DNA from: Chitinophaga pinensis
Lineage (GTDB): Bacteria; Bacteroidota; Bacteroidia; Flavobacteriales_D; Crocinitomicaceae
Reading direction: 5' to 3'
Length of the DNA stretch: 64,000 nucleotides
NCBI GenBank assembly: GCA_945902745.1
Contig: CAMDNE010000001.1
Span: 62,001 to 126,000 of the forward strand
A model generated the notes under the pieces. The model did not search any database, had not been told where the DNA came from, and worked only from the letters and a program-made list of their open reading frames with translations. Positions 1 through 64,000 of the stretch are shown in pieces (within the stretch, counting starts at the first letter, position 1; each line of letters opens with the position of its first letter). Both the position numbers and the translations under genes were made by a program.

Positions 1-204
1 TGCATCGAATTAATGTTGAATGCAGTAAACCTGTTGATGGTTGCGTTCTCAACTTATTTTGGTCAGGCTGACGGACAAATCTTCGTGTTCTTTATCATGG
101 TTGTCGCAGCGGCAGAAGCTACTGTTGGACTTTCAATCTTGGTAATGGCATATAGAAATCTTCGCACGACTGATGTCAGTATTTTTAACAAATTAAAAGG
201 ATAA
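1..204 (+). CDS. nuoK: NADH-quinone oxidoreductase subunit K, 3' end (partial)
   Basis: This is the C-terminal part of the small membrane subunit NuoK of respiratory complex I, which helps form the proton-translocating arm. The frame is open from base 1, upstream of the first ATG in the ORF track, and reads CIELMLNAVNL, the NuoK signature with the membrane Glu. It is followed by GQIFVFFIMVVAAAEATVGL, also typical of the family. The gene enters from outside the window, so its start is not visible. nuoL follows after 3 bases, so the genes are cotranscribed. Identification is secure from motif and context. Confidence 0.95.
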   Translation, partial: CIELMLNAVNLLMVAFSTYFGQADGQIFVFFIMVVAAAEATVGLSILVMAYRNLRTTDVSIFNKLKG

Positions 205-207
205 GCG

Positions 208-2133
208 ATGTCAGTAGATCAATTAATATTAATGATTTTGGCGTTACCTCTTTTAGGAGCGCTTATCAATGGTACGCTGGGAAAAAACATGTCAAAGCAA
301 TTAGTAGGTTCAATCGCTACAGTTGTGATGTTTGTTTCTTTCGCACTTGCTTTAATGGTTTTCAATTCAAACCATACCACTCAACTGATTCAGTTATTTG
401 ATGTCATCAAATTGGATGATTTCACTTTGCACGCACGTTTACAAGTAGATTCGTTGTCTATCTGGATGACATTGATTGTAACAGGTGTTGGTTCATTGAT
501 TCACTTGTTCTCAATGGGCTACATGAGCCACGATAAAGGATATTACAAGTTCTTTACGTATTTGAACTTGTTCATCTTTGCGATGTTGATTCTTGTGCTT
601 GGAAGCAACTACTTCATGTTGTTCTTCGGATGGGAAGGAGTAGGGATTTGTTCTTACTTGTTGATTGGTTTCCATTACAGCGACGAACAAAAAGGAATGT
701 TGAACGGTGTTGCAGCGCGCAAGGCGTTCATCATGAACAGAATTGGTGATTTAGGATTGCTAATCGGTTTGTTCTTAATCTTGTCACAGTTTGGAACATT
801 AGAATACACAGAATTAGCAGATAAATTGACAATCGAAAACATTGAACCATCAACGTGGATGATGTTTGGAATCACTCTTTGTTTATTCATCGGTGCAACT
901 GGTAAAAGTGCGCAAATTCCATTGTTCACGTGGTTACCAGATGCGATGGCGGGACCAACTCCTGTTTCAGCATTGATTCACGCAGCAACGATGGTAACAG
1001 CAGGTATTTTCTTGGTTGTTCGTTCCAACTTCATGTTCGAAACACCGGGAGCACAAATCACGCAAGACATCATGTTGTACGTTGGTTTAGCAACTTCTTT
1101 GGTTGCAGCGTTCATTGCGATGCGTCAAAACGACATCAAAAAAGTATTGGCGTATTCAACTGTTTCACAATTGGGATTGTTGTTCGTTGCATTGGGAATG
1201 GGAGCGTACACTGCTGCGATGTTCCACGTTACAACACATGCATTCTTTAAAGCACTTTTATTCTTAGGATCGGGTAGTGTGATTCACGCCATGTCCGACG
1301 AACAAGATATTCGTAAAATGGGTGGATTGAGAAAATTTATTCCGATTACACATGCAACATTCTTAATTGGAACATTGGCAATTGCTGGTTTTCCATTGTT
1401 ATCAGGTTTCTATTCAAAAGACGAAATTCTTGCACATGCTGTAATGCACAGTCCAGTGATTTATGCAATCTTGATGGTTTCTGTTGCGATGACAGCGATT
1501 TACATGTTCAGATTATATTTCATAACGTTCCATGGTTCTTTCCGCGGATCAGACGAAGCAAAACACCATTTGCATGAAAGTCCAAAAAGTATGACAATTC
1601 CATTGTTGGTTTTGGCAATTCTTTCTGTATTTGGAGGATTATTGAATTTACCAGGTGTCATTCTTGCGAAAGGAACACATTGGATGTCACATTATTTGGA
1701 GCACAATACACGTGGACTTGAATTAATCAAAACAGAACATCTGACAAACAGTCAAGCGATGCTTTTAATGGGCGGTGCTGTATTGATGACGATCATTATT
1801 CTATTTGGAACATTTGTCGTGTATGTGAAACGCAATAGCGTTGCGAAATCTGACGAGCAATTGAAAGGATGGGAATTGGCGTCGAACCAAAAATTGTATT
1901 TCGATGAGATTTACAATGCCTTGTTTGTGAAACCAATTGAATGGATTTCAGTGAAATTACACCAGTTTGTAGAATTGTTTGTCTTGAATAAATCAATTCT
2001 TGGATTTGTTGGATTGATCGATAAATCAGGAAACATTGTTCGCAAATGGCAATCTGGTATTGTAGCGAGCTATTTGTTTTGGATGGTTGTTGGAATCGTT
2101 GGATTAGTAGTGTATTATCTTGTAAAATTTTAA
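208..2133 (+). CDS. nuoL: NADH-quinone oxidoreductase subunit L
   Basis: NuoL is the largest antiporter-like membrane subunit of complex I and carries one proton channel plus the long lateral helix. The 641-aa length is normal. Visible family signatures are FFGWEGVGICSYLLIGF in the N-terminal third, LPDAMAGPTPVSALIHAATM near residue 250, and KKVLAYSTVSQLG after residue 310. The C terminus ends in a hydrophobic helix. It begins with ATG three bases after nuoK and is followed by nuoM after three bases. Nothing unusual is seen. Confidence 0.97.
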   Translation: MSVDQLILMILALPLLGALINGTLGKNMSKQLVGSIATVVMFVSFALALMVFNSNHTTQLIQLFDVIKLDDFTLHARLQVDSLSIWMTLIVTGVGSLIHLFSMGYMSHDKGYYKFFTYLNLFIFAMLILVLGSNYFMLFFGWEGVGICSYLLIGFHYSDEQKGMLNGVAARKAFIMNRIGDLGLLIGLFLILSQFGTLEYTELADKLTIENIEPSTWMMFGITLCLFIGATGKSAQIPLFTWLPDAMAGPTPVSALIHAATMVTAGIFLVVRSNFMFETPGAQITQDIMLYVGLATSLVAAFIAMRQNDIKKVLAYSTVSQLGLLFVALGMGAYTAAMFHVTTHAFFKALLFLGSGSVIHAMSDEQDIRKMGGLRKFIPITHATFLIGTLAIAGFPLLSGFYSKDEILAHAVMHSPVIYAILMVSVAMTAIYMFRLYFITFHGSFRGSDEAKHHLHESPKSMTIPLLVLAILSVFGGLLNLPGVILAKGTHWMSHYLEHNTRGLELIKTEHLTNSQAMLLMGGAVLMTIIILFGTFVVYVKRNSVAKSDEQLKGWELASNQKLYFDEIYNALFVKPIEWISVKLHQFVELFVLNKSILGFVGLIDKSGNIVRKWQSGIVASYLFWMVVGIVGLVVYYLVKF

Positions 2134-2136
2134 GTT

Positions 2137-3576
2137 TTGGAAATCTATATTATACCCTTATTATTTGCGCTAATTGCAGCTATCGCACCTAAGAATTTGG
2201 TGAAGCACGTTGGATTAGTTGGAGCACTTTCATCCTTGGTCGTTACGCTTACACAAGTTGTTTCGTTTTCACCAGCTGAAACAGTGACCTTGTTTGATCC
2301 TAATTTCATCACTTCTTTTGGATTGACATTCAAAATGGGCTACGACGGAATGGGCTTGTTCATGGTCTTGTTAACGAATGTCATGATTCCAATTATTTTG
2401 TTGAGCAACTTGAACCGCAGCATTGCAAATGAGAAATCATTCAATTCAATGGTCATGTTGATGCAATTTGGATTGGTTGGTGTGTTCACCGCAATGGACG
2501 GAATCATGTTCTACGTATTCTGGGAATTGACATTGATTCCAATTTTCTTAATTGTTTTATGGTACGGAGCACCTGAACGTAAAAACATCTTGATCAAATT
2601 TTTCATCTATACGTTTGTTGGATCTTTGGGAATGTTGTTATCGTTGATGGCTTTAGGAACGTATGCAAAAGATTTCTCGCACGAAAGTTTGGTAGCGATT
2701 CAATTGGTTCCTAAAACGGCCTTTTGGATCATGGGTGGATTCTTTTTAGCATTCGCTATTAAAATTCCATTGTTCCCATTCCACACGTGGCAGCCGACAA
2801 CCTATACCGTTGCTCCAATGGCTGGAACGATGTTGTTATCTGGTTTGATGTTGAAAATGGCTTTGTTTGGAATGATTCGTTGGATGATTCCTTTGGCGCC
2901 AGAAGCAATGGCAGATTTTAAATGCATCGTCATCACACTTGGATTGATTGGCATTTTATACGCAGCAATCATTGCGATTAAACAATCGGATATCAAACGT
3001 CTTTTTGCTTTTGCTTCAATCAGTCACGTTGGTTTGATCGCAGCAGGAATCATGTTGTTCGACAAAGAAACGCTTTCAGCAGTATTCATTCAAATTGCGA
3101 ATCACAGTTTAGTAGCAGTAGGTTTATTCTTAGCGGCAGGAATTTTAGAAAAACGACTTGGAACGCGCACACTTTCAGAAATGGGTGGTGTAGCGAAATT
3201 GGCTCCTAAGTTCGGATTCTGGTTTGCGGTCATTGCATTTGCATCCGTTTCAGTTCCGTTCACTTCTGGATTCATTGGAGAGTTTTTATTGTTGAAAGGC
3301 TTATACGGCTATAATTGGATGGTTGGATTAGCTGCTGGAACTACTTTAGTGTTTGGCGCAGTTTATACGCTTAGAGCTTACCAATTGAGCATGTATGGCG
3401 CTCCGAAAATGGAAAGCTTCAAAGATTTAACATGGAACGAGCTTTTAGCGTTCTTCCTGATTACCGTTTTTATTCTCATCATCGGGGTGTATCCTCAAGT
3501 AGTGATTGATTTTGTTGGACCTAGCTTGGATAAATTATTCCTTTCTATGCAAGCTTCAAATACCTTAATACCATAA
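2137..3576 (+). CDS. nuoM: NADH-quinone oxidoreductase subunit M
   Basis: NuoM is the second antiporter-like proton-pumping subunit of complex I. The 479-aa protein is a chain of transmembrane helices with the conserved WELTLIPIFLIVLWYG segment carrying the channel Glu and the FPFHTWQPTTYTVAP segment. The start is a TTG codon three bases after the nuoL stop; no better ATG lies nearby, and MEIYIIPLLFALIAA fits the family N terminus. nuoN begins one base after the stop, so translation is probably coupled. Confidence 0.96.
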   Translation: MEIYIIPLLFALIAAIAPKNLVKHVGLVGALSSLVVTLTQVVSFSPAETVTLFDPNFITSFGLTFKMGYDGMGLFMVLLTNVMIPIILLSNLNRSIANEKSFNSMVMLMQFGLVGVFTAMDGIMFYVFWELTLIPIFLIVLWYGAPERKNILIKFFIYTFVGSLGMLLSLMALGTYAKDFSHESLVAIQLVPKTAFWIMGGFFLAFAIKIPLFPFHTWQPTTYTVAPMAGTMLLSGLMLKMALFGMIRWMIPLAPEAMADFKCIVITLGLIGILYAAIIAIKQSDIKRLFAFASISHVGLIAAGIMLFDKETLSAVFIQIANHSLVAVGLFLAAGILEKRLGTRTLSEMGGVAKLAPKFGFWFAVIAFASVSVPFTSGFIGEFLLLKGLYGYNWMVGLAAGTTLVFGAVYTLRAYQLSMYGAPKMESFKDLTWNELLAFFLITVFILIIGVYPQVVIDFVGPSLDKLFLSMQASNTLIP

Positions 3577-3577
3577 T

Positions 3578-4936
3578 ATGGACGCGTTAATTGTAGTTTT
3601 TGTTACAGGATTGATTTCCATGTTTATCGCAATGGCGAATAAGCCTGCGTATGTCTTGATAACCGCAGTTGTTGGTTTATCCACAGCACTTGTTTTGATG
3701 ATTTCTTCCTGGTTCAATCCAGCTTTCATTCAGATTACTTATGAAGGATTGGAATTCGATAAAGTGGCGATTCTTTACAGTGTGTTGGCAATGAGTTTTA
3801 CCTTGTTGATCATTGTTGGTGGTTATTCGTACTTCAAAAAAGAAGTAGAACACACAGGAGAATACATTTCTTTGTTGTTGTTCTCTTTGGTTGGAGCACT
3901 GTGTATGATTGCTTTCACAGATTTGTTCATGTTCTTCTTAGGATTAGAAATTCTTTCGATTCCAATCTACGTATTGGCTGGAAGTAAAAAGAAAAACATT
4001 CTTTCTTCTGAAGCGTCGTTAAAGTATTTCTTTACAGGTGCTTTTGCAACGGGTATTTTACTTTTCGGAACGGCTTGGGTGTATGGCGCAACAGGTTCAT
4101 TTAAATTGAATGAAATCGCTTTAGCAATCAACGACGGAACGGCTCAAGGCCCACTTTTATCGATTGGTGTGTTAATGATGATGGCTTCGTTCTTATTCAA
4201 AGTAGGAGCAGCGCCTTTCCATTTTTGGAGTCCAGATGTATATGGTGGAAGTCCAAACATCGTGACAGGTTACATGGCAGCGGTTGTGAAATTAGCTGGT
4301 TTGTTTGCCTTCATGAAATTGTTCACGTTCGTATTTGGTGACTTACACAGCTTGTGGTCTGGTGCTTTGTTTGGTTTAATCATCTTAACAATGTTTGTTG
4401 GAAACCTTTCTGCTTTAGGACAAACAAAGTTCAAGCGTTTATTAGCGTATTCAAGTATTGCGAACGCAGGATATGCGCTTTTAGCAATCATCGTTCAAGA
4501 TTTCGAAAGTGTTTGGAACTTATGGATTTACCTACTAGGATACGGTTTCGCAGTGATTGCATTGATCATCATTTCATTGATTGTAAACAACGAAGACGAC
4601 GATATCTCCGCTTACAAAGGCATCGGACGTAAAAACCCATTAATTGGTATTGTGATGATTTTGGCGCTTTTATCAATGGCAGGTGTTCCACCATTAGCTG
4701 GTTTCTTTGGTAAGTTCATGGTGTTCTCAAGTGCATTCAACGAATACCCAGTTTTGGTGATTCTAGCAGTTGTAAACTCAGGAATCGGAATGTTCTACTA
4801 CTTACGTTTATTAATGACCGCAATGTCTAAAGAAGACAACGAAGTAGTGGCAACCCTAAAACCAACGATCATGCAATACATCGTATTGGCTGTTTGTGCA
4901 GTGGGGTTGATAGTGGGTGGTTTGATTACGATTTAA
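3578..4936 (+). CDS. nuoN: NADH-quinone oxidoreductase subunit N
   Basis: NuoN is the third antiporter-like subunit of complex I and closes the operon. At 452 aa it is a normal length. Visible signatures are LFMFFLGLEILSIPIYVLAG, with the conserved Glu in the membrane, FKVGAAPFHFWSPDVYGGSP, and KRLLAYSSIANAGY. The gene begins with ATG one base after nuoM. A hairpin with a T run follows within about 20 bases, consistent with the operon end. Confidence 0.96.
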   Translation: MDALIVVFVTGLISMFIAMANKPAYVLITAVVGLSTALVLMISSWFNPAFIQITYEGLEFDKVAILYSVLAMSFTLLIIVGGYSYFKKEVEHTGEYISLLLFSLVGALCMIAFTDLFMFFLGLEILSIPIYVLAGSKKKNILSSEASLKYFFTGAFATGILLFGTAWVYGATGSFKLNEIALAINDGTAQGPLLSIGVLMMMASFLFKVGAAPFHFWSPDVYGGSPNIVTGYMAAVVKLAGLFAFMKLFTFVFGDLHSLWSGALFGLIILTMFVGNLSALGQTKFKRLLAYSSIANAGYALLAIIVQDFESVWNLWIYLLGYGFAVIALIIISLIVNNEDDDISAYKGIGRKNPLIGIVMILALLSMAGVPPLAGFFGKFMVFSSAFNEYPVLVILAVVNSGIGMFYYLRLLMTAMSKEDNEVVATLKPTIMQYIVLAVCAVGLIVGGLITI

Positions 4937-4957
4937 GAGAAGGATTTATAGAAATTG

Positions 4958-4989
4958 AAAAGGGTTGACGAAAGTTGACCCTTTTTTTT
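4958..4989 (+). terminator. Rho-independent terminator of the nuo operon
   Basis: An 8-bp stem AAAAGGGT/ACCCTTTT encloses a 12-nt loop and runs into eight T residues. It lies 21 bases after the nuoN stop and points the right way to end the operon. Confidence 0.85.
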
Positions 4990-5487
4990 GTGGGGGATTA
5001 GATTAACGTTTGGCAGCTAACCGCAGGAGCAGCTTTCTAAAATTATTGTTTTGCGAAAGTAGTGATTAGATTGGTTCAATTGATTTATTTAAACGAAGAC
5101 AGATTCTGCTCTTGTGGGTAGGTGCTGTTATAGCTATTTCATTATTAAATATTTTTCTCGTGTACCATATTCATAGCCAGTTAGACCGAATTTTTTCGTC
5201 TAAAAAACTATCCTAATTACTATATCGGGAAGCACTGTTGATTACTATGCAAGGTGTATCTTTCAAGTATTTCTTCAATAAAATTGGATTAATAAAGTCT
5301 GATATCTTCGACAAAAAAACGTAGGATTTTATTCTTTTTAAGTTATTTCTGGTAAAAGGGGGTGCTAACTTCATCAAGTTAGAGGAAGGACATTATTAAA
5401 GGTTTCGGGTTTGACGAAGGTGGCGGGTTGTAAGTGAACGTAAGCTTCCCCAAAAAACGAAACGTTTAAAAATAGAATTCGTAAACA
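4990..5487. other. Intergenic stretch with no supported gene
   Basis: About 500 bases after the nuo terminator hold no convincing gene on either strand. Around 5085-5216 a plus-strand frame encodes a short hydrophobic peptide containing GAVIAISLLNIFLVYHIHSQ, but it lacks an ATG and is preceded by stops, so it may be a decayed small membrane gene. The IS3 relic at its right edge suggests this gap received and lost mobile DNA. Confidence 0.4.
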
Positions 5488-5577
5488 ATGAAGCTGGAGA
5501 AAAAATCAACATTTACAGAAACACAAATTGTTACTATTTTAAAGAAACAAGAGTTGTACTTAACAGTTAATGCTTAA
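5488..5577 (+). pseudogene. IS3-family transposase orfA relic (N-terminal fragment)
   Basis: The 29-aa frame begins MKLEKKSTFTETQIVTILKKQE, which matches the N-terminal helix of IS3-family OrfA (Tnp_1/HTH) proteins, normally followed by the recognition helix (a GI..ATFYNW type sequence). Here the match stops after KKQE and the frame ends at TAA. The last bases overlap the 3' end of the minus-strand SGNH gene. About 50 bases upstream, TGAACGTAAGCTTCCCC is a possible but uncertain remnant of an IS end. No orfB is present. I read it as a truncated insertion remnant. Confidence 0.65.
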
Positions 5578-6505
5578 GGATATCGCTAATAGTGTCGTTT
5601 AATTGCTTTGTAAATCGATTAGCAGCAGCTTCATTAAGGTGAGTAACATCCGTATAATCATCAAGTGTCCATCCTTTTTGTTCAGAGTAATTTACAAAGT
5701 GTACGTCACTGTTAGAGAATGATTTAATGAAAGTATTAAACTCAATAATGTCTTTACGCTCATAATTGACTAGTGCGTTCTTTCTTGCAGGCATCATCGT
5801 TAAAAAGACTTCTATTTCGTGCTTTTTGCAGTATTCAAGAATTAATTTAAAGTACTTTTCTTGAAAGGGTAATCGTTTAATTGAATACTTAGCTTTATCA
5901 TCCTTTGTGGCTTGGTGTGGATTTAAATATTGTCCATTATCTCTTTGAAATCGAGGGCTACTCGAAGAAGAGAATAAATTTTGTAAATATTTCATTCTAT
6001 TAACGTCTAGAATCATCGTTCTATCGAGAAATAGAGTATACGCATTCGACTCTGGATAGTCCTTTTTATAGTCGTCGTTCAGATAAGAATTGTAGATATA
6101 ATTTCTTGTTGCCGATAGAACGTTAAACTGAAAATAGTCAACTCCGAGAACTAAATAATTGAAATCGATATCGTGTTCCTCCATCCAAATTATTTTGTAA
6201 TAAATTTGATTGTAAGAGTCGTTATCATGTGAGAAATTAAAGGCTGGAATTTCTAAAACTGTTGGATTGATTCCTCTGTAAGTTCCAGAATTCCCTAGAA
6301 TAACTAGGTCAAATGGTATTTCTTTCACTTTCTGAAAGCTCTTATCGATTTGCTGGCCTGTGCTTGGACCTTGTTCTTTTGCTATTTGCTCAGGTAGAAT
6401 ATATAAGGAAATAACAAAGTAAATTCCTAGTGACAGGAACGTAAATAAGAGCACTTTAACTAAGAATTCTTTCATCATCTTAAAATTGGAAATAAATGAA
6501 CTCAT
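5567..6505 (-). CDS. SGNH/DHHW-like protein paired with an MBOAT acyltransferase
   Basis: The 312-aa protein has one N-terminal membrane anchor (around residues 15-35) followed by an extracytoplasmic domain. An LVILGNSGTYRGI segment near residue 70 resembles block I of SGNH-like proteins, and DVTHLNEAAANRF near residue 288 supplies the C-terminal D-x-x-H pair, the arrangement seen in AlgJ/AlgX and DltD-like partners of MBOAT proteins. It overlaps the upstream MBOAT gene by 26 bases. The likely role is accepting an acyl group from the membrane enzyme and attaching it to a surface polysaccharide; the substrate is unknown. Confidence 0.75.
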   Translation of the reverse strand: MSSFISNFKMMKEFLVKVLLFTFLSLGIYFVISLYILPEQIAKEQGPSTGQQIDKSFQKVKEIPFDLVILGNSGTYRGINPTVLEIPAFNFSHDNDSYNQIYYKIIWMEEHDIDFNYLVLGVDYFQFNVLSATRNYIYNSYLNDDYKKDYPESNAYTLFLDRTMILDVNRMKYLQNLFSSSSSPRFQRDNGQYLNPHQATKDDKAKYSIKRLPFQEKYFKLILEYCKKHEIEVFLTMMPARKNALVNYERKDIIEFNTFIKSFSNSDVHFVNYSEQKGWTLDDYTDVTHLNEAAANRFTKQLNDTISDILKH

Positions 6506-7916
6506 GACTTTCAGTAGAGTATATAAATAACGAAGCGAAAAGTAATAAATAGAGTAACCATCTTAATGGACGAAACCATTTTAACCCGAGTTTAGCGATT
6601 GCATACTCCTGCTCTCTACCATACCATTCAATAAGCAGAAAAATGACAAGTAAACGAAGTTGCATTTTCGGTAAACTAATTGGTATTGAAAAAATTGAAT
6701 CTGTAAAAATATTAGAGATATAAGTGAATGCATGGGTGAGGTCATCAGCTCTGAAAAAGATCCAAGCAAACACAGTTAAACTAAACGTAACTCCAATGGA
6801 AAACATATCTTTTAGATTAGGTATATAATTCCCTTTTGCAACAATTTCAAGATTATTTCTATTTGTATTAAATATTATTGAAGGCATTATATATAAAGCA
6901 TTTAGAAATCCCCAAACAATAAATGTCCAATTTGCTCCATGCCAAAAACCACTTAGAAGAAAAATAATAAAGGTATTCCTAATCTTCATCCACATTCCTC
7001 CTTTACTGCCACCTAATGGAATGTAGAGATAGTCTTTAAACCAAGAAGAAAGGGAAATGTGCCATCGTCTCCAAAATTCGGCAATGTCTCTTGAAAAATA
7101 CGGAAAAGCAAAGTTTCTTAAAAGGTCTATACCGAAAAGTCGAGCTGTTCCCAAAGCAATATCAGAATACCCTGAAAAATCACCATAAATTTGGAAAGTA
7201 AAAAATATAGCACCTGCAACAAGTGTGCTTCCTGAATAGTCTGCCGAATTATTAAAAATTTGATTTGCATATTCAGCGCATTGGTCAGCAATGACGACTT
7301 TCTTAAATAATCCCCATAAAATTTGTCTTAAACCATCTACTGCTTTAGTATAATCAAATGTTCTCTTTTTTTGAATTTGAGGTAAAAGATGAGTTGCTCT
7401 TTCTATAGGGCCAGCAACTAAGAGTGGAAAAAAACTAACGAAAACAGAATAATCTATAAAGTTCTTCTCTGCTTTTATTCGGTCTTTGTAAATATCGATT
7501 ACATATGATAAACCATGAAACGTATAAAACGAAATTCCTACGGGTAAAATAACTTTTAATGTCCATGGGTTAACATGTAATCCTATGTCATCTAATGCAC
7601 TTGCAAAAGATTCAGCAAAGAAATTGTAATATTTAAAAACACCAAGAAAACCAAGATTAACAGATATGCTTAACCAAAACCAAAACTTTTTTGACTTTTG
7701 ATTTTTAGCGTCCGACATTTTTATTCCTGTAAAATAATCAAGCAGGGTTGAAAAAAATAAAAGGAATAGAAACCGCCAGTCCCAACAAGCATAAAAAAAG
7801 TAGCTTGAAACTAAGAGTAAAATATTTTGAAGTTTTAAATTTCCTTTTGTCGCAAACCAATAAATGAAAAATACAATAGGTAAAAAAATCGCAAAGTTTA
7901 ATGAGTAAAAAAGCAT
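6480..7916 (-). CDS. MBOAT-family O-acyltransferase (AlgI-like)
   Basis: This polytopic membrane protein (478 aa, usual for the family) is a membrane-bound O-acyltransferase that moves acyl groups across the inner membrane for modification of an exported polymer. The family motif FWRRWHISLSSWFKDYLYIP lies near residue 280 and the catalytic His is in SGFWHGANWTF near residue 325. The N terminus FYSLNFAIFLPIVFFIYW is typical of AlgI/PatA-type members. It overlaps the downstream SGNH gene, forming a two-gene operon. No polysaccharide synthesis genes adjoin, so the acceptor cannot be assigned. Confidence 0.9.
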   Translation of the reverse strand: MLFYSLNFAIFLPIVFFIYWFATKGNLKLQNILLLVSSYFFYACWDWRFLFLLFFSTLLDYFTGIKMSDAKNQKSKKFWFWLSISVNLGFLGVFKYYNFFAESFASALDDIGLHVNPWTLKVILPVGISFYTFHGLSYVIDIYKDRIKAEKNFIDYSVFVSFFPLLVAGPIERATHLLPQIQKKRTFDYTKAVDGLRQILWGLFKKVVIADQCAEYANQIFNNSADYSGSTLVAGAIFFTFQIYGDFSGYSDIALGTARLFGIDLLRNFAFPYFSRDIAEFWRRWHISLSSWFKDYLYIPLGGSKGGMWMKIRNTFIIFLLSGFWHGANWTFIVWGFLNALYIMPSIIFNTNRNNLEIVAKGNYIPNLKDMFSIGVTFSLTVFAWIFFRADDLTHAFTYISNIFTDSIFSIPISLPKMQLRLLVIFLLIEWYGREQEYAIAKLGLKWFRPLRWLLYLLLFASLFIYSTESHEFIYFQF

Positions 7917-8116
7917 ATTATCTGTCTATTTCTGTAATGTTTGTTTATAGCACTGTCTTTTTTAGCATGACGCACAACTTATTTATATGCGATCAAAATG
8001 TACCCAAAATATCCAAATTTGGATGTATTGACGAACAAATTAACCTCAATTTTCAAAAAAAAACAAACCACTCCTACCTTTCCAACAAAGAACTCAAGTG
8101 GCCATTCCTTCAAAAC

Positions 8117-8200
8117 GAGTTCAATCTAGCAAGAATCTTATTGGTTTGCAACGGTCTGTTAAAAGGAAGTGCTTTTTGTTGAAAAAACGGGAGTTTTCAA
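8117..8200 (+). repeat. Module-junction repeat, copy A
   Basis: About 84 bases beginning GAGTTCAATCTAGCAAGAAT are nearly identical to copy B at 10329. Only a few substitutions and a one- or two-base gap separate them. Copies A and B are direct repeats that bracket the three-gene nuclease cassette at 8276-10310. More diverged copies occur at 12713 and 15990, with a partial one at 13833. A spurious plus-strand ORF (7901-8182) runs through it. The rest of the gap between the MBOAT start and this cassette (7917-8275) holds nothing else I can support. Confidence 0.85.
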
Positions 8201-8275
8201 CTATTTGAAGTAGGTGAAAACCGTTGTTATAGGTGTCCAAAGATTTTATTGTAGATTGATAGAAACCATATAAAT

Positions 8276-8689
8276 TTATTCATCATCTATGTCATTGTCC
8301 TTTTTTCCTTTCCAACTTTCACTGTCTATAAGTTCTTTTAATTTTCGATACATTTCTTTGTCGTCTTCATAAAATTCAGATTCAACATCAATAAGTTTTA
8401 ATCCCAATTCATAATAAGCTTTAGAATTTTTTATTTGACCCAAGTCACAATGAAGTTGAGAAATGAATCCTATAATGTCAATTATCATCGATTTGTTGCT
8501 AGAATAATTACTCATTTCCATTGCAAATTTTCCGTCTGTGATTGCTGATAGAAATAGTCCTTTCTTTGCTTGTTCAACCGCTCTTTGAAAAAATATATCT
8601 GTTTGTTCAAAGTATTGTTCGCCAAATTTTTCTACTATTTGGTTTTTAAAAGAAAGAAAGTCATCGTTGATATTTATTTCGTTTTCCAT
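8276..8689 (-). CDS. Small helical (TPR-like) protein of the nuclease cassette
   Basis: The 137-aa protein is not a family I recognise by name. It is strongly helical and acidic at the C terminus (KDNDIDDE). Two stretches, AVEQAKKGLFLSAITDGKFA and LGQIKNSKAYYELGLKLI, resemble tetratricopeptide helices, so a binding or scaffolding role is plausible. It has no signal peptide and is probably cytoplasmic. It lies 14 bases downstream of the NucS-like gene and 586 bases from the MBOAT operon, so it is most likely the last gene of a three-gene operon. Its function is inferred only from context. Confidence 0.6.
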   Translation of the reverse strand: MENEININDDFLSFKNQIVEKFGEQYFEQTDIFFQRAVEQAKKGLFLSAITDGKFAMEMSNYSSNKSMIIDIIGFISQLHCDLGQIKNSKAYYELGLKLIDVESEFYEDDKEMYRKLKELIDSESWKGKKDNDIDDE

Positions 8690-8703
8690 TTTTGAAATAC
8701 ATT

Positions 8704-9393
8704 TTATTCTTTTTCAAAAATTACCTTATCCATTATTACGTATTCTTTTGTTCTTTCACCTTCAAATACGTAATTGTATAATTCAACTTTGTCTGAAAGG
8801 TTATTTAACCTAACTGAAGTTTTTGATGTTGGTGCATTCCAAACGGCAATTTTTCTGGTATTCCCATTCCAAGTTTTACCAGTAATTATTTTAACTAGTT
8901 CTATAATTAAAGCGCTTTTGGGAATTATTACCTTTTCTTCAAAGTCAATTGTTTGTTGCTTGACTTTATTATTTCTTAAAGATTTTAATTCTATTATGGC
9001 TAAATTGTTATTTGAATCTATCGCAAGGATGTCATTAACAATTCGTTTCTTATCGTTTAATTGAACAGCCATTTCAGAAGTGATAAATGTGAAATCCCCA
9101 AATGGTAAAATTCCATTATTGTTAAGAGAATGATTGATAATAAAAGCTTGTAAATTCTTTTCTTCAGTGATACGTCCTGTTTTCGTGAATTTTTGTTGTT
9201 CATTTATCTTTAAATACTTTTCCGCCTGTTCTAATGAGGTTAATCCACTTTTACCACGTTCGGGAGATAATTGGCTAACAGAAACAATTGAAAATGATTT
9301 AAAATTCCCTCTAAAATGCAATTGCTTTTCAAGCAAAAAAGCATGATGCTTATCATTTAATTCTTTAGCGAGTTTAAAATATTTTAAGTTCAT
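8704..9393 (-). CDS. NucS-like PD-(D/E)XK domain protein
   Basis: The 229-aa cytoplasmic protein carries a probable PD-(D/E)XK core: Asp121 in RIVNDILAID, then after a short hairpin Glu135-Leu-Lys137 in LAIIELKSLR. The D-x13-ELK spacing and the preceding EEKNLQAFIINH helix resemble the C-terminal nuclease domain of NucS/EndoMS proteins. No N-terminal NucS DNA-binding domain is evident; residues 1-75 are unassigned. It lies 5 bases downstream of a second PD-(D/E)XK gene, so both are likely cotranslated. Restriction or defence is an inference; activity is undemonstrated. Confidence 0.6.
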   Translation of the reverse strand: MNLKYFKLAKELNDKHHAFLLEKQLHFRGNFKSFSIVSVSQLSPERGKSGLTSLEQAEKYLKINEQQKFTKTGRITEEKNLQAFIINHSLNNNGILPFGDFTFITSEMAVQLNDKKRIVNDILAIDSNNNLAIIELKSLRNNKVKQQTIDFEEKVIIPKSALIIELVKIITGKTWNGNTRKIAVWNAPTSKTSVRLNNLSDKVELYNYVFEGERTKEYVIMDKVIFEKE

Positions 9394-9398
9394 ATATT

Positions 9399-10310
9399 TT
9401 ACAATGTTCCTAAATAACGCTCCTCAAGTTCCTTTGTCCATTCCGTGTTGTGAATATTTCTCAAGGTCCTTATGAAGTCGTCTAGGTGTCTTGGGTAAAA
9501 GCCTGTTAGTTCTTCATTTTCAGAATTAAGATGTTTGATATATTCGTTAATGCCGTTTTGGCAATGAGTATTTTCTTTAGGGAAGAGGAATACAAAAAAG
9601 CCTTCATCATAATCTTTGAGATGTGCAATCGATAGTAAATGGTCACGCCAAATTTGAGAAAGAGGCACTTGTTTTACATTTTCTAATGCATTTGGTTTGA
9701 AATATTTGTCTGTTGTTAATCGCGTGTATTCTTTTTGATGCTTATTAAAAGTATTATTTGCATTTTCTTTTGATTCTTCTCTTAAACTTTCCGAATATTT
9801 AACTTCTATTCCTATAAATCCTTTCTTGTTGTTGTTCGTATATTCAACAAAAACGTCAAATGCGGATCGGTCTCCAGTATATTCAATGTTTTGTCGTCCA
9901 GCAGAATATTCAAACCTAATTGAAGTAACTTTCTCAATTCTCGTTGGAAAAAGATTTTGGAAAAAGGTTGTAGCCAGCTCTAAGTCATAATGCAGTTCGC
10001 CAAACAAATTAAAGCACAAAGGCTGAGATGATAGTAAATTATTCCAAATTCTCGGTTCACTAATCATTGCACCGTCCTTTTTGGCGTTTGCCACAGCAAT
10101 TGTTATGAGTTCTTTAATATTGTCTGTTAAATAATTTGCTTTGCTCGTTTTAGCAAATTCTATTTCTAAAAAGTTGCCAAGTTTTAATTCAGGATAACCT
10201 TTTTTGTCACGCCACTTACTTTGAAGCAGTCGGGCAAAAGCAGCATAGTCTGTATCCAAAGTGTAGTGGACATTGAATTTTATTTGCTCTTCTTTACTAG
10301 GACGAGTCAT
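9399..10310 (-). CDS. PGN_0703-like PD-(D/E)XK restriction-endonuclease-like protein
   Basis: The 303-aa protein resembles the PGN_0703-type putative restriction endonucleases. The predicted catalytic core is Asp152 in SAFDVFVEY and Glu169-Val-Lys171 in FIGIEVKYSE, with an additional acidic residue in IRFEYSAGRQ (Glu133). A C-terminal region with WRDHLLSIAH and GFFVFLFPKEN is also characteristic of this group as I know it. It starts with ATG 19 bases from copy B of the junction repeat and is the first gene of the cassette. It has no methyltransferase neighbour, so it is not a standard type II system. Confidence 0.65.
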   Translation of the reverse strand: MTRPSKEEQIKFNVHYTLDTDYAAFARLLQSKWRDKKGYPELKLGNFLEIEFAKTSKANYLTDNIKELITIAVANAKKDGAMISEPRIWNNLLSSQPLCFNLFGELHYDLELATTFFQNLFPTRIEKVTSIRFEYSAGRQNIEYTGDRSAFDVFVEYTNNNKKGFIGIEVKYSESLREESKENANNTFNKHQKEYTRLTTDKYFKPNALENVKQVPLSQIWRDHLLSIAHLKDYDEGFFVFLFPKENTHCQNGINEYIKHLNSENEELTGFYPRHLDDFIRTLRNIHNTEWTKELEERYLGTL

Positions 10311-10328
10311 TGTGTGTTTTTATTTTTT

Positions 10329-10415
10329 GAGTTCAATCTACCAAGAATCTTATTGGTTTGCAACGGGTTTGTTAAAAGGAAGTGCATTTTGTTGAAAAAA
10401 CGGGAGTTATTAACT
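10329..10415 (+). repeat. Module-junction repeat, copy B
   Basis: This copy begins GAGTTCAATCTACCAAGAAT and continues through GCAACGGGTTTGTTAAAAGG to an ACGGGAGTTATTAACT end. It is nearly identical to copy A and lies in the same orientation on the other side of the nuclease cassette, immediately upstream of its first start codon. Confidence 0.85.
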
Positions 10416-10508
10416 AAAAACAAACTTGAAGCGGAAAGGATTTTTGTCTATCCTAAAAAACACCACGTATTTCAATCTTTTCCAATTTTTCGAATCGATT
10501 GAGATTTC

Positions 10509-11069
10509 TCATAACATGTTTTTTCTTTTCTTGTCAACGAACTTTTCAATTTGATTTAACTTTTCAAAATCCCATTTTTTGATTTTTCGCTTTGAACGAA
10601 ATAAAGTCTTAGGTATTGGTCGTGGGGCTTCGCACTGTCTACAAGGCATGAAGTCTTGTCTTTTGATTATTTCCAACGTCATAGACTCATTTCTTACGGC
10701 TTCTACGATTTCGTAATACAGCAAGGGCCTACATTTAATGCGATTTTGAGGGTCACAATAATAACATCTTCGCAGCACAAATAGGTTTGATTGCATGATC
10801 CGACTTGAAGTTTCGACGTTACTTGAAACAATGAATACACGGTGGTCTTTACTTGTATCTGAACCGTAAAAAGTGGTGTCAATTTTTACCTGAAAGAGTG
10901 AGAGGTCTTTGTAGTTAGATGTGTATTTTATCTTGGTTGGAGTGCCCTGAACAATTAAACTCTCGAAACAATTACACTGATAAGTGTGCTTGTTTAATAA
11001 CGTGTCGTAACGCAATTGAGCCGAAACGATATTTGGGATAAGAAAGAATAGAAACAAATATATTTTCAT
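10509..11069 (-). CDS. Secreted protein of unknown function, Cys-rich
   Basis: The 186-aa protein starts with a clear signal peptide (MKIYLFLFFLIPNIVSA, cleavage before QLRYD). The mature part contains several cysteines, including CNC, RRCYYC and PCRQC, consistent with disulfides or metal binding, and ends in a basic tail. I do not recognise the family. It stands alone between junction repeat B and the palindrome island, so it may be another accessory cassette. No operon partner is evident. Confidence 0.65.
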   Translation of the reverse strand: MKIYLFLFFLIPNIVSAQLRYDTLLNKHTYQCNCFESLIVQGTPTKIKYTSNYKDLSLFQVKIDTTFYGSDTSKDHRVFIVSSNVETSSRIMQSNLFVLRRCYYCDPQNRIKCRPLLYYEIVEAVRNESMTLEIIKRQDFMPCRQCEAPRPIPKTLFRSKRKIKKWDFEKLNQIEKFVDKKRKNML

Positions 11070-11134
11070 TGGGGAAACTTAAAATTTAAAATTCATTCCT
11101 TTTTATGGTTTGTTTATTTGAGTTTCATTAATAC

Positions 11135-11910
11135 AAATATCAATTAATAATATCAAACCAACTAATGTCCCTTAGGGACGGATGTTCTAACAAATTGTTT
11201 TTTGGAAATGAAAATTAACCCCACAATTTTGTATAGTCCCTACGGGACACTATCGCAAATGATAAATCATTTGCTAGAGCTATGCAGTCCCTACGGGACA
11301 TTTGTTGAAAACAAACGATTGATTCGAAAAGACAAAATAAACGCACCTAATTTTGTGCAGTCCCTGCGGGACAGATTTTAAAAACAAACGGTTGATTCGA
11401 AAAGACAAAATATTCGACCCGAAATTTTGTGCAGTCCCTACGGGACAGATGTTGAAAACAAACGGTTGATTCGAAAAGACAAAATATACGACCCAAATTT
11501 TATGTGTTCAATTTGGGACAGATGTTCAAAACAAACGGTTGATTCGAAAAGACAAAATATTCGACCCGAAATTTTGTGCAGTCCCTACGGGACAGATGTT
11601 GAAAACAAACGATTGATTCGAAAAGACAAAATATACGACCCAAATTTTATGTGGTCAATTTGGGACAGATGCTCAAAACAAACTGTTGATTCGAAAAGAC
11701 AAAATATTCGACCCAAATTTTTTGCAGTCCCTACGGGACAGATATTGAAACAAATTGTTTTTCGAAATTCATTAAAAGCGATGTGCCAATTACGAAAAAT
11801 ACAAATGTAAATTAGTGCTTTCCAAATAAAAAATAATGTCCCGTAGGGACTGCATCGCTCTAGCAAATGTCAATTTGCGTATATTTTTTTGTCCCGTAGG
11901 GACTATACCA
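11135..11910. repeat. REP-like palindrome island I (left of the IS200-like transposase)
   Basis: Canonical or near-canonical GTCCC-TAC-GGGAC palindromes occur at 11167, 11236, 11287, 11360, 11434, 11581, 11727, 11838 and 11891. Those at 11236/11287 and 11838/11891 pair into composite elements with a central GCAAAT/ATTTGC hairpin, and the two composites are in opposite orientation. Between them lies a tandem array of about 73-bp units. The flank ATTAATAATATCAAACCAA just before the first palindrome recurs at 16068, marking an element edge. The whole gap 11070-11963 contains no supported gene; ORFs in the track here run through the repeats. Confidence 0.9.
11300..11740 (+). repeat. Tandem array, about 73-bp unit with 147-bp higher order
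   Basis: Units carry a GTCCCTACGGGAC palindrome, then ACAAACGGTTGATTCGAAAAG, then ACAAAATATTCGACCCGAAA and TTTTGTGCA. Palindromes fall 73, 74, 147 and 146 bases apart because every second later unit has a degenerate palindrome (GTGTTCAATTTGGGAC or GTGGTCAATTTGGGAC). The higher-order unit is divisible by three, which keeps a spurious plus-strand frame open. Confidence 0.85.
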
Positions 11911-11963
11911 TTCAACAATGCAGGTAAACATTAAATGTTTCAATAATGCCATTCGGTAAAAAA

Positions 11964-12425
11964 TCACATCAATTCGTGGAATACATATTTTTCATTATAA
12001 TCAATCTCAAATTTTTCTAGAAATGCGATATATTCATCATGAAATGATGTTTTTTTATGATGAATTTCTTGGTTGTCAATGTAATTTACAATTTTAGTAA
12101 GTTGTGATTGACCATAAGAAAAAGCACCATAACCTTCTTGCCATTCAAATTTCCTTCTGGTAAAATTATTTTCATTTATCCATTTAGATGAATTTTGTTT
12201 TACTGCTTTCATCAATTCTGAAAATGATTGAACAGGTTTGTATCCAACTAAAATGTGGATATGATCTTCAACCCCATTTATTGCAATAAGTTTATGTCCC
12301 AAACCATTAACAGTTCCTGTAATATATTTGTAAAGTTGATCTTTCCAATATTTTTCTATGACACCATTTCTGTATTTCACGGTAAATACAAATTGAATAT
12401 AAATTTGTGTGTAGGTATTTGGCAT
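11964..12425 (-). CDS. IS200/IS605-type Y1 transposase, REP-associated (RAYT-like)
   Basis: The 153-aa protein is a single-domain HUH transposase. The metal-binding HUH motif is EDHIHILVGY (His55 and His57), and the likely catalytic tyrosine is Tyr115 in IVNYIDNQEIHH. The N terminus TYTQIYIQFVFTVKYR matches Y1_Tnp proteins. Such enzymes cut and join single-stranded DNA at hairpin ends. Here the gene sits alone between two sets of GTCCC/GGGAC palindromes, the arrangement of REP-associated tyrosine transposases. No TnpB gene is present. All key residues are intact, so it may be active. Confidence 0.85.
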   Translation of the reverse strand: MPNTYTQIYIQFVFTVKYRNGVIEKYWKDQLYKYITGTVNGLGHKLIAINGVEDHIHILVGYKPVQSFSELMKAVKQNSSKWINENNFTRRKFEWQEGYGAFSYGQSQLTKIVNYIDNQEIHHKKTSFHDEYIAFLEKFEIDYNEKYVFHELM

Positions 12426-12489
12426 AAAATGTATGAATGTGTTTAAATGTTAACTACCTGAAGATACGACTATTATTTTTTCAAACCAA

Positions 12490-12690
12490 ACAGATAATTC
12501 GAAATGATAAAATAAATAATCCGAATTTTGTGCAGTCCCTACGGGACATTATCGCAAATGATAAATCATTTGCTAGAGCTATGCAGTCCCTACGGGACAG
12601 ATGTTCATAGCAAATAGATAATTCGAAATGACAGAATAAACACCCTGAATTTTGGGTAGCCCCAAAAGGACAGATGTTTAAAACAATTTG
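12490..12690. repeat. REP-like palindromes right of the transposase
   Basis: Palindromes at 12535 and 12586 form a composite element with GCAAATGATAAATCATTTGC between them, in the same orientation and with the same inner stem as the copy at 11236-11299. A partial tandem unit precedes it, and a degenerate unit (GTAGCCCCAAAAGGAC) follows near 12657. Together with island I these palindromes flank the transposase gene. The gap 12426-12826 holds only these and junction repeat C. Confidence 0.88.
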
Positions 12691-12712
12691 TTTTCCGAAA
12701 TTCATTAAAAAC

Positions 12713-12795
12713 AAGTTCAATCTAGGAAGAATCTTTAACGTACGCAACGGGTTGGGGGGAGAAAGGTGTTTTGTTTGAACACATGAAGCTTCCAA
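12713..12795 (+). repeat. Module-junction repeat, copy C (diverged)
   Basis: It begins AAGTTCAATCTAGGAAGAATC and retains CGCAACGGGTTG and TTTTGTTTGAACAC. It lies between the transposase unit and the 3' end of the Fic gene, in the same orientation as copies A, B and D. Confidence 0.7.
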
Positions 12796-12826
12796 GAAAT
12801 CTACTGTTGAAAGACAGGGGATTTTT

Positions 12827-13780
12827 TTAGATGAATTTATACATTGTATTACTTTTATCACCTTCTTTTTCAAATAGCCCAAGTGCTATTCCTAATTTCA
12901 AATCACGACTTGCTGTTGCGGTAGAAATTTCTTGAAAAACGGACATGTACGCTTTTCTATTAAAGGGTACTTTGTTTGTTTCTGAAAAATAAGTCAACCG
13001 ATCTTCAGAATTCATGACTTTCGCATTGAAATCGAGCAAAGTGGCTAATGATTCATCAATAACATTTAGCATATATTCGATGAATGGAGTCGAATTTCCA
13101 GAATTATCACTTTGCGCAAGAGCCGTGTAATAGGCTTGTTGTGTTTTATGGATCACGTTTTCAAAAGGTATAAATTCAAAGACCGGATATTGCTTCATCA
13201 GAATCAATGTTTGCCATAATCTTCCCATTCTGCCATTGCCATCGATGAAAGGATGAATGAATTCCATTTCATAATGAAAAACACAACTTTTAATCAATTG
13301 AATTTCCGAAGAAGACTTTAAATAGGCAAATAGGTCATTCATCAAAAATGGAACATTATGCGCTGGTGGAGCCATGTGGGCAAGTTTTTCTCCAGCAACA
13401 ATACCAACGCCTCTTTTGCGAAATTTACCATTGTCAACAACGAGTCCGTTCATGAGTGTTTCATGAGCAGATAAAAAGGATTTTACTGACTCAGGATTGA
13501 AATTATGAAGCTGATTATACACCTTTATGGCATTCAACACTTCATTGACATCTTTCTCCGGCCCGATAACACGTTTGTTTTCAATGATTGCAGTAATCTG
13601 TTCTTCTGAAAGGGTATTTCCCTCAATGCTTAAGGAAGCATGAATTGTTTTTATCGTGTTTTCTTTTCTGAGTTTAAGGGACGGTTTATCGAGGTATTTT
13701 GCATTGACCTGACCAATCTTTTCCGAAATGGATGCAACTAAACGGAGTATTTCAGAAGTGATTTGATACGGCGGATTCAT
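12827..13780 (-). CDS. Fic-domain protein (putative AMPylator)
   Basis: Fic proteins transfer AMP or related groups to hydroxyl side chains. The catalytic motif HPFIDGNGRMGR is complete at residues 181-192 of the track ORF, with an N-terminal inhibitory motif SIEGN at 56-60, so this is a self-inhibited class II type. The C-terminal 60 residues look like a winged helix, as in DNA-binding Fic proteins. I prefer the second ATG (MNPPYQITSEIL), because the first ATG at 13795 lies inside an operator-like palindrome and MNPP is the usual beginning of the family. Target proteins are unknown. Confidence 0.88.
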   Translation of the reverse strand: MNPPYQITSEILRLVASISEKIGQVNAKYLDKPSLKLRKENTIKTIHASLSIEGNTLSEEQITAIIENKRVIGPEKDVNEVLNAIKVYNQLHNFNPESVKSFLSAHETLMNGLVVDNGKFRKRGVGIVAGEKLAHMAPPAHNVPFLMNDLFAYLKSSSEIQLIKSCVFHYEMEFIHPFIDGNGRMGRLWQTLILMKQYPVFEFIPFENVIHKTQQAYYTALAQSDNSGNSTPFIEYMLNVIDESLATLLDFNAKVMNSEDRLTYFSETNKVPFNRKAYMSVFQEISTATASRDLKLGIALGLFEKEGDKSNTMYKFI

Positions 13781-13783
13781 AAC

Positions 13784-13810
13784 TGATACTATCATTTGAT
13801 ACTATCAAAT
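13784..13810 (-). promoter_or_regulatory. Tandem operator palindromes upstream of fic
   Basis: Two direct copies of TGATACTATCA start 13 bases apart (13784 and 13797). The second is embedded in a perfect 17-bp palindrome ATTTGATACTATCAAAT (13794-13810). They lie directly before the preferred fic start codon and overlap a TATATTTG -7-like box. Binding by the Fic C-terminal winged helix is an inference. Confidence 0.6.
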
Positions 13811-13813
13811 ATA
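13806..13813 (-). promoter_or_regulatory. -7 box (TATATTTG) of the fic promoter
   Basis: The minus strand reads TATATTTG, fitting the Bacteroidota TAnnTTTG element, about 26 bases before the preferred start. No clear -33 TTG was found at the expected distance. The box shares bases with the operator palindrome. Confidence 0.5.
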
Positions 13814-13832
13814 AACTTTTTTATTGAATGGT

Positions 13833-13872
13833 GTGTTTAAAAGGAAGTACTTTTTGTTTATAAAAGAGGTGG
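13833..13872 (+). repeat. Module-junction repeat, partial copy E
   Basis: GTGTTTAAAAGGAAGTACTTTTTGTTTATAAAA matches the second half of copies A and B. The first half (GAGTTCAATCTA) is absent. It lies between the fic promoter and the 3' end of the outer membrane protein gene. Confidence 0.6.
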
Positions 13873-13908
13873 TATTTCCTTCCTATTCAAATAACCATTT
13901 ATAGTTTC

Positions 13909-14577
13909 TCATTTTAAATGAAAGGCCAAACCGACTTGTCCTGTTACGATACTTGTCCAGTTCTTACTTGCAAGTCCTTTTGTTTGGTTGATAACTGCTT
14001 CTGAATAAGGCGAGAACAAATAGGGGGTGTATCCGCACATAACATACGGCGATAAATAAGCCTTGTTTTTTAACTTAAAATAGTAGCCACATTTCACATT
14101 AATTTCCCCTCCAATTCCAAAAGCTTTTGAGTGCGTTTCATCGTAAATAAAAGGAGCTTCATTTAATCTTCTAAAAACCCCTGAACTTGTAACCGAAAGC
14201 ATAAAATCGGTATAAAGCCCTTTCAGCTTTTCACTGTTTTCATAGTGGAGCACATAACCCATGTTTATGAAATGAAGGTTGATGAGATTGATTGAATTTT
14301 CATTTTCTGCCAAACTTCTGAAATAAGAATAAGATAGATTCAAACCCTGTTTTAGGTTTTTTGTAGATTTAAAGATGTACGAAATTGACGTATTCAACCC
14401 GTGCATAAGAAGTGGTTGCTTTTCAATTAAATCCGGACGACTAAAATTGTACGTCTGAATGGCTTTATCCCATTGATTGGAATACAAGTATTTATATCCT
14501 ACATCTACTTTAACTTCTTGACCAGTTGCATGGAAGAACGCCAACATAAAAACAACACTTGCGGTTATATTTTTCAT
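13909..14577 (-). CDS. Outer membrane beta-barrel-like protein of unknown function
   Basis: The 222-aa protein has a signal peptide (MKNITASVVFMLAFFHATG, then QEVKVDVGYKY) and alternating short beta segments with aromatic ends, finishing GQVGLAFHLK, which suggests an outer membrane barrel. I do not recognise a named family. It overlaps the upstream FAD oxidase gene by 4 bases (ATGA), so the two are translationally coupled and probably act at the same surface. Confidence 0.65.
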   Translation of the reverse strand: MKNITASVVFMLAFFHATGQEVKVDVGYKYLYSNQWDKAIQTYNFSRPDLIEKQPLLMHGLNTSISYIFKSTKNLKQGLNLSYSYFRSLAENENSINLINLHFINMGYVLHYENSEKLKGLYTDFMLSVTSSGVFRRLNEAPFIYDETHSKAFGIGGEINVKCGYYFKLKNKAYLSPYVMCGYTPYLFSPYSEAVINQTKGLASKNWTSIVTGQVGLAFHLK

Positions 14578-15920
14578 CCTTTAATGTCTTTTAAAAGATT
14601 CCCAACTTCTCTATATCCAGATTCCACCGCACCAAACACAGTTTGATGGTGACCGTTCACATTCATTGCTTCACCTGCGAAATAGATTTTTTTATCAACT
14701 GGCATTGCCGCAATATTTCGGGCATCACCCATTCCGATCGTACTGTAGGAATAGGCACCTTTTGTAAACGGTTTCGTTGTCCAATTCTCAACATGAGAAG
14801 AAACAAATGATGCGGAGGCTTGTCCATTGTACATGGCATCTAATTCTTGAAGCAAGGCATTTGTAATCGCAACATCACTTCCTAAAGCGGTCAAATAATC
14901 AGCTTGATCGCCCATTATAAAGGCCAATAAAATAGTATCGGACTGAATTTTCCCAATACTATCATCTGCATAGGCAGCGCAAATAGCACCACCGATAATG
15001 TTTTGGTCAAAGAATTTAGTGGTGAATTTCAAAAATACTTTCATGCCAGCACCCATTCCAATCTTCGAAAATGCGGTCGTTTTTTCTTCAGGCAAAGCAG
15101 GTAAAAATTGAATATCGGTTGATTTTAAGATCGATATTGGAACCGTAATGATTACTTTATTTGCCGTATACGTGTTGTTATTACTATCTGTTATCACAAT
15201 GTCATCTTGCGAATAGTCAATTTTACTAACAATGGTATTTAACGAAATTTTGTCTTTTACATGCGTTGCGATTTGCTTGTCGATGAAATCAAAATAGGTT
15301 TCTTCAAATTTGAAATCTTCATCTCCAGAAACCCAGTTTTGTTCTTCTTGAACTTTCCAATAGGCAGAAATAAGCGACGCTGATGCTCCAGAATCTCCTG
15401 CAATATTTTCTACGATGTTTTTGTATTCATCTCCAAAACCTTGAGCGATTGCATAATCTTTAAAAGATACATCTGGAACGTTTTCCTCATTTGTAAATAC
15501 GGCGTTGAGATCTTTTGGCAGCATTGAAACAAGTTGATTGTTGAACCAATATTTCTCTTCACTGTCATCTAACGTAATTTTTGTCCCTGACTTGTTGATT
15601 AAATCACCCAAGATGTTGTTTTGGCCATGTAACCATTGAGCTCCGAGATCAATAGGGAACGCTGCAAAACCATCTAAACGACCTAAACGTCCGCCATAGT
15701 TCGTATTCGCTTCTAAGATTTGAAAAGCAATTCCACGAGATTTTAAGATATAAGCGGCATACAATCCTGCTGCGCCAGCTCCAATAATAAGGACCTTGCC
15801 GTCATAGTTAATGTCTTCAAACAAGGTTTCTTTTCTACAAGAAGTGAAAAAAGTGGAAGGAATTAATAACCCTCCAAGTGAAAGTAAGCTTGTTTGCTTT
15901 AAAAATTTTCTTCTATCCAT
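14574..15920 (-). CDS. FAD-dependent amine oxidase (Tat/lipoprotein signal)
   Basis: A flavin monoamine oxidase family protein. The dinucleotide fold is VLIIGAGAAGLYAAYIL, followed by the conserved GGR (YGGRLGRL), and the C-terminal FAD motif is KIYFAGEAMNVNGHHQTVFGA. I place the start at the second methionine, MDRRKFLKQTSLLSLGG, because it gives a twin-arginine signal followed by a possible lipobox (FFTSC); the track ORF adds 13 residues of unlikely sequence. It would oxidise an amine in the periplasm, with the substrate unknown. It is coupled to the downstream outer membrane protein gene. Confidence 0.88.
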   Translation of the reverse strand: MDRRKFLKQTSLLSLGGLLIPSTFFTSCRKETLFEDINYDGKVLIIGAGAAGLYAAYILKSRGIAFQILEANTNYGGRLGRLDGFAAFPIDLGAQWLHGQNNILGDLINKSGTKITLDDSEEKYWFNNQLVSMLPKDLNAVFTNEENVPDVSFKDYAIAQGFGDEYKNIVENIAGDSGASASLISAYWKVQEEQNWVSGDEDFKFEETYFDFIDKQIATHVKDKISLNTIVSKIDYSQDDIVITDSNNNTYTANKVIITVPISILKSTDIQFLPALPEEKTTAFSKIGMGAGMKVFLKFTTKFFDQNIIGGAICAAYADDSIGKIQSDTILLAFIMGDQADYLTALGSDVAITNALLQELDAMYNGQASASFVSSHVENWTTKPFTKGAYSYSTIGMGDARNIAAMPVDKKIYFAGEAMNVNGHHQTVFGAVESGYREVGNLLKDIKG

Positions 15921-15989
15921 TTTACTTGTTAAAAAAAGCGATAACCAAACCCGTTTCATTACCGTGTTAAAGAGGTTATATCTAAAAAC

Positions 15990-16060
15990 GAGTTCAATCT
16001 AGGAATAATCTTTAATTTACGCAATGGGTTTGGATGAGAAAGTGGATAATGTTTGGGAAA
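15990..16060 (+). repeat. Module-junction repeat, copy D (diverged)
   Basis: It begins GAGTTCAATCTAGGAATAATC and retains ACGCAATGGGTTTGGATGAG. It lies between the FAD oxidase 5' end and a palindrome element, and forms the right edge of the zone that contains the junction repeats. Confidence 0.7.
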
Positions 16061-16063
16061 ACA

Positions 16064-16260
16064 AATGCCAATTAATAATATCAAACCAATAATGTCCTAT
16101 CGGACCAAATATCTCTAGCAAATTTCAATTTGCGTATTTTTTTTTTTTCCCGTAGGGACTATACAATCCAACATTAAAACGCACCGCGAAGTTTTGTATC
16201 GTCCCAAAGGGATAATAGTGCAAATGAAAAATTATTTGGTAGAGATTTAATTTCTCAATT
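16064..16260. repeat. Degenerate REP-like composite elements
   Basis: A composite in minus orientation starts with GTCCTATCGGAC (16094), has GCAAATTTCAATTTGC as the inner hairpin and ends with TCCCGTAGGGAC (16148). A second, decayed copy starts with GTCCCAAAGGGAT (16201) and keeps CAAAT and ATTTGGTAGAGAT arms. The left flank CAATTAATAATATCAAACCAA matches that of island I. The gap 15960-16343 otherwise contains only junction repeat D. Confidence 0.75.
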
Positions 16261-16343
16261 ACCGCCTGATTGACTGGAAAATGTTTGTTCCTAAATGAAT
16301 AATTTTTTATGTAGTTGATATTTAGCATATATAATCCTTTGCC

Positions 16344-17042
16344 TCAACAAATCAACATCAACCTTACCTGTCCATTTGTTTCTACTGGTGCACGATGAAC
16401 ACAAGGTAAAACCTTACTCTCAGGATGGTCAATAGCTAAACGCCAAATGTGACCAAGACCTAAGTTGACAGGAATAGCGTTAGGTTTTACTTGATAATGT
16501 AAGTCAAAGAAAAATTCACTTAAAAAGGCTTCAAATCCTTCGTCTTCTGCTCCGTAGAGTTTTTGAAGTTCGTGCCGAATTTCGGGAATGAGAATTTTTT
16601 GATCTGCTTGTGAGTTGGGAATAAGTTCACTTGCATCGCCATAATACGTGCATAAAAAGGTATCAGTTGGAATAGGGGAGCGGTCTACATGATAAGAATA
16701 AACATCGGTTGGAAAAAACGGAAACGCATCATCTCGTTCATAGTATTTGATCAAATTAAGGATTGGAGAAGCACCATGATCCTTCAATAATTGCAAATCG
16801 CTTATTAGAATTTCACGTGCAAGATTTCCCTGTTCACTCAACTGAAGTGCACGAAGTTCCTGTTCACTCAGTTCTATCATGTTCCCGTCAAAGTCAATCT
16901 TTTTTACAATCTCAGAGAAATCACCAATTAATTCACGGGTCCAACACAATGCATTATTCTCTCCGATAAAAGGAATGGAAACAAGGTCCTGAAAATTTGA
17001 GACGGTTTGAATATGGTTTTCGGAAAGTGAAACAGTGTTCAT
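16344..17042 (-). CDS. Conserved hypothetical protein (possibly DUF1826-like)
   Basis: The 232-aa cytoplasmic protein has conserved-looking blocks DVYSYHVDRSPIPTDTFLCT, SEFFFDLHYQVKPNAIPVNL and LPCVHRAPVETNGQVRLML. The His, Asp and Arg residues in these blocks could form a metal or ligand site, and the HVDR...HRAP layout recalls DUF1826, but I am not sure of that match. It starts with ATG and stands alone between the repeat zone and the MscS gene. Confidence 0.6.
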   Translation of the reverse strand: MNTVSLSENHIQTVSNFQDLVSIPFIGENNALCWTRELIGDFSEIVKKIDFDGNMIELSEQELRALQLSEQGNLAREILISDLQLLKDHGASPILNLIKYYERDDAFPFFPTDVYSYHVDRSPIPTDTFLCTYYGDASELIPNSQADQKILIPEIRHELQKLYGAEDEGFEAFLSEFFFDLHYQVKPNAIPVNLGLGHIWRLAIDHPESKVLPCVHRAPVETNGQVRLMLIC

Positions 17043-17231
17043 AAGGATAAAAGTAGGAAATCATTTGAAGTAAATAGAACTCAATTTTCACTGCCTTTTT
17101 TGTTAATGTCTTTTTTTATAGCGTTCAAGGCCTTTTTAGTGTTCGAATAGTGAGATGCTTGAAAGTTTTAGGGGATATAAATTTTCTTCACCTTTTCCAT
17201 TTGAGGGATAATGAGCGGTTAAAGGTTCCGT

Positions 17232-17687
17232 TTATTTTTCCTGCATCGGGATGATAGAAAATGGTTTTGTCATTAAAATTGAGTTTGGAATAGTGATAAT
17301 TTCGCCTTCTTTTGTTTTGAGATGAACAAAGAAATAGTTTAGTTCAGTCACCTCTCCTTCAAATGGACAATCTTTATCCATTATTTTTATGGTGTCTCCT
17401 AATTTAACAGGATGATTAAAGAACAATAAAATACTTGAGGTGATATTTGAAAGTAAAGACCATTGAGCAAAAAAGGCGATTCCCAATGCAGTAAGAATCG
17501 TACTAGCGAAAAGGGCAATTTCATTTTGATTTAACCCCCAAATGGCAGCTATCAAAATTAGTGCAGTCAAAGAGGTGAAAAGATGTACTGCTTTAATAAT
17601 TATCTTTCGTCTAGCTCTTTGAAGTTGAGTGTTTTTTAAAACATTGTTTATAATTGTATTGATAATGAAAAATGCAAGAACATACAA
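17232..17687 (-). CDS. Small MscS-family mechanosensitive channel, N terminus doubtful
   Basis: The 151-aa product contains the MscS pore helix and beta domain: LTALGIAFFAQWSLLSNITSSILLFFNHPVKLGDTIKI, then GEVTELNYFFVHLKTKEGEIITIPNS. Small channels of this type release solutes on osmotic downshock. The track start is TTG. The same frame continues upstream as IFETAVVLIL until a TAA at 17715-17717, and an ATG 18 bases further upstream reads MGVHKA into that stop. The original N terminus may therefore be interrupted by a nonsense mutation, or a non-ATG start is used. Confidence 0.7.
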   Translation of the reverse strand: MYVLAFFIINTIINNVLKNTQLQRARRKIIIKAVHLFTSLTALILIAAIWGLNQNEIALFASTILTALGIAFFAQWSLLSNITSSILLFFNHPVKLGDTIKIMDKDCPFEGEVTELNYFFVHLKTKEGEIITIPNSILMTKPFSIIPMQEK

Positions 17688-17837
17688 AATAAGTACGACT
17701 GCTGTTTCAAATATTTACGCCTTGTGTACACCCATTTTTTATCGTTTTTTATAAAACATGTTACTTGCCTTTTTTGTTTAATTTTTTAAGGCACTTAAAA
17801 CTGATTTCTTGAAGAAAAGTTTTTATTTTCAATCAAC

Positions 17838-19898
17838 TTAATCAAGAATGAGTTTGTTAGTCAGCACCTTCTTTCCTGATTTTACTTTTAACAAATAAAT
17901 CCCCTTTGGCTCCTTACTAAGATCTATTGATTCGTTTGCAAAAGTACTTGCTTTATAAACGATGGTACCTTGTAAATTGTAGATCTCGATTTCAACTTCA
18001 ATTAAGTCCGAATTATCCGAATTGATAGAGAAAATTCCGTTTGATGGATTTGGTGAAATAGTTATCGTATTTAAAGCGTTTTCATTCAACTCTAAACCAC
18101 TTATTGTAAAACAAAAAGAAGTATCTGCACAACCACTTTGTGTATTGATAACAGCATAATCACCATTCGTTGAAGGAATAAAAACTTGATCTGTTTCATT
18201 TGAAACAAATGAATTGTCAAAACAATCAATCCATTGATAAGTGCCAACAAATGAATTTGAAGCTAAAATACCTAAACTCTGTGTTACAGAAGTATCGATA
18301 ATGGTAACAGTAACATTTAAAATCTGAGGTGCTGATGATCCACAAATGTTGTTAGCAGTAACCAAAATGTCTCCACCAGTTGAAAAAGAAGCGGTTGGAA
18401 TTGAATTCACTGTCGTAGTTCCTGTCCAAGATACGGGCAACGTCCACGAGTAATCAACTGCGTTTGGATCGTTGGTGACAGAATAGAAATTGGTACTATT
18501 TTCACAGATAACAGCATTTCCTAGAATAATACTTGGCGTTGCAGGAATGGAGGTTGTGTTAATTGCTAATGTTTGAGATGGAGATGCTCCACAGCTATTA
18601 TTTGCTGTTACAGTAACGTTTCCACTCGTTGAACTTGATGTTGCATTAATCGAATTTGTGGTTGAACTTCCCGACCAACCAATTGGTAATGTCCACGTAT
18701 AAGAAGTTGCTCCTATAATTGGTGAAATGTCATACGTGTTTGTTGTCGAAGCACAAATACCAGCATTTCCATTTATTGCTGCTGGTTGCGCTAAAACACC
18801 GTTTGCTACATTAATTGTGAGAGTTTGTGGAGCAGATGAGCCACAAACATTCACTGTAGAGATTAAAATATTTCCACTCGTAACAGAAGCTGTTGCCGAA
18901 ATTGTATTTGTTGCAGAACTTCCAGTCCAACCTAGGGGCAAAGTCCACGTATAAGAAGTTGCTCCAGGAACAGATGTAACGTTATACGAATTCACTGTTA
19001 AAGCACAAATAGCAGAATTACCATTCACACTTGTTGGCGTATTTGGGATGCTATTCACAACGGTTATTGCCACTGTTCTTAAAGGAGATGATCCACAACT
19101 ATTATTTGCAGTAACGGTAATGTTTCCGCTTAAACTGCCGCATGTCGTCCCAATAGAATTAGTCGTTGAAGTGCCCGTCCAGCCCACTGGGTATGTCCAT
19201 GTATAAGAAGTAGCTGTAGGTATCGATACTACAGAATACGTGTTTGAAGTGCTTGTACAAATCGTTGTGTTTCCAGTTATTGGCGCTGGAGTAGGAGGAA
19301 TGCTTGTCACTGTAATGGCTAATGTTTGAGGAACAGAAGAACCACAAGACACATTTGCAGTAACTGAAATGTTTCCACTTGTTGCACTTGAAGTTGTGGT
19401 AATGGAAGTTGTTGAAGAAGTTCCTGACCAACCTCCAGGCAAAGTCCATGTATACGATGTTGCTCCAGCGACAGGGGAAATACTATACGTGTTGGATGTT
19501 CCAGAGCAAATTGCTGTATTTCCTGTTATCAATCCCGGTTGGGCTGGTGTAGGGCAAGGAGAAACGACAATTGTTCCTTTCATTCCCATTGCAGCATGTG
19601 GTGTGCACACAAAATAATGTGTTCCAACTGCCAATTGCGCTGGCAAAACCATTCCACCTCCAAAAGCAGTTTGAAATCCTCCAGGCAATGGCGTGTTTCC
19701 ATTTGCTGTCCAAGTTCCTAAACTTACTTCACGAGCATCATGCGATCCCCCAATTGTGAATACAACAGTGTCTCCAAAAAGAATATTTGTTGTGGCTGGA
19801 GTAAATGTTAATCCAGAAGTATTAATCGTCCAAATTGTACAAAAAGCAGATGTGCTTATTGTGATTAATAGTAGCGAGAGAAGTGATTTTAATTTCAT
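17838..19898 (-). CDS. T9SS type A cargo: cupredoxin plus PKD-like repeats
   Basis: The 686-aa exported protein has a signal peptide, then a plastocyanin-type cupredoxin domain (about residues 22-113) with the type 1 copper ligands His53 (GSHDA), Cys98, His101 and Met106 (FVCTPHAAMGMKG). Five or six repeats of about 82 aa follow, each with GNxxIC...SYTWTLP...GNxxVTANNSCG, of the Ig/PKD_6 kind. The C terminus (ISPNPSNGIFSI ... GIYLLKVKSGKKVLTNKLIL) is a type A sorting domain for secretion by the type IX system. It may be a copper-binding surface protein. A heptamer array lies 7 bases upstream of the start. Confidence 0.9.
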   Translation of the reverse strand: MKLKSLLSLLLITISTSAFCTIWTINTSGLTFTPATTNILFGDTVVFTIGGSHDAREVSLGTWTANGNTPLPGGFQTAFGGGMVLPAQLAVGTHYFVCTPHAAMGMKGTIVVSPCPTPAQPGLITGNTAICSGTSNTYSISPVAGATSYTWTLPGGWSGTSSTTSITTTSSATSGNISVTANVSCGSSVPQTLAITVTSIPPTPAPITGNTTICTSTSNTYSVVSIPTATSYTWTYPVGWTGTSTTNSIGTTCGSLSGNITVTANNSCGSSPLRTVAITVVNSIPNTPTSVNGNSAICALTVNSYNVTSVPGATSYTWTLPLGWTGSSATNTISATASVTSGNILISTVNVCGSSAPQTLTINVANGVLAQPAAINGNAGICASTTNTYDISPIIGATSYTWTLPIGWSGSSTTNSINATSSSTSGNVTVTANNSCGASPSQTLAINTTSIPATPSIILGNAVICENSTNFYSVTNDPNAVDYSWTLPVSWTGTTTVNSIPTASFSTGGDILVTANNICGSSAPQILNVTVTIIDTSVTQSLGILASNSFVGTYQWIDCFDNSFVSNETDQVFIPSTNGDYAVINTQSGCADTSFCFTISGLELNENALNTITISPNPSNGIFSINSDNSDLIEVEIEIYNLQGTIVYKASTFANESIDLSKEPKGIYLLKVKSGKKVLTNKLILD

Positions 19899-19905
19899 TT
19901 TATAG

Positions 19906-19968
19906 AATTTGTAATTTGTAATTTGTAATTTGTAATTCGTGATTTGTAATTCGTAATTCGTAATTCGT
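19906..19968. repeat. Heptanucleotide tandem array AATTYGT x9
   Basis: Nine consecutive 7-mers, mostly AATTTGT then AATTCGT with GATTTGT once, end in GATTTTT. The array begins 7 bases upstream of the start codon of the cupredoxin-PKD gene and fills most of the gap to the alpha/beta hydrolase stop. It is one of three period-7 arrays in the window. Confidence 0.9.
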
Positions 19969-19992
19969 GATTTTTTGAGATAAGTAAATAGC

Positions 19993-21393
19993 TTATTTCA
20001 CTTGTTCATTTATCCAATTCAACATCAATTCCAACGCTGCCGGCGAAATAGTTTGTTCAATTTCCGAATATTCACTTGGCGAACCTGTTTCACATTCTTG
20101 GAACAAATGGTTCAACTTATCTAATTCTTTAATCGTTACCTTTTGGTTGCCACCTTTCGCTAAAGCTGTTTGTATTGCCGTTAAATTTTCTTTGGCAGGA
20201 ACTTGTAAATCTTTAGAGCCGTTAATCGCTAAAACAGGACATTTTACTTTTCCCAAGACAATAGCGGGATTGTATTTTATAAAATAAACCATCCACGGTG
20301 TAGCAATTTGTTCAACAGTATATTTAACATATTCTTCATCAGAAACTCCTTCAGGTTTGCCAGAATCAGGATTTTCTTTCAAGGATGCTAACATGTGAAC
20401 GGATAGGTCCTTTTTTATTTGATCAAGATCAGTTGATTTTTTTATAATTTCAAACAATTCGGTATTTTCCTTTTTTCCAAGTATAAGATTCTCTTCACTT
20501 TCGCCAGATGCGCGACCAATTAACTCTTGTTGCAATAACAATAGTTCATCCCCAGGAATTCCTGTTCCAGCCAATAATACGATGAATGCAACATTCTTTG
20601 ATTTAGCTGCAACAATCGGAGCAATAATTCCACCTTCACTGTGACCAGCCAATCCAATTTTCTTTTTGTTAACGCCTTTTTTAGTCATTAAAAATGCAAT
20701 AGCTGCTTGCACATCAGTAGCGAAATCTTGTGTTGTTGCCGTTTTAAAATCTCCAGTAGAAGAAGCTGTTCCGCGGTCATCGTATCTCAAAACTCCGATT
20801 CCATTGCGTGTTAAATAATCTGACAAAACAAGAAAAGGTTTGTGACCCATTAATTCTTCATCACGATTTTGTGGTCCACTTCCAGAGATTAAAATAACAA
20901 CTGGATAAACACCTTCTTTTTTCGGAAGGGTCAATGTTCCTGAAAGTGTAACACCAGCTTTTTTGTTCTTAAAGGTGACATCTTCGGAATAATATGGATA
21001 GGGTTCTATTGGATTTTGAGGACGTAATGCTTCAACTAATTCTATTTTATCATGAGATAAATCCATTGAAAAGGTTTGTCCAGCTTGACTAAAATTGCCA
21101 ACGATAATGTTGTCTTTCCCCAACGTTCCAACGTATTCGATTTTTGCTTTCTCGATTTTAATATTCAATAGATTGTTTTCAAAACTCGTTGAAGAAGTCG
21201 GGATATCCTTGGCTCCCTGATCTGGGCTATCCATTGTGGAAGTATAACCAGTTGCTGTTTTTGAAATATTGAACACGAGACGCAACTGCATTCCTTGAAT
21301 CTTTAATACACCGTTCCACTGACCAGTAATTTCTTGACTTGTGGAATTGTATACACTGATAAAAGTTATAATGAATAAAAGTGATTTCAACAT
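19993..21393 (-). CDS. Secreted alpha/beta hydrolase
   Basis: The 466-aa protein has a signal peptide (MLKSLLFIITFISVYNSTS) and an N-terminal beta-rich domain (about residues 20-130, beginning ITGQWNGVLKIQG). An alpha/beta hydrolase domain follows, with the oxyanion region ILISGSGPQNRDEE, nucleophile Ser in GLAGHSEGG near residue 250, and the likely acid and His in NGSKDLQVP and KLNHLFQ. It belongs with periplasmic esterase or peptidase-like hydrolases; the substrate is unknown. It is monocistronic as far as can be seen. Confidence 0.85.
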   Translation of the reverse strand: MLKSLLFIITFISVYNSTSQEITGQWNGVLKIQGMQLRLVFNISKTATGYTSTMDSPDQGAKDIPTSSTSFENNLLNIKIEKAKIEYVGTLGKDNIIVGNFSQAGQTFSMDLSHDKIELVEALRPQNPIEPYPYYSEDVTFKNKKAGVTLSGTLTLPKKEGVYPVVILISGSGPQNRDEELMGHKPFLVLSDYLTRNGIGVLRYDDRGTASSTGDFKTATTQDFATDVQAAIAFLMTKKGVNKKKIGLAGHSEGGIIAPIVAAKSKNVAFIVLLAGTGIPGDELLLLQQELIGRASGESEENLILGKKENTELFEIIKKSTDLDQIKKDLSVHMLASLKENPDSGKPEGVSDEEYVKYTVEQIATPWMVYFIKYNPAIVLGKVKCPVLAINGSKDLQVPAKENLTAIQTALAKGGNQKVTIKELDKLNHLFQECETGSPSEYSEIEQTISPAALELMLNWINEQVK

Positions 21394-21531
21394 TGTATAT
21401 TGATTTGGTGATGTTTTATTGATACTGATAAAAGTAACTATTTTTTTAGGGATGAAAAAATAGAATGTGGATTAAACTCCCATTTTGTTTTCGAAATACT
21501 GTTTGATACTGATTTTTAGCCCAAATTCTAT

Positions 21532-22728
21532 TTAATCAGCTTCAGTAAATTCAAGTCGAAAAACCAATCCATTCTCATTGTGAAAGGAATAAGTTCCGTT
21601 TATTTGATCTGAAAGGGATTTGATTAAATCTATTCCCAATGAGTTGGAAACACTAAAATCCAGATTTTTCAATCCTGGTCCGTTGTCTTTTACAACCAGT
21701 TTTATGCAACCATCTTCCAAATAGAAGATGATTTGAATTTGAAGTTTTTGATTCTCAACGTGCCCATATTTATATGAATTGGTAATTAATTCATTTAAAA
21801 TCAAACCACAGGGAATGGCATTTGCTAAATCTAGATTGATGTTTTCAGTTACCAGAATTATTTCATCATTTTCAGAATTACCATGGGAATTTCTGATTTC
21901 ACCAACCAAATTTTGAATATAGTCTTTGAAATTTAACCCAATAACATTATTACTATTGAAGATGTTGTTGTGAACTAGTGCCATTGAAAAAACCCTGTTG
22001 CGACAATCTTCTAATGCTGCTTTGACTTCCAATGAATCAGACATGTTCTTTTTTAAATTCAATAAGCTTGTTACAATATTCATATTGTTTTTAACCCGAT
22101 GAAAAACCTCAGCTAGCAGGACATCTTTTTCAAGAAGCATCTTTTTAATTTCGTTTTCTTGACTGATTGATTCAAACGTTATAGAAATAGTAAAAGAAAT
22201 CGTAGTGGTAATTGCAATTAATATATTAATAATAGAGAGGCTGTTAATGTTACCAATTGTTAATATTGACTGATCCCCGTTTTTAGAGTATCCAATTAAA
22301 ATGACAGCTATTGAAGATAAACAAAGTAAACTTATAATGATGAGGTGTTTGAGCATTTCCTTTCGGCCAAGCAATTGCACAATTGCAATGATCATTGGGA
22401 AATAAAACAGTAACATCATTGAATCTTTTCCCATTTTTAAACTCAAGGAAGTGAAAAATAAAAACCCCCAAATAAAAAACCAATAGGAAGTCCAAATGTA
22501 ATTTGTGTATTTATTTAAAATGAAAACTACCGGAAAAGCAAAAAAAGCAATAAAGCAATCTAAAATAAAATCGGGATAGTCAAAATACCAAAACAAAGCA
22601 ATACCGGCAGTCATATTGAACATGCCAATTATAGCAATAGTATTTAATTTTCTTACAAGGTGACTTTCCCACGTCAGATAATGGGGTTTTATGCCAATTG
22701 CAATTATGGGCTCGATAAATTGTTTCAT
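21532..22728 (-). CDS. Membrane sensor histidine kinase (HisKA_2 type)
   Basis: The 398-aa protein has about six transmembrane helices in the first 190 residues and no periplasmic sensor domain, then a HisKA_2 dimerisation region with the phospho-acceptor His in EVFHRVKNNMNIVTSLLNL (near residue 211). A HATPase_c domain follows with the N box LILNELITNSYKYGH and G box VVKDNGPGLKN. No response regulator gene adjoins, so it is an orphan kinase, perhaps sensing membrane state or a lipophilic signal. ATG start; a short intergenic region precedes it. Confidence 0.88.
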   Translation of the reverse strand: MKQFIEPIIAIGIKPHYLTWESHLVRKLNTIAIIGMFNMTAGIALFWYFDYPDFILDCFIAFFAFPVVFILNKYTNYIWTSYWFFIWGFLFFTSLSLKMGKDSMMLLFYFPMIIAIVQLLGRKEMLKHLIIISLLCLSSIAVILIGYSKNGDQSILTIGNINSLSIINILIAITTTISFTISITFESISQENEIKKMLLEKDVLLAEVFHRVKNNMNIVTSLLNLKKNMSDSLEVKAALEDCRNRVFSMALVHNNIFNSNNVIGLNFKDYIQNLVGEIRNSHGNSENDEIILVTENINLDLANAIPCGLILNELITNSYKYGHVENQKLQIQIIFYLEDGCIKLVVKDNGPGLKNLDFSVSNSLGIDLIKSLSDQINGTYSFHNENGLVFRLEFTEAD

Positions 22729-22797
22729 CCCAGATCTAATCGTTCAATATTATAATGATAATGTTGAAGTTACTTAATTTTTCTGGAAAAAGAAAGC

Positions 22798-23358
22798 TTA
22801 TTGTTTATTTTTTATTCCTGCTACTATTTCTTTTTGAATGGTTTGACCAATATCTTTATTGTACCAATTTTGTAAAGCAACTTTTTGATCGACAACCGAC
22901 AATTGTTGCGCTTTTGATTCAAGAAACAAAATAGTTGCCGGTTCAGGTCTTGGACCCCAAACAAATAAATCTGTATTGTTGGCATCTCGAATAATCAAGC
23001 GGGGAATCGATTTTCCTCCATTTATTAAGTAGTTTTCTATTTCAGAATTTTCGCTGTCTCTCAGTTGGATTTCTAGCGTTATTAATGGATTCAATTCAGC
23101 CAGTTTCACGATAAATGGGACACAATGTGCAGCATCACCACACCAAGGTTCAGCAATGATAACCCACGTTTGTTTTGTTGAAATTGAATTGATAGCAGCT
23201 ATCGATTCAGAAAGAATTTCACCTTTTTTTATCCACCTATTTTGACGTGAAAAATTGAGTTTGGTATATTCTAAAAAATGAGGATCATCGTATGGAGAAT
23301 GAAGTAGTTTGCCTGCTAAAACCTCGTCGAATGTCTGTTGGTAGTCCTTGAATGTCAT
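22798..23358 (-). CDS. Thioredoxin-fold protein
   Basis: The 186-aa cytoplasmic protein belongs to the thioredoxin_9-like group. WVIIAEPWCGDAAHCVPFI gives a CGDAAHC site, in which the two cysteines are five positions apart rather than in a CxxC, and SIPRLIIRD supplies the cis-Pro. Family members are common in Bacteroidota and are probably redox or thiol-handling proteins, but no function is established from sequence. It has no signal peptide and stands alone. Confidence 0.8.
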   Translation of the reverse strand: MTFKDYQQTFDEVLAGKLLHSPYDDPHFLEYTKLNFSRQNRWIKKGEILSESIAAINSISTKQTWVIIAEPWCGDAAHCVPFIVKLAELNPLITLEIQLRDSENSEIENYLINGGKSIPRLIIRDANNTDLFVWGPRPEPATILFLESKAQQLSVVDQKVALQNWYNKDIGQTIQKEIVAGIKNKQ

Positions 23359-23487
23359 GTCTTTGAATTTTTCTGTAAAGTTAAGGCCAGTTTTAAAAAT
23401 GAAAGCAACTTATATTACAAAACAGGATGCTTGAAATTACAATTGGAATGCAATAATACCCTGATTTTGTATTTATCAGAGACAAAG

Positions 23488-23520
23488 AAAGTCCACAAAA
23501 ACGAATCTTTGTGGACTTTT
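23488..23520. terminator. Bidirectional hairpin terminator
   Basis: AAAGTCCACAAA pairs with TTTGTGGACTTT around an 8-nt loop. T runs lie on either side of the stem. It sits 18 bases beyond the stop of the minus-strand lipoprotein gene and should end the operon that begins at 24844. Confidence 0.75.
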
Positions 23521-23537
23521 TAACTAGAAGAAAATGC

Positions 23538-23930
23538 TTATTGAGGCAAGCAAACAATACTAATCTCTTTCATTTCCATATTTCCATCATGGTCTTTTTC
23601 AACGTCTACTAATAGTTTAACAACCGAAGTGTCTGTTACATTGTTCGTCCAAGAATAATCCAATGCGTAGTTTGCCGCGTGAACATCATGCACCTCAGAA
23701 AATACTGCACTTCCAGTTGTTAAATTTGTGAAAGTAACCGTGTAACCATGCATTTCTGCAGAACCTGATACTGTTCCTGTTAAATGTACTGCTGCTCCAA
23801 AAGGAATGGTGTCATTTGCACTGGGTGTATTGAACGTGATTGTTGCGGTTACTACTTCCTCTTCTTTTTCTTTTTTACAAGAGATAAGTGTTACGAATAA
23901 TACGGCGATAAGAATTATTGATTTTTTCAT
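23538..23930 (-). CDS. Small lipoprotein with an Ig-like domain
   Basis: The 130-aa protein has a lipoprotein signal (MKKSIILIAVLFVTLISCKK) and a single beta-sandwich-like domain with ATITFNTPSANDTIPFG and HLTGTVSG, ending DHDGNMEMKEISIVCLPQ. The mature part is rich in His and acidic residues (MHGY, EVHDVHAAN, EKDHDGN), which could bind a divalent metal. Its start codon overlaps the upstream outer membrane protein gene by 4 bases, so they work together, perhaps at the outer membrane. Confidence 0.7.
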   Translation of the reverse strand: MKKSIILIAVLFVTLISCKKEKEEEVVTATITFNTPSANDTIPFGAAVHLTGTVSGSAEMHGYTVTFTNLTTGSAVFSEVHDVHAANYALDYSWTNNVTDTSVVKLLVDVEKDHDGNMEMKEISIVCLPQ

Positions 23931-24844
23931 TTTTTAAGTTTTTTAGATATTAAATAATTTATTGAAATGGATACCAGTTCTTTTTGCTGAACTGACCCAT
24001 TTCCTAAGTTTTGATAGATTGGTAATTGACCATAGAGCGATAAAAACCAGTTTGCACGAATAATATTCAATCCAAGTTTACCACTAACAATTTCTCCATT
24101 GTTTTTGCTGTCACTCGTTGTATATCCATTTATGCGATCTTTCAGAATTAAACTGGCTTGGAATCCAACATATGGACGAAATGTAGTCTTCGAAAATTTG
24201 AACATTCTAAACAGTGTGCCTCCAATTGAGAATGAATTCCCATATTGATAGCCATATTTATTTTGCAAAGAATAGGAATTTGAAGCTTCAATTTGTCCTC
24301 CATTTTTGCCCGACTGAAAAATATAATTGGCAAAGAGCGTAAAATTAAACGCTCCAGTTCCAGGATACATATTTGACATCGTATGCGCACTTTCTGCATA
24401 CCTACCAGTTGGTGATTTTATCCCAAATCCAATGTTTAACTGTTGGTTGATAATGCCATTCGTGTCTTTTTGAATAACAGGCGTATAGAAACTCTGTAAG
24501 CCAATGTCACCAATTCCAGACTGGATAGTTTTGGACCCACTTTCGATTTGAATCGCATAAGAATAGGGCAGTGTCCCAATTATTTGCCAACGATTGGACA
24601 ATTGAAATTTACCTACCAACTCTGATATTAGAAAGTACTCGGTTGAGTTGGTTGCAACTCCCGTTAATAGTGATTCATCATGACTGAAATAGCGTCTATA
24701 GCTAGATCGAAATCCAATAAAATGGAAATCATTGGTAGGTGTAAAACCATTCATGCCAGACGTACTGACGCCACCACAAACATCACACGCCGCAGCTGTG
24801 AAATGCAGGTATACACCAATTGTTAATGCAACATATTTGAGCAT
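23927..24844 (-). CDS. Outer membrane transporter-like protein with CDVCGG motif
   Basis: The 305-aa protein has a signal peptide ending AAA and a mature N terminus CDVCGGVSTSGMNGFTP, a Cys pair that could bind a metal. The rest is beta-rich with GFGIKSPTGRYA and repeated aromatic-ended strands, consistent with a transporter-like barrel (Phenol_MetA_deg/porin type). It is coupled by an ATGA overlap to the His-rich lipoprotein. Metal export or uptake is inferred from the motifs and neighbours only. Confidence 0.7.
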   Translation of the reverse strand: MLKYVALTIGVYLHFTAAACDVCGGVSTSGMNGFTPTNDFHFIGFRSSYRRYFSHDESLLTGVATNSTEYFLISELVGKFQLSNRWQIIGTLPYSYAIQIESGSKTIQSGIGDIGLQSFYTPVIQKDTNGIINQQLNIGFGIKSPTGRYAESAHTMSNMYPGTGAFNFTLFANYIFQSGKNGGQIEASNSYSLQNKYGYQYGNSFSIGGTLFRMFKFSKTTFRPYVGFQASLILKDRINGYTTSDSKNNGEIVSGKLGLNIIRANWFLSLYGQLPIYQNLGNGSVQQKELVSISINYLISKKLKK

Positions 24845-24895
24845 ACAATTAGATTTAAATAAGTAAAATCGGACTAATAATTTTAGTTCCTTTTA

Positions 24896-25294
24896 TTATG
24901 AAAATCTTGTGGTAGGTGGATGGAAAATAGCAGATAAATGCTCTTTCGAATGAAGAGAAGCATACATGTAAAAGTGCTTTTTTGGTTCACTTCTAAACGA
25001 TGAAAAAATAGACGATTCAATCTGTAAAATCGTACAACTTTGAAGTTCTATTTTTCCTGTAAATGGATTGTGTTTTTTACTGGATGCATTTTTTAATTCC
25101 TCTGCTTCCAATTTTTTCAATTGCTTTGCCAAGTAGCATTTACCATTACATTTCATGGTTGGCTTATCCTTGTTTTCACACTTTTCCTTGGTAATTCTTG
25201 TTTGATCTAGCTTATACCATACTTCCCAACCTAGAAAAAAGAAACTTTTTCCTAATAAGGCTGTGGTTAAAAATATGGTAAAAAGCAGTCTCAT
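24896..25294 (-). CDS. Conserved hypothetical exported protein with CNGKC motif
   Basis: A protein of about 132 aa with one N-terminal hydrophobic segment and a conserved-looking KPTMKCNGKCYLAKQLKK motif preceded by ITKEKCENK. The three cysteines suggest a metal site. The track ORF starts at TTG; I prefer the ATG whose A is shared with the TGA stop of the upstream E1 gene (TGATG), implying reinitiation. Such proteins occur in Bacteroidota near metal-handling genes, to my recollection, but no function is proven. Confidence 0.65.
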   Translation of the reverse strand: MRLLFTIFLTTALLGKSFFFLGWEVWYKLDQTRITKEKCENKDKPTMKCNGKCYLAKQLKKLEAEELKNASSKKHNPFTGKIELQSCTILQIESSIFSSFRSEPKKHFYMYASLHSKEHLSAIFHPPTTRFS

Positions 25295-27738
25295 CAATAA
25301 ATCGCAGGGTATTCAATTGGATCAACTTCATGCATGATTGCATATACTTTTTCAACGATATCATCGATGCTTGGCTTGGAAAAATAATCTCCATCTGAAC
25401 CATAAGCTGGTCTGTGATCTTTCGCACTCAACGTTTCTGGTGCCGAATCCAAATGAACATAGCCTTTTTGTTCAACCAAAATTTTGTCAAGAATATATCC
25501 AGTTGCACCGCTGCTCACATCTTCGTCAACAATCAACAAACGATTTGTTTTTGCAATCGAATCCTTGATCATGTGATTGATATCAAACGGCAATAATGTT
25601 TGAACATCAATTAATTCAACATCGATTCCTAATTCTGCTAATTGTTTTAATGCTGCTTCACACAAATTAAATGTTGAACCATATGAAACCAACGTCAAAT
25701 CAGCACCTGTTTTTACAATTTCTGGAATTCCAAGTGGCTCCTTGAACTCACCAATATTGTTTGGCATCAGTTCCTTTGTTCGATATCCATTTAATGGTTC
25801 AATAACCAAAGCTGGCTCATCTGCTTCCATAAATAAATTATAAAAACCTGCGGCTTTCGTCATGTTCCTTGGAACGCATACATGAATTCCTCTCAAAGAA
25901 TTTATTATCATTCCCATTGGAGAACCACTGTGCCAAACGCCTTCTAATCGGTGTCCACGCGTACTTATAATTAACGGAGCTTTTTGCCCGCCTTTTGTTC
26001 TATATTGAACTGTTGCTAAATCGTCGGAAAGTACTTGAACAGCATATAGTAAATAGTCCAAATATTGAATTTCAGCAATTGGACGTAATCCACGCATTGC
26101 CATTCCAATTCCTTGACCAATGATAGTACATTCACGAATTCCAGTATCAGTTACACGTAAATCTCCAAATTGCTCTTGCATTCCTTCAAGAGATTGATTT
26201 ACACCACCAATTTTTCCAGCATCTTCTCCAAAAACTAATGCTTCAGGATATTTTTCAAGTATTTTTCGGTAATTCTCTCGTAAGATAATTCTCCCGTCTT
26301 CTTGTGCATTTGAACCATCATATGTCGGTGCAACAGCATTAATTTTAAGCGCAGAGAATTTAGATTGCGAATGTAAATGTGAACTATATCGACTAAAATT
26401 CTCTTCGATTCGTTGCTTAATCCAAGAAGATAAAGCTTGTTTCGAAGCAGATTTTTCTTCACGAACCATTCTTAAAACTTTGCGTGTTGTCGACAAAATA
26501 TCTTTTCGAATCGGTTCAAACGCTTTTTCTAAGGATTCAATTTCTTTGTTAATGAAAGCCGAATTAGGACTTTCATTACTCACAGCCTTCATCAAAGAAA
26601 TTGCTTCAGAAATATCATTTTTAAAATCATCCGTGAAAGCCTTCCAAGCATCATTTTTTTGAGTTCTTACGCTCGCTTTCGCTTCTTTGTGAATTGCTTC
26701 TAATTCTTCTTCAGTTGCTATTGTTTGATCATCAGCATTGAACGTCAAGATCCAAGATTTGAATTTATTGATGCAATCAAAATCAGTTTCCCATTGTAAC
26801 CGTTCCTCTGATTTATACCGCTCGTGTGAACCAGAAGTTGAATGTCCTTGCGGTTGATTCACCTCTTTTACATGCACTAGAACTGGAATGTGTTCTTCAC
26901 GTGCTAAAGCAACGGCTTTCTCATATGTTTCACACAAATGTGCGTAATCCCAACCTTTTGTTATGAAAATTTCATACCCAGTTTTGTCCTTTGTGCGTTG
27001 CATTCCAGCTAACGCTTCAGAAATACTTCCTTTGGTTGTTTGCAATTCTCTTGGAACAGAAATTCCAAATCCATCATCCCAAACAGACATTACCATCGGA
27101 ATTTGTAAAACACCAGCAGCATTGATCGTTTCCCAAAATGGTCCTTCAGAAGTGGAAGCATCACCAATTGTTCCGAATGCTACTTCATTTCCACCGTTTG
27201 TAAACTTCTTGAATTTCTCTAAATCTTTTAACGTTGGGTGATTTCTATAAATTTTTGATGCTTGCGCTAGACCTAATAAACGAGGCATTTGACCGGCAGT
27301 TGGTGAAATATCAGCAGAACTGTTTTTTTGTTCCATTAAATTTTTCCATTCACCATTCGCATCCAAATTTCGTGTTGCAAAATGTCCACCCATTTGTCGA
27401 CCTGCAGATTGCGGCTCTACAACTTCATCCGTGTGAGCATATAATCCAGCAAAATATTGTTGAACCGTCAATTGGTCAATTGCCATCATCAAAGTTTGAT
27501 CTCTATAATAACCAGAACGAAAATCTCCGTTTTGAAATTGTTTAGATAACGCTATCTGAGCAAGTTCTTTTCCATCGCCAAAGATTCCAAACTTGGCTTT
27601 TCCAGTTAAAACTTCCTTTCTTCCTAATAATGAAGCTTCACGCGAAAGACACGCTAAACGATAATCGTTTAATACTTCTGTTTTAAAAGTTTGGAAATCC
27701 AATGATGTTGTTTTTTCGACGGTAGATTCTTTTGTCAT
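25294..27738 (-). CDS. Fused E1 alpha/beta 2-oxoacid dehydrogenase (TPP enzyme)
   Basis: The 814-aa protein joins both subunits of a heterotetrameric E1. The N-terminal half has the thiamine pyrophosphate motif TIGDASTSEGPFWETINAAG and EVNQPQGHSTSGSHERY. From about residue 470 the beta part follows, with VFGEDAGKIGGVNQSLEGM, GMAMRGLRPIAEIQYLDYL and TRGHRLEGVWHSGSPMG. It decarboxylates a 2-oxoacid and passes the acyl group to lipoyl E2. Branched-chain 2-oxoacids are the likeliest substrates by family, but pyruvate cannot be excluded. No E2 or E3 gene is in the window. Confidence 0.88.
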   Translation of the reverse strand: MTKESTVEKTTSLDFQTFKTEVLNDYRLACLSREASLLGRKEVLTGKAKFGIFGDGKELAQIALSKQFQNGDFRSGYYRDQTLMMAIDQLTVQQYFAGLYAHTDEVVEPQSAGRQMGGHFATRNLDANGEWKNLMEQKNSSADISPTAGQMPRLLGLAQASKIYRNHPTLKDLEKFKKFTNGGNEVAFGTIGDASTSEGPFWETINAAGVLQIPMVMSVWDDGFGISVPRELQTTKGSISEALAGMQRTKDKTGYEIFITKGWDYAHLCETYEKAVALAREEHIPVLVHVKEVNQPQGHSTSGSHERYKSEERLQWETDFDCINKFKSWILTFNADDQTIATEEELEAIHKEAKASVRTQKNDAWKAFTDDFKNDISEAISLMKAVSNESPNSAFINKEIESLEKAFEPIRKDILSTTRKVLRMVREEKSASKQALSSWIKQRIEENFSRYSSHLHSQSKFSALKINAVAPTYDGSNAQEDGRIILRENYRKILEKYPEALVFGEDAGKIGGVNQSLEGMQEQFGDLRVTDTGIRECTIIGQGIGMAMRGLRPIAEIQYLDYLLYAVQVLSDDLATVQYRTKGGQKAPLIISTRGHRLEGVWHSGSPMGMIINSLRGIHVCVPRNMTKAAGFYNLFMEADEPALVIEPLNGYRTKELMPNNIGEFKEPLGIPEIVKTGADLTLVSYGSTFNLCEAALKQLAELGIDVELIDVQTLLPFDINHMIKDSIAKTNRLLIVDEDVSSGATGYILDKILVEQKGYVHLDSAPETLSAKDHRPAYGSDGDYFSKPSIDDIVEKVYAIMHEVDPIEYPAIY

Positions 27739-27823
27739 AGATAGCTTTTACACCCACAAAGATAATAAAATAAGAGATTGAAAATAGTTCGTTTATAAGA
27801 TTGTATTTTCTTATTTTTGAAGC

Positions 27824-27931
27824 ATGAATTTAAAAGAGATTTATAAAAAGTATTCTCCTTATTTTGTGGATGTTTGGCAGTATTTGGTGATTATACTGAT
27901 TTTCATTTTAGCCCTTATATTTTTTCTTTAG
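27824..27931 (+). CDS. Small single-pass membrane protein (35 aa)
   Basis: Too short for the ORF track. It begins MNLKEIYKKYSPYFVDVW and continues as an uninterrupted hydrophobic helix (VIILIFILALIFFL) to the stop, a positive-inside single-span protein. A TATTTTTG box lies just upstream. I do not know the family. The gap 27739-27973 between the divergent E1 and T9SS genes otherwise contains only promoter sequence. Confidence 0.5.
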   Translation: MNLKEIYKKYSPYFVDVWQYLVIILIFILALIFFL

Positions 27932-27973
27932 GCAAATCTGAAATTTTGTATCTTCGTTGAAATTCAATTTCAA

Positions 27974-30304
27974 ATGAAGATTTTCTACGTATTATTTTTC
28001 ACGTTGTTTTCAATAACTACATCTGCTCAAAATAATATAGATTCCATGTCGCATATTGATTACCAAGCTTTACATAATGCCAATTTGAACGACGTTTGGG
28101 GGTATGTGGATGAAATGGGAAATGAATATGCAATTGTTGGCACTACCAAAGGAACATCCGTTGTCGATGTGACAGATCCAAGCAATCCGTTTGAAGTTTT
28201 TTGGATTGCTGGTTCTGAATCAATTTGGAGAGATCCATCTGTTCACGGTGATTACGCTTACATTACAACTCAAGCATTAGACGGACTTTTAATCATTGAT
28301 TTAAGTCCATTGCCATTATCTACCGTTTTACCAACAACTCTCTATACTGGTCCAGTTGGATCACCATGGCAATCTGCTCATACGTGTTTTGTCGATGAAA
28401 ATGGTTTTGCTTATATTTTTGGAGCAAATAGGGGTAATGGTGGCGCTATAATATTGGATGTTCAAACAAATCCAATGAATCCAGTTGAAGTTGGTGATTT
28501 TGATAACTGGTACGTGCACGATGGTTTTGTACGAAATGACACAATGTATTTGGCGCATATATCTGATGGCTTTTTTAGTTTAGTTGATGTCACTGTTAAA
28601 GCATCTCCAATTCTCCTTGGAACAAAAACAACTCCTAATAATTTTACGCACAACATTTGGCCAAGTGATAATGGGCAATTTGTATTCACAACAGATGAAA
28701 TTTCAGGAGCTTTTATTGCGGCGTATGATATTTCGAATCCTCTAAATATTATTGAAGTAGATCGTATTCAAAATTCTCCTGGTCAAGGAGTATTACCACA
28801 TAATACACATGTTTCGTATAATTATTTGATAACAAGTTATTACGCTGATGGAATAGTTATTCATGACATCACACATCCCAATAATATTGTAAAAGTTGGC
28901 TCGTATGACACATATCCAACTCAAACAACTGGTTTTGATGGTTGTTGGGGTGTTTATCCATTTTTTTCTTCAGGAACAATTCTAGCAGCTGATATCACTG
29001 AAGGATTATTTATTTTAAAACCAACTTATATTCAAGCTTCTTATTTGGAAGGAACTGTAACCGATGCTTCAACCTTGGCTCCTTTGAATAATGTGGACGT
29101 TCAAATTGTGAGTAACGATCAAATAGACCATTCTAATACATTAGGAGCATACGCAACAGGTATTTTAGGCGTTGGTTCCTACAATGTTACCTATTCCAAA
29201 GTTGGCTATTTTCCACAAACTGTTGCTGTCGTTTTGACGCAAGCTGTAATTGTATTGCAAGACATTCAACTTGTTCCAATTCCACCTTATAATTTAACCG
29301 TAAATGTAGTTGAAGCAGGAACGGGGAATCCAATTCCAAATGCACAAATCTCCTTGCAAGCATCATTGATTGAACATGTAGGATTAACAAATGGTATTGG
29401 TCAAGAAAACTTTGTGTTGTTTTATCAAGAATCGTACATGGTAACAGCGGGTGTTTGGGGATATTTCACAACCTGCTCTTCTCAATTTATTGATCAAAAC
29501 ACAGTTACTTTAACAGTGACAATGGAAAAAGGATATAACGATGAATTTACATTTGATTTTGGTTGGATTGTTCTAGGAAATGCAACTTCTGGTGTTTGGG
29601 AAAGAGGAAATCCTTTTGGGAATAGTGCTGGTTCTGCTCCATTAGATGATGCGGATTTTGATTGTGGGGCAAATGCGTTTGTAACTGGAAATGATGACGT
29701 GTTGAATTCTGATTTAGACGATGTTGATGGTGGGTTGACCTTATTAATTTCGCCAACGATGGATCTTACTTCTTATAGTGATCCATATTTGAATTATGCT
29801 CGTTGGTTTTTTTGTATGTATGGCGCACCTCCTGATGATACTTTAAAAGTGGTTATTTCGAATGGAATAACATCTGTACAGGTGGATGAAATTGGTGCTG
29901 ATCAAATCTATTTTTATCAATGGATACCAAAAAGTATTCGAATTCAAGATTATATTGCAATTACTAATTCAATGCAAGTTTCATTTTTTGTTTCGGATTT
30001 AGATCCAACAGTAAATATTACAGAAGCTGGAGTTGATTATTTTTATATTTCAAACTCAAATGTTTTGGGAATAGAAAATTCCGAAAAACCGAAAATTAAT
30101 GTGTTCCCCAATCCTTTTGAAAATTGGTTAATTATCGAAGGTGCTGAAATTGGCAGTAAATATGAGTTATTTAATCTTCAAGGCCAAAAAGTGCATGGAG
30201 GAGAAATAAATGCTATTTCTGAAAAAATAAATACACAAAATTTACCTTCAGGAATTCTATTTTTAAAACTTAATAATGAAGTTTATAAGGTTATGAAAGA
30301 ATAA
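27974..30304 (+). CDS. T9SS type A cargo with choice-of-anchor B domain
   Basis: The 776-aa secreted protein starts with a signal peptide (MKIFYVLFFTLFSITTSAQ). Residues 25-350 form a propeller-like choice-of-anchor B domain with repeats of the type VVDVTDPSNPFEVFW and IIDLSPLP, and HTCFVDENGFAYIFG. Two carboxypeptidase-regulatory-like beta domains follow (LEGTVTDASTLAPLNNVDVQ; VVEAGTGNPIPNAQISL). A jelly-roll region comes next, and the tail INVFPNPFENW ... LPSGILFLKLNNEVYKVMK is a type A T9SS sorting signal. A TATCTTCG promoter-like box lies 17 bases upstream. Confidence 0.9.
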   Translation: MKIFYVLFFTLFSITTSAQNNIDSMSHIDYQALHNANLNDVWGYVDEMGNEYAIVGTTKGTSVVDVTDPSNPFEVFWIAGSESIWRDPSVHGDYAYITTQALDGLLIIDLSPLPLSTVLPTTLYTGPVGSPWQSAHTCFVDENGFAYIFGANRGNGGAIILDVQTNPMNPVEVGDFDNWYVHDGFVRNDTMYLAHISDGFFSLVDVTVKASPILLGTKTTPNNFTHNIWPSDNGQFVFTTDEISGAFIAAYDISNPLNIIEVDRIQNSPGQGVLPHNTHVSYNYLITSYYADGIVIHDITHPNNIVKVGSYDTYPTQTTGFDGCWGVYPFFSSGTILAADITEGLFILKPTYIQASYLEGTVTDASTLAPLNNVDVQIVSNDQIDHSNTLGAYATGILGVGSYNVTYSKVGYFPQTVAVVLTQAVIVLQDIQLVPIPPYNLTVNVVEAGTGNPIPNAQISLQASLIEHVGLTNGIGQENFVLFYQESYMVTAGVWGYFTTCSSQFIDQNTVTLTVTMEKGYNDEFTFDFGWIVLGNATSGVWERGNPFGNSAGSAPLDDADFDCGANAFVTGNDDVLNSDLDDVDGGLTLLISPTMDLTSYSDPYLNYARWFFCMYGAPPDDTLKVVISNGITSVQVDEIGADQIYFYQWIPKSIRIQDYIAITNSMQVSFFVSDLDPTVNITEAGVDYFYISNSNVLGIENSEKPKINVFPNPFENWLIIEGAEIGSKYELFNLQGQKVHGGEINAISEKINTQNLPSGILFLKLNNEVYKVMKE

Positions 30305-30352
30305 CTGTTAACTAAAAGTATCATGCTTATTTCAGTAAGTTAGGTCTTTGAG

Positions 30353-30360
30353 TATATTTG
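30353..30360 (+). promoter_or_regulatory. -7 box of the glycosyltransferase operon
   Basis: TATATTTG fits the Bacteroidota TAnnTTTG element and lies 24 bases before the TTG start of the GT2 gene. A correctly spaced -33 TTG is not evident. Confidence 0.5.
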
Positions 30361-30383
30361 TCAAATACATTTAATAGTAAGTC

Positions 30384-31355
30384 TTGGAAAGTAATATCGA
30401 TATATCTATAGTTGTTCCTTTATACAACGAAGTTGAATCTCTTCCTGAATTGCATGCTTGGATTCAACGTGTAATGAAGGAAAACAATTTTTCTTATGAA
30501 GTTTTATTCGTTGACGATGGAAGTAAAGATGGTTCTTGGAAAGTCGTTGAAGCGCTTAGAAGTGCAGATGCGAATGTTAAAGGAATCAAATTTCAACGAA
30601 ACTATGGCAAATCCGCTGCATTGCAAGTTGGGTTTGAAGCTGTAAAAGGAAATGTTGTCATCACAATGGATGCTGATTTGCAAGATTCCCCAGATGAAAT
30701 TCCAGGACTTTATAAAATGATAACGGAGGAGGATTTTGATGTTGTTTCTGGTTGGAAAAAGAAAAGATACGATCCATTAACGAAGACAATTCCAACAAAA
30801 TTATACAATTGGGCAGCAAGAAGATTGACAGGTATTTATTTACATGATTTCAATTGTGGTCTAAAAGCATACAAAAACGAAGTTGTAAAAAGTATTGAGC
30901 TTTATGGCGACATGCATCGTTATATTCCACCATTAGCAAAATATGCTGGTTTCACTAAAATAGGGGAAAAAGTAGTGCAACACCAATCTCGAAAATATGG
31001 AACTACTAAGTTTGGTATGAGTAGATTCCTAAATGGTCCATTGGATTTGTTGTCTGTTGTCTTCATGGGTAAATTTGGAAAGAAACCAATGCACCTGTTT
31101 GGAGCATTAGGCGTTTTAATGTTCATTATTGGATTTGGATTTGCTTTTTATTTAGGGATTGAAAAATTGTTTTTTCATAAAACAGCGCGTTTATTAGCTG
31201 ACAGAACAGAATTTTTTATCGCATTAACGGCAATGATTGTTGGAGTTCAATTTTTCCTCGCTGGATTTGTAGCAGAACTAATTGGTAGAAATTCATCAAC
31301 TCGAAATGTTTATTTGATTGAAAAACGATTGACCGATGAACAAGTGGAAAATTGA
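30384..31355 (+). CDS. Family 2 glycosyltransferase (DPM1/GtrB-like)
   Basis: The 323-aa enzyme has a GT-A domain with ISIVVPLYNEVESLPEL, the catalytic TMDADLQDSPDEIP (DxD), and a conserved LHDFNCGLKAYKNEV block. Two C-terminal transmembrane helices follow (around residues 240-300). Such enzymes load a sugar onto a polyprenyl phosphate at the inner membrane for transfer to surface glycans or proteins. The start is TTG (MESNIDISI). The 3' end overlaps the HAD phosphatase gene by 20 bases, so these form an operon. Confidence 0.9.
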   Translation: MESNIDISIVVPLYNEVESLPELHAWIQRVMKENNFSYEVLFVDDGSKDGSWKVVEALRSADANVKGIKFQRNYGKSAALQVGFEAVKGNVVITMDADLQDSPDEIPGLYKMITEEDFDVVSGWKKKRYDPLTKTIPTKLYNWAARRLTGIYLHDFNCGLKAYKNEVVKSIELYGDMHRYIPPLAKYAGFTKIGEKVVQHQSRKYGTTKFGMSRFLNGPLDLLSVVFMGKFGKKPMHLFGALGVLMFIIGFGFAFYLGIEKLFFHKTARLLADRTEFFIALTAMIVGVQFFLAGFVAELIGRNSSTRNVYLIEKRLTDEQVEN

Positions 31356-31878
31356 TTCAACTTGGACATTGTTTCTAGATCGTGATGGAGTAATCAATGA
31401 GCGCATCATGAGTGGATATGTCACATCAATTGAAGAGTTTATTTTTCTACCAGAAGTTCCACAGTCAATTGCAAAATTATCGCATCTTTTTGGAAATGTT
31501 TTTGTCGTTACAAATCAACAAGGAATTGCAAAAGGATTAATGACAGAAAGTAACCTTTTGGAACTTCATGCTTATATGCACGATGAAGTAGCTAAAATTG
31601 GAGGCAAAATCACAAAAAGTTATTATGCGCCTGGAGCTTCTTCTCCTAAAAATGAATTAAGAAAACCAAAACCTGGAATGGCTTTGTTGGCGCAGAGACA
31701 ATTTGAAGGAATTGATTTTAATAAGGCAGTAATGGTTGGGGATACGGATTCTGACATCTTATTTGGACAGAATCTTGGCATGAAAACTGTGAGAGTGCAA
31801 ACGGTTGAAACGATTAAAGTTCCTGCCGATATCACCGTAAATAGTTTAGTAGAATTTACAAATTTATTGATCAAATGA
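31336..31878 (+). CDS. HAD-IIIA phosphatase, GmhB-like
   Basis: The 180-aa protein has all HAD motifs: LFLDRDGVIN, FVVTNQQGI, RKPKPGM and MVGDTDSDILFG. This is the layout of D-glycero-D-manno-heptose-1,7-bisphosphate 7-phosphatase and related histidinol phosphatases. The usual four-Cys/His zinc loop before KPKPGM is replaced by SYYAPGASSPKNE, so it is a zinc-free variant. It overlaps the upstream GT2 gene and the downstream MORN gene (4 bases). A role in sugar-nucleotide or glycan supply is plausible. Confidence 0.85.
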   Translation: MNKWKIDSTWTLFLDRDGVINERIMSGYVTSIEEFIFLPEVPQSIAKLSHLFGNVFVVTNQQGIAKGLMTESNLLELHAYMHDEVAKIGGKITKSYYAPGASSPKNELRKPKPGMALLAQRQFEGIDFNKAVMVGDTDSDILFGQNLGMKTVRVQTVETIKVPADITVNSLVEFTNLLIK

Positions 31879-32627
31879 AAGTAGTTGTTGTTTTATTATT
31901 GACTTGTTTTAGCGTTGGCTTATTTGCTCAAAACGTTACCGATGCTAAAGGAAAGAAGCAAGGAATTTGGAGTAAAACATATCCAGGGTCAAAAGTTTAC
32001 CAATACAAAGGTCAATTTAAAGATGATAAACCAGTTGGGACTTTCACCTATTTCTATCCAACAACAAAAGTAAAAGCAATTATTAAACACGATGCAGGAA
32101 GCAATAGGTCAGTTGCTTATTTCTATCATGAGAATACCAAATTAATGAGTTCTGGAATTTACCGTGACATGAAAAAAGATTCAATATGGTTGAATTTTGG
32201 CCCGTCAGGAAAGTTAAGTAGCTCTGAGACGTATAAAAATGACTTGTTGGATGGTAAAAAAATTGTTTACTACGTTCCAGAGGAAATAGAAGATAATTCA
32301 AAACATATTTCTGCGACAAGTACCTACGTTGCCGGAAAAATAGATGGAGAATACCTAGAGTTTTTTGAAAATGGAACAACAAAAATCAAAGGGTCGTATG
32401 TTTTAGATAAGAAAATTGGAATTTGGTATCATTACCACCCTAACGGCAAAAAGATGATGTTGGAGCGGTATAAAAATGGTTTGAGACATGGCTGGGCATT
32501 TGGTTACGATGAAAAAGAAGTAGAAATTGGAAGATTCTATTATTACTATGGAAGTCGTTTAGAAGGAAAAGAACTCGAACATAAATTGGCCCAATTTAAA
32601 GAAAAGGGGATCAATCCAAATGAGTAA
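31875..32627 (+). CDS. Exported MORN-repeat protein
   Basis: The 250-aa protein has a signal peptide (MKVVVVLLLTCFSVGLFAQ) followed by MORN_2 / YwqK-type repeats of about 22 residues, such as GKKQGIWSKTYPGSKVYQYKG, GTFTYFYPTT and KIGIWYHYHPNGKKMMLERYKNG. These form extended beta-hairpin sheets and are abundant in Bacteroidota; their binding partners are unknown. Its ATG overlaps the HAD gene stop by 4 bases, so it belongs to the same operon. The toxin-antitoxin label often attached to the family is not supported by a partner here. Confidence 0.85.
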   Translation: MKVVVVLLLTCFSVGLFAQNVTDAKGKKQGIWSKTYPGSKVYQYKGQFKDDKPVGTFTYFYPTTKVKAIIKHDAGSNRSVAYFYHENTKLMSSGIYRDMKKDSIWLNFGPSGKLSSSETYKNDLLDGKKIVYYVPEEIEDNSKHISATSTYVAGKIDGEYLEFFENGTTKIKGSYVLDKKIGIWYHYHPNGKKMMLERYKNGLRHGWAFGYDEKEVEIGRFYYYYGSRLEGKELEHKLAQFKEKGINPNE

Positions 32628-32656
32628 AGCTTTTTTTTCATATTTTCGTTAGAAGT

Positions 32657-33343
32657 ATGAAAATATATCGCTTATATATCAGTTTGTTGGTTCTGTTAAT
32701 AGTGGCAGTCGTATCGTGTAAAAAACAAGATGCAGCACCCCAATTCCATTATGATTACTTCGATTTAACACAAGGCCGGTACATTGATTATGATGTAATG
32801 GAAATCAATCATGATGTAGATCAAGCCATCGAACACGATACATCCTATTATCAATTGCGAACGTTAATTGGTGATACTGCAATTGATAATCAAGGAAGAA
32901 TAGCGCGAAAATTTTTAAGATATAAACGTGCGAATACTTCAGGAACATGGGTGCTTTCTGATGTTTGGACAGCACTTATAACTGAAAATAGAGCAGAATT
33001 AATTGAAGAAAATCAACGCGTTATAAAATTAGTATTCGCGCCAACTCTTTCAAAAGAATGGAATCCAAATGCCTTTAACATGTTTGCAGAAATGACATCC
33101 TATTATAGCAATATTCATGACTTACAGAATGTTGGTCCGCTTGTTTTTGATAGTGCACTAATTGTCGAACAAGAGGACTTCTTTTCGTTAATTGATAAAA
33201 AAAGGAAGTATGAAGTCTACGCAAAAGGAGTTGGTTTGGTGAAGAAATATTACAAAGATTTGACAATTGCCAATTTTGACACCTTGAATGTTCAAAAAGG
33301 AAAAGAGCTATATTACACGTGTTTTGCTTACGGGATCCAATAG
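32657..33343 (+). CDS. Lipoprotein of unknown function
   Basis: The 228-aa protein has a lipoprotein signal with lipobox (LIVAVVSCKKQD). The mature part is soluble and mixed alpha/beta, with FDLTQGRYIDYDVMEINHD near the start and GLVKKYYKDLTIANFDT near the end. I do not recognise a named family, although such single-domain lipoproteins are common in flavobacteria. It follows the MORN gene by 29 bases, so it is probably the last gene of that operon. Confidence 0.75.
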   Translation: MKIYRLYISLLVLLIVAVVSCKKQDAAPQFHYDYFDLTQGRYIDYDVMEINHDVDQAIEHDTSYYQLRTLIGDTAIDNQGRIARKFLRYKRANTSGTWVLSDVWTALITENRAELIEENQRVIKLVFAPTLSKEWNPNAFNMFAEMTSYYSNIHDLQNVGPLVFDSALIVEQEDFFSLIDKKRKYEVYAKGVGLVKKYYKDLTIANFDTLNVQKGKELYYTCFAYGIQ

Positions 33344-33364
33344 CCTTTATCTAAGTTGATTCTG

Positions 33365-33372
33365 TATCTTTG
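33365..33372 (+). promoter_or_regulatory. -7 box of the GT4 gene; possibly leaderless transcript
   Basis: TATCTTTG lies 6 bases before the ATG at 33379. With the usual 7-8 base distance to the start point, transcription would begin at or next to the ATG. The TTG start in the track (33370) would lie inside this box and is therefore unlikely. Confidence 0.5.
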
Positions 33373-33378
33373 GACCGT

Positions 33379-34497
33379 ATGAAGATTTCAATTTTCTCCG
33401 CTTTTTATCCTTTTAGAGGAGGTATAGCCCAATTCAATGCGCGTTTAGTTCGTTCATTTGAAAAAGAAAATGAAGTTACAGCATTCACCTTTAAAAAACA
33501 GTACCCCAATTTTTTATTTCCTGGAACAAGTCAATTTGTAGAAGAAAACGATCAAGTTGACAAAATTAAAGCAAAACGAATTGTCAGTACGTTCAATCCG
33601 TTTACCTATTTAGGTGCTGCGAAAAAAATAAAAGCAGCCAATCCAGATCTTTTTATCACGAATTATTGGATGTCTTTTTTCGGTATTTTCATGGGCTTGT
33701 TCGGGTCGAAACAAAAGAAAGAAACAACTAAATTGGCCATAATTCACAATTTGATTCCGCATGAAAAACGCTTTTTTGACAAATGGTTCAATAGCTTCTT
33801 TTTGAAACGCTACGATGGCTTTGTTGTCATGTCAGACAGTGTGAAAAACGACCTGTTATCAAGTAAGCCTGATGCCAAATATATTCAATTGAATCACCCG
33901 TGGTATGATCATTTTGGCGTAAAGATTTCGGAAACTGAAGCGCGCGAGAAATTGAAAATCTCACCATCAAAAAAAACGATTTTGTTTTTTGGATTAATCA
34001 GAGATTACAAAGGATTAGATCTGCTAATTGATGCGTTTTCAGAATTGAATGATGACTATCAATTAGTTATTGCAGGTGAAGTGTATAGTAATTTGCAGAA
34101 ATATAAAAGTCAGATTGCTGAATCAAAAGCGAAAAGTAGAATATACTTTTTCAATCAATACATTCCTGATTCAGAAGTTCAGAATTACTTTTCAGCAGCA
34201 GATGTATGTGTATTGCCTTATCGTTCTGCAACTCAATCTGGAATAACAGCTACATCCTTTCATTTTGAGGTTCCAATTATTGCAACAAATGTTGGAGGTC
34301 TTAAGGGAATTATTGACGCACCAGAATTAGGTTTAATCGTTGAAGAACCAAACACAAATTTGATGAAAGATGCAATTTGTTTCTATTTTGAGAACAATTT
34401 GAAAGAAAAATTCCAAATTAATATTCGAAAAGAAAAAGAATCGAATACATGGGATAAATTTGCTAATAGCCTGATTTCGTTTAGTAAAACGTTATAA
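33379..34497 (+). CDS. Family 4 glycosyltransferase
   Basis: A retaining GT-B enzyme of about 372 aa. The N-terminal domain begins MKISIFSAFYPFRGGIAQFN and the C-terminal domain carries KTILFFGLIRDYKGLDLLI, YFFNQYIPDSEVQNYFSAAD and LPYRSATQSGI, the GT4 donor-binding layout. I move the start to the ATG at 33379 because the track's TTG overlaps the -7 promoter box. It probably builds a surface polysaccharide or glycolipid; donor and acceptor are unknown. It appears monocistronic. Confidence 0.9.
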   Translation: MKISIFSAFYPFRGGIAQFNARLVRSFEKENEVTAFTFKKQYPNFLFPGTSQFVEENDQVDKIKAKRIVSTFNPFTYLGAAKKIKAANPDLFITNYWMSFFGIFMGLFGSKQKKETTKLAIIHNLIPHEKRFFDKWFNSFFLKRYDGFVVMSDSVKNDLLSSKPDAKYIQLNHPWYDHFGVKISETEAREKLKISPSKKTILFFGLIRDYKGLDLLIDAFSELNDDYQLVIAGEVYSNLQKYKSQIAESKAKSRIYFFNQYIPDSEVQNYFSAADVCVLPYRSATQSGITATSFHFEVPIIATNVGGLKGIIDAPELGLIVEEPNTNLMKDAICFYFENNLKEKFQINIRKEKESNTWDKFANSLISFSKTL

Positions 34498-34575
34498 TTT
34501 TCAATTAATTTCGAAATTATTTAGCATCTAAAAACCGCCATGTTGATAAACTTGGCAAATACCTCTTAAACTTTA

Positions 34576-34606
34576 TTGACATTAATAAACGTAAATTCTA
34601 TATTTG
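34576..34606 (+). promoter_or_regulatory. Promoter of secDF
   Basis: A -33 TTGAC (34576) and a -7 TATATTTG (34599-34606) are separated by 20 bases, a textbook Bacteroidota sigma-ABfr type promoter. The secDF start lies 34 bases downstream. Confidence 0.75.
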
Positions 34607-34639
34607 CAGGCTTAATAAATAACTAACTGTTTTACGAAT

Positions 34640-37618
34640 ATGCGTAATAAAGGATTTTTTTGGTTTATCACGATATTATTAACGGCTGTTTGCCTTTATC
34701 AATTATCGTTTACTTGGGTTTCTAATTCTGTTGAGAAAAAATCAGAAAAAGAAGCAAATGAAAGAGTTGCTGACTTAAAATTAAAGTCTGCTACAACTGG
34801 TGATAGTGCTTTACTTCCAAATGGAGTATACGTTAATTTTGCTGAGCCAGAAGGTGAAGAATTAGCGAAAGCGGCTTTCATCAATCAAATATTAAAAGAG
34901 AAAGCAGAAAATAAAGTATATCCAATTTTCGGATCAACTTTCGCTGAGACAAAGAAAAGAAGTTTAGCTTTTGGTCTTGACTTAGTAGGAGGGATGAGCG
35001 TTACGTTGGAAATTTCAGTTTCTGAATTAGTGAAGAACTATGCACGTAACCCACGTGATCTTCGATTCAAAAAACCATATGAAAGTGCTTTAAAAATTTA
35101 CAATTCTAAAGGTGGTGATTTCATTACGTTGTTTATCAAAGAAAACAAGCGTTTGAATAACGGAACTCCTGTTGTTCGTTTGTTAGCAATTGCAGACATT
35201 GATGGATTGAAAATGAATTCTACCGACGATGAAGTTGATTCATACTTAAGAGGAATTGCAGCATCTTCAATGGACGGTGTAGAGCAAATTATGAATAAGC
35301 GTATTAACCAATTCGGTGTTGCGCAACCAAACATCAACAAAGATGCGGTAAACAATCGTTTGTATATTGAATTACCAGGTGTTCAAGATGAGGCAACTGT
35401 TGCACAGAAAATGGTTTCTATGGCAAACTTGCAATTCTTTGAAACATATTTCCCTAGTGAGATTGGTGGACAATGGCAACAGGCAACATCACTTTCTCGT
35501 ACGAAAGAAGTTATTATTGATGATTTAGCTGTAGTAGCTGATTCAAGTGATAGTTTGAAAAAAGATAAATCATTGGAGTCATTATCATCTTTGGGTGGTT
35601 CACAAAAAGGATTATCTGATTTCGTTAAACCAGCAGGTGATTATGCACTTGGTTATGTTGCAGCAGAAAACAAAACAGCTGTTGATTTAATCTTAAATAG
35701 AAATGATATTTTGGCATTGTTCCCTGAAGATGTTAAGTTCATGTGGTCTGCAGAATTGGAGCAAGTTGCTACGAATTCAAAAGAAATGGCTTATGCGTTA
35801 TATGCTATTCGTATTCCTGAATCTGGAAAACCACGAGTTGGTGGAAAAGATGTAAAATCTGCTTCAACAGGTTATGATGAGCAATCAGGAAAAATCACTG
35901 TTGATTTGAAAATGACAGATGATGGAGCTGATAAATGGGCTGAAATGACATCTGATAACGTAAACAAAATTGTTGCGATTACAATGGATAATGTTGTTTA
36001 CAGTGCACCTCGAGTAATCAATGCTATTACAGGTGGAAGCACACAAATTTCAGGTTCATTTACAATTGACGAAGCAAAAGATCTTGCAGGTCTATTAAAT
36101 GGTGGAGCACTTCCTGCGCCATGTGTAATTAAAGAACAAACGAAAGTAGGACCAACGATTGGTTTAGAAAATTCTCGTGCTGGTTTGATCTCATTTGGTT
36201 TTGCATTCATCGCAGTTTTACTTTATATGTATTTCTACTATGGAAAAGCAGGTATTGCAGCAAACGTTGCTTTAACTGTAAACGTTGTATTTATATTCGG
36301 AAGTTTGGCTTCATTTGGAGCGGTTTTAACATTAGCTGGTATCGCTGGTATCGTTCTTACAATTGGTACCGCCGTCGATGCGAATATCTTAATCTTTGAA
36401 CGGATCAGGGAAGAACAAGCCCGAGGAGCTGATTTATTAAGTTCTGTAAATACAGGATTCAAAAAAGCGTTACCTTCAATTATCGATGCGAATGTTACTC
36501 ACTTATTAGTAGCGATCATCTTGAAAGTATTTGGAAAAGGTGAAATTGAATCTTTTGCTACAACGTTGATCATTGGTATTTTTACTTCTTTGTTCTCTGC
36601 AATTGTAATTTCGAAATTGATCTTTACAATGTGGTTAGCAAAAGGAAAAGCAATTTCTTTCCATACTAAGTTTTCAAAAGGATTATTCCAAAACTTTAAT
36701 TTTGACTGGGTTGGAAAAAGAAAGTATTTCTATATCTTTTCAATCTCTGTAACAATCATTGGTATGTTCGCAATGTTCTCTCGTGGATTGAAACAAAGTG
36801 TTGAATTTACAGGTGGTAGAACGTTTGTTGCGAAATTCGAGCAAAAAGCAGATATGAACTACATGCGTGCGAACCTTTCAAAAGTATTTGTTGAAAACGG
36901 TGAAATTGCTTCAATTGATTTAAAAACTAAATCAAATGATTACAATGTTGAAATCGTAACCAACTTCATGCGTGAAAATGACGGTGCAACTGCTGAAGTA
37001 ACGAAAAAATTAAAAGAAGGCTTAGATAAGTGTAAAGCTAAAATGGGAAGATATGAAATTGTTGAATCTAGAAGTATTTCTGCTTCTGTTTCAAAAGAAT
37101 TGTGGTCTTCATCTGCAATTGCAATTTCTCTTTCTTTACTTGCAATCTTTGCATACATCTTTATGCGTTTCGGTCACTGGCAATATTCGCTTGGTGCAAT
37201 TGTCGGATTAACACATGATGCGTTCTTCGTATTGTCTGTGTTCGCATTGTTACACGGTTATTTACCATTTAGTTTAGATGTAAATCAAGCATTCATTGCA
37301 GCTATTCTAACAGTTATCGGATACTCCATGAATGATACGGTAATTGTATTTGACCGTATTCGTGAAAATTTACGAAACAGTCATGATGATGAGCACCATT
37401 ATGATATCATCAATAAATCATTGAACAAAACATTGAGTAGAACATTTAATACATCGATGATCCTATTCGTAGTTGTCTTAATCATGTTCTTGTTTGGTGG
37501 ACCAGCAATTAAAGGATTCTTATTCGCTCTTCTTGTTGGAGTTGTAATTGGAACATATTCTTCTTTGTGTGTTGCAACACCAATCTTAATTGACTTTTCT
37601 AAGAAATTGAAAAAGTAA
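34640..37618 (+). CDS. secDF: Fused protein translocase subunit SecDF
   Basis: The 992-aa protein fuses SecD and SecF, as usual in Bacteroidota, and uses the proton gradient to complete export through SecYEG. The SecD half has LAFGLDLVGGMSVTLEI and a large periplasmic domain, then ANVALTVNVVFIFG and GTAVDANILIFERIREE. The SecF half starts near residue 690 with a second periplasmic domain and has GLTHDAFFVL, VIGYSMNDTVIVFDRIREN and SLNKTLSRTFNTS. An inserted Ser/Lys-rich stretch near residue 310 is a common linker. Its own promoter and terminator bracket it. Confidence 0.97.
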   Translation: MRNKGFFWFITILLTAVCLYQLSFTWVSNSVEKKSEKEANERVADLKLKSATTGDSALLPNGVYVNFAEPEGEELAKAAFINQILKEKAENKVYPIFGSTFAETKKRSLAFGLDLVGGMSVTLEISVSELVKNYARNPRDLRFKKPYESALKIYNSKGGDFITLFIKENKRLNNGTPVVRLLAIADIDGLKMNSTDDEVDSYLRGIAASSMDGVEQIMNKRINQFGVAQPNINKDAVNNRLYIELPGVQDEATVAQKMVSMANLQFFETYFPSEIGGQWQQATSLSRTKEVIIDDLAVVADSSDSLKKDKSLESLSSLGGSQKGLSDFVKPAGDYALGYVAAENKTAVDLILNRNDILALFPEDVKFMWSAELEQVATNSKEMAYALYAIRIPESGKPRVGGKDVKSASTGYDEQSGKITVDLKMTDDGADKWAEMTSDNVNKIVAITMDNVVYSAPRVINAITGGSTQISGSFTIDEAKDLAGLLNGGALPAPCVIKEQTKVGPTIGLENSRAGLISFGFAFIAVLLYMYFYYGKAGIAANVALTVNVVFIFGSLASFGAVLTLAGIAGIVLTIGTAVDANILIFERIREEQARGADLLSSVNTGFKKALPSIIDANVTHLLVAIILKVFGKGEIESFATTLIIGIFTSLFSAIVISKLIFTMWLAKGKAISFHTKFSKGLFQNFNFDWVGKRKYFYIFSISVTIIGMFAMFSRGLKQSVEFTGGRTFVAKFEQKADMNYMRANLSKVFVENGEIASIDLKTKSNDYNVEIVTNFMRENDGATAEVTKKLKEGLDKCKAKMGRYEIVESRSISASVSKELWSSSAIAISLSLLAIFAYIFMRFGHWQYSLGAIVGLTHDAFFVLSVFALLHGYLPFSLDVNQAFIAAILTVIGYSMNDTVIVFDRIRENLRNSHDDEHHYDIINKSLNKTLSRTFNTSMILFVVVLIMFLFGGPAIKGFLFALLVGVVIGTYSSLCVATPILIDFSKKLKK

Positions 37619-37637
37619 TTAAAAACTGAATTTTTAG

Positions 37638-37670
37638 AAGCCGACCGTCAACTGACGGTCGGCTTTTTTT
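37638..37670 (+). terminator. Strong Rho-independent terminator of secDF
   Basis: A perfect 13-bp stem AAGCCGACCGTCA/TGACGGTCGGCTT is followed by a run of T residues, 20 bases after the secDF stop. Confidence 0.92.
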
Positions 37671-37738
37671 ATGTTGAAAATTTAAATATGAACCATCAAT
37701 TACGTGCATTTCTAATAACATTGATGATATTTTGTAAA

Positions 37739-38302
37739 GTCCCTAAGGGACAAAAAAAACGCTCTGCAAATTAAAATTTGCTAGAGCTATGAAGTCCCTA
37801 CGGGACATTTGTTGTATAATGAAATCATATATATTATCACAAATGTTACTTTTGGAGAATCATTAGGGTTGAATTATTTGGGTTTCCTTTTGGATGTCTG
37901 TCCCGTTTTGGTTTTTTGGACGATGAATTAATTCGTGGGATTTTTATGTGTGCATGTCCCGTATTGTTTTTTATTGGGCGATGATTTAATCGGAAAAATT
38001 TTTATGTGTGCATATTCCGTTATGGTTTTTTTTGGACGATGAATTAATTGTTTTCATGTGAGTGCATATCCAGTTATGGTTTTTTTTGGAAGATGAATTA
38101 ATTGGTGGGATTTTTATGTGTGCATATCCCGTATTGGTTTTTTTTGGACGATGAATTAATTGGTGGAATTTTTATGCGTGCACGTCCCGTATTAGGCTTT
38201 TTGGAAGATGAATTAATTCGGGCATTCTATTTATGAATGTCCCGTAGGGACTGCATAGCTCTAGCAAATGGTTTTCCATTTGCGATAGTGTCCCTTAAGG
38301 AC
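37739..38302. repeat. REP-like palindrome island II
   Basis: It begins with a composite in plus orientation (GTCCCTAAGGGAC at 37739, inner hairpin GCAAATTAAAATTTGC, GTCCCTACGGGAC at 37794) and ends with the same composite inverted (GTCCCGTAGGGAC at 38239, inner hairpin GCAAATGGTTTTCCATTTGC, GTCCCTTAAGGAC at 38290). Between them is a tandem array of about 57-bp units. No transposase gene is present, so it would be a non-autonomous counterpart of island I. The surrounding gap 37671-38560 has no supported gene; 38303-38560 shows nothing recognisable. Confidence 0.85.
37895..38240. repeat. Tandem array, about 57-bp unit x6
   Basis: TCCC-type anchors fall at about 37901, 37957, 38015, 38069, 38127, 38185 and 38241, spaced 54-58 bases. 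Each unit reads roughly GTGCATATCCCGTATTGG, a T run, GGACGATGAATTAATT, then GTGGGATTTTTATGTGT. Several units keep GTCC and GGAC arms separated by about 15 bases, like a long-loop version of the island palindrome. Confidence 0.85.
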
Positions 38303-38560
38303 TATGCACCATGTAATTAATTGAAATTTGCAATAGACCAACCAAATTGTATCACAAAACGTCATCAAGAAAAAGAGGCATATGATTTTTTTCGTGGGGT
38401 TGGTAATGGTGATGATTATCGGAAATTGGATTTTTGGAAATGGAATGAATCCTTAATATCCAACATAAATGTAAGTTAGTTCATCATCGATTGGATATAA
38501 TGCCGATGCTGTGTGAAAGTAGTTCAAGTTTTCTGAACTATATTGAACACGTAATCGGTA

Positions 38561-39931
38561 TTAAAACCGAATGATTTCAATTTTTTCATTTTTGCGCATG
38601 AATAAATTCAAGATGGTTCTTGCGTCTCTGTCTTCCGTGGATTCCTCGATATACCGTTTCCATTTGAAAATTGGTTGATTCTGAAAGTTGAAATGAGCAA
38701 ATCCAAATCCTATAATTGCTCCTCGTTCAATTAAAACAAGGCTCTTTTCGCTTTTGTGACGTCCTTTATCAACAATATAAAAGCTGTCACCATTAAAACT
38801 TAAATCATTCAGTAGACGTTCTACTTTAGCATTGTAATCAATCGCTGATTCTTCTTGGACACATGCACCTTTGCATTTTTTGATTGAATGATGAAAACAA
38901 GCAGCTTTTGTGGGGTATAATTCACATAATTTCTGACATAAATTATATTCCTCTACCATCTTTTCTAAATGTGCAACGCCCTCTTTCTTGGATGAAAAAC
39001 TTATGAAAGGTATTTCAGTTCGTTTTGAAGTTAAGCCAAGGTGCAAGCGCAAATAACCATTATCATCCAAATAATCGAACAATCCATAAGGAAAACGACT
39101 CTTTTTTAATTGATGGTTATAGACTGGTGTATGGTGTTTTATTAATTGAGATTCTTTGAGTAAAGCAATTAATTCAGAACCTGTTAAATCATATTCAATA
39201 CGCGTAATTTCTCCACGCATTTGAATGCCTTTTTTTGTTTTGGTATTCCGTAAATGCTGGTCGACACGGTTTTTTATTTGCTTGCTTTTCCCAATATAAA
39301 TCAATTGATTGAATTCGTTATAAAATTGATAAACTCCCGTTTTACTAGGGATTTCATCCAACACCTCCAAATCTAAGTTCGGGTGCAAAATCTTTGGATT
39401 TACTTCTTGCTGAATAAAGGTTTGCAGATTCGCAGCGTCTTTTTCAATGAGCATCGTAAATAAATGAGCTGTTGCCAACGCATCACCTCCAGCTCGGTGA
39501 CGGCCAATAATTTCAATTCCCAGACTGCGTGATAATTTTCCTAAACTATATGAATCTAAACCTGGCAGGACATAGCGAGAAGCACGAACGGTGCATAAAT
39601 GGGGACGGCGAAAATCAAATCCTAACGATTTAAATTCATGCCGTAAAATGCCGTAATCAAAGCCAACATTGTGGGCAACAAAAATACATCCTTCCGTAAA
39701 TTCAATAATTTGCTTGGCAATTTCATAGAATTTTGGCTGATCTTCTACCATGCGATCACTGATTCCAGTTAAGCGCACAATGAACTCAGGGATTTTCATT
39801 TCAGGATCTACCAAACTTGAAAATTCGTCAATAATAGAAACACCGTTATGCTTATAAATAGCAATCTCGGTAATTTTGGAGGCTTTTGGACTTCCTCCAG
39901 TTGTTTCTATGTCGACAATAACGTAATCCAT
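38561..39931 (-). CDS. DnaQ-like exonuclease fused to a GIY-YIG endonuclease domain
   Basis: The 456-aa protein has an N-terminal DEDDh 3'-5' exonuclease (YVIVDIETTGG, FVAHNVGFDYGILRHEF and GRHRAGGDALAT). A UvrC/Cho-like GIY-YIG domain follows from about residue 195 (KTGVYQFYNEFNQLIYIGKS, then RVDQHL), with a cysteine-containing C-terminal region resembling the UvrC part after it (CQKLCELYPTKAACFHHSIKKCKGAC). Such fusions are widespread in Bacteroidota and are thought to act in repair. It is monocistronic. Confidence 0.92.
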   Translation of the reverse strand: MDYVIVDIETTGGSPKASKITEIAIYKHNGVSIIDEFSSLVDPEMKIPEFIVRLTGISDRMVEDQPKFYEIAKQIIEFTEGCIFVAHNVGFDYGILRHEFKSLGFDFRRPHLCTVRASRYVLPGLDSYSLGKLSRSLGIEIIGRHRAGGDALATAHLFTMLIEKDAANLQTFIQQEVNPKILHPNLDLEVLDEIPSKTGVYQFYNEFNQLIYIGKSKQIKNRVDQHLRNTKTKKGIQMRGEITRIEYDLTGSELIALLKESQLIKHHTPVYNHQLKKSRFPYGLFDYLDDNGYLRLHLGLTSKRTEIPFISFSSKKEGVAHLEKMVEEYNLCQKLCELYPTKAACFHHSIKKCKGACVQEESAIDYNAKVERLLNDLSFNGDSFYIVDKGRHKSEKSLVLIERGAIIGFGFAHFNFQNQPIFKWKRYIEESTEDRDARTILNLFMRKNEKIEIIRF

Positions 39932-40055
39932 ATTCGAGTTCTAATTTACGAATATTTCAATGTGTTGTGAACGTTTTAAAGCTTTCTTTTGAATATTGGA
40001 GAGAAACTTCTAACTTGGCATGGTCTTAGCAAATCGACCGAAAAAAAATAAACCT

Positions 40056-41231
40056 ATGAAAAAAATAACTACCCTTTTATTCTTACTGATTGGCCTTGTG
40101 TCTTTCTCTCAAAGTAATTTAACCATTTTTAATAATGGTGGACAACAATTTTATGTTATCCTGAATGGTATTAAACAAAATTCTGTACCGATGACAAACG
40201 TGTCTGTTGGTGGAATTAAAAACGGTTCTTATTCGGTAAAAATGATTTTTGCGGATGGGAAAACTGCTGATATTGATAAAAACTTCTTTATAGATGCTCC
40301 TTCAGATATTACAACACGCGTTATTTTCAAAAAAGGAATTGGTAAATTACAATTGATTGGAATGGAGCCGACTTCTGGAGTAAATACAACGCAAGGAGTG
40401 ATTATTTACCGTCCAGATAATTCAGCAGTATACAGTGACGCTGTTACAACACAAACAGTTACAACGCAACAAACTACGACTACAACTAATTCTGGAACAA
40501 CAAACGGCTCAAATGGGAATGTGACTATTAACCAAAGTGGAAATACGCAATCTGGAACAACTCAAAATGGTTCTGTCAATATGAATGGAACAACAAATAC
40601 AAACGGTCAAGCGGTTAATCAAACTGTTACAGTTACAGATCCAAATAATTCAAATGGAACAGTAGGAATGAATGTTTCAATCAATGTTTCTGATCCTCAA
40701 ATGGGTGGAGAAAATGTAAACATGTCTGTGAATATGAATGGAATGGGTACAGGATCTCAAACGAATACAACCAATACGAGTAATCAATCAAACCAAGGAA
40801 ACACGCAGTATTCACAAAACACGACTGTGACAACTACGACCACCACAACAACGTCAGGAACTCAAACAAATACAAATAATACTGCTGTCAATACAAACAA
40901 CACGAATGTGAATACTTCGACTAATGCGACTCATCCGGTTGTAACGTGCAAAAACATCATGAATGATGCAAATGCTTTTGTTCTTGAAGTAAAAGAAATT
41001 ATGATGGACGAAGACAAAAAAGATTTCATTTTATCACAATTGACAAATTTTTGTTTAACCGCTAGTCAAGCGTATAAAGTAACGGAAGCGTTAACGTTTG
41101 AAGATGAGCGTTTAATTGTCGCGAAATTTTTATACGATAGAATGATCGACAAAGACAAATCAAATTCTTTATTGCCATTGTTTAAATTTGACGATTCAAA
41201 AATGGAGTACGCAGCATATTCTAGAAAGTAA
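40056..41231 (+). CDS. DUF4476 protein with a Thr/Asn-rich linker
   Basis: An exported protein of about 391 aa. I start at the second methionine (MKKITTLLFLLIGLVSFSQ), which gives a proper signal peptide; the track adds 12 charged residues. A beta domain (about residues 20-110) resembles PEGA-like carbohydrate or wall-binding domains. A 170-residue low-complexity linker rich in Thr, Asn, Gln, Ser and Gly follows. The C-terminal 95 residues are a DUF4476 helical domain (FVLEVKEIMMDEDKKDFI ... FEDERLIVAKFLYDRMID). Function is unknown. The linker could vary in length by replication slippage. Confidence 0.85.
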   Translation: MKKITTLLFLLIGLVSFSQSNLTIFNNGGQQFYVILNGIKQNSVPMTNVSVGGIKNGSYSVKMIFADGKTADIDKNFFIDAPSDITTRVIFKKGIGKLQLIGMEPTSGVNTTQGVIIYRPDNSAVYSDAVTTQTVTTQQTTTTTNSGTTNGSNGNVTINQSGNTQSGTTQNGSVNMNGTTNTNGQAVNQTVTVTDPNNSNGTVGMNVSINVSDPQMGGENVNMSVNMNGMGTGSQTNTTNTSNQSNQGNTQYSQNTTVTTTTTTTTSGTQTNTNNTAVNTNNTNVNTSTNATHPVVTCKNIMNDANAFVLEVKEIMMDEDKKDFILSQLTNFCLTASQAYKVTEALTFEDERLIVAKFLYDRMIDKDKSNSLLPLFKFDDSKMEYAAYSRK

Positions 41232-41288
41232 ATTACGATTGACGGCATCTCGACTATCGCTCGATGTCCGCCAAAAAAAAATTAAAAA

Positions 41289-41320
41289 AAACTGGCTCAT
41301 GTTAAATGAGCCAGTTTTTT
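41289..41320. terminator. Bidirectional terminator between convergent genes
   Basis: AAACTGGCTCAT pairs with ATGAGCCAGTTT around a 5-nt loop, with A and T runs on both sides. It lies between the convergent DUF4476 and PspC genes and directly abuts the PspC stop. Confidence 0.88.
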
Positions 41321-42865
41321 TTAGTCATGATGGTTGTATTCTCCATCGTTGTTGAGCATACCATGTTCTTCGTAATATTGATCAATGATTTCTTCGTTGA
41401 AATCGTCCGAACCAAGACGGATAATTTGTCGGTTGATTTTAACTGATTTTCCTTCTGGAATTTCAATAATAATATAAACTTCTTGATCTCTTAATTTATC
41501 ACTTTTTGGAAAAGAGTAATGCGCGTTGACATTCAAAACGGTACTGTCCAATGAAACAGAATGTTTGATGTTTTTCGCTTTGGCAACAGCCGATCTATGT
41601 GTATGTGCATGTGCGCTCAAGTTTTGGCGAATGTGAAACAAACTGTCTTCCGATAAACGGTATTCAAAATGAATTCCACCTTCTTCAATGTTTTCACCTT
41701 TAATGGTGATGAAATTAAAATCATCGTCTGTTTTCACTTCAAAACTTCCCGCTTTTCTATTATTTGAATGATGCGATTGTATCACCAATTGTTCACATTG
41801 CACGCTTCCTACTAAACGTTCAATTTCACCTTCGTTTGTCATTTCTCGACCTGTTTTAAGTCCAATGAAAACGCAAATAATTGTTCCAATGAATCCAGAT
41901 AAAAACAACAAGCCTAAAGCACGTTTCGACCATTTGTTGCGAATTTTGAATACCAATTTAATTCCCAAAAGCAGTACGAAAAAGATGGCAGAGAAGCCAG
42001 CTACAAAACCACCAATCCAAGCCATGGAATTATCACTTTCATTGGATAAAACCAAGTTGCTAAAATCTGATAAAGAAAGAAAACCATTATCGCTATTAAC
42101 TGGAATAAATTGTAATCCGGCCGCACCAAAAATCAAAAGCATCACCAACCAAAATAAACCGAAAAGGATTAATCCAGTTCCAAAAAGCACAGAAATTAGG
42201 CGTCCAATTGAACTTACACGTCTATGGATCGTGTCATCATTTCTCAAGCGATTTGAAATTTTGTTTGTTTCCTTTGTCAATCGATTTCCAGCATTTTCGA
42301 CTTCTTCACGAACGCTGTCAACTGTAATTGCTTTTCCGCGCATGCGTAATTTATCGATGGTAGAATTTGCCTTTGGAACAATTACCCATAGAATGATGTA
42401 CAAGGGAAATCCAAATCCTCCGAATAAAAACAGCAAGATGAAGAGCGCGCGAATGATGACAACATCAATCTTAAAATAATTAGCTATTCCGGCGCAAACT
42501 CCCGCAATTGTTGCATTATCTACATCCCGAAACAAATGTCTGTCTTTGTTTTTCGAACCCTCAAACGTTTCTTTCGAATAGGTTGATTTTGAAGCTTCCT
42601 CTTCTTCGATGTATTGAGAAGGATCACCCAACGTTTCCAAAATTGATTTGATATCTTCAATCTCGATAACTTGTTTTTTATCGTTCAGCATAGAACTACA
42701 CAATTCTGCGATGCGCAATTCGATATCTTCAACGATTTCTTTGTTTCCTTTTTCGTTGCGCAAACCATGGTTCAAACGGTCCATGTAATCTTGCAACAAT
42801 GCATAGGCATCTTCTTCGAACAGGAAGTTCATTCCTTTGATGTGGATGGAAGTTGTCTTTTTCAT
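41321..42865 (-). CDS. PspC-domain membrane protein
   Basis: The 514-aa protein has a cytoplasmic N-terminal region (residues 1-110), a PspC domain (NATIAGVCAGIANYFKIDVVIIRALF then GFPLYIILWVIVPKA, about 112-165), more transmembrane helices, and a C-terminal extracytoplasmic beta-rich part ending in an acidic and His tail (GEYNHHD). PspC proteins respond to envelope stress. It is cotranscribed with the PadR regulator, whose stop lies one base upstream. This pairing is common in Bacteroidota. Confidence 0.9.
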   Translation of the reverse strand: MKKTTSIHIKGMNFLFEEDAYALLQDYMDRLNHGLRNEKGNKEIVEDIELRIAELCSSMLNDKKQVIEIEDIKSILETLGDPSQYIEEEEASKSTYSKETFEGSKNKDRHLFRDVDNATIAGVCAGIANYFKIDVVIIRALFILLFLFGGFGFPLYIILWVIVPKANSTIDKLRMRGKAITVDSVREEVENAGNRLTKETNKISNRLRNDDTIHRRVSSIGRLISVLFGTGLILFGLFWLVMLLIFGAAGLQFIPVNSDNGFLSLSDFSNLVLSNESDNSMAWIGGFVAGFSAIFFVLLLGIKLVFKIRNKWSKRALGLLFLSGFIGTIICVFIGLKTGREMTNEGEIERLVGSVQCEQLVIQSHHSNNRKAGSFEVKTDDDFNFITIKGENIEEGGIHFEYRLSEDSLFHIRQNLSAHAHTHRSAVAKAKNIKHSVSLDSTVLNVNAHYSFPKSDKLRDQEVYIIIEIPEGKSVKINRQIIRLGSDDFNEEIIDQYYEEHGMLNNDGEYNHHD

Positions 42866-42866
42866 T

Positions 42867-43202
42867 TTATATTGATTTGTTTTGAGTTAATTTATTTACG
42901 GCTTCGCTCAATTCGCTCCACGTAGTTTGTAATTCTTCTAAAAATGCTTTTCCCATTTTGGTTAGCACATAATATTTTCTTGGCGGACCAGAAGGTGATT
43001 CTTCCCATCGATAAGCCAAAAGCTCGTCATTTTTTAAGCGCATGAGAAGGGGATAAAGGGTTCCTTCCACAACGATTAATTTTGCATCCTTCAATTTTTC
43101 AAGTATTTCTGAAGGATAAGCTTCGTTTTTATCTAAGATGGAAAGAATACAATACTCCAAAATTCCTTTGCGCATTTGGGCTTGTGTATTCTCTAAACTC
43201 AT
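42867..43202 (-). CDS. PadR-family transcriptional regulator
   Basis: The 111-aa winged-helix regulator has the PadR layout: RKGILEYCILSILDKNEAYPSEILEKL, then VVEGTLYPLLMRLKNDELL and GPPRKYYVLTKMGKAFLEEL. It is one base from the PspC gene and probably represses this two-gene operon. Its promoter contains a palindrome CTATG-CAATA-CATAG and a further CTATGCAA half-site, consistent with autoregulation. The inducer is unknown. Confidence 0.92.
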   Translation of the reverse strand: MSLENTQAQMRKGILEYCILSILDKNEAYPSEILEKLKDAKLIVVEGTLYPLLMRLKNDELLAYRWEESPSGPPRKYYVLTKMGKAFLEELQTTWSELSEAVNKLTQNKSI

Positions 43203-43240
43203 TGTGTGTTATTTAAATTATTTATACTGACCGGTGTAAT

Positions 43241-43285
43241 TCTATGCAAAGATATATGTAAAAGATTGAACTATGCAATACATAG
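43241..43285 (-). promoter_or_regulatory. Promoter/operator of the padR-pspC operon
   Basis: The minus strand has TATCTTTG (43247-43254, -7 type) preceded by a TTG about 21 bases upstream within the palindrome CTATGCAATACATAG (43271-43285). A second CTATGCAA half-site (43242-43249) touches the -7 box. The layout would let a PadR dimer cover both promoter elements. Confidence 0.6.
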
Positions 43286-43716
43286 TACTATTATTTTATT
43301 TTTTTAACATTTGAATGAAATAAATTAGCCAAGATGAAAGAGGGTTTATTAATTTGAAAAACAACTATTTATGACCGATTATTTTCGGGTAACTGGGCTA
43401 TTTATAGTATATTTGTATTTGAACTACTTTTTGAAATAGATGAATTTTTTGTTTGGAAATTTGGAAGAGTGACACACATTTATAAGTTGGCGGAAATTTT
43501 TTCAAGGAAAAGAAGAGTTTCAGAACGCAATTAAATCATTAATTGCAATCACAGGAATTGACAGAAAAATTCTAACCCTAGATGTCAAACATTCTGATAA
43601 CTTTGTTGTTATGGGAATAGCAATAGTGATATTTCCTTTTTGAGTAGGATGTTTTTCTTATCGAAAAAAGAAATTGTTATTAATAATAAAAAAAAGTATC
43701 CTTAAAATAAGACATT
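43286..43716. other. Intergenic region with a decayed reading frame
   Basis: The plus-strand frame 43473-43643 is open without a start codon and encodes KFFQGKEEFQNAIKSLIAITG, then DRKILTLDVKHSDNFVV, which looks like real protein. It is preceded by an in-frame stop and may be the tail of a decayed gene, but I cannot name the family. Nothing else is seen. Confidence 0.3.
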
Positions 43717-44826
43717 ATGAAGAATAAATTTAATTTAATTATTGCTGTTAATTTAGCACTTCTGATTATGTGCAGCAATGCGTATCCTTGCACTGGAATT
43801 ACCTTAAAATCTAAAGATGGTGGATTTGTTGTCGCTCGCACGGTTGAATGGGCGCTAAACGATGCCCAACATAATAAGATTTTAATTGTGCCCCGTAATA
43901 AACAATTTGTTGGCCAAACTCCCGAGGGATACAACGGTAAGAAATGGAAAGGGGATTACGGATTTGTAACCCTTACAGCTTATGGACAGCCATATGGACC
44001 TGACGGATTGAATGAAGAAGGATTATATGTCGGTGTATATTATTTGCCTGAATTTGCTGAATATGCAATTTACGATCGTGCAAAAGCTGAAAATTCAATG
44101 AGTGTTGGAGACTTGATGCAATGGATGTTATCATCGTTTAAAACAGTTGACGAAATTATTGCCAATTTAAAGAGTGTCATTGTTGTAAATGTTGACAATA
44201 AAGAATTTGGAGGAGCAGCACTTCCTTTTCATTTCAAAATTGTTGACCCAAGTGGTAACAGCAAAATAATTGAAATTGTCAATAATGGTGAAGTAAAAAT
44301 TTATGATCCTTATATTGGTGTAATTACAAATTCTCCAACTTATGATTGGCATATTATTAACCAAAGAAATTATCTAAGTCTTTCAGCAAATCCGAATAGC
44401 CAAATGAGTTTTGAGGATTACAATTTAAAACCATTGGGCGGAGGTTCTGGATTGATTGGCTTACCGGGTGACTTCACGCCTCCTTCAAGATTTGTAAGAG
44501 CTGCAGCTTTCACCGCCTCTTGCCGTCCACTTGAAACCGCTATGGATGCTGTATTTGAATCCTTTAGGATCTTAGATAATTTTAACATCCCACTGGGTGC
44601 GATAGTACCAAAAGATTATCTACCAACCGATATCGTAAGTGCAACGCAAGTAACTTCGGCATCAGACTTAAAAAACAAAGTTTATTATTACCATACAATG
44701 TGGAACAGACAAATTAGAAAAATTGACTTAAAAGCAATTGATTTTGCAACGGTGAAAGAACAGATAATTGATGATGATGAATCAAAAACAAATTCTGTAA
44801 AAGATGTTACACCAATATTGAATTAG
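43717..44826 (+). CDS. Linear amide C-N hydrolase (penicillin V acylase/choloylglycine hydrolase family)
   Basis: The 369-aa protein is an Ntn hydrolase. After the signal peptide (MKNKFNLIIAVNLALLIMCSNAYP) the mature N terminus is Cys25 (CTGITLKSKDGG), the expected nucleophile, followed by FVVARTVEW and later YGPDGLNEEGLYVGVYYLPE. It would cleave amide bonds such as those of acyl-homoserine lactones, penicillin V or bile salts in the periplasm; the substrate is undetermined. A lipase and a PsiE-like gene follow on the same strand with short gaps. Confidence 0.9.
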   Translation: MKNKFNLIIAVNLALLIMCSNAYPCTGITLKSKDGGFVVARTVEWALNDAQHNKILIVPRNKQFVGQTPEGYNGKKWKGDYGFVTLTAYGQPYGPDGLNEEGLYVGVYYLPEFAEYAIYDRAKAENSMSVGDLMQWMLSSFKTVDEIIANLKSVIVVNVDNKEFGGAALPFHFKIVDPSGNSKIIEIVNNGEVKIYDPYIGVITNSPTYDWHIINQRNYLSLSANPNSQMSFEDYNLKPLGGGSGLIGLPGDFTPPSRFVRAAAFTASCRPLETAMDAVFESFRILDNFNIPLGAIVPKDYLPTDIVSATQVTSASDLKNKVYYYHTMWNRQIRKIDLKAIDFATVKEQIIDDDESKTNSVKDVTPILN

Positions 44827-44851
44827 AAGATTAACGCCCAACAGATAGAAT

Positions 44852-45949
44852 ATGAGAAATTCAATCATTCACTTTTTACTATTTATCTTCTTTAATTTAT
44901 TTACAATTGTCAGCAATGCTCAAACCACAAAATTGAAGCCTGGTTTTGATAAGGATGAGTTTCTTGAATTGCTTAAAGTTTCGAGCAGGCAAGGCGATTC
45001 ATTGTACAATCCGGATCTGCCTGCACCAGTAAAATTTCAAAAGGTTTATAGATCAGCTGAAATGGGTTTGGATAATAGATGGGATTTATGGGTGACAGAA
45101 GATAAAGTAGCGTGCATCAGTATAAGAGGAACTACATTAAAGCAAGTCAGCTGGCTCGATAATTTTTACGCTGCTATGGTGCCTGCCAAAGGGTCATTAA
45201 AACTTAGTAATAACTTTTTGTTTAACTATAATTTAAGTGACGACCCTCGTTCTGCTGTGCATACTGGCTGGCTAATTGCCACAGCATATCTTTCGCGAGA
45301 TATCCTACCAAAAATTGATTCGCTTTACCGTTCAGGATACAAAGATTTTTACATTATGGGACATAGTCAAGGAGGTGCAATTTCTTACCTGTTGACAGCC
45401 CTTTTACTAAAAGAACAGAAAAACGGTGGTCTTCCAGCTGAAATAAAATTTAAGACCTATTGCAGTGCAGCCCCAAAACCAGGAAACCTTTATTTCGCTT
45501 ATGATTTTGAGAACATGGTAAAAGGAGGGTGGGCCCAAGCCGTTACAAACGCAGCAGACTGGGTGCCTCAAGCACCGTTTTCCATTCAAACTGTAGACGA
45601 TTTTGTAATATTAAGCCCTTTTACAAATGCAAGAGGAGTTATAAAGAAACAACCTTTTTTGAATAGAATTGTAATGACAAAAGTTTATAACAGTTTGGAT
45701 AAACCTACTAAAAAGGCAAATAAGAAGTTTCAAAAATATCTAGGAAAAAAATTGGAAGTGTTTATCCGAAAAGTGTTGCCAGAATTTGAATCTCCAGAAT
45801 ATGTAAACTCGAACAACTATGTAAGGACAGGCAATCAAATTGTTTTATATCCCAACGAGGAATATTTTAAACTTTTTCCTCAAGATAAAAGTAACATTTG
45901 GATAAACCATGCATTCGAACCATATTTGTTTCTTGCAAGTTATTACTAA
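44852..45949 (+). CDS. Secreted class 3 lipase
   Basis: The 365-aa protein has a signal peptide (MRNSIIHFLLFIFFNLFTIVSNAQ) and a lipase_3 domain with ACISIRGTTLKQVSWLDNF and the nucleophile elbow FYIMGHSQGGAISYLLTA. The likely acid and His are in TNAADWVPQAPF and in the C-terminal NIWINHAFEPY. It follows the acylase by 25 bases and is likely cotranscribed. It probably hydrolyses acylglycerol-type esters outside the cytoplasm. Confidence 0.88.
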   Translation: MRNSIIHFLLFIFFNLFTIVSNAQTTKLKPGFDKDEFLELLKVSSRQGDSLYNPDLPAPVKFQKVYRSAEMGLDNRWDLWVTEDKVACISIRGTTLKQVSWLDNFYAAMVPAKGSLKLSNNFLFNYNLSDDPRSAVHTGWLIATAYLSRDILPKIDSLYRSGYKDFYIMGHSQGGAISYLLTALLLKEQKNGGLPAEIKFKTYCSAAPKPGNLYFAYDFENMVKGGWAQAVTNAADWVPQAPFSIQTVDDFVILSPFTNARGVIKKQPFLNRIVMTKVYNSLDKPTKKANKKFQKYLGKKLEVFIRKVLPEFESPEYVNSNNYVRTGNQIVLYPNEEYFKLFPQDKSNIWINHAFEPYLFLASYY

Positions 45950-45982
45950 GTGCTAATCAGATGAAGTCAAATAAATAAAATT

Positions 45983-46408
45983 ATGGAACATAAAGATAAA
46001 TTTTCAAAAATAATCTCCACGATAAATAAAATTGTTATTCGCCTTGTCATTGGACTTATGACGTTGAGTTTGATATTAGGCTCTTTATTTCTTATTTATG
46101 TGATCTATCTAAAAATAATGGAATTCCCTGTTTTTTTGTTAGATGTATCACTTTTATTCAATATTTTCAATTTAGCATTGATAATAGCTGTAGGATACGA
46201 ATTGATAAAATCGTTGATTTTAATTATAACTTCTGAAACAATTCCGTCAGCGCCTATTATTCAAATCGCAATTATTGCAGTTGCAAATAAAATCATAACA
46301 CTTGATATTAAGCACACAGAACCAATTATGGTTGTTGGTTTAGGCGTGTTGATTGCTGCTCTTGGACTGACACATTTTTTATTAAATTATAGAAAAAAGA
46401 CATCTTAA
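45983..46408 (+). CDS. PsiE-like phosphate-starvation-inducible membrane protein
   Basis: The 141-aa protein has four transmembrane segments and the PsiE features: YELIKSLILIITSETIPSAPIIQIAIIAV, then NKIITLDIKHTEPIMVVGLG. PsiE proteins are induced by phosphate starvation in enterobacteria, but the molecular role is unknown. It follows the lipase by 33 bases. Together with the acylase and lipase this could be a small nutrient-scavenging group, which is an inference. Confidence 0.8.
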   Translation: MEHKDKFSKIISTINKIVIRLVIGLMTLSLILGSLFLIYVIYLKIMEFPVFLLDVSLLFNIFNLALIIAVGYELIKSLILIITSETIPSAPIIQIAIIAVANKIITLDIKHTEPIMVVGLGVLIAALGLTHFLLNYRKKTS

Positions 46409-46843
46409 AAAAGCTGAGTTCATTTTTTTATTCTTTTTCAAGAAGTTATTTTGACAATGTTTTTTAAATAGTTCAATTATTGAACCAACAAATTTATAGA
46501 TTGTAATCTTTTAAATATGGTCGCAGAATACTAAATATAAGTCTGCTGTGAAAAGCAATAGCTCGCTTATTGGGTTGGCTGCCTTTCGTCAATAAGTATG
46601 TTCTTATCCATCCATCAGAAATTAATAAAAATGGCATAAAAAGCATTCTCTTGAGCCTCTTTGTCAAAACTTGAATAAAAAGCATTTCAGTTAGAAAGAA
46701 AACACGTTTATTCTTGCATATAAATCATTTTTCGTGAATCAATTTTGAATTTTATTAAATAATTTCAACTATAAATCAAACAAAATAGTGTTTTGATTGT
46801 CTTCATTACCTATCAATAGTTGATAATCATTTAATCTGATATT
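46409..46843. other. Intergenic region without a supported gene
   Basis: A perfect inverted repeat GTTCAATTATTGAAC lies at 46472-46486 and could be an operator. A 63-aa minus-strand ORF (46494-46685) has no recognisable features and I do not accept it. Nothing else is seen. Confidence 0.4.
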
Positions 46844-47020
46844 ATGTTTAAAAAATTCACGCTAGCAGACAAATTACTATTTGCGGCAGCTTTATTGTCA
46901 TTAATTTATTCGGAGACACTATTCTTTCAAGGAGCAAAAGAGGACGCACATTTCGTCGGTATTTGGGTCCCTTCGATTTTAGCTTTTGGTATTTATTTGA
47001 AACTTATTAAATCCAACTAA
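46844..47020 (+). CDS. Small two-span membrane protein (58 aa)
   Basis: It is below the ORF track cutoff. The protein begins MFKKFTLADKLLFAAALLSL, has a charged loop (QGAKEDAHF) and a second helix VGIWVPSILAFGIYLKLIK. It has the balanced composition of a real gene and is followed after one base by another tiny membrane ORF. The family is unknown. Confidence 0.6.
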   Translation: MFKKFTLADKLLFAAALLSLIYSETLFFQGAKEDAHFVGIWVPSILAFGIYLKLIKSN

Positions 47021-47021
47021 A

Positions 47022-47105
47022 ATGACAGAAACAATACCATATTTCGCTGGACTTATTACTTTAATTTTTGGAATAGGTTTTTATTTTGCTCTTAAACAAA
47101 AATAA
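47022..47105 (+). CDS. Tiny membrane peptide (27 aa)
   Basis: It begins with ATG one base after the preceding stop and encodes MTETIPYFAGLITLIFGIGF followed by YFALKQK, a single helix with a basic C terminus. The shape recalls small accessory subunits of membrane complexes, but no specific family matches. The tight spacing with the upstream ORF supports translation. Confidence 0.45.
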   Translation: MTETIPYFAGLITLIFGIGFYFALKQK

Positions 47106-47291
47106 AAAAAGCCATTTGACATACCGGAATTTTAAATAAATTAACTTTCCGTTCACTGATTTTAAGTTAATTAAACTGGGCTTTAAGTGCATTTAATTCT
47201 TCAACGTTAATTTCATTTTACACATTCGTCTTGGATTCGTTTGTTAAAACGAATTAGTCGGTATTACTTATAAAAAAGGAACCTTATCTTT

Positions 47292-47314
47292 TTGACTAGT
47301 ATCGTTTATATTTG
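47292..47314 (+). promoter_or_regulatory. Promoter of the YdeI-like gene
   Basis: TTG (47292) and TATATTTG (47307-47314) match the two Bacteroidota elements, but the spacing (12 bases) is shorter than usual, so the -33 assignment is uncertain. The -7 box overlaps the track's TTG start at 47312 and argues for the ATG at 47336. Confidence 0.5.
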
Positions 47315-47335
47315 CAAATTCTAAAGTACCAATGT

Positions 47336-47971
47336 ATGAATCCAAAGGTTGACGATTTTTTAAATAAGGTGACTAAGTGGCACGATGAACTAGCTAAATT
47401 AAGAGCAATTGTTCTCGATTGTCAACTCACTGAAGAACTAAAATGGGGCGTTCCATGCTATACTTTTCAAAAAGGAAATATTGTGTTAATTCATGGGTTT
47501 AAAGAATATTGCGCCTTGCTGTTTATGAAAGGTGCTTTACTGAATGATTCAAATGGGATTCTTATTCAACAAACGGAAAATGTGCAAGGTGGACGTCAAA
47601 TACGTTTTAACAGTTTGAAGGAAATAGAAGACCAAGAAGCGATTTTAAAAGCCTATATTTTTGAAGCAATTGAAGTGGAGAAAGCAGGAATGAAAGTTGC
47701 GCATAAACCACATTCAGAATATGTTATTCCAGAAGAATTTCAATCTAAAATGAATGAAAATTCAGCATTAAAAAACGCATTTGAAGGATTGACTCCAGGA
47801 AGGCAACGAGCATATATTCTTCATTTTTCAGGATCAAAACAAGCTAAAACTCGAGAAGCAAGAGTTGAAAATTACACCCAAAGAATATTAATGGGAAAAG
47901 GGTTAAATGATTGTATTTGCGGCCTTTCTAAGCGAATGCCTAGTTGTGATGGGTCGCATAAATACCTTTAA
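47336..47971 (+). CDS. YdhG/YdeI-like protein with a C-terminal CDGSH motif
   Basis: A protein of about 211 aa. The N-terminal part (VDDFLNKVTKWHDELAKLRAI, then ELKWGVPCYTFQKGNIVLI) is a DUF1801/YdhG domain, and the middle (FEGLTPGRQRAYILHFSGSKQAKTREARV) is an OmdA/YdeI domain. The tail DCICGLSKRMPSCDGSHKYL exactly fits the CDGSH consensus C-x-C-x2-(S/T)-x3-P-x-C-D-G-(S/A/T)-H, which binds a 2Fe-2S cluster. The function of YdeI proteins is poorly known. The start is moved to ATG because the TTG lies in the promoter. Confidence 0.88.
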   Translation: MNPKVDDFLNKVTKWHDELAKLRAIVLDCQLTEELKWGVPCYTFQKGNIVLIHGFKEYCALLFMKGALLNDSNGILIQQTENVQGGRQIRFNSLKEIEDQEAILKAYIFEAIEVEKAGMKVAHKPHSEYVIPEEFQSKMNENSALKNAFEGLTPGRQRAYILHFSGSKQAKTREARVENYTQRILMGKGLNDCICGLSKRMPSCDGSHKYL

Positions 47972-48011
47972 GTTTTAACTATTTGTTAAAGCCAAAAAAA
48001 ACACTTGAAAA

Positions 48012-48719
48012 ATGGAATTAATTGAAACAATCAATTTAATCAATTCACAAAAGAATAGTATTTACAAAATTGAAACTTGGACGGACGACAATAAAGTTTT
48101 GAATAAAGCGGTGGAGAAAGCTCAAAAATTTCTAAATGGTAAACTTCCTATCGAATTAATTGAGTTTTATTCAAAAACTTTTAGAATAGAATTAATCACC
48201 TCTAAAAAGACCAAGTATTACCCAAAAGAATATCGTTTGTCTTCTGTTTTTTCATTAGAAAATACTTTTGATAAATTTAAGCCTCATCCAGTTCCTTTAA
48301 CGGAAAAGCCTACTGAATCTGTGAAGACAAAAAAATCACATGCATGTTCCAATTATTTTCCAGTTGAATATTCTGACGACAAAAAGTATAACGAAATCAC
48401 ACGGCAAAAGGTCTTAATTCCAATTTATGGGACAAGCTCAGTAATTACGCTAGATTTTTATGAGAAAAATGAAAATGGATACACGCTGAAATACTTGGAA
48501 TCAAGAAATAGTGAAATTTATCCAATAAATCTTTCTTTCACCCAATTCATGGATTTTCATGTTTACTTTGGTACAGAAAATTATTGGTTTTTCCCATTTA
48601 TTAAAGAGTATAAATCTGATTTCAAAGGTTTAACAACATTAAGAAATATGTTTGGTGACTTGGAATCACACAAAAATAAAATTATTGAATTAGAGGAATT
48701 AATAAAGGTTTATAAATAA
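48012..48719 (+). CDS. SMI1/KNR4 (SUKH)-like protein
   Basis: The 235-aa cytoplasmic protein resembles the SUKH fold, with KFLNGKLPIELIEFYSKTFRIELI near residue 45 and an acidic-aromatic C-terminal half (SFTQFMDFHVYFGTENYWFF). SUKH proteins often act as immunity proteins to contact-dependent or polymorphic toxins. No toxin gene is adjacent, so it would be an orphan. The assignment is tentative. Confidence 0.55.
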   Translation: MELIETINLINSQKNSIYKIETWTDDNKVLNKAVEKAQKFLNGKLPIELIEFYSKTFRIELITSKKTKYYPKEYRLSSVFSLENTFDKFKPHPVPLTEKPTESVKTKKSHACSNYFPVEYSDDKKYNEITRQKVLIPIYGTSSVITLDFYEKNENGYTLKYLESRNSEIYPINLSFTQFMDFHVYFGTENYWFFPFIKEYKSDFKGLTTLRNMFGDLESHKNKIIELEELIKVYK

Positions 48720-48792
48720 TAAATTAAAAAACACAAGGACAATAATAGCCTTGGATTATCGTTTAATCAAATTATAATTTAGAATAAACCTC

Positions 48793-49272
48793 ATGATAAA
48801 ATCAATTTTAATTATACCAATCTTTTTTATAATTTTCTTAGCTTTTTCGTCTTGTAGTAAGGAAAAAATCAGTAGCAATTTATACGAAGAATCCATAGCA
48901 TCAGATTTGGTTTTTTACCAAAATACTGATGTGATTTTATCTCCTGCTGGATCAAGTCCTCATGGGCCTTTTAAATTGAAATTTAATGAAAAAGCAAAGA
49001 GTCAACTTGGGTCAGATGGGAAATTACCAGATGGAGCAACTTTCAAAAATGGATCTTTAATTGTAAAAGAAATTTATTCTGGTTCAACTCTACAATTAAT
49101 TGCGGTTATGAAAAAGAATGATTCGAAATATTCTGGTGAAGGTTGGTTATGGGCAGAGTATAAACCTGATGGAACGGCAGTATATAATATAAGTGATAAA
49201 GGAAAATCTTGTATTGCATGTCACTCAGCAAGTATAAATAGAGATTTGACGAACAGCTTTGATTTGCATTAA
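48793..49272 (+). CDS. Cytochrome P460-family lipoprotein
   Basis: The 159-aa protein has a lipoprotein signal with lipobox (FLAFSSCSKEK) and a P460 domain. Visible features are SSPHGPFKLKFN, GEGWLWAEYKPDG and the haem site GKSCIACHSASINRD (CxxCH). P460 cytochromes oxidise small nitrogen compounds such as hydroxylamine, but many small homologues have no known activity. It would lie at the periplasmic face of a membrane. Monocistronic. Confidence 0.85.
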   Translation: MIKSILIIPIFFIIFLAFSSCSKEKISSNLYEESIASDLVFYQNTDVILSPAGSSPHGPFKLKFNEKAKSQLGSDGKLPDGATFKNGSLIVKEIYSGSTLQLIAVMKKNDSKYSGEGWLWAEYKPDGTAVYNISDKGKSCIACHSASINRDLTNSFDLH

Positions 49273-49333
49273 ACATTCTTAGTAATTTTGAAATGATTAG
49301 ATAGTTTCTAATTTCAAATAAATCTTTATAAAA

Positions 49334-49528
49334 ATGAAATTAATACTATTTAGCGCAACTTGAAAAACAGGATTGTTGCTCATCCAACAAACATTGACTC
49401 TTGGAGATTTTGTTAAAGCCTATATTTGAAAGGCTAAATCTATAAAAGTTGAAAATTCCAATCTTGAAATAATTGTTGGTGAGTTGAGCGACAAAGAGAA
49501 ATTAAATTACTTAAAACGGCTCACATGA
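49334..49528 (+). pseudogene. Decayed NmrA/NAD(P)-binding oxidoreductase gene
   Basis: The frame reads MKLILFSAT-stop-KTGLLLIQQTLTLGDFVKAYI-stop-KAKSIKVENSNLEIIVGELS and ends after KEKLNYLKRLT. This is the N-terminal Rossmann segment of NmrA-type proteins, where the first stop replaces Gly of GATGKTG and the second replaces a residue that is usually Arg. Both are TGA and could arise by single substitutions from GGA and CGA. The remaining two thirds of the gene are missing. The frame's final TGA overlaps the ATG of the next gene. Confidence 0.75.
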
Positions 49529-50052
49529 AAAATATTTTATCAATAGGAGGAAGTACAAGCAACAAATCAATCAACAAGAAATTAGCAGATTATACTGCTT
49601 TAATGTTTAAAGATGCAACCGTTCAGTTTTATGATTTAAGTCAAAATGAGCTTCCAATTTTCAGTGTTCAACTGGAAGAAGTTATCGGAATGCCTGAATT
49701 GGTTTTGGATTTTGTTGAACTGATGGACGAGGCAGATTTTTTGGTTCTTTCCCTAGCTGAGAATAACGGTAATTTAAATGCCGGATTTAAGAATTTGTTG
49801 GATTGGGTTTCTAGAATTCCAGGTAGAAAAACATTTAATGAAAAACCAATATTATTAATGGCTACCTCACCTGGTGCAAGAGGCGGCGCGAGTGTCTTAG
49901 AAATAGCGGAAAAATCATTTAAACGACTTGGAGCGGATATAAAAAGCACCTTCTCTTTACCGAGCTTTAATGAAAATTTTGATGTTGAAAAAGGTATCGT
50001 CAATTCAGTTCTATTAGCTGAATTACAAACTATTGTTAAAGGATTAAATTAA
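49525..50052 (+). CDS. NADPH-dependent FMN reductase-like flavoprotein
   Basis: The 175-aa flavodoxin-fold protein begins MKNILSIGGSTSNKSINKKLADYTA (phosphate-binding loop) and has LVLSLAENNGNLNAGFKNLLDW and ILLMATSPGARGGASVL, the signature of NAD(P)H-dependent FMN reductases and quinone reductases. It overlaps the decayed NmrA gene by ATGA, so both were once an operon. A role in quinone or flavin reduction is likely. Confidence 0.9.
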   Translation: MKNILSIGGSTSNKSINKKLADYTALMFKDATVQFYDLSQNELPIFSVQLEEVIGMPELVLDFVELMDEADFLVLSLAENNGNLNAGFKNLLDWVSRIPGRKTFNEKPILLMATSPGARGGASVLEIAEKSFKRLGADIKSTFSLPSFNENFDVEKGIVNSVLLAELQTIVKGLN

Positions 50053-50063
50053 ATGTTTTCAAA

Positions 50064-50438
50064 ATGAACCTCAACCAAATAACGATTCAAGTTTTAGATG
50101 TAGAAAAATCAATAGTTTTCTATGAAAAGCTAGGGTTGAAATTAATTGTTCATACCCATTCAAATTATGCGCGTTTTGAATGTGAAAAAGGAAATTCGAC
50201 TTTTTCATTGCATCAAAATGATCAAGCTAACAATGAAAATGGCACGTGGATTTATTTTGAAACAGAAGAGTTAGATAAAAAAGTGAATGACTTGATTGCG
50301 GATGGTTTTATTTTTGATGAAATGCCAAAAGACCAACCATGGCTTTGGAGAGAAGCACGATTAAGAGACATGGATAATAATCTTCTAATACTTTATTTTG
50401 CTGGAGAAAATCGGGTGAATCCACCATGGAAAAAATGA
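50064..50438 (+). CDS. VOC-family (glyoxalase-like) protein
   Basis: The 124-aa protein shows two beta-alpha-beta-beta-beta modules: MNLNQITIQVLDVEKSIVFYEKLG and GTWIYFETEELDKKVNDLIA, ending RDMDNNLLILYFAGENRVNPPW. The metal ligands cannot be assigned with certainty. It follows the flavin reductase by 11 bases and probably belongs to its operon. It may bind or modify a small electrophile. Confidence 0.88.
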   Translation: MNLNQITIQVLDVEKSIVFYEKLGLKLIVHTHSNYARFECEKGNSTFSLHQNDQANNENGTWIYFETEELDKKVNDLIADGFIFDEMPKDQPWLWREARLRDMDNNLLILYFAGENRVNPPWKK

Positions 50439-50482
50439 AAATAATCATTAAATGTATTCAATATCAATTGTATCGTTAACAG

Positions 50483-50848
50483 ATGAAAGGACAAGTAAGC
50501 AAGAAACGATTTGTACTAAATGTTTTTCAAGAAAAATGCCCTAAATGTGGCATTGGTCACGTGTTTAAACAAAATGTGAGTTTGTTGAAGTTGCCAATCA
50601 TGAATGAGGAGTGTGAAAATTGTAACTACCATTTTGATCGAGAACCTGGCTATTTTTTGGGGGCAATGTACATCAGTTATGGATTAGCAATTTTTCAAGG
50701 AATTGTTACTTTTTTTTTATTGCATTTCCTTTTTCCGAATTTATCGACAACTTGGCTTTCAATTAGTGTTATTGCAGTAATTGCATTGTGTGGACGCAAA
50801 AATTACAAGTTGTCTCGGGTGATTTATATCCATATTTTTCCGTGGTAA
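50483..50848 (+). CDS. DUF983 membrane protein
   Basis: The 121-aa protein carries two CxxC-type pairs at the N terminus (KCPKCGIGHVF and ECENCNYHFDREPGYFLGAMYISYG), a zinc-ribbon-like site, followed by two transmembrane helices. This is the DUF983 family, often near cytochrome oxidase genes in other bacteria; no such genes are here. The C terminus is slightly short. Confidence 0.9.
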   Translation: MKGQVSKKRFVLNVFQEKCPKCGIGHVFKQNVSLLKLPIMNEECENCNYHFDREPGYFLGAMYISYGLAIFQGIVTFFLLHFLFPNLSTTWLSISVIAVIALCGRKNYKLSRVIYIHIFPW

Positions 50849-50876
50849 ATCTTCCTTAATAATACTGCAGTGAAAA

Positions 50877-51443
50877 ATGGAAGAATTAAACGGGACACCA
50901 AAATTTGAAATCATAAAAATCGGATTGTCGGAAATTGAACAATTGCGTGAAATAAGCATTGAAACTTTCGTCGAAACATTTAAAGAAACCAATACTCAAA
51001 ATAATCTTCAACAATTTTTGAATGAAGCATATTCTCTAGATCAACTTAAAAGTGAATTAGAGAACCCAAACTCCGAATTTTTCTTTGCGAAATTTGGGTA
51101 TGAAATCATGGGGTATTTAAAAATAAATCAAGGTGAAGCTCAAAAAGAATCAATCGGTCATAACGCTTTGGAATTGGAACGTATCTATATTTTAAATAAG
51201 TTTCAGGGTAAAAAAATCGGTCAAATTTTATTGGATTATACATTTGAAATCGCCAAAAAGACAAATCTTGATTGGGTTTGGTTAGGTGTTTGGGAGCACA
51301 ATCAAAGAGCGATTAATTTTTACCTTAAAAATGGTTTTGTTCAATTCGATCAGCATATTTTCACTGTTGGAGACGATGATCAAACAGACATCCTAATGAA
51401 GTTAGAAGTGGATAAAACTAAATCTTACTTTACGCCATTCTGA
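50877..51443 (+). CDS. GNAT-family N-acetyltransferase
   Basis: The 188-aa enzyme has the acetyl-CoA binding block LERIYILNKFQGKKIGQILLDYTFEIA and the motif B region LDWVWLGVWEHNQRAINFYLKNGFV. Members similar to PaiA acetylate polyamines or other small amines, but the substrate here is unknown. It lies 28 bases after DUF983 and is probably cotranscribed. Confidence 0.92.
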   Translation: MEELNGTPKFEIIKIGLSEIEQLREISIETFVETFKETNTQNNLQQFLNEAYSLDQLKSELENPNSEFFFAKFGYEIMGYLKINQGEAQKESIGHNALELERIYILNKFQGKKIGQILLDYTFEIAKKTNLDWVWLGVWEHNQRAINFYLKNGFVQFDQHIFTVGDDDQTDILMKLEVDKTKSYFTPF

Positions 51444-51474
51444 ACCATTTCTTTTATTGTATGTATTCGGTGAC

Positions 51475-52545
51475 ATGAAAACAATCTTGGCTCTAATTTT
51501 TACGTTGATTTTTCAAGTATTCCCAAAAAATCTAACAGCACAATTTTATTTTGATTCACAACCTCCCGATACTATTTATCACCCATTCGATAAAGGAATT
51601 CAATTAATAGAAATTGATTATCTCTCCTTTTTCACAGAAGTAGACTTTTTCTACTCAACTAGGAGTCAGGCTCCATCTTTTGACAATCGACCAATTGGCA
51701 ATGAATATATTTTTCGTGATACGACAGGTAAAATTGTGAAGTCTTTTAATTCTTACATGAATCAAGATTCATTGAATACAAAGTTTAAGGTTGTACCCTT
51801 TGAAGGAACAACCAAAACACAAAAGGACGAACATGAGGAGATGCCTTTTTATGAACGGCAAATAGAAATATGGCCTATTCGAAATAAGAATAAACTGATT
51901 TTTAATTTCAGAATTACGGAATACAATGACACAGACACCTCATTTACCAACCATTTAAAGAAGGGACTAATAGATCTAAATGGAAATATCATTCTGCCAA
52001 TTATATATGACAATATTTATTGTTACCGCGATTGGATGGTTGTTCAAAAAGACAACCAGTGGGGATTGATGAATTATGCTGGGGAAACATTAATACCACT
52101 TGTAAATGACAGTTATAATAACGGGTATAGTGATTACACCAAAGTAATTTACTTTTTAAAAGACACCGTTTTTTCTTATGCCTATATTACTGGAAGCAAA
52201 AAGAAAGTTATTCTAAATGATATCACGTATGCAATGAGCGAAGACTTGGGGATTTTGATAGTGAAAAAGGATTCGCTATTTGGTGTGTTTAATGTTTTTA
52301 TGAATAAAATGGTTGTTCCTTGTGTTTATGACATTGTTTCATTTGTTTCATTTCCAAGTGAGGAAGAACGAGTTGCCATTCATGTTGGAATGAATAAAAA
52401 ACATGGGGCTATGAGTATCGAAGGTAAAACGCTTATTCCATGCATTTATGACCGAATTGGGCTTTGGGATCACTATAAAACGCCAGGATTTATAAAAGTT
52501 GAATTGAATGGGAAAGCATCCGAATTGAAGATTGGAAATTTGTGA
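51475..52545 (+). CDS. Exported WG-repeat protein
   Basis: A protein of about 356 aa. The start is set at the second methionine (MKTILALIFTLIFQVFPKNLTA), which gives a signal peptide. The C-terminal half contains WG-type beta repeats: KKGLIDLNGNIILPIIYDNI, DNQWGLMNYAGETLIPLVND and KKHGAMSIEGKTLIPCIYDR. These repeats form surface or periplasmic binding domains of unknown specificity. Confidence 0.85.
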   Translation: MKTILALIFTLIFQVFPKNLTAQFYFDSQPPDTIYHPFDKGIQLIEIDYLSFFTEVDFFYSTRSQAPSFDNRPIGNEYIFRDTTGKIVKSFNSYMNQDSLNTKFKVVPFEGTTKTQKDEHEEMPFYERQIEIWPIRNKNKLIFNFRITEYNDTDTSFTNHLKKGLIDLNGNIILPIIYDNIYCYRDWMVVQKDNQWGLMNYAGETLIPLVNDSYNNGYSDYTKVIYFLKDTVFSYAYITGSKKKVILNDITYAMSEDLGILIVKKDSLFGVFNVFMNKMVVPCVYDIVSFVSFPSEEERVAIHVGMNKKHGAMSIEGKTLIPCIYDRIGLWDHYKTPGFIKVELNGKASELKIGNL

Positions 52546-52585
52546 ACTGAATATTTTAGTTAATTTGTGTCATAAATAGTTGTTT

Positions 52586-53572
52586 ATGTCAATTCAAATA
52601 GCCGTAACGGGAGCAAGCGGACACATAGGAAATGTGGTTTGTCGTAAATTATTAGAAAATGGATATCGTGTTAAAGCGCTGTATCATTCCGATAAATCTG
52701 GTCTTGAAGGTTTGAATGTTGAACTCATTCAGGGTAGCACTTTAAACAAAAATGACTTATCAAACCTAATTGACGGTTGTGAGATAGTTATCAATTGTGC
52801 TGCAATTATAAGTATCAATGGTGACCCAAAAGGTGATGTTTTTAGAACAAATACAGAAGGTCCAAAAAATGTTTTGGAAGTTGCTATTGAAAAGGGTGTG
52901 AAAAAACTTATTCATCTCAGTAGTGTTCACGCTGTGACTGAATTACCACATTCTCAAACTTATGATGAAACTCGACCATATAAAACAAAGGCTGATTTTG
53001 TGTATGATTATTCGAAAGCAATTGGGGAACAACTGCTACTCAATAGTAAACAAACAACTGAGTTAGATGTGGTCATTGTTCGACCGAGCTGCGTTGTGGG
53101 ACCGTTTGATTTTAAACCTTCTAAAATGGGAGTAGCCCTGCTTGATTTTTATAAGCAGAAAATCCCATTTCTTCCATTCGGCGGATACGACCTTGTTGAT
53201 GTTCGCGACGTTGCTAATGCAATAATTACTGCAATTACAAAAGGGAATAATAAAGAAATTTATTTGTTGAGTGGCAAATATTATAGTCTAAAAGAACTTT
53301 CCCAAGAAGTTCGCACTGTTACTGGTAAAAAAGTTCCAACAACCGTATTGCCTTATGCTTTCCTTAAATGTATTGTACCTTTTGCAACAGCTTATTATAA
53401 AATTTCAAGAAAAACACCTACTATAACAAATGAGTCAATCGCAGCCTTGAAAAATGGACATCCAGCAATGGATAATTCGAAAGCTAAAAGAGATTTAGGA
53501 TTTAAGTGTCGACCTTTAGTTGAAACACTTACTGATTTTTATGCGTGGCAGAAAGAAAAAAAAGTAATTTAA
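52586..53572 (+). CDS. NAD-dependent epimerase / 3-beta-HSD-like SDR
   Basis: An extended short-chain dehydrogenase of about 328 aa. The start is the ATG at 52586 (MSIQIAVTGASGHIGNVV) rather than the track TTG. The NAD-binding TGASGHIG, the conserved NCAAIIS, and the catalytic YDYSKAIGEQ (YxxxK) are present. The C-terminal part with YKISRKTPTITNESIAALK resembles hydroxysteroid dehydrogenase/isomerase-like members. The next gene, a steroid 5-alpha-reductase-like protein, begins 4 bases after the stop, suggesting consecutive steps on one lipid substrate. Confidence 0.88.
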   Translation: MSIQIAVTGASGHIGNVVCRKLLENGYRVKALYHSDKSGLEGLNVELIQGSTLNKNDLSNLIDGCEIVINCAAIISINGDPKGDVFRTNTEGPKNVLEVAIEKGVKKLIHLSSVHAVTELPHSQTYDETRPYKTKADFVYDYSKAIGEQLLLNSKQTTELDVVIVRPSCVVGPFDFKPSKMGVALLDFYKQKIPFLPFGGYDLVDVRDVANAIITAITKGNNKEIYLLSGKYYSLKELSQEVRTVTGKKVPTTVLPYAFLKCIVPFATAYYKISRKTPTITNESIAALKNGHPAMDNSKAKRDLGFKCRPLVETLTDFYAWQKEKKVI

Positions 53573-53576
53573 AACC

Positions 53577-54341
53577 ATGAAATTAGAAACCTTAGAACTT
53601 ATTGCATATGTCTGGTTGGGAATTGCTGTCGCAGTGCATGTAACCATGTTTTTCATTACCGCTCCATTTGGTCGACACACCTCTGATAAATGGGGGAAAT
53701 CTATCAACAATAAATTAGGGTGGTTCATTATGGAAATGCCATCCTTATTGATAATGCTCTATTTTTTGTTTTGGGGAACAAATTCCTTCAACTCATATGT
53801 CTGGATCTTATTTGTCTTGTGGATTTTACATTATGTGAATCGCACTTTGATTTTTCCACTTCGAATAAAGCCAACAGAGAAAAAAATGCCTGTTTTTATT
53901 GTCGCGAATGCGATTCTTTTCAATTTAATGAATGCAGGTTTAAACGGATATTTTTTAGCTGAATTGTCAACCAAGTCAGCATACAATGAAAATTGGATTA
54001 CAAGTCCTTCTTTTATTATTGGTTTTTCACTTTTCATAATTGGCATGTTAATCAATTGGAAATCTGACACCATTTTAATCAACCTTCGTAAAAAAGGCGA
54101 CACTGGATATTACATACCGAAAGGCTTTTTATTTGAGTTTATTTCTTCTCCGAACCTATTTGGTGAAATAGTTGAATGGTCAGGTTTTGCTATTATGGCA
54201 TGGAATCTTCCTGCTTTGACTTTTCTCGTTTGGACCTTCGCAAACTTGGTTCCTCGTTCAAAAAACCACCACGATTGGTTGTTGAAGAAATTTGAGAATT
54301 ATCCAAAGGATCGAAAAAAGGTTTTCCCATTTATATATTAA
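53577..54341 (+). CDS. Steroid 5-alpha-reductase-like membrane protein
   Basis: The 254-aa protein has six or seven transmembrane helices and a C-terminal signature of the 3-oxo-5-alpha-steroid 4-dehydrogenase family: GYYIPKGFLFEFISSPNLFGEIVEW, then NLVPRSKNHHDWLLKKFENYPKDRKKVFPFIY. These enzymes reduce a double bond conjugated to a carbonyl in sterols or polyprenols with NADPH. It follows the 3-beta-HSD-like gene by 4 bases. The natural substrate is unknown. Confidence 0.85.
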   Translation: MKLETLELIAYVWLGIAVAVHVTMFFITAPFGRHTSDKWGKSINNKLGWFIMEMPSLLIMLYFLFWGTNSFNSYVWILFVLWILHYVNRTLIFPLRIKPTEKKMPVFIVANAILFNLMNAGLNGYFLAELSTKSAYNENWITSPSFIIGFSLFIIGMLINWKSDTILINLRKKGDTGYYIPKGFLFEFISSPNLFGEIVEWSGFAIMAWNLPALTFLVWTFANLVPRSKNHHDWLLKKFENYPKDRKKVFPFIY

Positions 54342-54344
54342 TTT

Positions 54345-54908
54345 ATGTCAATGAATTTTATTTCACCGATTAATCAAGCCGATTTTAAAGAAATTTTAAC
54401 TCTTTCTGACAAACTGCTTGGTGCTGGGTATTTGGACGAAATGCAACTTCAAAAATACCTCGGTGATAAGCACAAAACTGGCATTGTTTCAAAATCAAGT
54501 AAAGGCGAAATAACAGGTTTTCAATTGGTGCTAACGTGTGAACTTGACGAATTACTTCAAATGTCAGTCAGTGAACACAATTGGTTCAAAGAATATTTTT
54601 CAAGCAAAGCTCCAATTGGTGTCATAAAAACAGTAGGAGTGAACCCTGAATACAAAAACCAAGGAATAGGAACCTTATTGACATCTAAAGGAATTGAAAT
54701 TCTTCAAAAAGAAGCAACTACCATTATTTCCATGTGCTGGGATCAAAAAGATGACACACCTTTTGCGCGAGTTCTTGAGAAATGCAATATACACTTAATA
54801 AAAACCATTCCAGCTTACTGGGAAGAAGATAGTTTGGCTAAAGAATACAGTTGCAAGATTTGTGGTGAACCACCTTGTTTGTGTGCTGCCTTGATTTATG
54901 AATTTTGA
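54345..54908 (+). CDS. GNAT acetyltransferase with a Cys-rich tail
   Basis: The 187-aa protein has a GNAT core with IKTVGVNPEYKNQGIGTLLTSKGIEIL and a C-terminal extension YSCKICGEPPCLCAALIYEF, where CxxC plus CLC could bind zinc. It lies 3 bases after the 5-alpha-reductase gene and so is probably in the same operon, perhaps by chance. The substrate is unknown. Confidence 0.85.
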   Translation: MSMNFISPINQADFKEILTLSDKLLGAGYLDEMQLQKYLGDKHKTGIVSKSSKGEITGFQLVLTCELDELLQMSVSEHNWFKEYFSSKAPIGVIKTVGVNPEYKNQGIGTLLTSKGIEILQKEATTIISMCWDQKDDTPFARVLEKCNIHLIKTIPAYWEEDSLAKEYSCKICGEPPCLCAALIYEF

Positions 54909-54947
54909 TATAATATAAAAAGACACAAATAATCGACTTGAGCATTT

Positions 54948-57900
54948 CTACTCAAGAACCAAAGTCACAAATCCATGTTTATCTACTTCTACAAAGTCAT
55001 ATTGGGTACCAGTTAATTTGTAGAAATAAACACCTTCTGAGCATATCTCACCTGATTTATTTCTGCCGTCCCATAAATACAATCCTTTCTGATCATACAT
55101 TTCGCTTACAACATTTCCCCATCTGTTTAAAATGATAATGTCGTAACGTGTGAAAACAGGTTGCCGCATCATGAAAATATCATTGATTCCATCTTGATTT
55201 GCAGTAAGCACATTCGGAATGAAAAGCTCTGCTGTAATAAAAACTGGAATACTCATTTCTGCTGTACAACCGAGTGAGTCTGTTACAATTAACGTCACAT
55301 TATATTGACCAGGATATTGCCATTCATAGTTAAATCCTCCTCCTGAATTGTTCGAGAAATTATCTTGACTAAAGGTCCAATTCCAAGTTGTAAGTCCGCC
55401 TGTACCACCAGAAGAATTTTCAGTAATCAGCATCGGTTCATAAACAGGAATTGAAATCGGATTAACAGCGAAATTAATGTCGATTGGAGTAATTATCGTT
55501 GTAATTGGAGGCATCATATATTCAACTTGACAATTGTTATTATCCATAAGTGTTGCGATTGGAATATAGGTTCCAGCATTGTCATAAATGTATGTGAAGT
55601 TGTCTAAATTATCCAAGGTTTGGCCATTTCCTAAGTCCCAAATTATATTGGTGACATTCGATAAATTAGATGGAATGAATTCAAATTCCGGATGACACAA
55701 CGTACCAACATTTAACCAATCTACATCTCCAGATGGACCACCAATCGAAAGATAATCCACATAAGTTATGGAATCAGAACAGCCAAATTGATCTGTAATT
55801 AATAATGATGCAGTATAAATACCTGCAAAAACATAGCTATTACTAGGGTTTTGAAACGTTGAGCCGTTGTTGTCACCAAAATCCCAATTCCATTGAACAA
55901 CATTACCATAAGACGTTGAATTATCAGTTAAATCGGCAAATACTGGTGGACAAGTATAATTTCCGTTGGCATCAACATTTGATCCCGTAAAAACATACGT
56001 TGCATTTGGTTGTGGAAGAGATACTATAATTGTAGTTTCCATAGTGTCCATGCAGCCATTTATATCTGATACAATCAACATAACATCATGAGAAATGGAT
56101 GTTGCATTCGTTGGATTAATTTCGTTTAAAAATCCAGTGTAGTTGGAAAGATTTGAAACAGAAACCCCATCTAAAAACCATTGAGATGTATTAAAATTTG
56201 CCGAAGTATTTACAGTATTAAACGTTTCTAAATTACATACAACTGAATCTAAAGTAAACGCCGCCGTTGGAGCAGTTAAAATAGTTGTCACGTTTACTTG
56301 AGGCGAAACACAACCAAATGCATCAGTAACCACTAGACTAGTCACAAAACTTCCCGTTGATGTAAAGTTGTAGTTGGTTGGTTGAGAAACATTATTGGTT
56401 ATTTGTGAAGTGTTATCTGCAAAAGTCCAATTAAAAATCGATAATCCAGCTCCGTTACCCACCGTGCTTGAATTATTTGTAAATATCACATTTAAAGGAA
56501 CACAACCTGCAGAAGCGGAGGGCGAAATCTGAGCAATTGGCTGTTGTAATACGGTAAAATCATTCAGAATTTGTGTATCAGTGCAACCTACATTATTGCT
56601 AATTTGAAATGTTACGTCATAAGAACCTGAAGTGTTATAGGTATAGTTTTGATTCTGTCCAGTAAGGTTTGTTCCATTCCCCATATTATATGAATAGGAG
56701 GTTATAGGGTCTGATGAAATGGATGCATTGGTAAAATTCATTGCAAAATTTCTGCAAATAGAATCGTTTACAACGTTGAAATTTGCATCAATAATTGAAA
56801 TATTAATCGTTTGAGTAATACTATCAGAACAACCAGTAGTGTAATTGTGAACCAATTGTTGAATGGTAAAAGTGCCATAACTGTTATACGTATGAGACAT
56901 GGAACCCTGATTAGGGTCTGTGAATAGTGCCGGTGAAACCAAAAAATTTGAATTCCCATCACCCCAAGTCCACGTCATATCTACATTGTCTGAATTTTCA
57001 CCCAATATTGCATTATCGGTGAATGCTACAGAAAGTGGTAATGTTGGGTTGCAAAACACCATTTGTGATGGACTAAATAAGGCTATTGGTGCTTTTATGA
57101 AGATTGCATTAGGTACAAGTAATGTGTCACGACAACCACGAAATGATACAATTAATTGTACATCAAAATAACCCGTATCGATTGGATAATTATAGGTTGG
57201 ATTTTCTAAAGGACTTGTTCCCCCATCGCCAAAATCCCATGCCCAAGTAACATCATTTGCTCCATAACCAGGGGGAATTACAGTTGTACTTGTAAAATTG
57301 AATTCAGATTTTGCACAATCAAGAATAGGAGTATAGGTAAAGCTAACAACTGGCGGAATTCCAGCAGAAATGTAATCAGTAAGTATTATTGTTTCCGAGC
57401 AACCTCCATCGGTTGTGATGGTAAGTGTTACCGTATACACTCCTTCAGAGTAGATTTGAACAGGCGGATTTTGACCAGAGAAGGTGCTTCCATTTCCAAA
57501 ATTCCACAACCATCCCGTAATAGGATTGGCTAATGAATTTGGAGAAGTGGATAAGTCGGTAAATTGAACCGATAAATTTTCACACCCTTCAACAACATCT
57601 GCTTCAAAATTTGCAATCAATGGAGAAACTACAATGTAGTTAACCAATGTAACTGTATTTACACAACTATTGGCATCTGTAAGTGTTAAAGAAACGTTGT
57701 ATGCTCCTACGTTGTTATAAGTTTGGTTAGGTGGATTGGATCCTGTAAATGTAGAACCATTGCCAAAATTCCAATTAAAAACGCCGCTTCCTGCTGATGT
57801 GTTGGTATAATCCACCACTAATGGATCACAACCGGTTAGCGGGGTTGCAGAAAAACTTGCTTGAGGAAGTGGATTTACAATAATTACTTGATTAAATACG

Positions 57901-58667
57901 TCAGAACAGCCATTTGTAGTATTTTGAGAAGTTAATGACGCTGTATATGTTCCAGCTGTAGGATAAGATATCGTTGGATTTTGAGAATTGCTTATGGTCC
58001 CATTTCCAAAAGCCCATGACCAACTGTTTGCACCCGCTGTAGATTGATCTTGAAAAATAACGTTCTGTCCAACACAAACTGTATTTGAACTCACTGAATA
58101 AGTGGTTTGAAAATTTTGTACGGTTATGTTTTGACTAAATGAATTTATACATCCCGTCGCTGTATTTGTAACAGTTAAAGTTACATTGAAAATACCTGTT
58201 GTAGTGTAATTTGCATTGGTCGGGGTTTGAACTGTAGATGTTTGACCATTGCCGAAATTCCAGTTGTACGTATAACTTCCACTTCCTGGAGATACTGCGC
58301 TGAATATTGGCGAATAAGGAAAAGTACAACTTGTTAATGGTGTTGTGAAACTCACATTAGGAAGTGGATTGACTGTAATGTAATTTGATTTTACTTCTGC
58401 AATAGAAACACTTCCATTAAATACAATAAGTGTAATATTAAAGGTTCCTGCAACTGTGTATGTATGTGTAGGATTTTGAACCGTCGATGTACTTCCGTCA
58501 CCAAAATTCCAAGCCCATGAAACCATTGGTCCACCAGTTGTTAAATCAGTAAAAGAGATTGAATTTCCAACACAAATAGTTAATGGTGTTGCTGAAAAAT
58601 TCACATTCAATTGACTGGAAACATTGAAGCTTACAAAGAAGAGAAAATAAAGAAAATAGTTTTTCAT
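54948..58667 (-). CDS. Giant PKD-repeat protein with gliding-motility type B C-terminal domain
   Basis: The 1239-aa secreted protein has a signal peptide (MKNYFLYFLFFVSFNVSSQ) and around twelve PKD domains of about 85 aa, each with a WNFGNGxT/WDFGDGGT turn. The C terminus (ELFIPNVLTANQDGINDIF ... IILNRWGNVV ... GVYFYKLTGTQYDF) is the gliding-motility-associated, T9SS type B sorting domain. It is probably a surface adhesin or matrix protein. It is monocistronic. Confidence 0.95.
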   Translation of the reverse strand: MKNYFLYFLFFVSFNVSSQLNVNFSATPLTICVGNSISFTDLTTGGPMVSWAWNFGDGSTSTVQNPTHTYTVAGTFNITLIVFNGSVSIAEVKSNYITVNPLPNVSFTTPLTSCTFPYSPIFSAVSPGSGSYTYNWNFGNGQTSTVQTPTNANYTTTGIFNVTLTVTNTATGCINSFSQNITVQNFQTTYSVSSNTVCVGQNVIFQDQSTAGANSWSWAFGNGTISNSQNPTISYPTAGTYTASLTSQNTTNGCSDVFNQVIIVNPLPQASFSATPLTGCDPLVVDYTNTSAGSGVFNWNFGNGSTFTGSNPPNQTYNNVGAYNVSLTLTDANSCVNTVTLVNYIVVSPLIANFEADVVEGCENLSVQFTDLSTSPNSLANPITGWLWNFGNGSTFSGQNPPVQIYSEGVYTVTLTITTDGGCSETIILTDYISAGIPPVVSFTYTPILDCAKSEFNFTSTTVIPPGYGANDVTWAWDFGDGGTSPLENPTYNYPIDTGYFDVQLIVSFRGCRDTLLVPNAIFIKAPIALFSPSQMVFCNPTLPLSVAFTDNAILGENSDNVDMTWTWGDGNSNFLVSPALFTDPNQGSMSHTYNSYGTFTIQQLVHNYTTGCSDSITQTINISIIDANFNVVNDSICRNFAMNFTNASISSDPITSYSYNMGNGTNLTGQNQNYTYNTSGSYDVTFQISNNVGCTDTQILNDFTVLQQPIAQISPSASAGCVPLNVIFTNNSSTVGNGAGLSIFNWTFADNTSQITNNVSQPTNYNFTSTGSFVTSLVVTDAFGCVSPQVNVTTILTAPTAAFTLDSVVCNLETFNTVNTSANFNTSQWFLDGVSVSNLSNYTGFLNEINPTNATSISHDVMLIVSDINGCMDTMETTIIVSLPQPNATYVFTGSNVDANGNYTCPPVFADLTDNSTSYGNVVQWNWDFGDNNGSTFQNPSNSYVFAGIYTASLLITDQFGCSDSITYVDYLSIGGPSGDVDWLNVGTLCHPEFEFIPSNLSNVTNIIWDLGNGQTLDNLDNFTYIYDNAGTYIPIATLMDNNNCQVEYMMPPITTIITPIDINFAVNPISIPVYEPMLITENSSGGTGGLTTWNWTFSQDNFSNNSGGGFNYEWQYPGQYNVTLIVTDSLGCTAEMSIPVFITAELFIPNVLTANQDGINDIFMMRQPVFTRYDIIILNRWGNVVSEMYDQKGLYLWDGRNKSGEICSEGVYFYKLTGTQYDFVEVDKHGFVTLVLE

Positions 58668-58727
58668 ATTAGTATTTTTAATTGCAGATGTTTATCAAAA
58701 ATTAAAATATCATTAAGAATATAAACC

Positions 58728-58735
58728 CAAAGGTA
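58728..58735 (-). promoter_or_regulatory. -7 box of the PKD protein gene
   Basis: The minus strand reads TACCTTTG, fitting TAnnTTTG, about 60 bases before the start codon. No clear -33 element is seen. The gap 58668-58929 holds nothing else. Confidence 0.4.
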
Positions 58736-58929
58736 TTTATTAATGTTGCGTCTATATGAAATCTCAAAATTAAAAAGAGCAAAATTTATTTTAAGACTAC
58801 AATCGAAGGAACTTTGACACTGCTATTCACGAATAACTTGACGGTTTTCAAAGCTTTAATTGAAAGTAGGATATAAAAAATGCCTAGTGTAATTTATGTT
58901 TTAATATTGAGTTCACAAAGAAATCTACA

Positions 58930-59448
58930 TTAAATGTTTTTAGTTGAAGTTAAATAGCTCCTAATTGCGACCCGCATGGATGGCTTCATTTCTTGAGGTT
59001 TTAACAATAAAATCCCTTCAATTTCATTTTTTATTTCAGGATATTTATGTGTGAATTGAATCAATTTATAGATCGAATAAACAAACAAAGCCACTTTATT
59101 TGTATCGTCTTTTATAAATGAAATAAGTTTATCAAGGAATTCGGATTCTTTGTAATCAATCAGTGGTAATATTTGCGTCGTGTTGACAAGATTCCGCAGC
59201 ACACTTTGATTTTGCGAAGTAAGAATACAATCGATAAAATCTCTTTGGAATTTTTCTAAGGTCTCAGGTTGATTTTTTGCAATATGTGTGATTAACCAAG
59301 AACTGTATTCAGGATAGGGATGAGGTAACGCACTTGTCGCTGTTTTAACCAAATCAATTAACAGCCTTTCATCCATGATAAAGATATCCACGTGTTTCGA
59401 AAAATCACGTGTCAAGAACATATTATCTATAAAATCCTTCGCCTTCAT
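58930..59448 (-). CDS. Conserved hypothetical helical protein
   Basis: The 172-aa cytoplasmic protein is all-helical, with HEAT-like pairs such as LLIDLVKTATSALPHPYPEYSSW and FIDCILTSQNQSVLRNLVN. I do not recognise a named family. It lies upstream of the PKD gene and downstream of sucD, separated from both, with an ATG start. Confidence 0.65.
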   Translation of the reverse strand: MKAKDFIDNMFLTRDFSKHVDIFIMDERLLIDLVKTATSALPHPYPEYSSWLITHIAKNQPETLEKFQRDFIDCILTSQNQSVLRNLVNTTQILPLIDYKESEFLDKLISFIKDDTNKVALFVYSIYKLIQFTHKYPEIKNEIEGILLLKPQEMKPSMRVAIRSYLTSTKNI

Positions 59449-59493
59449 TCAAAAAAAAGGTGCAAGTTAAAAACTCACACCATTTATATTTTT

Positions 59494-59521
59494 AATCCCA
59501 AATTCCGAATCCTAAATCCCG
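59494..59521. repeat. Short heptamer array AATYCCR x4
   Basis: AATCCCA, AATTCCG, AATCCTA and AATCCCG follow each other directly and then run into AATAATA. They end 8 bases beyond the sucD stop. The period of seven matches the arrays at 19906 and 60973. Confidence 0.7.
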
Positions 59522-59528
59522 AATAATA

Positions 59529-60407
59529 TTATACTGTTACACCCATTATTTCAGCCATTTTAGCACCAATTTGAGCGGGAGAATCAACTACGTGAATTCC
59601 ACATTCTCTCATGATACGTTTTTTCGCTTCAGCTGTATCGTCATCTCCACCAACAATTGCACCTGCGTGACCCATTGTTCGTCCTTTAGGAGCTGTTTCA
59701 CCAGCGATGAAACCAACAACTGGTTTTCTTGGGTTTTCTTTGATCCAACGTGCAGCAATTGCTTCCAAGTTACCACCAATTTCACCAATCATTACGATTC
59801 CTTCTGTTTCTGGGTCATTCATTAATAACTCAACAGCTTCTTTTGTTGTAGTTCCGATGATTGGGTCTCCACCAATTCCAATTGCAGTAGTTATACCTAA
59901 TCCTGCTTTAGCAACTTGGTCTGCTGCTTCATATGTTAATGTTCCAGATTTTGAAACAATCCCTATCGTTCCTTTCTTGAAAACAAAACCTGGCATAATA
60001 CCCACTTTTGCTTCACCAGCAGAAATAATTCCTGGGCAATTAGGTCCAATCAAACGACAGTCATATGCTCTGATGTATTCTCTTGCTTTAATCATGTCTT
60101 TTACAGGAATTCCTTCCGTAATACATACTACAACTTTGATTCCTGCTTCAGCAGCTTCCATAATTGCATCAGCAGCAAAAGCTGGTGGAACAAAAATGAT
60201 AGAAACATCTGCACCTGCTTGTGATACCGCATCTGCAACAGTATTAAAAACTGGACGGTCTAAATGTGTCGTACCGCCTTTCCCTGGAGTTACACCACCA
60301 ACAACATTGGTTCCGTATTCAATCATTTGCCCTGCATGGAAAGTACCTTCACTTCCTGTGAAACCTTGAACAATAACCTTCGAATTTTTATTTACTAAAA
60401 CGCTCAT
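59529..60407 (-). CDS. sucD: Succinyl-CoA ligase alpha subunit
   Basis: The 292-aa subunit of the citric acid cycle enzyme carries the CoA-binding start [22 protein letters not shown], the [10 protein letters not shown] loop, and the phosphorylated active-site His in [13 protein letters not shown]. The C terminus is [14 protein letters not shown]. It works with SucB (beta), which is not in the window, so the two genes are separated in this genome. The ATG start is clear. Confidence 0.97.
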
Positions 60408-60500
60408 TTTTGTTGATATTTTGAATCAATTAATTAAGTACATCAAAAATATATGTTTGAATCCGTTTATCAATGTTTTTAAACGATTATTCTTACTATT

Positions 60501-60947
60501 TTATTTAACACCTTTTATTTCCATCTCAAATACTAAAATGGAGTTGGGTGGAATATCTTCTAAATCCCTATCTCCATATCCTAAAGTTGGAGGGGCAACC
60601 AAAAAAGCTTTTGCTCCCGGTTTCAATTCTAACATGATTTCTTTCCAAGCTCCAATTAGGTCTTTTACAGCAAATTCTACTGGGTAATGGTGGTTGTCAA
60701 ATGTTTGTCCATTCAAAAAAGACCCTTTATAACTGAATGAAACAATATCCGTAAATTGAATAAATTCTCCTTCTCCAGGTTCAATGATCTTGTAATACAT
60801 TCCTGATTCAGTGCGGTTACACTTAATATCTTTTTTCTTTAAGTAAGTTACAATTTGTTGATCAAAGGATTTTTTTTGTTCTTCAGAATAGGTCCCACAA
60901 GAAAATAAAACAAGTGATAGAATGAATAAGGTGATAATTTTTGTCAT
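60501..60947 (-). CDS. FKBP-type peptidyl-prolyl isomerase lipoprotein (GldI-like)
   Basis: The 148-aa protein has a lipoprotein signal (FILSLVLFSCGTYS) and a C-terminal FKBP domain: FTDIVSFSYKGSFLNGQTFDN, GAWKEIMLELKPGAKAFLVAPPTLGYGDR and PPNSILVFEMEIKGV. It resembles the gliding-motility lipoprotein GldI and other periplasmic isomerases that fold outer membrane proteins. A heptamer array lies 25 bases upstream of its start. Confidence 0.9.
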   Translation of the reverse strand: MTKIITLFILSLVLFSCGTYSEEQKKSFDQQIVTYLKKKDIKCNRTESGMYYKIIEPGEGEFIQFTDIVSFSYKGSFLNGQTFDNHHYPVEFAVKDLIGAWKEIMLELKPGAKAFLVAPPTLGYGDRDLEDIPPNSILVFEMEIKGVK

Positions 60948-60972
60948 CTTTTTTTTAGTTATGAATTACAAG

Positions 60973-61049
60973 TTATTAGTTATTAGTTATGAGTTATGAG
61001 TTATGAATTATGAATTATGAATTATGAATTATGAATTATGAATTATGAA
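60973..61049. repeat. Heptanucleotide tandem array TTATGAA/TTATKAG x11
   Basis: Two TTATTAG, two TTATGAG and seven TTATGAA units follow each other without interruption. The array lies between the FKBP start (25 bases away) and the TraB stop, and so covers the FKBP promoter region. Confidence 0.92.
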
Positions 61050-61098
61050 TGTGCTTTGCCTATGTGTTCTATGTTTCTATGTGTTTCAAAAAGAAATC

Positions 61099-61989
61099 TT
61101 ACAATTTTACTGGCGTGAGCGTATATCCTTCTTTTTCCAATAAGCGCAATACACCATTCGGACCACCTAAATGACCAGCACCAACGGCAATAAACGTTTT
61201 CTTTTCAGCGATTAATTCTTTAATTTGAGGAACCCAATTTTTATTTCTTGAATCTAGAAAACTGGCTTGCTCGTCAGATAAAACACCACCTTCTTGTTGG
61301 ATCATTAAATAGAGTGAATCAACATTCTGGCGAACATACATTTTTTGCATGTTTTGAATCAATTCAAGTGATTTATCCTCATTTCGAATGCCATCCATAA
61401 CCATTTCTGTTTGCTGTGCATTCGTCAAATCATCAAATATCGCCATTTGCTGTGCTGCTGTTTCCAATCCTTTAATCGCAATATCATTTTCTCGTGCGAT
61501 TTTTTCAAACGTCATTTCATACGATTCCGTTTTTCCCATGAATTGCATTTGTGTTGCCATTTGAACAACTACAAAAGGTTTCATTTTAGTCATGGTAGAA
61601 CGAAAGGCAGGCTCTGATAAATTCATTTCCGCCTGTGCCCATTGAATGATAGAATCCGTTTGTTCTTTTGTGAAGTAATCAAAGAAAGTTCCTTCTTTTA
61701 GCATCACCATTTCCATTGCTTCAGATTGGCTTGGCATTCCAGCAATTTCCATAACCAATTGATCCGATTTTTTGACAAGTTTCTCCAATTTATCAGGGAA
61801 AAGGAAATATTCTTTTTCAATCAAATGCATGGATCCAAAAATGTACGAACCATTAGGGATTCCTTGTCCTTCAATCTTCCACAACAATGAACTTTCTTTC
61901 ATCGGGAAATCCGCAAGCACACTTTCTTGTGAAAAAGATGTTCCTGTTAGAACTAAAAAAAAGAAGAAAAGAAATTGTATTTTTTTCAT
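61099..61989 (-). CDS. TraB/GumN-family exported protein
   Basis: The 296-aa protein has a signal peptide (MKKIQFLFFFFLVLTGTSFS) and the TraB features GSYIFGSMHLIEKEYFLFP (GxxH), VMEIAG and the C-terminal AVGAGHLGGPNGVLRLLEKEGY. The family is thought to include metal-dependent peptidases. It starts immediately after the stop of the methyltransferase gene and is the last gene of a tight operon. Confidence 0.9.
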   Translation of the reverse strand: MKKIQFLFFFFLVLTGTSFSQESVLADFPMKESSLLWKIEGQGIPNGSYIFGSMHLIEKEYFLFPDKLEKLVKKSDQLVMEIAGMPSQSEAMEMVMLKEGTFFDYFTKEQTDSIIQWAQAEMNLSEPAFRSTMTKMKPFVVVQMATQMQFMGKTESYEMTFEKIARENDIAIKGLETAAQQMAIFDDLTNAQQTEMVMDGIRNEDKSLELIQNMQKMYVRQNVDSLYLMIQQEGGVLSDEQASFLDSRNKNWVPQIKELIAEKKTFIAVGAGHLGGPNGVLRLLEKEGYTLTPVKL

Positions 61990-62703
61990 TTATTCAAGAA
62001 TTAATTCTGCCAAATAATGATCTTCATTATCACAGATTTTTTTCGCTTTCAATCCAACGTTTTGAGCAGCTTTATGAAGATTATCAAAATCAACATACAA
62101 CCAATCAAACCAAGGTCCTTTTTCATTCTTGTGTTTCATCTGAAAATTAAAATTTCCGTAATATTCAGAATTTAAATCTACCCACATTGATCCATCTTCA
62201 TCTTGGTACAAGTACTTGATATCAGAAGAATCACACAAAATTTTACCACCTGGATTTAAAAGCGATTTAGCGTGTTGCAAAGTATGTTCCAAATTAGAAA
62301 GTTTACCTGCAATACCAATCCCATTCATTAGCATAAGAATAGTATCGTATTTTTCGTCTTTTAAGTTGAAGAAGTTAACTTTACGCGCATTTAATCCCAT
62401 TTGCTTCATGTAATTCACTGCTCCTTCAGAAATTTCAATTGGGAAAACATCCATTCCTCTATCGAATAATTCTAACGAGTGAACTCCAGCTCCAGCTCCA
62501 ACATCCAATACTTTTCCCTTTGAACGTTCAATTGCAACTTGCTCAATTTCTGGCATTTGCTCATACTTCCTGAAAAGTATTTCAATTGGAATAATATCGT
62601 CCTCACATATTTTTGATGAGACAACAATATCAAAAGGTTTTTTTCTAACTGAATATTCTAAGATTGCCGCTCCGACAGGATCTCCAATTTTTATTTTCTC
62701 CAT
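61990..62703 (-). CDS. SAM-dependent methyltransferase
   Basis: The 237-aa class I methyltransferase has motif I GKVLDVGAGAGVHSLEL, motif II region VFPIEIS, and DTILMLMNGIGIAG and GGKILCDSSDIKYLY downstream. The substrate is unknown. Its ATG overlaps the TAA of the upstream TnpR-like gene by one base (TAATG), so translation is coupled. Confidence 0.9.
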   Translation of the reverse strand: MEKIKIGDPVGAAILEYSVRKKPFDIVVSSKICEDDIIPIEILFRKYEQMPEIEQVAIERSKGKVLDVGAGAGVHSLELFDRGMDVFPIEISEGAVNYMKQMGLNARKVNFFNLKDEKYDTILMLMNGIGIAGKLSNLEHTLQHAKSLLNPGGKILCDSSDIKYLYQDEDGSMWVDLNSEYYGNFNFQMKHKNEKGPWFDWLYVDFDNLHKAAQNVGLKAKKICDNEDHYLAELILE

Positions 62704-63254
62704 TAATAATCGTATTCGTCTAAATTTGAATAATCTTCATCTGACATGCCGTCTTCGAAATCGTCAAAACCTAATTCATCCTCGTCTTCTTCTAAATCAC
62801 CCACAAACATATCTTCATTGTCTGCGGCAACTCTAGAATCTTCTGGAGGCGCCATTCCCATTGAAAGTAGTACTTCAGGTTTTTCTGGACCTTCTTTTTC
62901 ATAACCAATTAGTTCCAAAAGGAAAATCCACATGCGCATAAAATCATACACCAAAATGAATTTTTGATCTGGTTCTTCAATGAAATCTTTAATTAGCGCA
63001 TCTTTCATGATTGCAGTTGGAGATTCAGTTAATTCATCATCATAAGATAAATCCATTAAACTGATTTCACTTCCCTTGTCCCAACTGTCATTTGAAACAT
63101 AAAAACTGGCCATTTGATCGCCTTGAAAACGAAAAGAAGAAACAATTGCTTTGTACAACGTTTCGAAATTATCGGTGTCTTTAATTAAGATATCTCTGAA
63201 AATCTCACTACTGTTTTCAGAATCAAGTAGAACTCTGAATTTTAGTCCTGCCAT
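62703..63254 (-). CDS. IS1096 TnpR-like / pRiA4b ORF3-like protein
   Basis: A cytoplasmic protein of about 183 aa. I start at MAGLKFRVLLDSENSSEIFR, because the 21 extra residues in the track ORF overlap the upstream gene and are not family-like. Features are FRDILIKDTDNFETLYKAIVSSF and KFILVYDFMRMWIFLLEL, as in PF07929 proteins. The C-terminal 60 residues are extremely acidic (GDLEEDEDELGFDDFEDG). Despite the family name no mobile element is nearby, and the gene appears to be a resident operon member. Confidence 0.8.
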   Translation of the reverse strand: MAGLKFRVLLDSENSSEIFRDILIKDTDNFETLYKAIVSSFRFQGDQMASFYVSNDSWDKGSEISLMDLSYDDELTESPTAIMKDALIKDFIEEPDQKFILVYDFMRMWIFLLELIGYEKEGPEKPEVLLSMGMAPPEDSRVAADNEDMFVGDLEEDEDELGFDDFEDGMSDEDYSNLDEYDY

Positions 63255-63294
63255 AGTTATTTCTGTTGGGTTTGACTTTTCTGTAAAATTAAAA

Positions 63295-64000
63295 CTATTT
63301 GTCCAAAGTTGGCTCATTCACCTTCTTTAAACCTAATTCTTCTCCAATTTTCAGCATTAATGCAATTGCATCTTCAGGCTCATTTGGAATTTCGCCTTCT
63401 AAGATTGCTTCTTTTATGCGCGCTTTAATAGATCCAATTTCAGCACAAGGAGCAAGATTATAGGTTTTCATGATTAATTCTCCAGTCACAGGAGCTTGAA
63501 AATTTCGAATGCGATCTTTTTCTTCAACAGCTTTCAATTTCTCCATGACCATTTCAAAATTCTGCTTGTATTTCTTTACTTTGAATTCGTTTTTGGAGGT
63601 AATATCAGCATTACAAAGCGTCATTAAATCCTCAATATCATCGTCTGCTTCACTCAATAGTCGTCTAATCGCAGAATCGGAAACGGACCCTTTTACTAGT
63701 GCTATCGGACGTAAATGTAGTCGAACTAATTTTTGGACGTATTTCATTTTATGATCCATTGGAAGTTTTAAACGTTTGAAGATTCTCGGAGTCATTCGCG
63801 CTCCTAATTCTTCGTGACCGTGAAAAGTCCAACCAATCTCTGGATCTAATTTTTTTGTTGGTGGTTTGGCAATGTCATGTAAAATTGCTGCCCAACGTAA
63901 CCACAAATTGTCACTTTCCTTGGCAACATTGTCTAAAACTTCTAAGGTATGAAAGAAATTATCTTTATGCGTTTTTCCATCAATCGTTTCTACACCATGT
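63295..64000 (-). CDS. CCA-adding enzyme / poly(A) polymerase family, C-terminal part (partial)
   Basis: The frame is open to the window edge, beyond the track start at 63906, and reads HGVETIDGKTHKDNFFHTLEV followed by LWLRWAAILHDIAKPPTKK (HD domain), GWTFHGHEELGARMTPRIFK and APCAEIGSIKARIKEAILEG. This is the C-terminal half of a tRNA nucleotidyltransferase with HD domain. The nucleotidyltransferase N terminus lies outside the window. Confidence 0.92.
   Translation of the reverse strand, partial: HGVETIDGKTHKDNFFHTLEVLDNVAKESDNLWLRWAAILHDIAKPPTKKLDPEIGWTFHGHEELGARMTPRIFKRLKLPMDHKMKYVQKLVRLHLRPIALVKGSVSDSAIRRLLSEADDDIEDLMTLCNADITSKNEFKVKKYKQNFEMVMEKLKAVEEKDRIRNFQAPVTGELIMKTYNLAPCAEIGSIKARIKEAILEGEIPNEPEDAIALMLKIGEELGLKKVNEPTLDK

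Follow-up and report, generated by a model that had tools for sequence, protein, structure and literature searches.

Three closely spaced genes (A, B and C) lie on the minus strand of the window, the whole 64,000-nucleotide stretch of DNA analysed here. They raise the question of whether two nuclease-like proteins and a small partner encoded side by side constitute a defence operon, or are neighbours for some other reason. The first-pass annotation had proposed an undescribed anti-phage or plasmid-restriction module. We examined the layout of the locus, the families of its products, and the company kept by their homologues in other genomes.

Layout of the locus and its repeats

The three open reading frames were re-checked and are exact in coordinates, strand and spacing, with the order A, B, C on the minus strand and gaps of 5 bp (A-B) and 14 bp (B-C) (Table 1). 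A scan of the eight neighbouring proteins between 5.6 and 13.8 kb of the window found no methyltransferase, and HsdM, HsdS and HsdR are absent at this locus. The earlier statement that no methyltransferase is present is right for the window locus and wrong for the type I relatives of the module described below.

Two repeat copies, one just upstream of A and one downstream of C, are 93% identical over 85 bp, with 0 such matches expected by chance. Weaker copies (63-74% pairwise) occur at 12714 and 15991, together with a fragment at 13837, and so the repeats do not uniquely bracket A-B-C; the direct repeats noticed at first are real, and belong to a five-copy set rather than marking the borders of a module. 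All five share one orientation and head successive minus-strand genes. Three of them lie 20-42 bp upstream of a gene (A, the Fic gene and a 461-aa gene starting at 15959), and the other two stand ~200-290 bp upstream of theirs. Outside this locus, the whole genome contains only short stray matches to the repeat. In the five-copy alignment, the best conserved part is TTG-N20-TAGATTG on the gene strand. The promoter consensus of Bacteroidota is of the -33/-7 type; the conserved part fits it, and the repeats are thus read as promoter-bearing. We infer that they are duplicated promoter segments, possibly aiding insertion by recombination, and not transposon ends. A reading as borders of a transposon or mobile element is unsupported, since the copies are confined to the locus and lie mostly upstream of genes. 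Integron attC sites were also considered and rejected, as the fold of the repeats is no better than that of shuffled sequences (z +0.5 to -1.4); a search of the genome for an integron integrase (TIGR02249) returned only tyrosine recombinases of generic type, all below the cut-off.

The surroundings had been described as a zone of mobile elements, which overstates the case: one IS200-like transposase with its repeats is present, and the remaining genes are mostly of housekeeping type. By eye, the larger open reading frames up to 40 kb of the window encode housekeeping-type or surface proteins. The transposase gene lies within a tandem array of RAYT/REP-like appearance, and a gene for a Fic/DOC-domain protein belongs to the stretch punctuated by the promoter-like repeats.

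Table 1. Features of the window and of related loci. Positions are those of the window or, for L numbers, of the respective locus.
Feature	Positions	Strand	Description
Gene A	9399..10310	-	303 aa, nuclease-like, PDDEXK_13 (PF20796); D152, E169, K171
Gene B	8704..9393	-	229 aa, basic (pI 9.45), well-supported NucS-type PD-(D/E)XK core; E78, D121, E135, K137
Gene C	8276..8689	-	137 aa, small acidic helical partner (pI 4.5, net charge -12)
Repeat copy	10330..10415	-	just upstream of A; TTG 10361-10363, TAGATTG 10334-10340
Repeat copy	8118..8202	-	downstream of C, upstream of MBOAT gene (6480-7916)
IS200-like (Y1_Tnp) transposase gene	11964-12425		
Tandem array around transposase gene	11167-12700		~73-bp repeats with GTCCCTACGGGAC palindromes
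Fic/DOC-domain protein gene	12827-13795		322 aa
L033, Crocinitomicaceae MAG			A-DHH-B; 4-bp overlap, 10-bp gap
L057			hsdM-hsdS-B-REase-ARP-hsdR; one extra gene between hsdM and hsdS
L058			hsdM-hsdS-B-REase-ARP-hsdR; one extra gene between REase-ARP and hsdR
L032, Gelidibacter MAG			MBL-B; 11-bp gap
L114			A-C; C directly after A, 1-bp overlap
L113			E-MBL-C
L115			MBL-E-C
L116			DUF2779/Cas4-like nuclease gene, 188-aa gene, then C
L112			C 240 bp behind DUF5677 gene
L117			weak C homologue beside BREX genes and TPR protein gene
L123-L128, plasmids of Ochrobactrum, Rhizobium, Sphingomonas (twice), Cereibacter, Cupriavidus			MBL + E-like ORF
L119	4709-5641		lone A homologue, phage-type contig
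L120	4926-5858		lone A homologue, phage-type contig
L121	4926-5840		lone A homologue, phage-type contig
L041	5199-6562		among closest relatives of A
L042	3738-5732		among closest relatives of A

Families of the three proteins

The product of gene A matches PDDEXK_13 (PF20796) with 261.5 bits (cut-off 27), covering profile positions 3-289 of 290, and it also matches the related family REase-ARP (PF22558) with 141 bits. The active site proposed in the first-pass annotation, D152...E169-V-K171, is present, and its residues are invariant in two six-member family alignments (A5, A9) of homologues that are 27-59% identical. An AlphaFold (AF2) model from six sequences has a mean pLDDT of 70, with values >90 in the strand-strand core of residues 151-170, where paired strands bear D152 and E169/K171. 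Foldseek with this model retrieved mainly restriction-type nucleases and put mostly PD-(D/E)XK enzymes at the top ranks (Nt.BspD6I, BstEII, Can2, Cdn1, HamA and MspJI), and no single match was at E <0.001. By its Pfam match A is classed as a PD-(D/E)XK protein, and the Foldseek ranking, which is no proof alone, agrees with that match.

Gene B belongs to no Pfam family above the cut-off, and its homologues score 14.3-15.9 bits against NucS_C, below the cut-off of 24 bits. The residues E78, D121, E135 and K137 are invariant in five homologues, two of them only 35-36% identical, and the proposed active site D121...E135-L-K137 is thereby retained down to 35% identity. A profile of the B homologues finds proteins of ~300 aa with DUF5655 and a weak NucS_C signal. 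By hhalign, the B set aligns over the active-site region with a set of 14 DUF5655/NucS-like sequences (probability 97.4, E 1.2e-11), and the profile of that set in turn matches the NucS structure 2vld (PDB; E 0.0019). Given this two-step profile chain and the invariant residues, a NucS-type PD-(D/E)XK core in B is well supported by sequence, in keeping with the nuclease-like character first ascribed to it. The AlphaFold model of B, from three sequences, was unusable (pLDDT 52), and Foldseek on it returned noise. No homology was detected when the profiles of A and B were compared, and it is therefore fair to call these two nuclease-like cores unrelated, as had been claimed; they represent two distinct families, one recognized through Pfam and the other through the profile chain.

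The third protein, C, shows marginal similarity to TPR (E 0.12). It had been described as small and TPR-like; small and helical it is, and small acidic helical protein is the safer name in view of this weak similarity. Homologues from related operons are 39-64% identical, and five of the six are strongly acidic (pI 4.5-4.7), the C of L112 being nearly neutral.

Recurrence and exchange of parts

The search for B made no use of A. Strict peptide patterns run over 85,000 species genomes gave two loci, and two more, in addition to the window, came from searching 395 genomes of the class with a profile. Four of the resulting five B genes stand in one tight operon with an A-family gene; a random-placement estimate for this is ~8e-11, which is a simple estimate that ignores the clustering of genes in operons, and the loci from which the hypothesis arose are part of the neighbour counts. 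About 400 genomes were sampled per search, and many of the loci come from MAGs. In L057 and L058, B touches both of its neighbours with overlaps of 4 and 1 bp, and the A-family gene, here termed A', encodes a REase-ARP protein (PF22558, 126-135 bits). The fifth B gene is in Gelidibacter (L032), where its neighbour is a gene for a beta-CASP metallo-beta-lactamase (MBL) nuclease and the partial genome yielded no PF20796 gene. B occurs in three of the 395 class genomes, and in 1/9 and 1/36 genomes of two orders; such a patchy distribution is as expected for horizontally moved defence genes. No B gene was found in viral contigs, phages or plasmids.

An independent search for C in 295 genomes recovered it directly after A (L114), beside MBL and a further gene, E (L113, L115), and in three other settings (Table 1); plasmids and viral contigs yielded no C. 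Four of the five B loci (L032, L033, L057 and L058) lack C. Homologues of the three genes do occur together, as the first-pass reading required, in the sense that most B genes have an A-family gene nearby, and that C accompanies A or, elsewhere, MBL and E. The trio as a fixed unit did not hold up: A, B and C were found together only in the window genome, and in other genomes parts are exchanged.

The MBL of L115, which adjoins E and C, is 76% identical to the Gelidibacter MBL, which adjoins B. Nearly the same MBL thus accompanies B in one genome and E with C in another, which identifies B, E and C as exchangeable partners of one effector. MBL has a beta-CASP family signal (NCBIfam RNase J at E 5e-16, far below the cut-off, and RMMBL also), and it was not present in the window genome at E 1e-20. 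E has no Pfam model. An invariant D...E-x-K pattern (RID..V...FWEAK) runs through all seven members aligned, and it is from this motif only that we call E PD-(D/E)XK-like, because its profile matches the NucS-like set weakly (E 0.023) and shows no detectable homology to B. An E-like ORF adjoins MBL in all six proteobacterial plasmid loci inspected, which were collected by tblastn with MBL followed by a look at the neighbours; for two of the six, the match to E is weak (2e-4 and 1.5e-5), and in the Ochrobactrum plasmid a 177-aa ORF lies between MBL and the E-like gene. Together with L113 and L115, these plasmid pairs have the look of a separate, uncatalogued two-gene module. In the Cereibacter plasmid, the pair is followed by a metallophosphoesterase gene and TniB/TniQ genes.

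Function, rival explanations and known systems

We consider it slightly favoured (a probability of about 0.55) that A-B-C is one operon of a modular nuclease-operon family, most likely performing restriction without a methyltransferase of its own. The slot of the effector nuclease would be taken by A (PDDEXK_13/REase-ARP) or by a beta-CASP MBL, once accompanied by a DHH phosphoesterase. A second slot, usually filled, would hold the PD-(D/E)XK-like B or E, serving as recognition subunit or additional nuclease, and a third, often filled, the small acidic C as a putative regulator. In the window, the basic B may bind or nick unusual incoming phage or plasmid DNA (ends, branches or unmodified sites), A would make the destructive cut and complete the destruction, and C might hold the complex together or keep it inactive until triggered. 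That the proteins form a complex, act on DNA, share the work in this way and counter invaders is our inference. A defence role is suggested by genomic company only, and it is supported by the two relatives, L057 and L058, inside type I restriction-modification operons, by the defence genes beside other A relatives, by the plasmid-borne MBL-E pairs and by the patchy distribution. Less easily fitted to this reading are the Gelidibacter B without any A in that partial genome, the position of L032 and L113 among housekeeping-type genes, and the lone A genes of phage-type contigs. The module first proposed is partly supported and is extended here; its function is a prediction, and the trio as a fixed unit is unsupported. 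We describe A-B-C as a probable nuclease-based defence operon of a variant kind in which effectors are exchanged, rather than as a proven system.

Three other explanations were weighed against this modular operon. If A, B or both were toxins and C their inhibitor (an antitoxin or DNA mimic), the locus would serve addiction or abortive infection. The small size of C, its strong acidity in five of six homologues, and its place at the end of the operon, where it overlaps or abuts a nuclease gene, favour such an arrangement. However, L033, L057, L058 and L032 carry one or more nucleases with B and no C, so that missing C does not make A or B lethal; these four of the five B loci speak against C as an obligatory antitoxin. 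Phage-type contigs also contain A on its own, and the nearly neutral C of L112 lies by a DUF5677 gene. We regard the toxin-antitoxin arrangement as improbable. An equally improbable alternative is a DNA repair or housekeeping nuclease set, in which B, being NucS-like, would cleave mismatches or junctions and A, MBL or DHH would process the products. Enzymes of repair and RNA decay are found among DHH and beta-CASP proteins, and these partners, like the NucS-type core of B, would suit such a set; L032 and L113 moreover sit among core, housekeeping-type genes with no obvious defence island. Yet B is very patchy (3/395 class genomes), relatives of the MBL-E pair are plasmid-borne, and B with A' is placed between hsdS and hsdR, which argues for a role other than repair.

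The organization of the locus itself might suggest that the three genes are independent cargo, chance neighbours in an insertion hot spot with repeated promoter segments. The related repeats at 8118, 10330, 12714, 13837 and 15991 separate several same-strand genes, and the GC content of A (0.342) is above that of B and C (0.286). The A-B and B-C junctions, however, carry no repeat copy, and A+B, A+C, MBL+B and MBL+E+C recur independently in other genomes with spacings of 0-14 bp. Chance cargo is already disfavoured by this recurrence of part combinations, and we consider it the least probable of the explanations.

The modular operon resembles several known families and systems in part. PF20796 and PF22558, matched by A end to end in the first case, with A' of L057 and L058 belonging to REase-ARP, are domain families and not systems, named without any pairing to B, C, MBL or DHH; neither accession nor family name was found in the open-access literature searched. 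The motif RIVNDILAID...IIELK of B resembles the C-terminal nuclease core of NucS/EndoMS through the profile chain, whereas its N-terminal half (invariant NxxxH...HFRG) and its operon context differ. A NucS-like PD-(D/E)XK core is likewise common to B and the PADLOC models PDC-S11 and PDC-S18 (E 1e-9 to 1e-4), but only ~45-95 residues of these 350-380-residue models match B; for PDC-S11, the match is restricted to model positions 7-93 of 358 (E 1.5e-6), short of full length. Both models stand for candidate systems of one gene, with neither A nor C. In the two type I restriction-modification operons, B and A' between hsdS and hsdR are extra genes and not core subunits. The MBL of the sister operons shares its beta-CASP signal and RMMBL with RNase J/aCPSF/Cas14 nucleases, but forms a separate branch paired with the PD-(D/E)XK-like E or with B. 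Pfam, NCBIfam, PADLOC 2.0 and the open-access literature were the yardstick for novelty. None of the system models of PADLOC and NCBIfam covers A, C, E or MBL, and no description of the module, including under REase-ARP, PDDEXK_13, PGN_0703 and MBL-fold two-gene systems, was found in the open-access literature searched; one could exist in subscription papers or preprints.

A broader proposal, to which we give somewhat less than an even chance, is that these are unnamed modular immune operons, in which unrelated effector nucleases (A, MBL, perhaps DHH or DUF2779) swap around a shared B/E plus C. One sensing and control module would then drive different DNA- or RNA-cutting weapons, which raises the question of how one small partner serves nucleases of different folds. 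No other locus found combines A, B and C, and the window locus thereby ties the operon variants together; if this reading is right, it is a Rosetta stone that links PDDEXK_13 genes of defence islands, extra genes of type I operons, and plasmid pairs of MBL and a hypothetical protein. It would also provide hypotheses of function for several families unnamed by Pfam, NCBIfam or PADLOC.

A-type genes were detected in 27 of 396 genomes of a phylum sample, and A-family genes elsewhere adjoin BREX pglZ/brxL, type I restriction-modification and deaminase genes. BREX-type genes (PglZ and/or BrxL-like) lie beside A-family genes in L049 and L050, and a YhcG/DUF1016 nuclease gene is located ~227 bp upstream of A in L035, L036 and L038. 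The lone A homologues of the phage-type contigs L119-L121 (39-43% identical) run opposite to the adjacent structural genes, beside a likely tape-measure gene recognized by eye, in the manner of phage morons. The closest relatives of A, in L041 and L042, show 58-59% identity; upstream of both lies a gene for a protein that contains HPDMVG...SYELKK and, judged by eye, is a further PD-(D/E)XK protein; this protein is truncated in L041.
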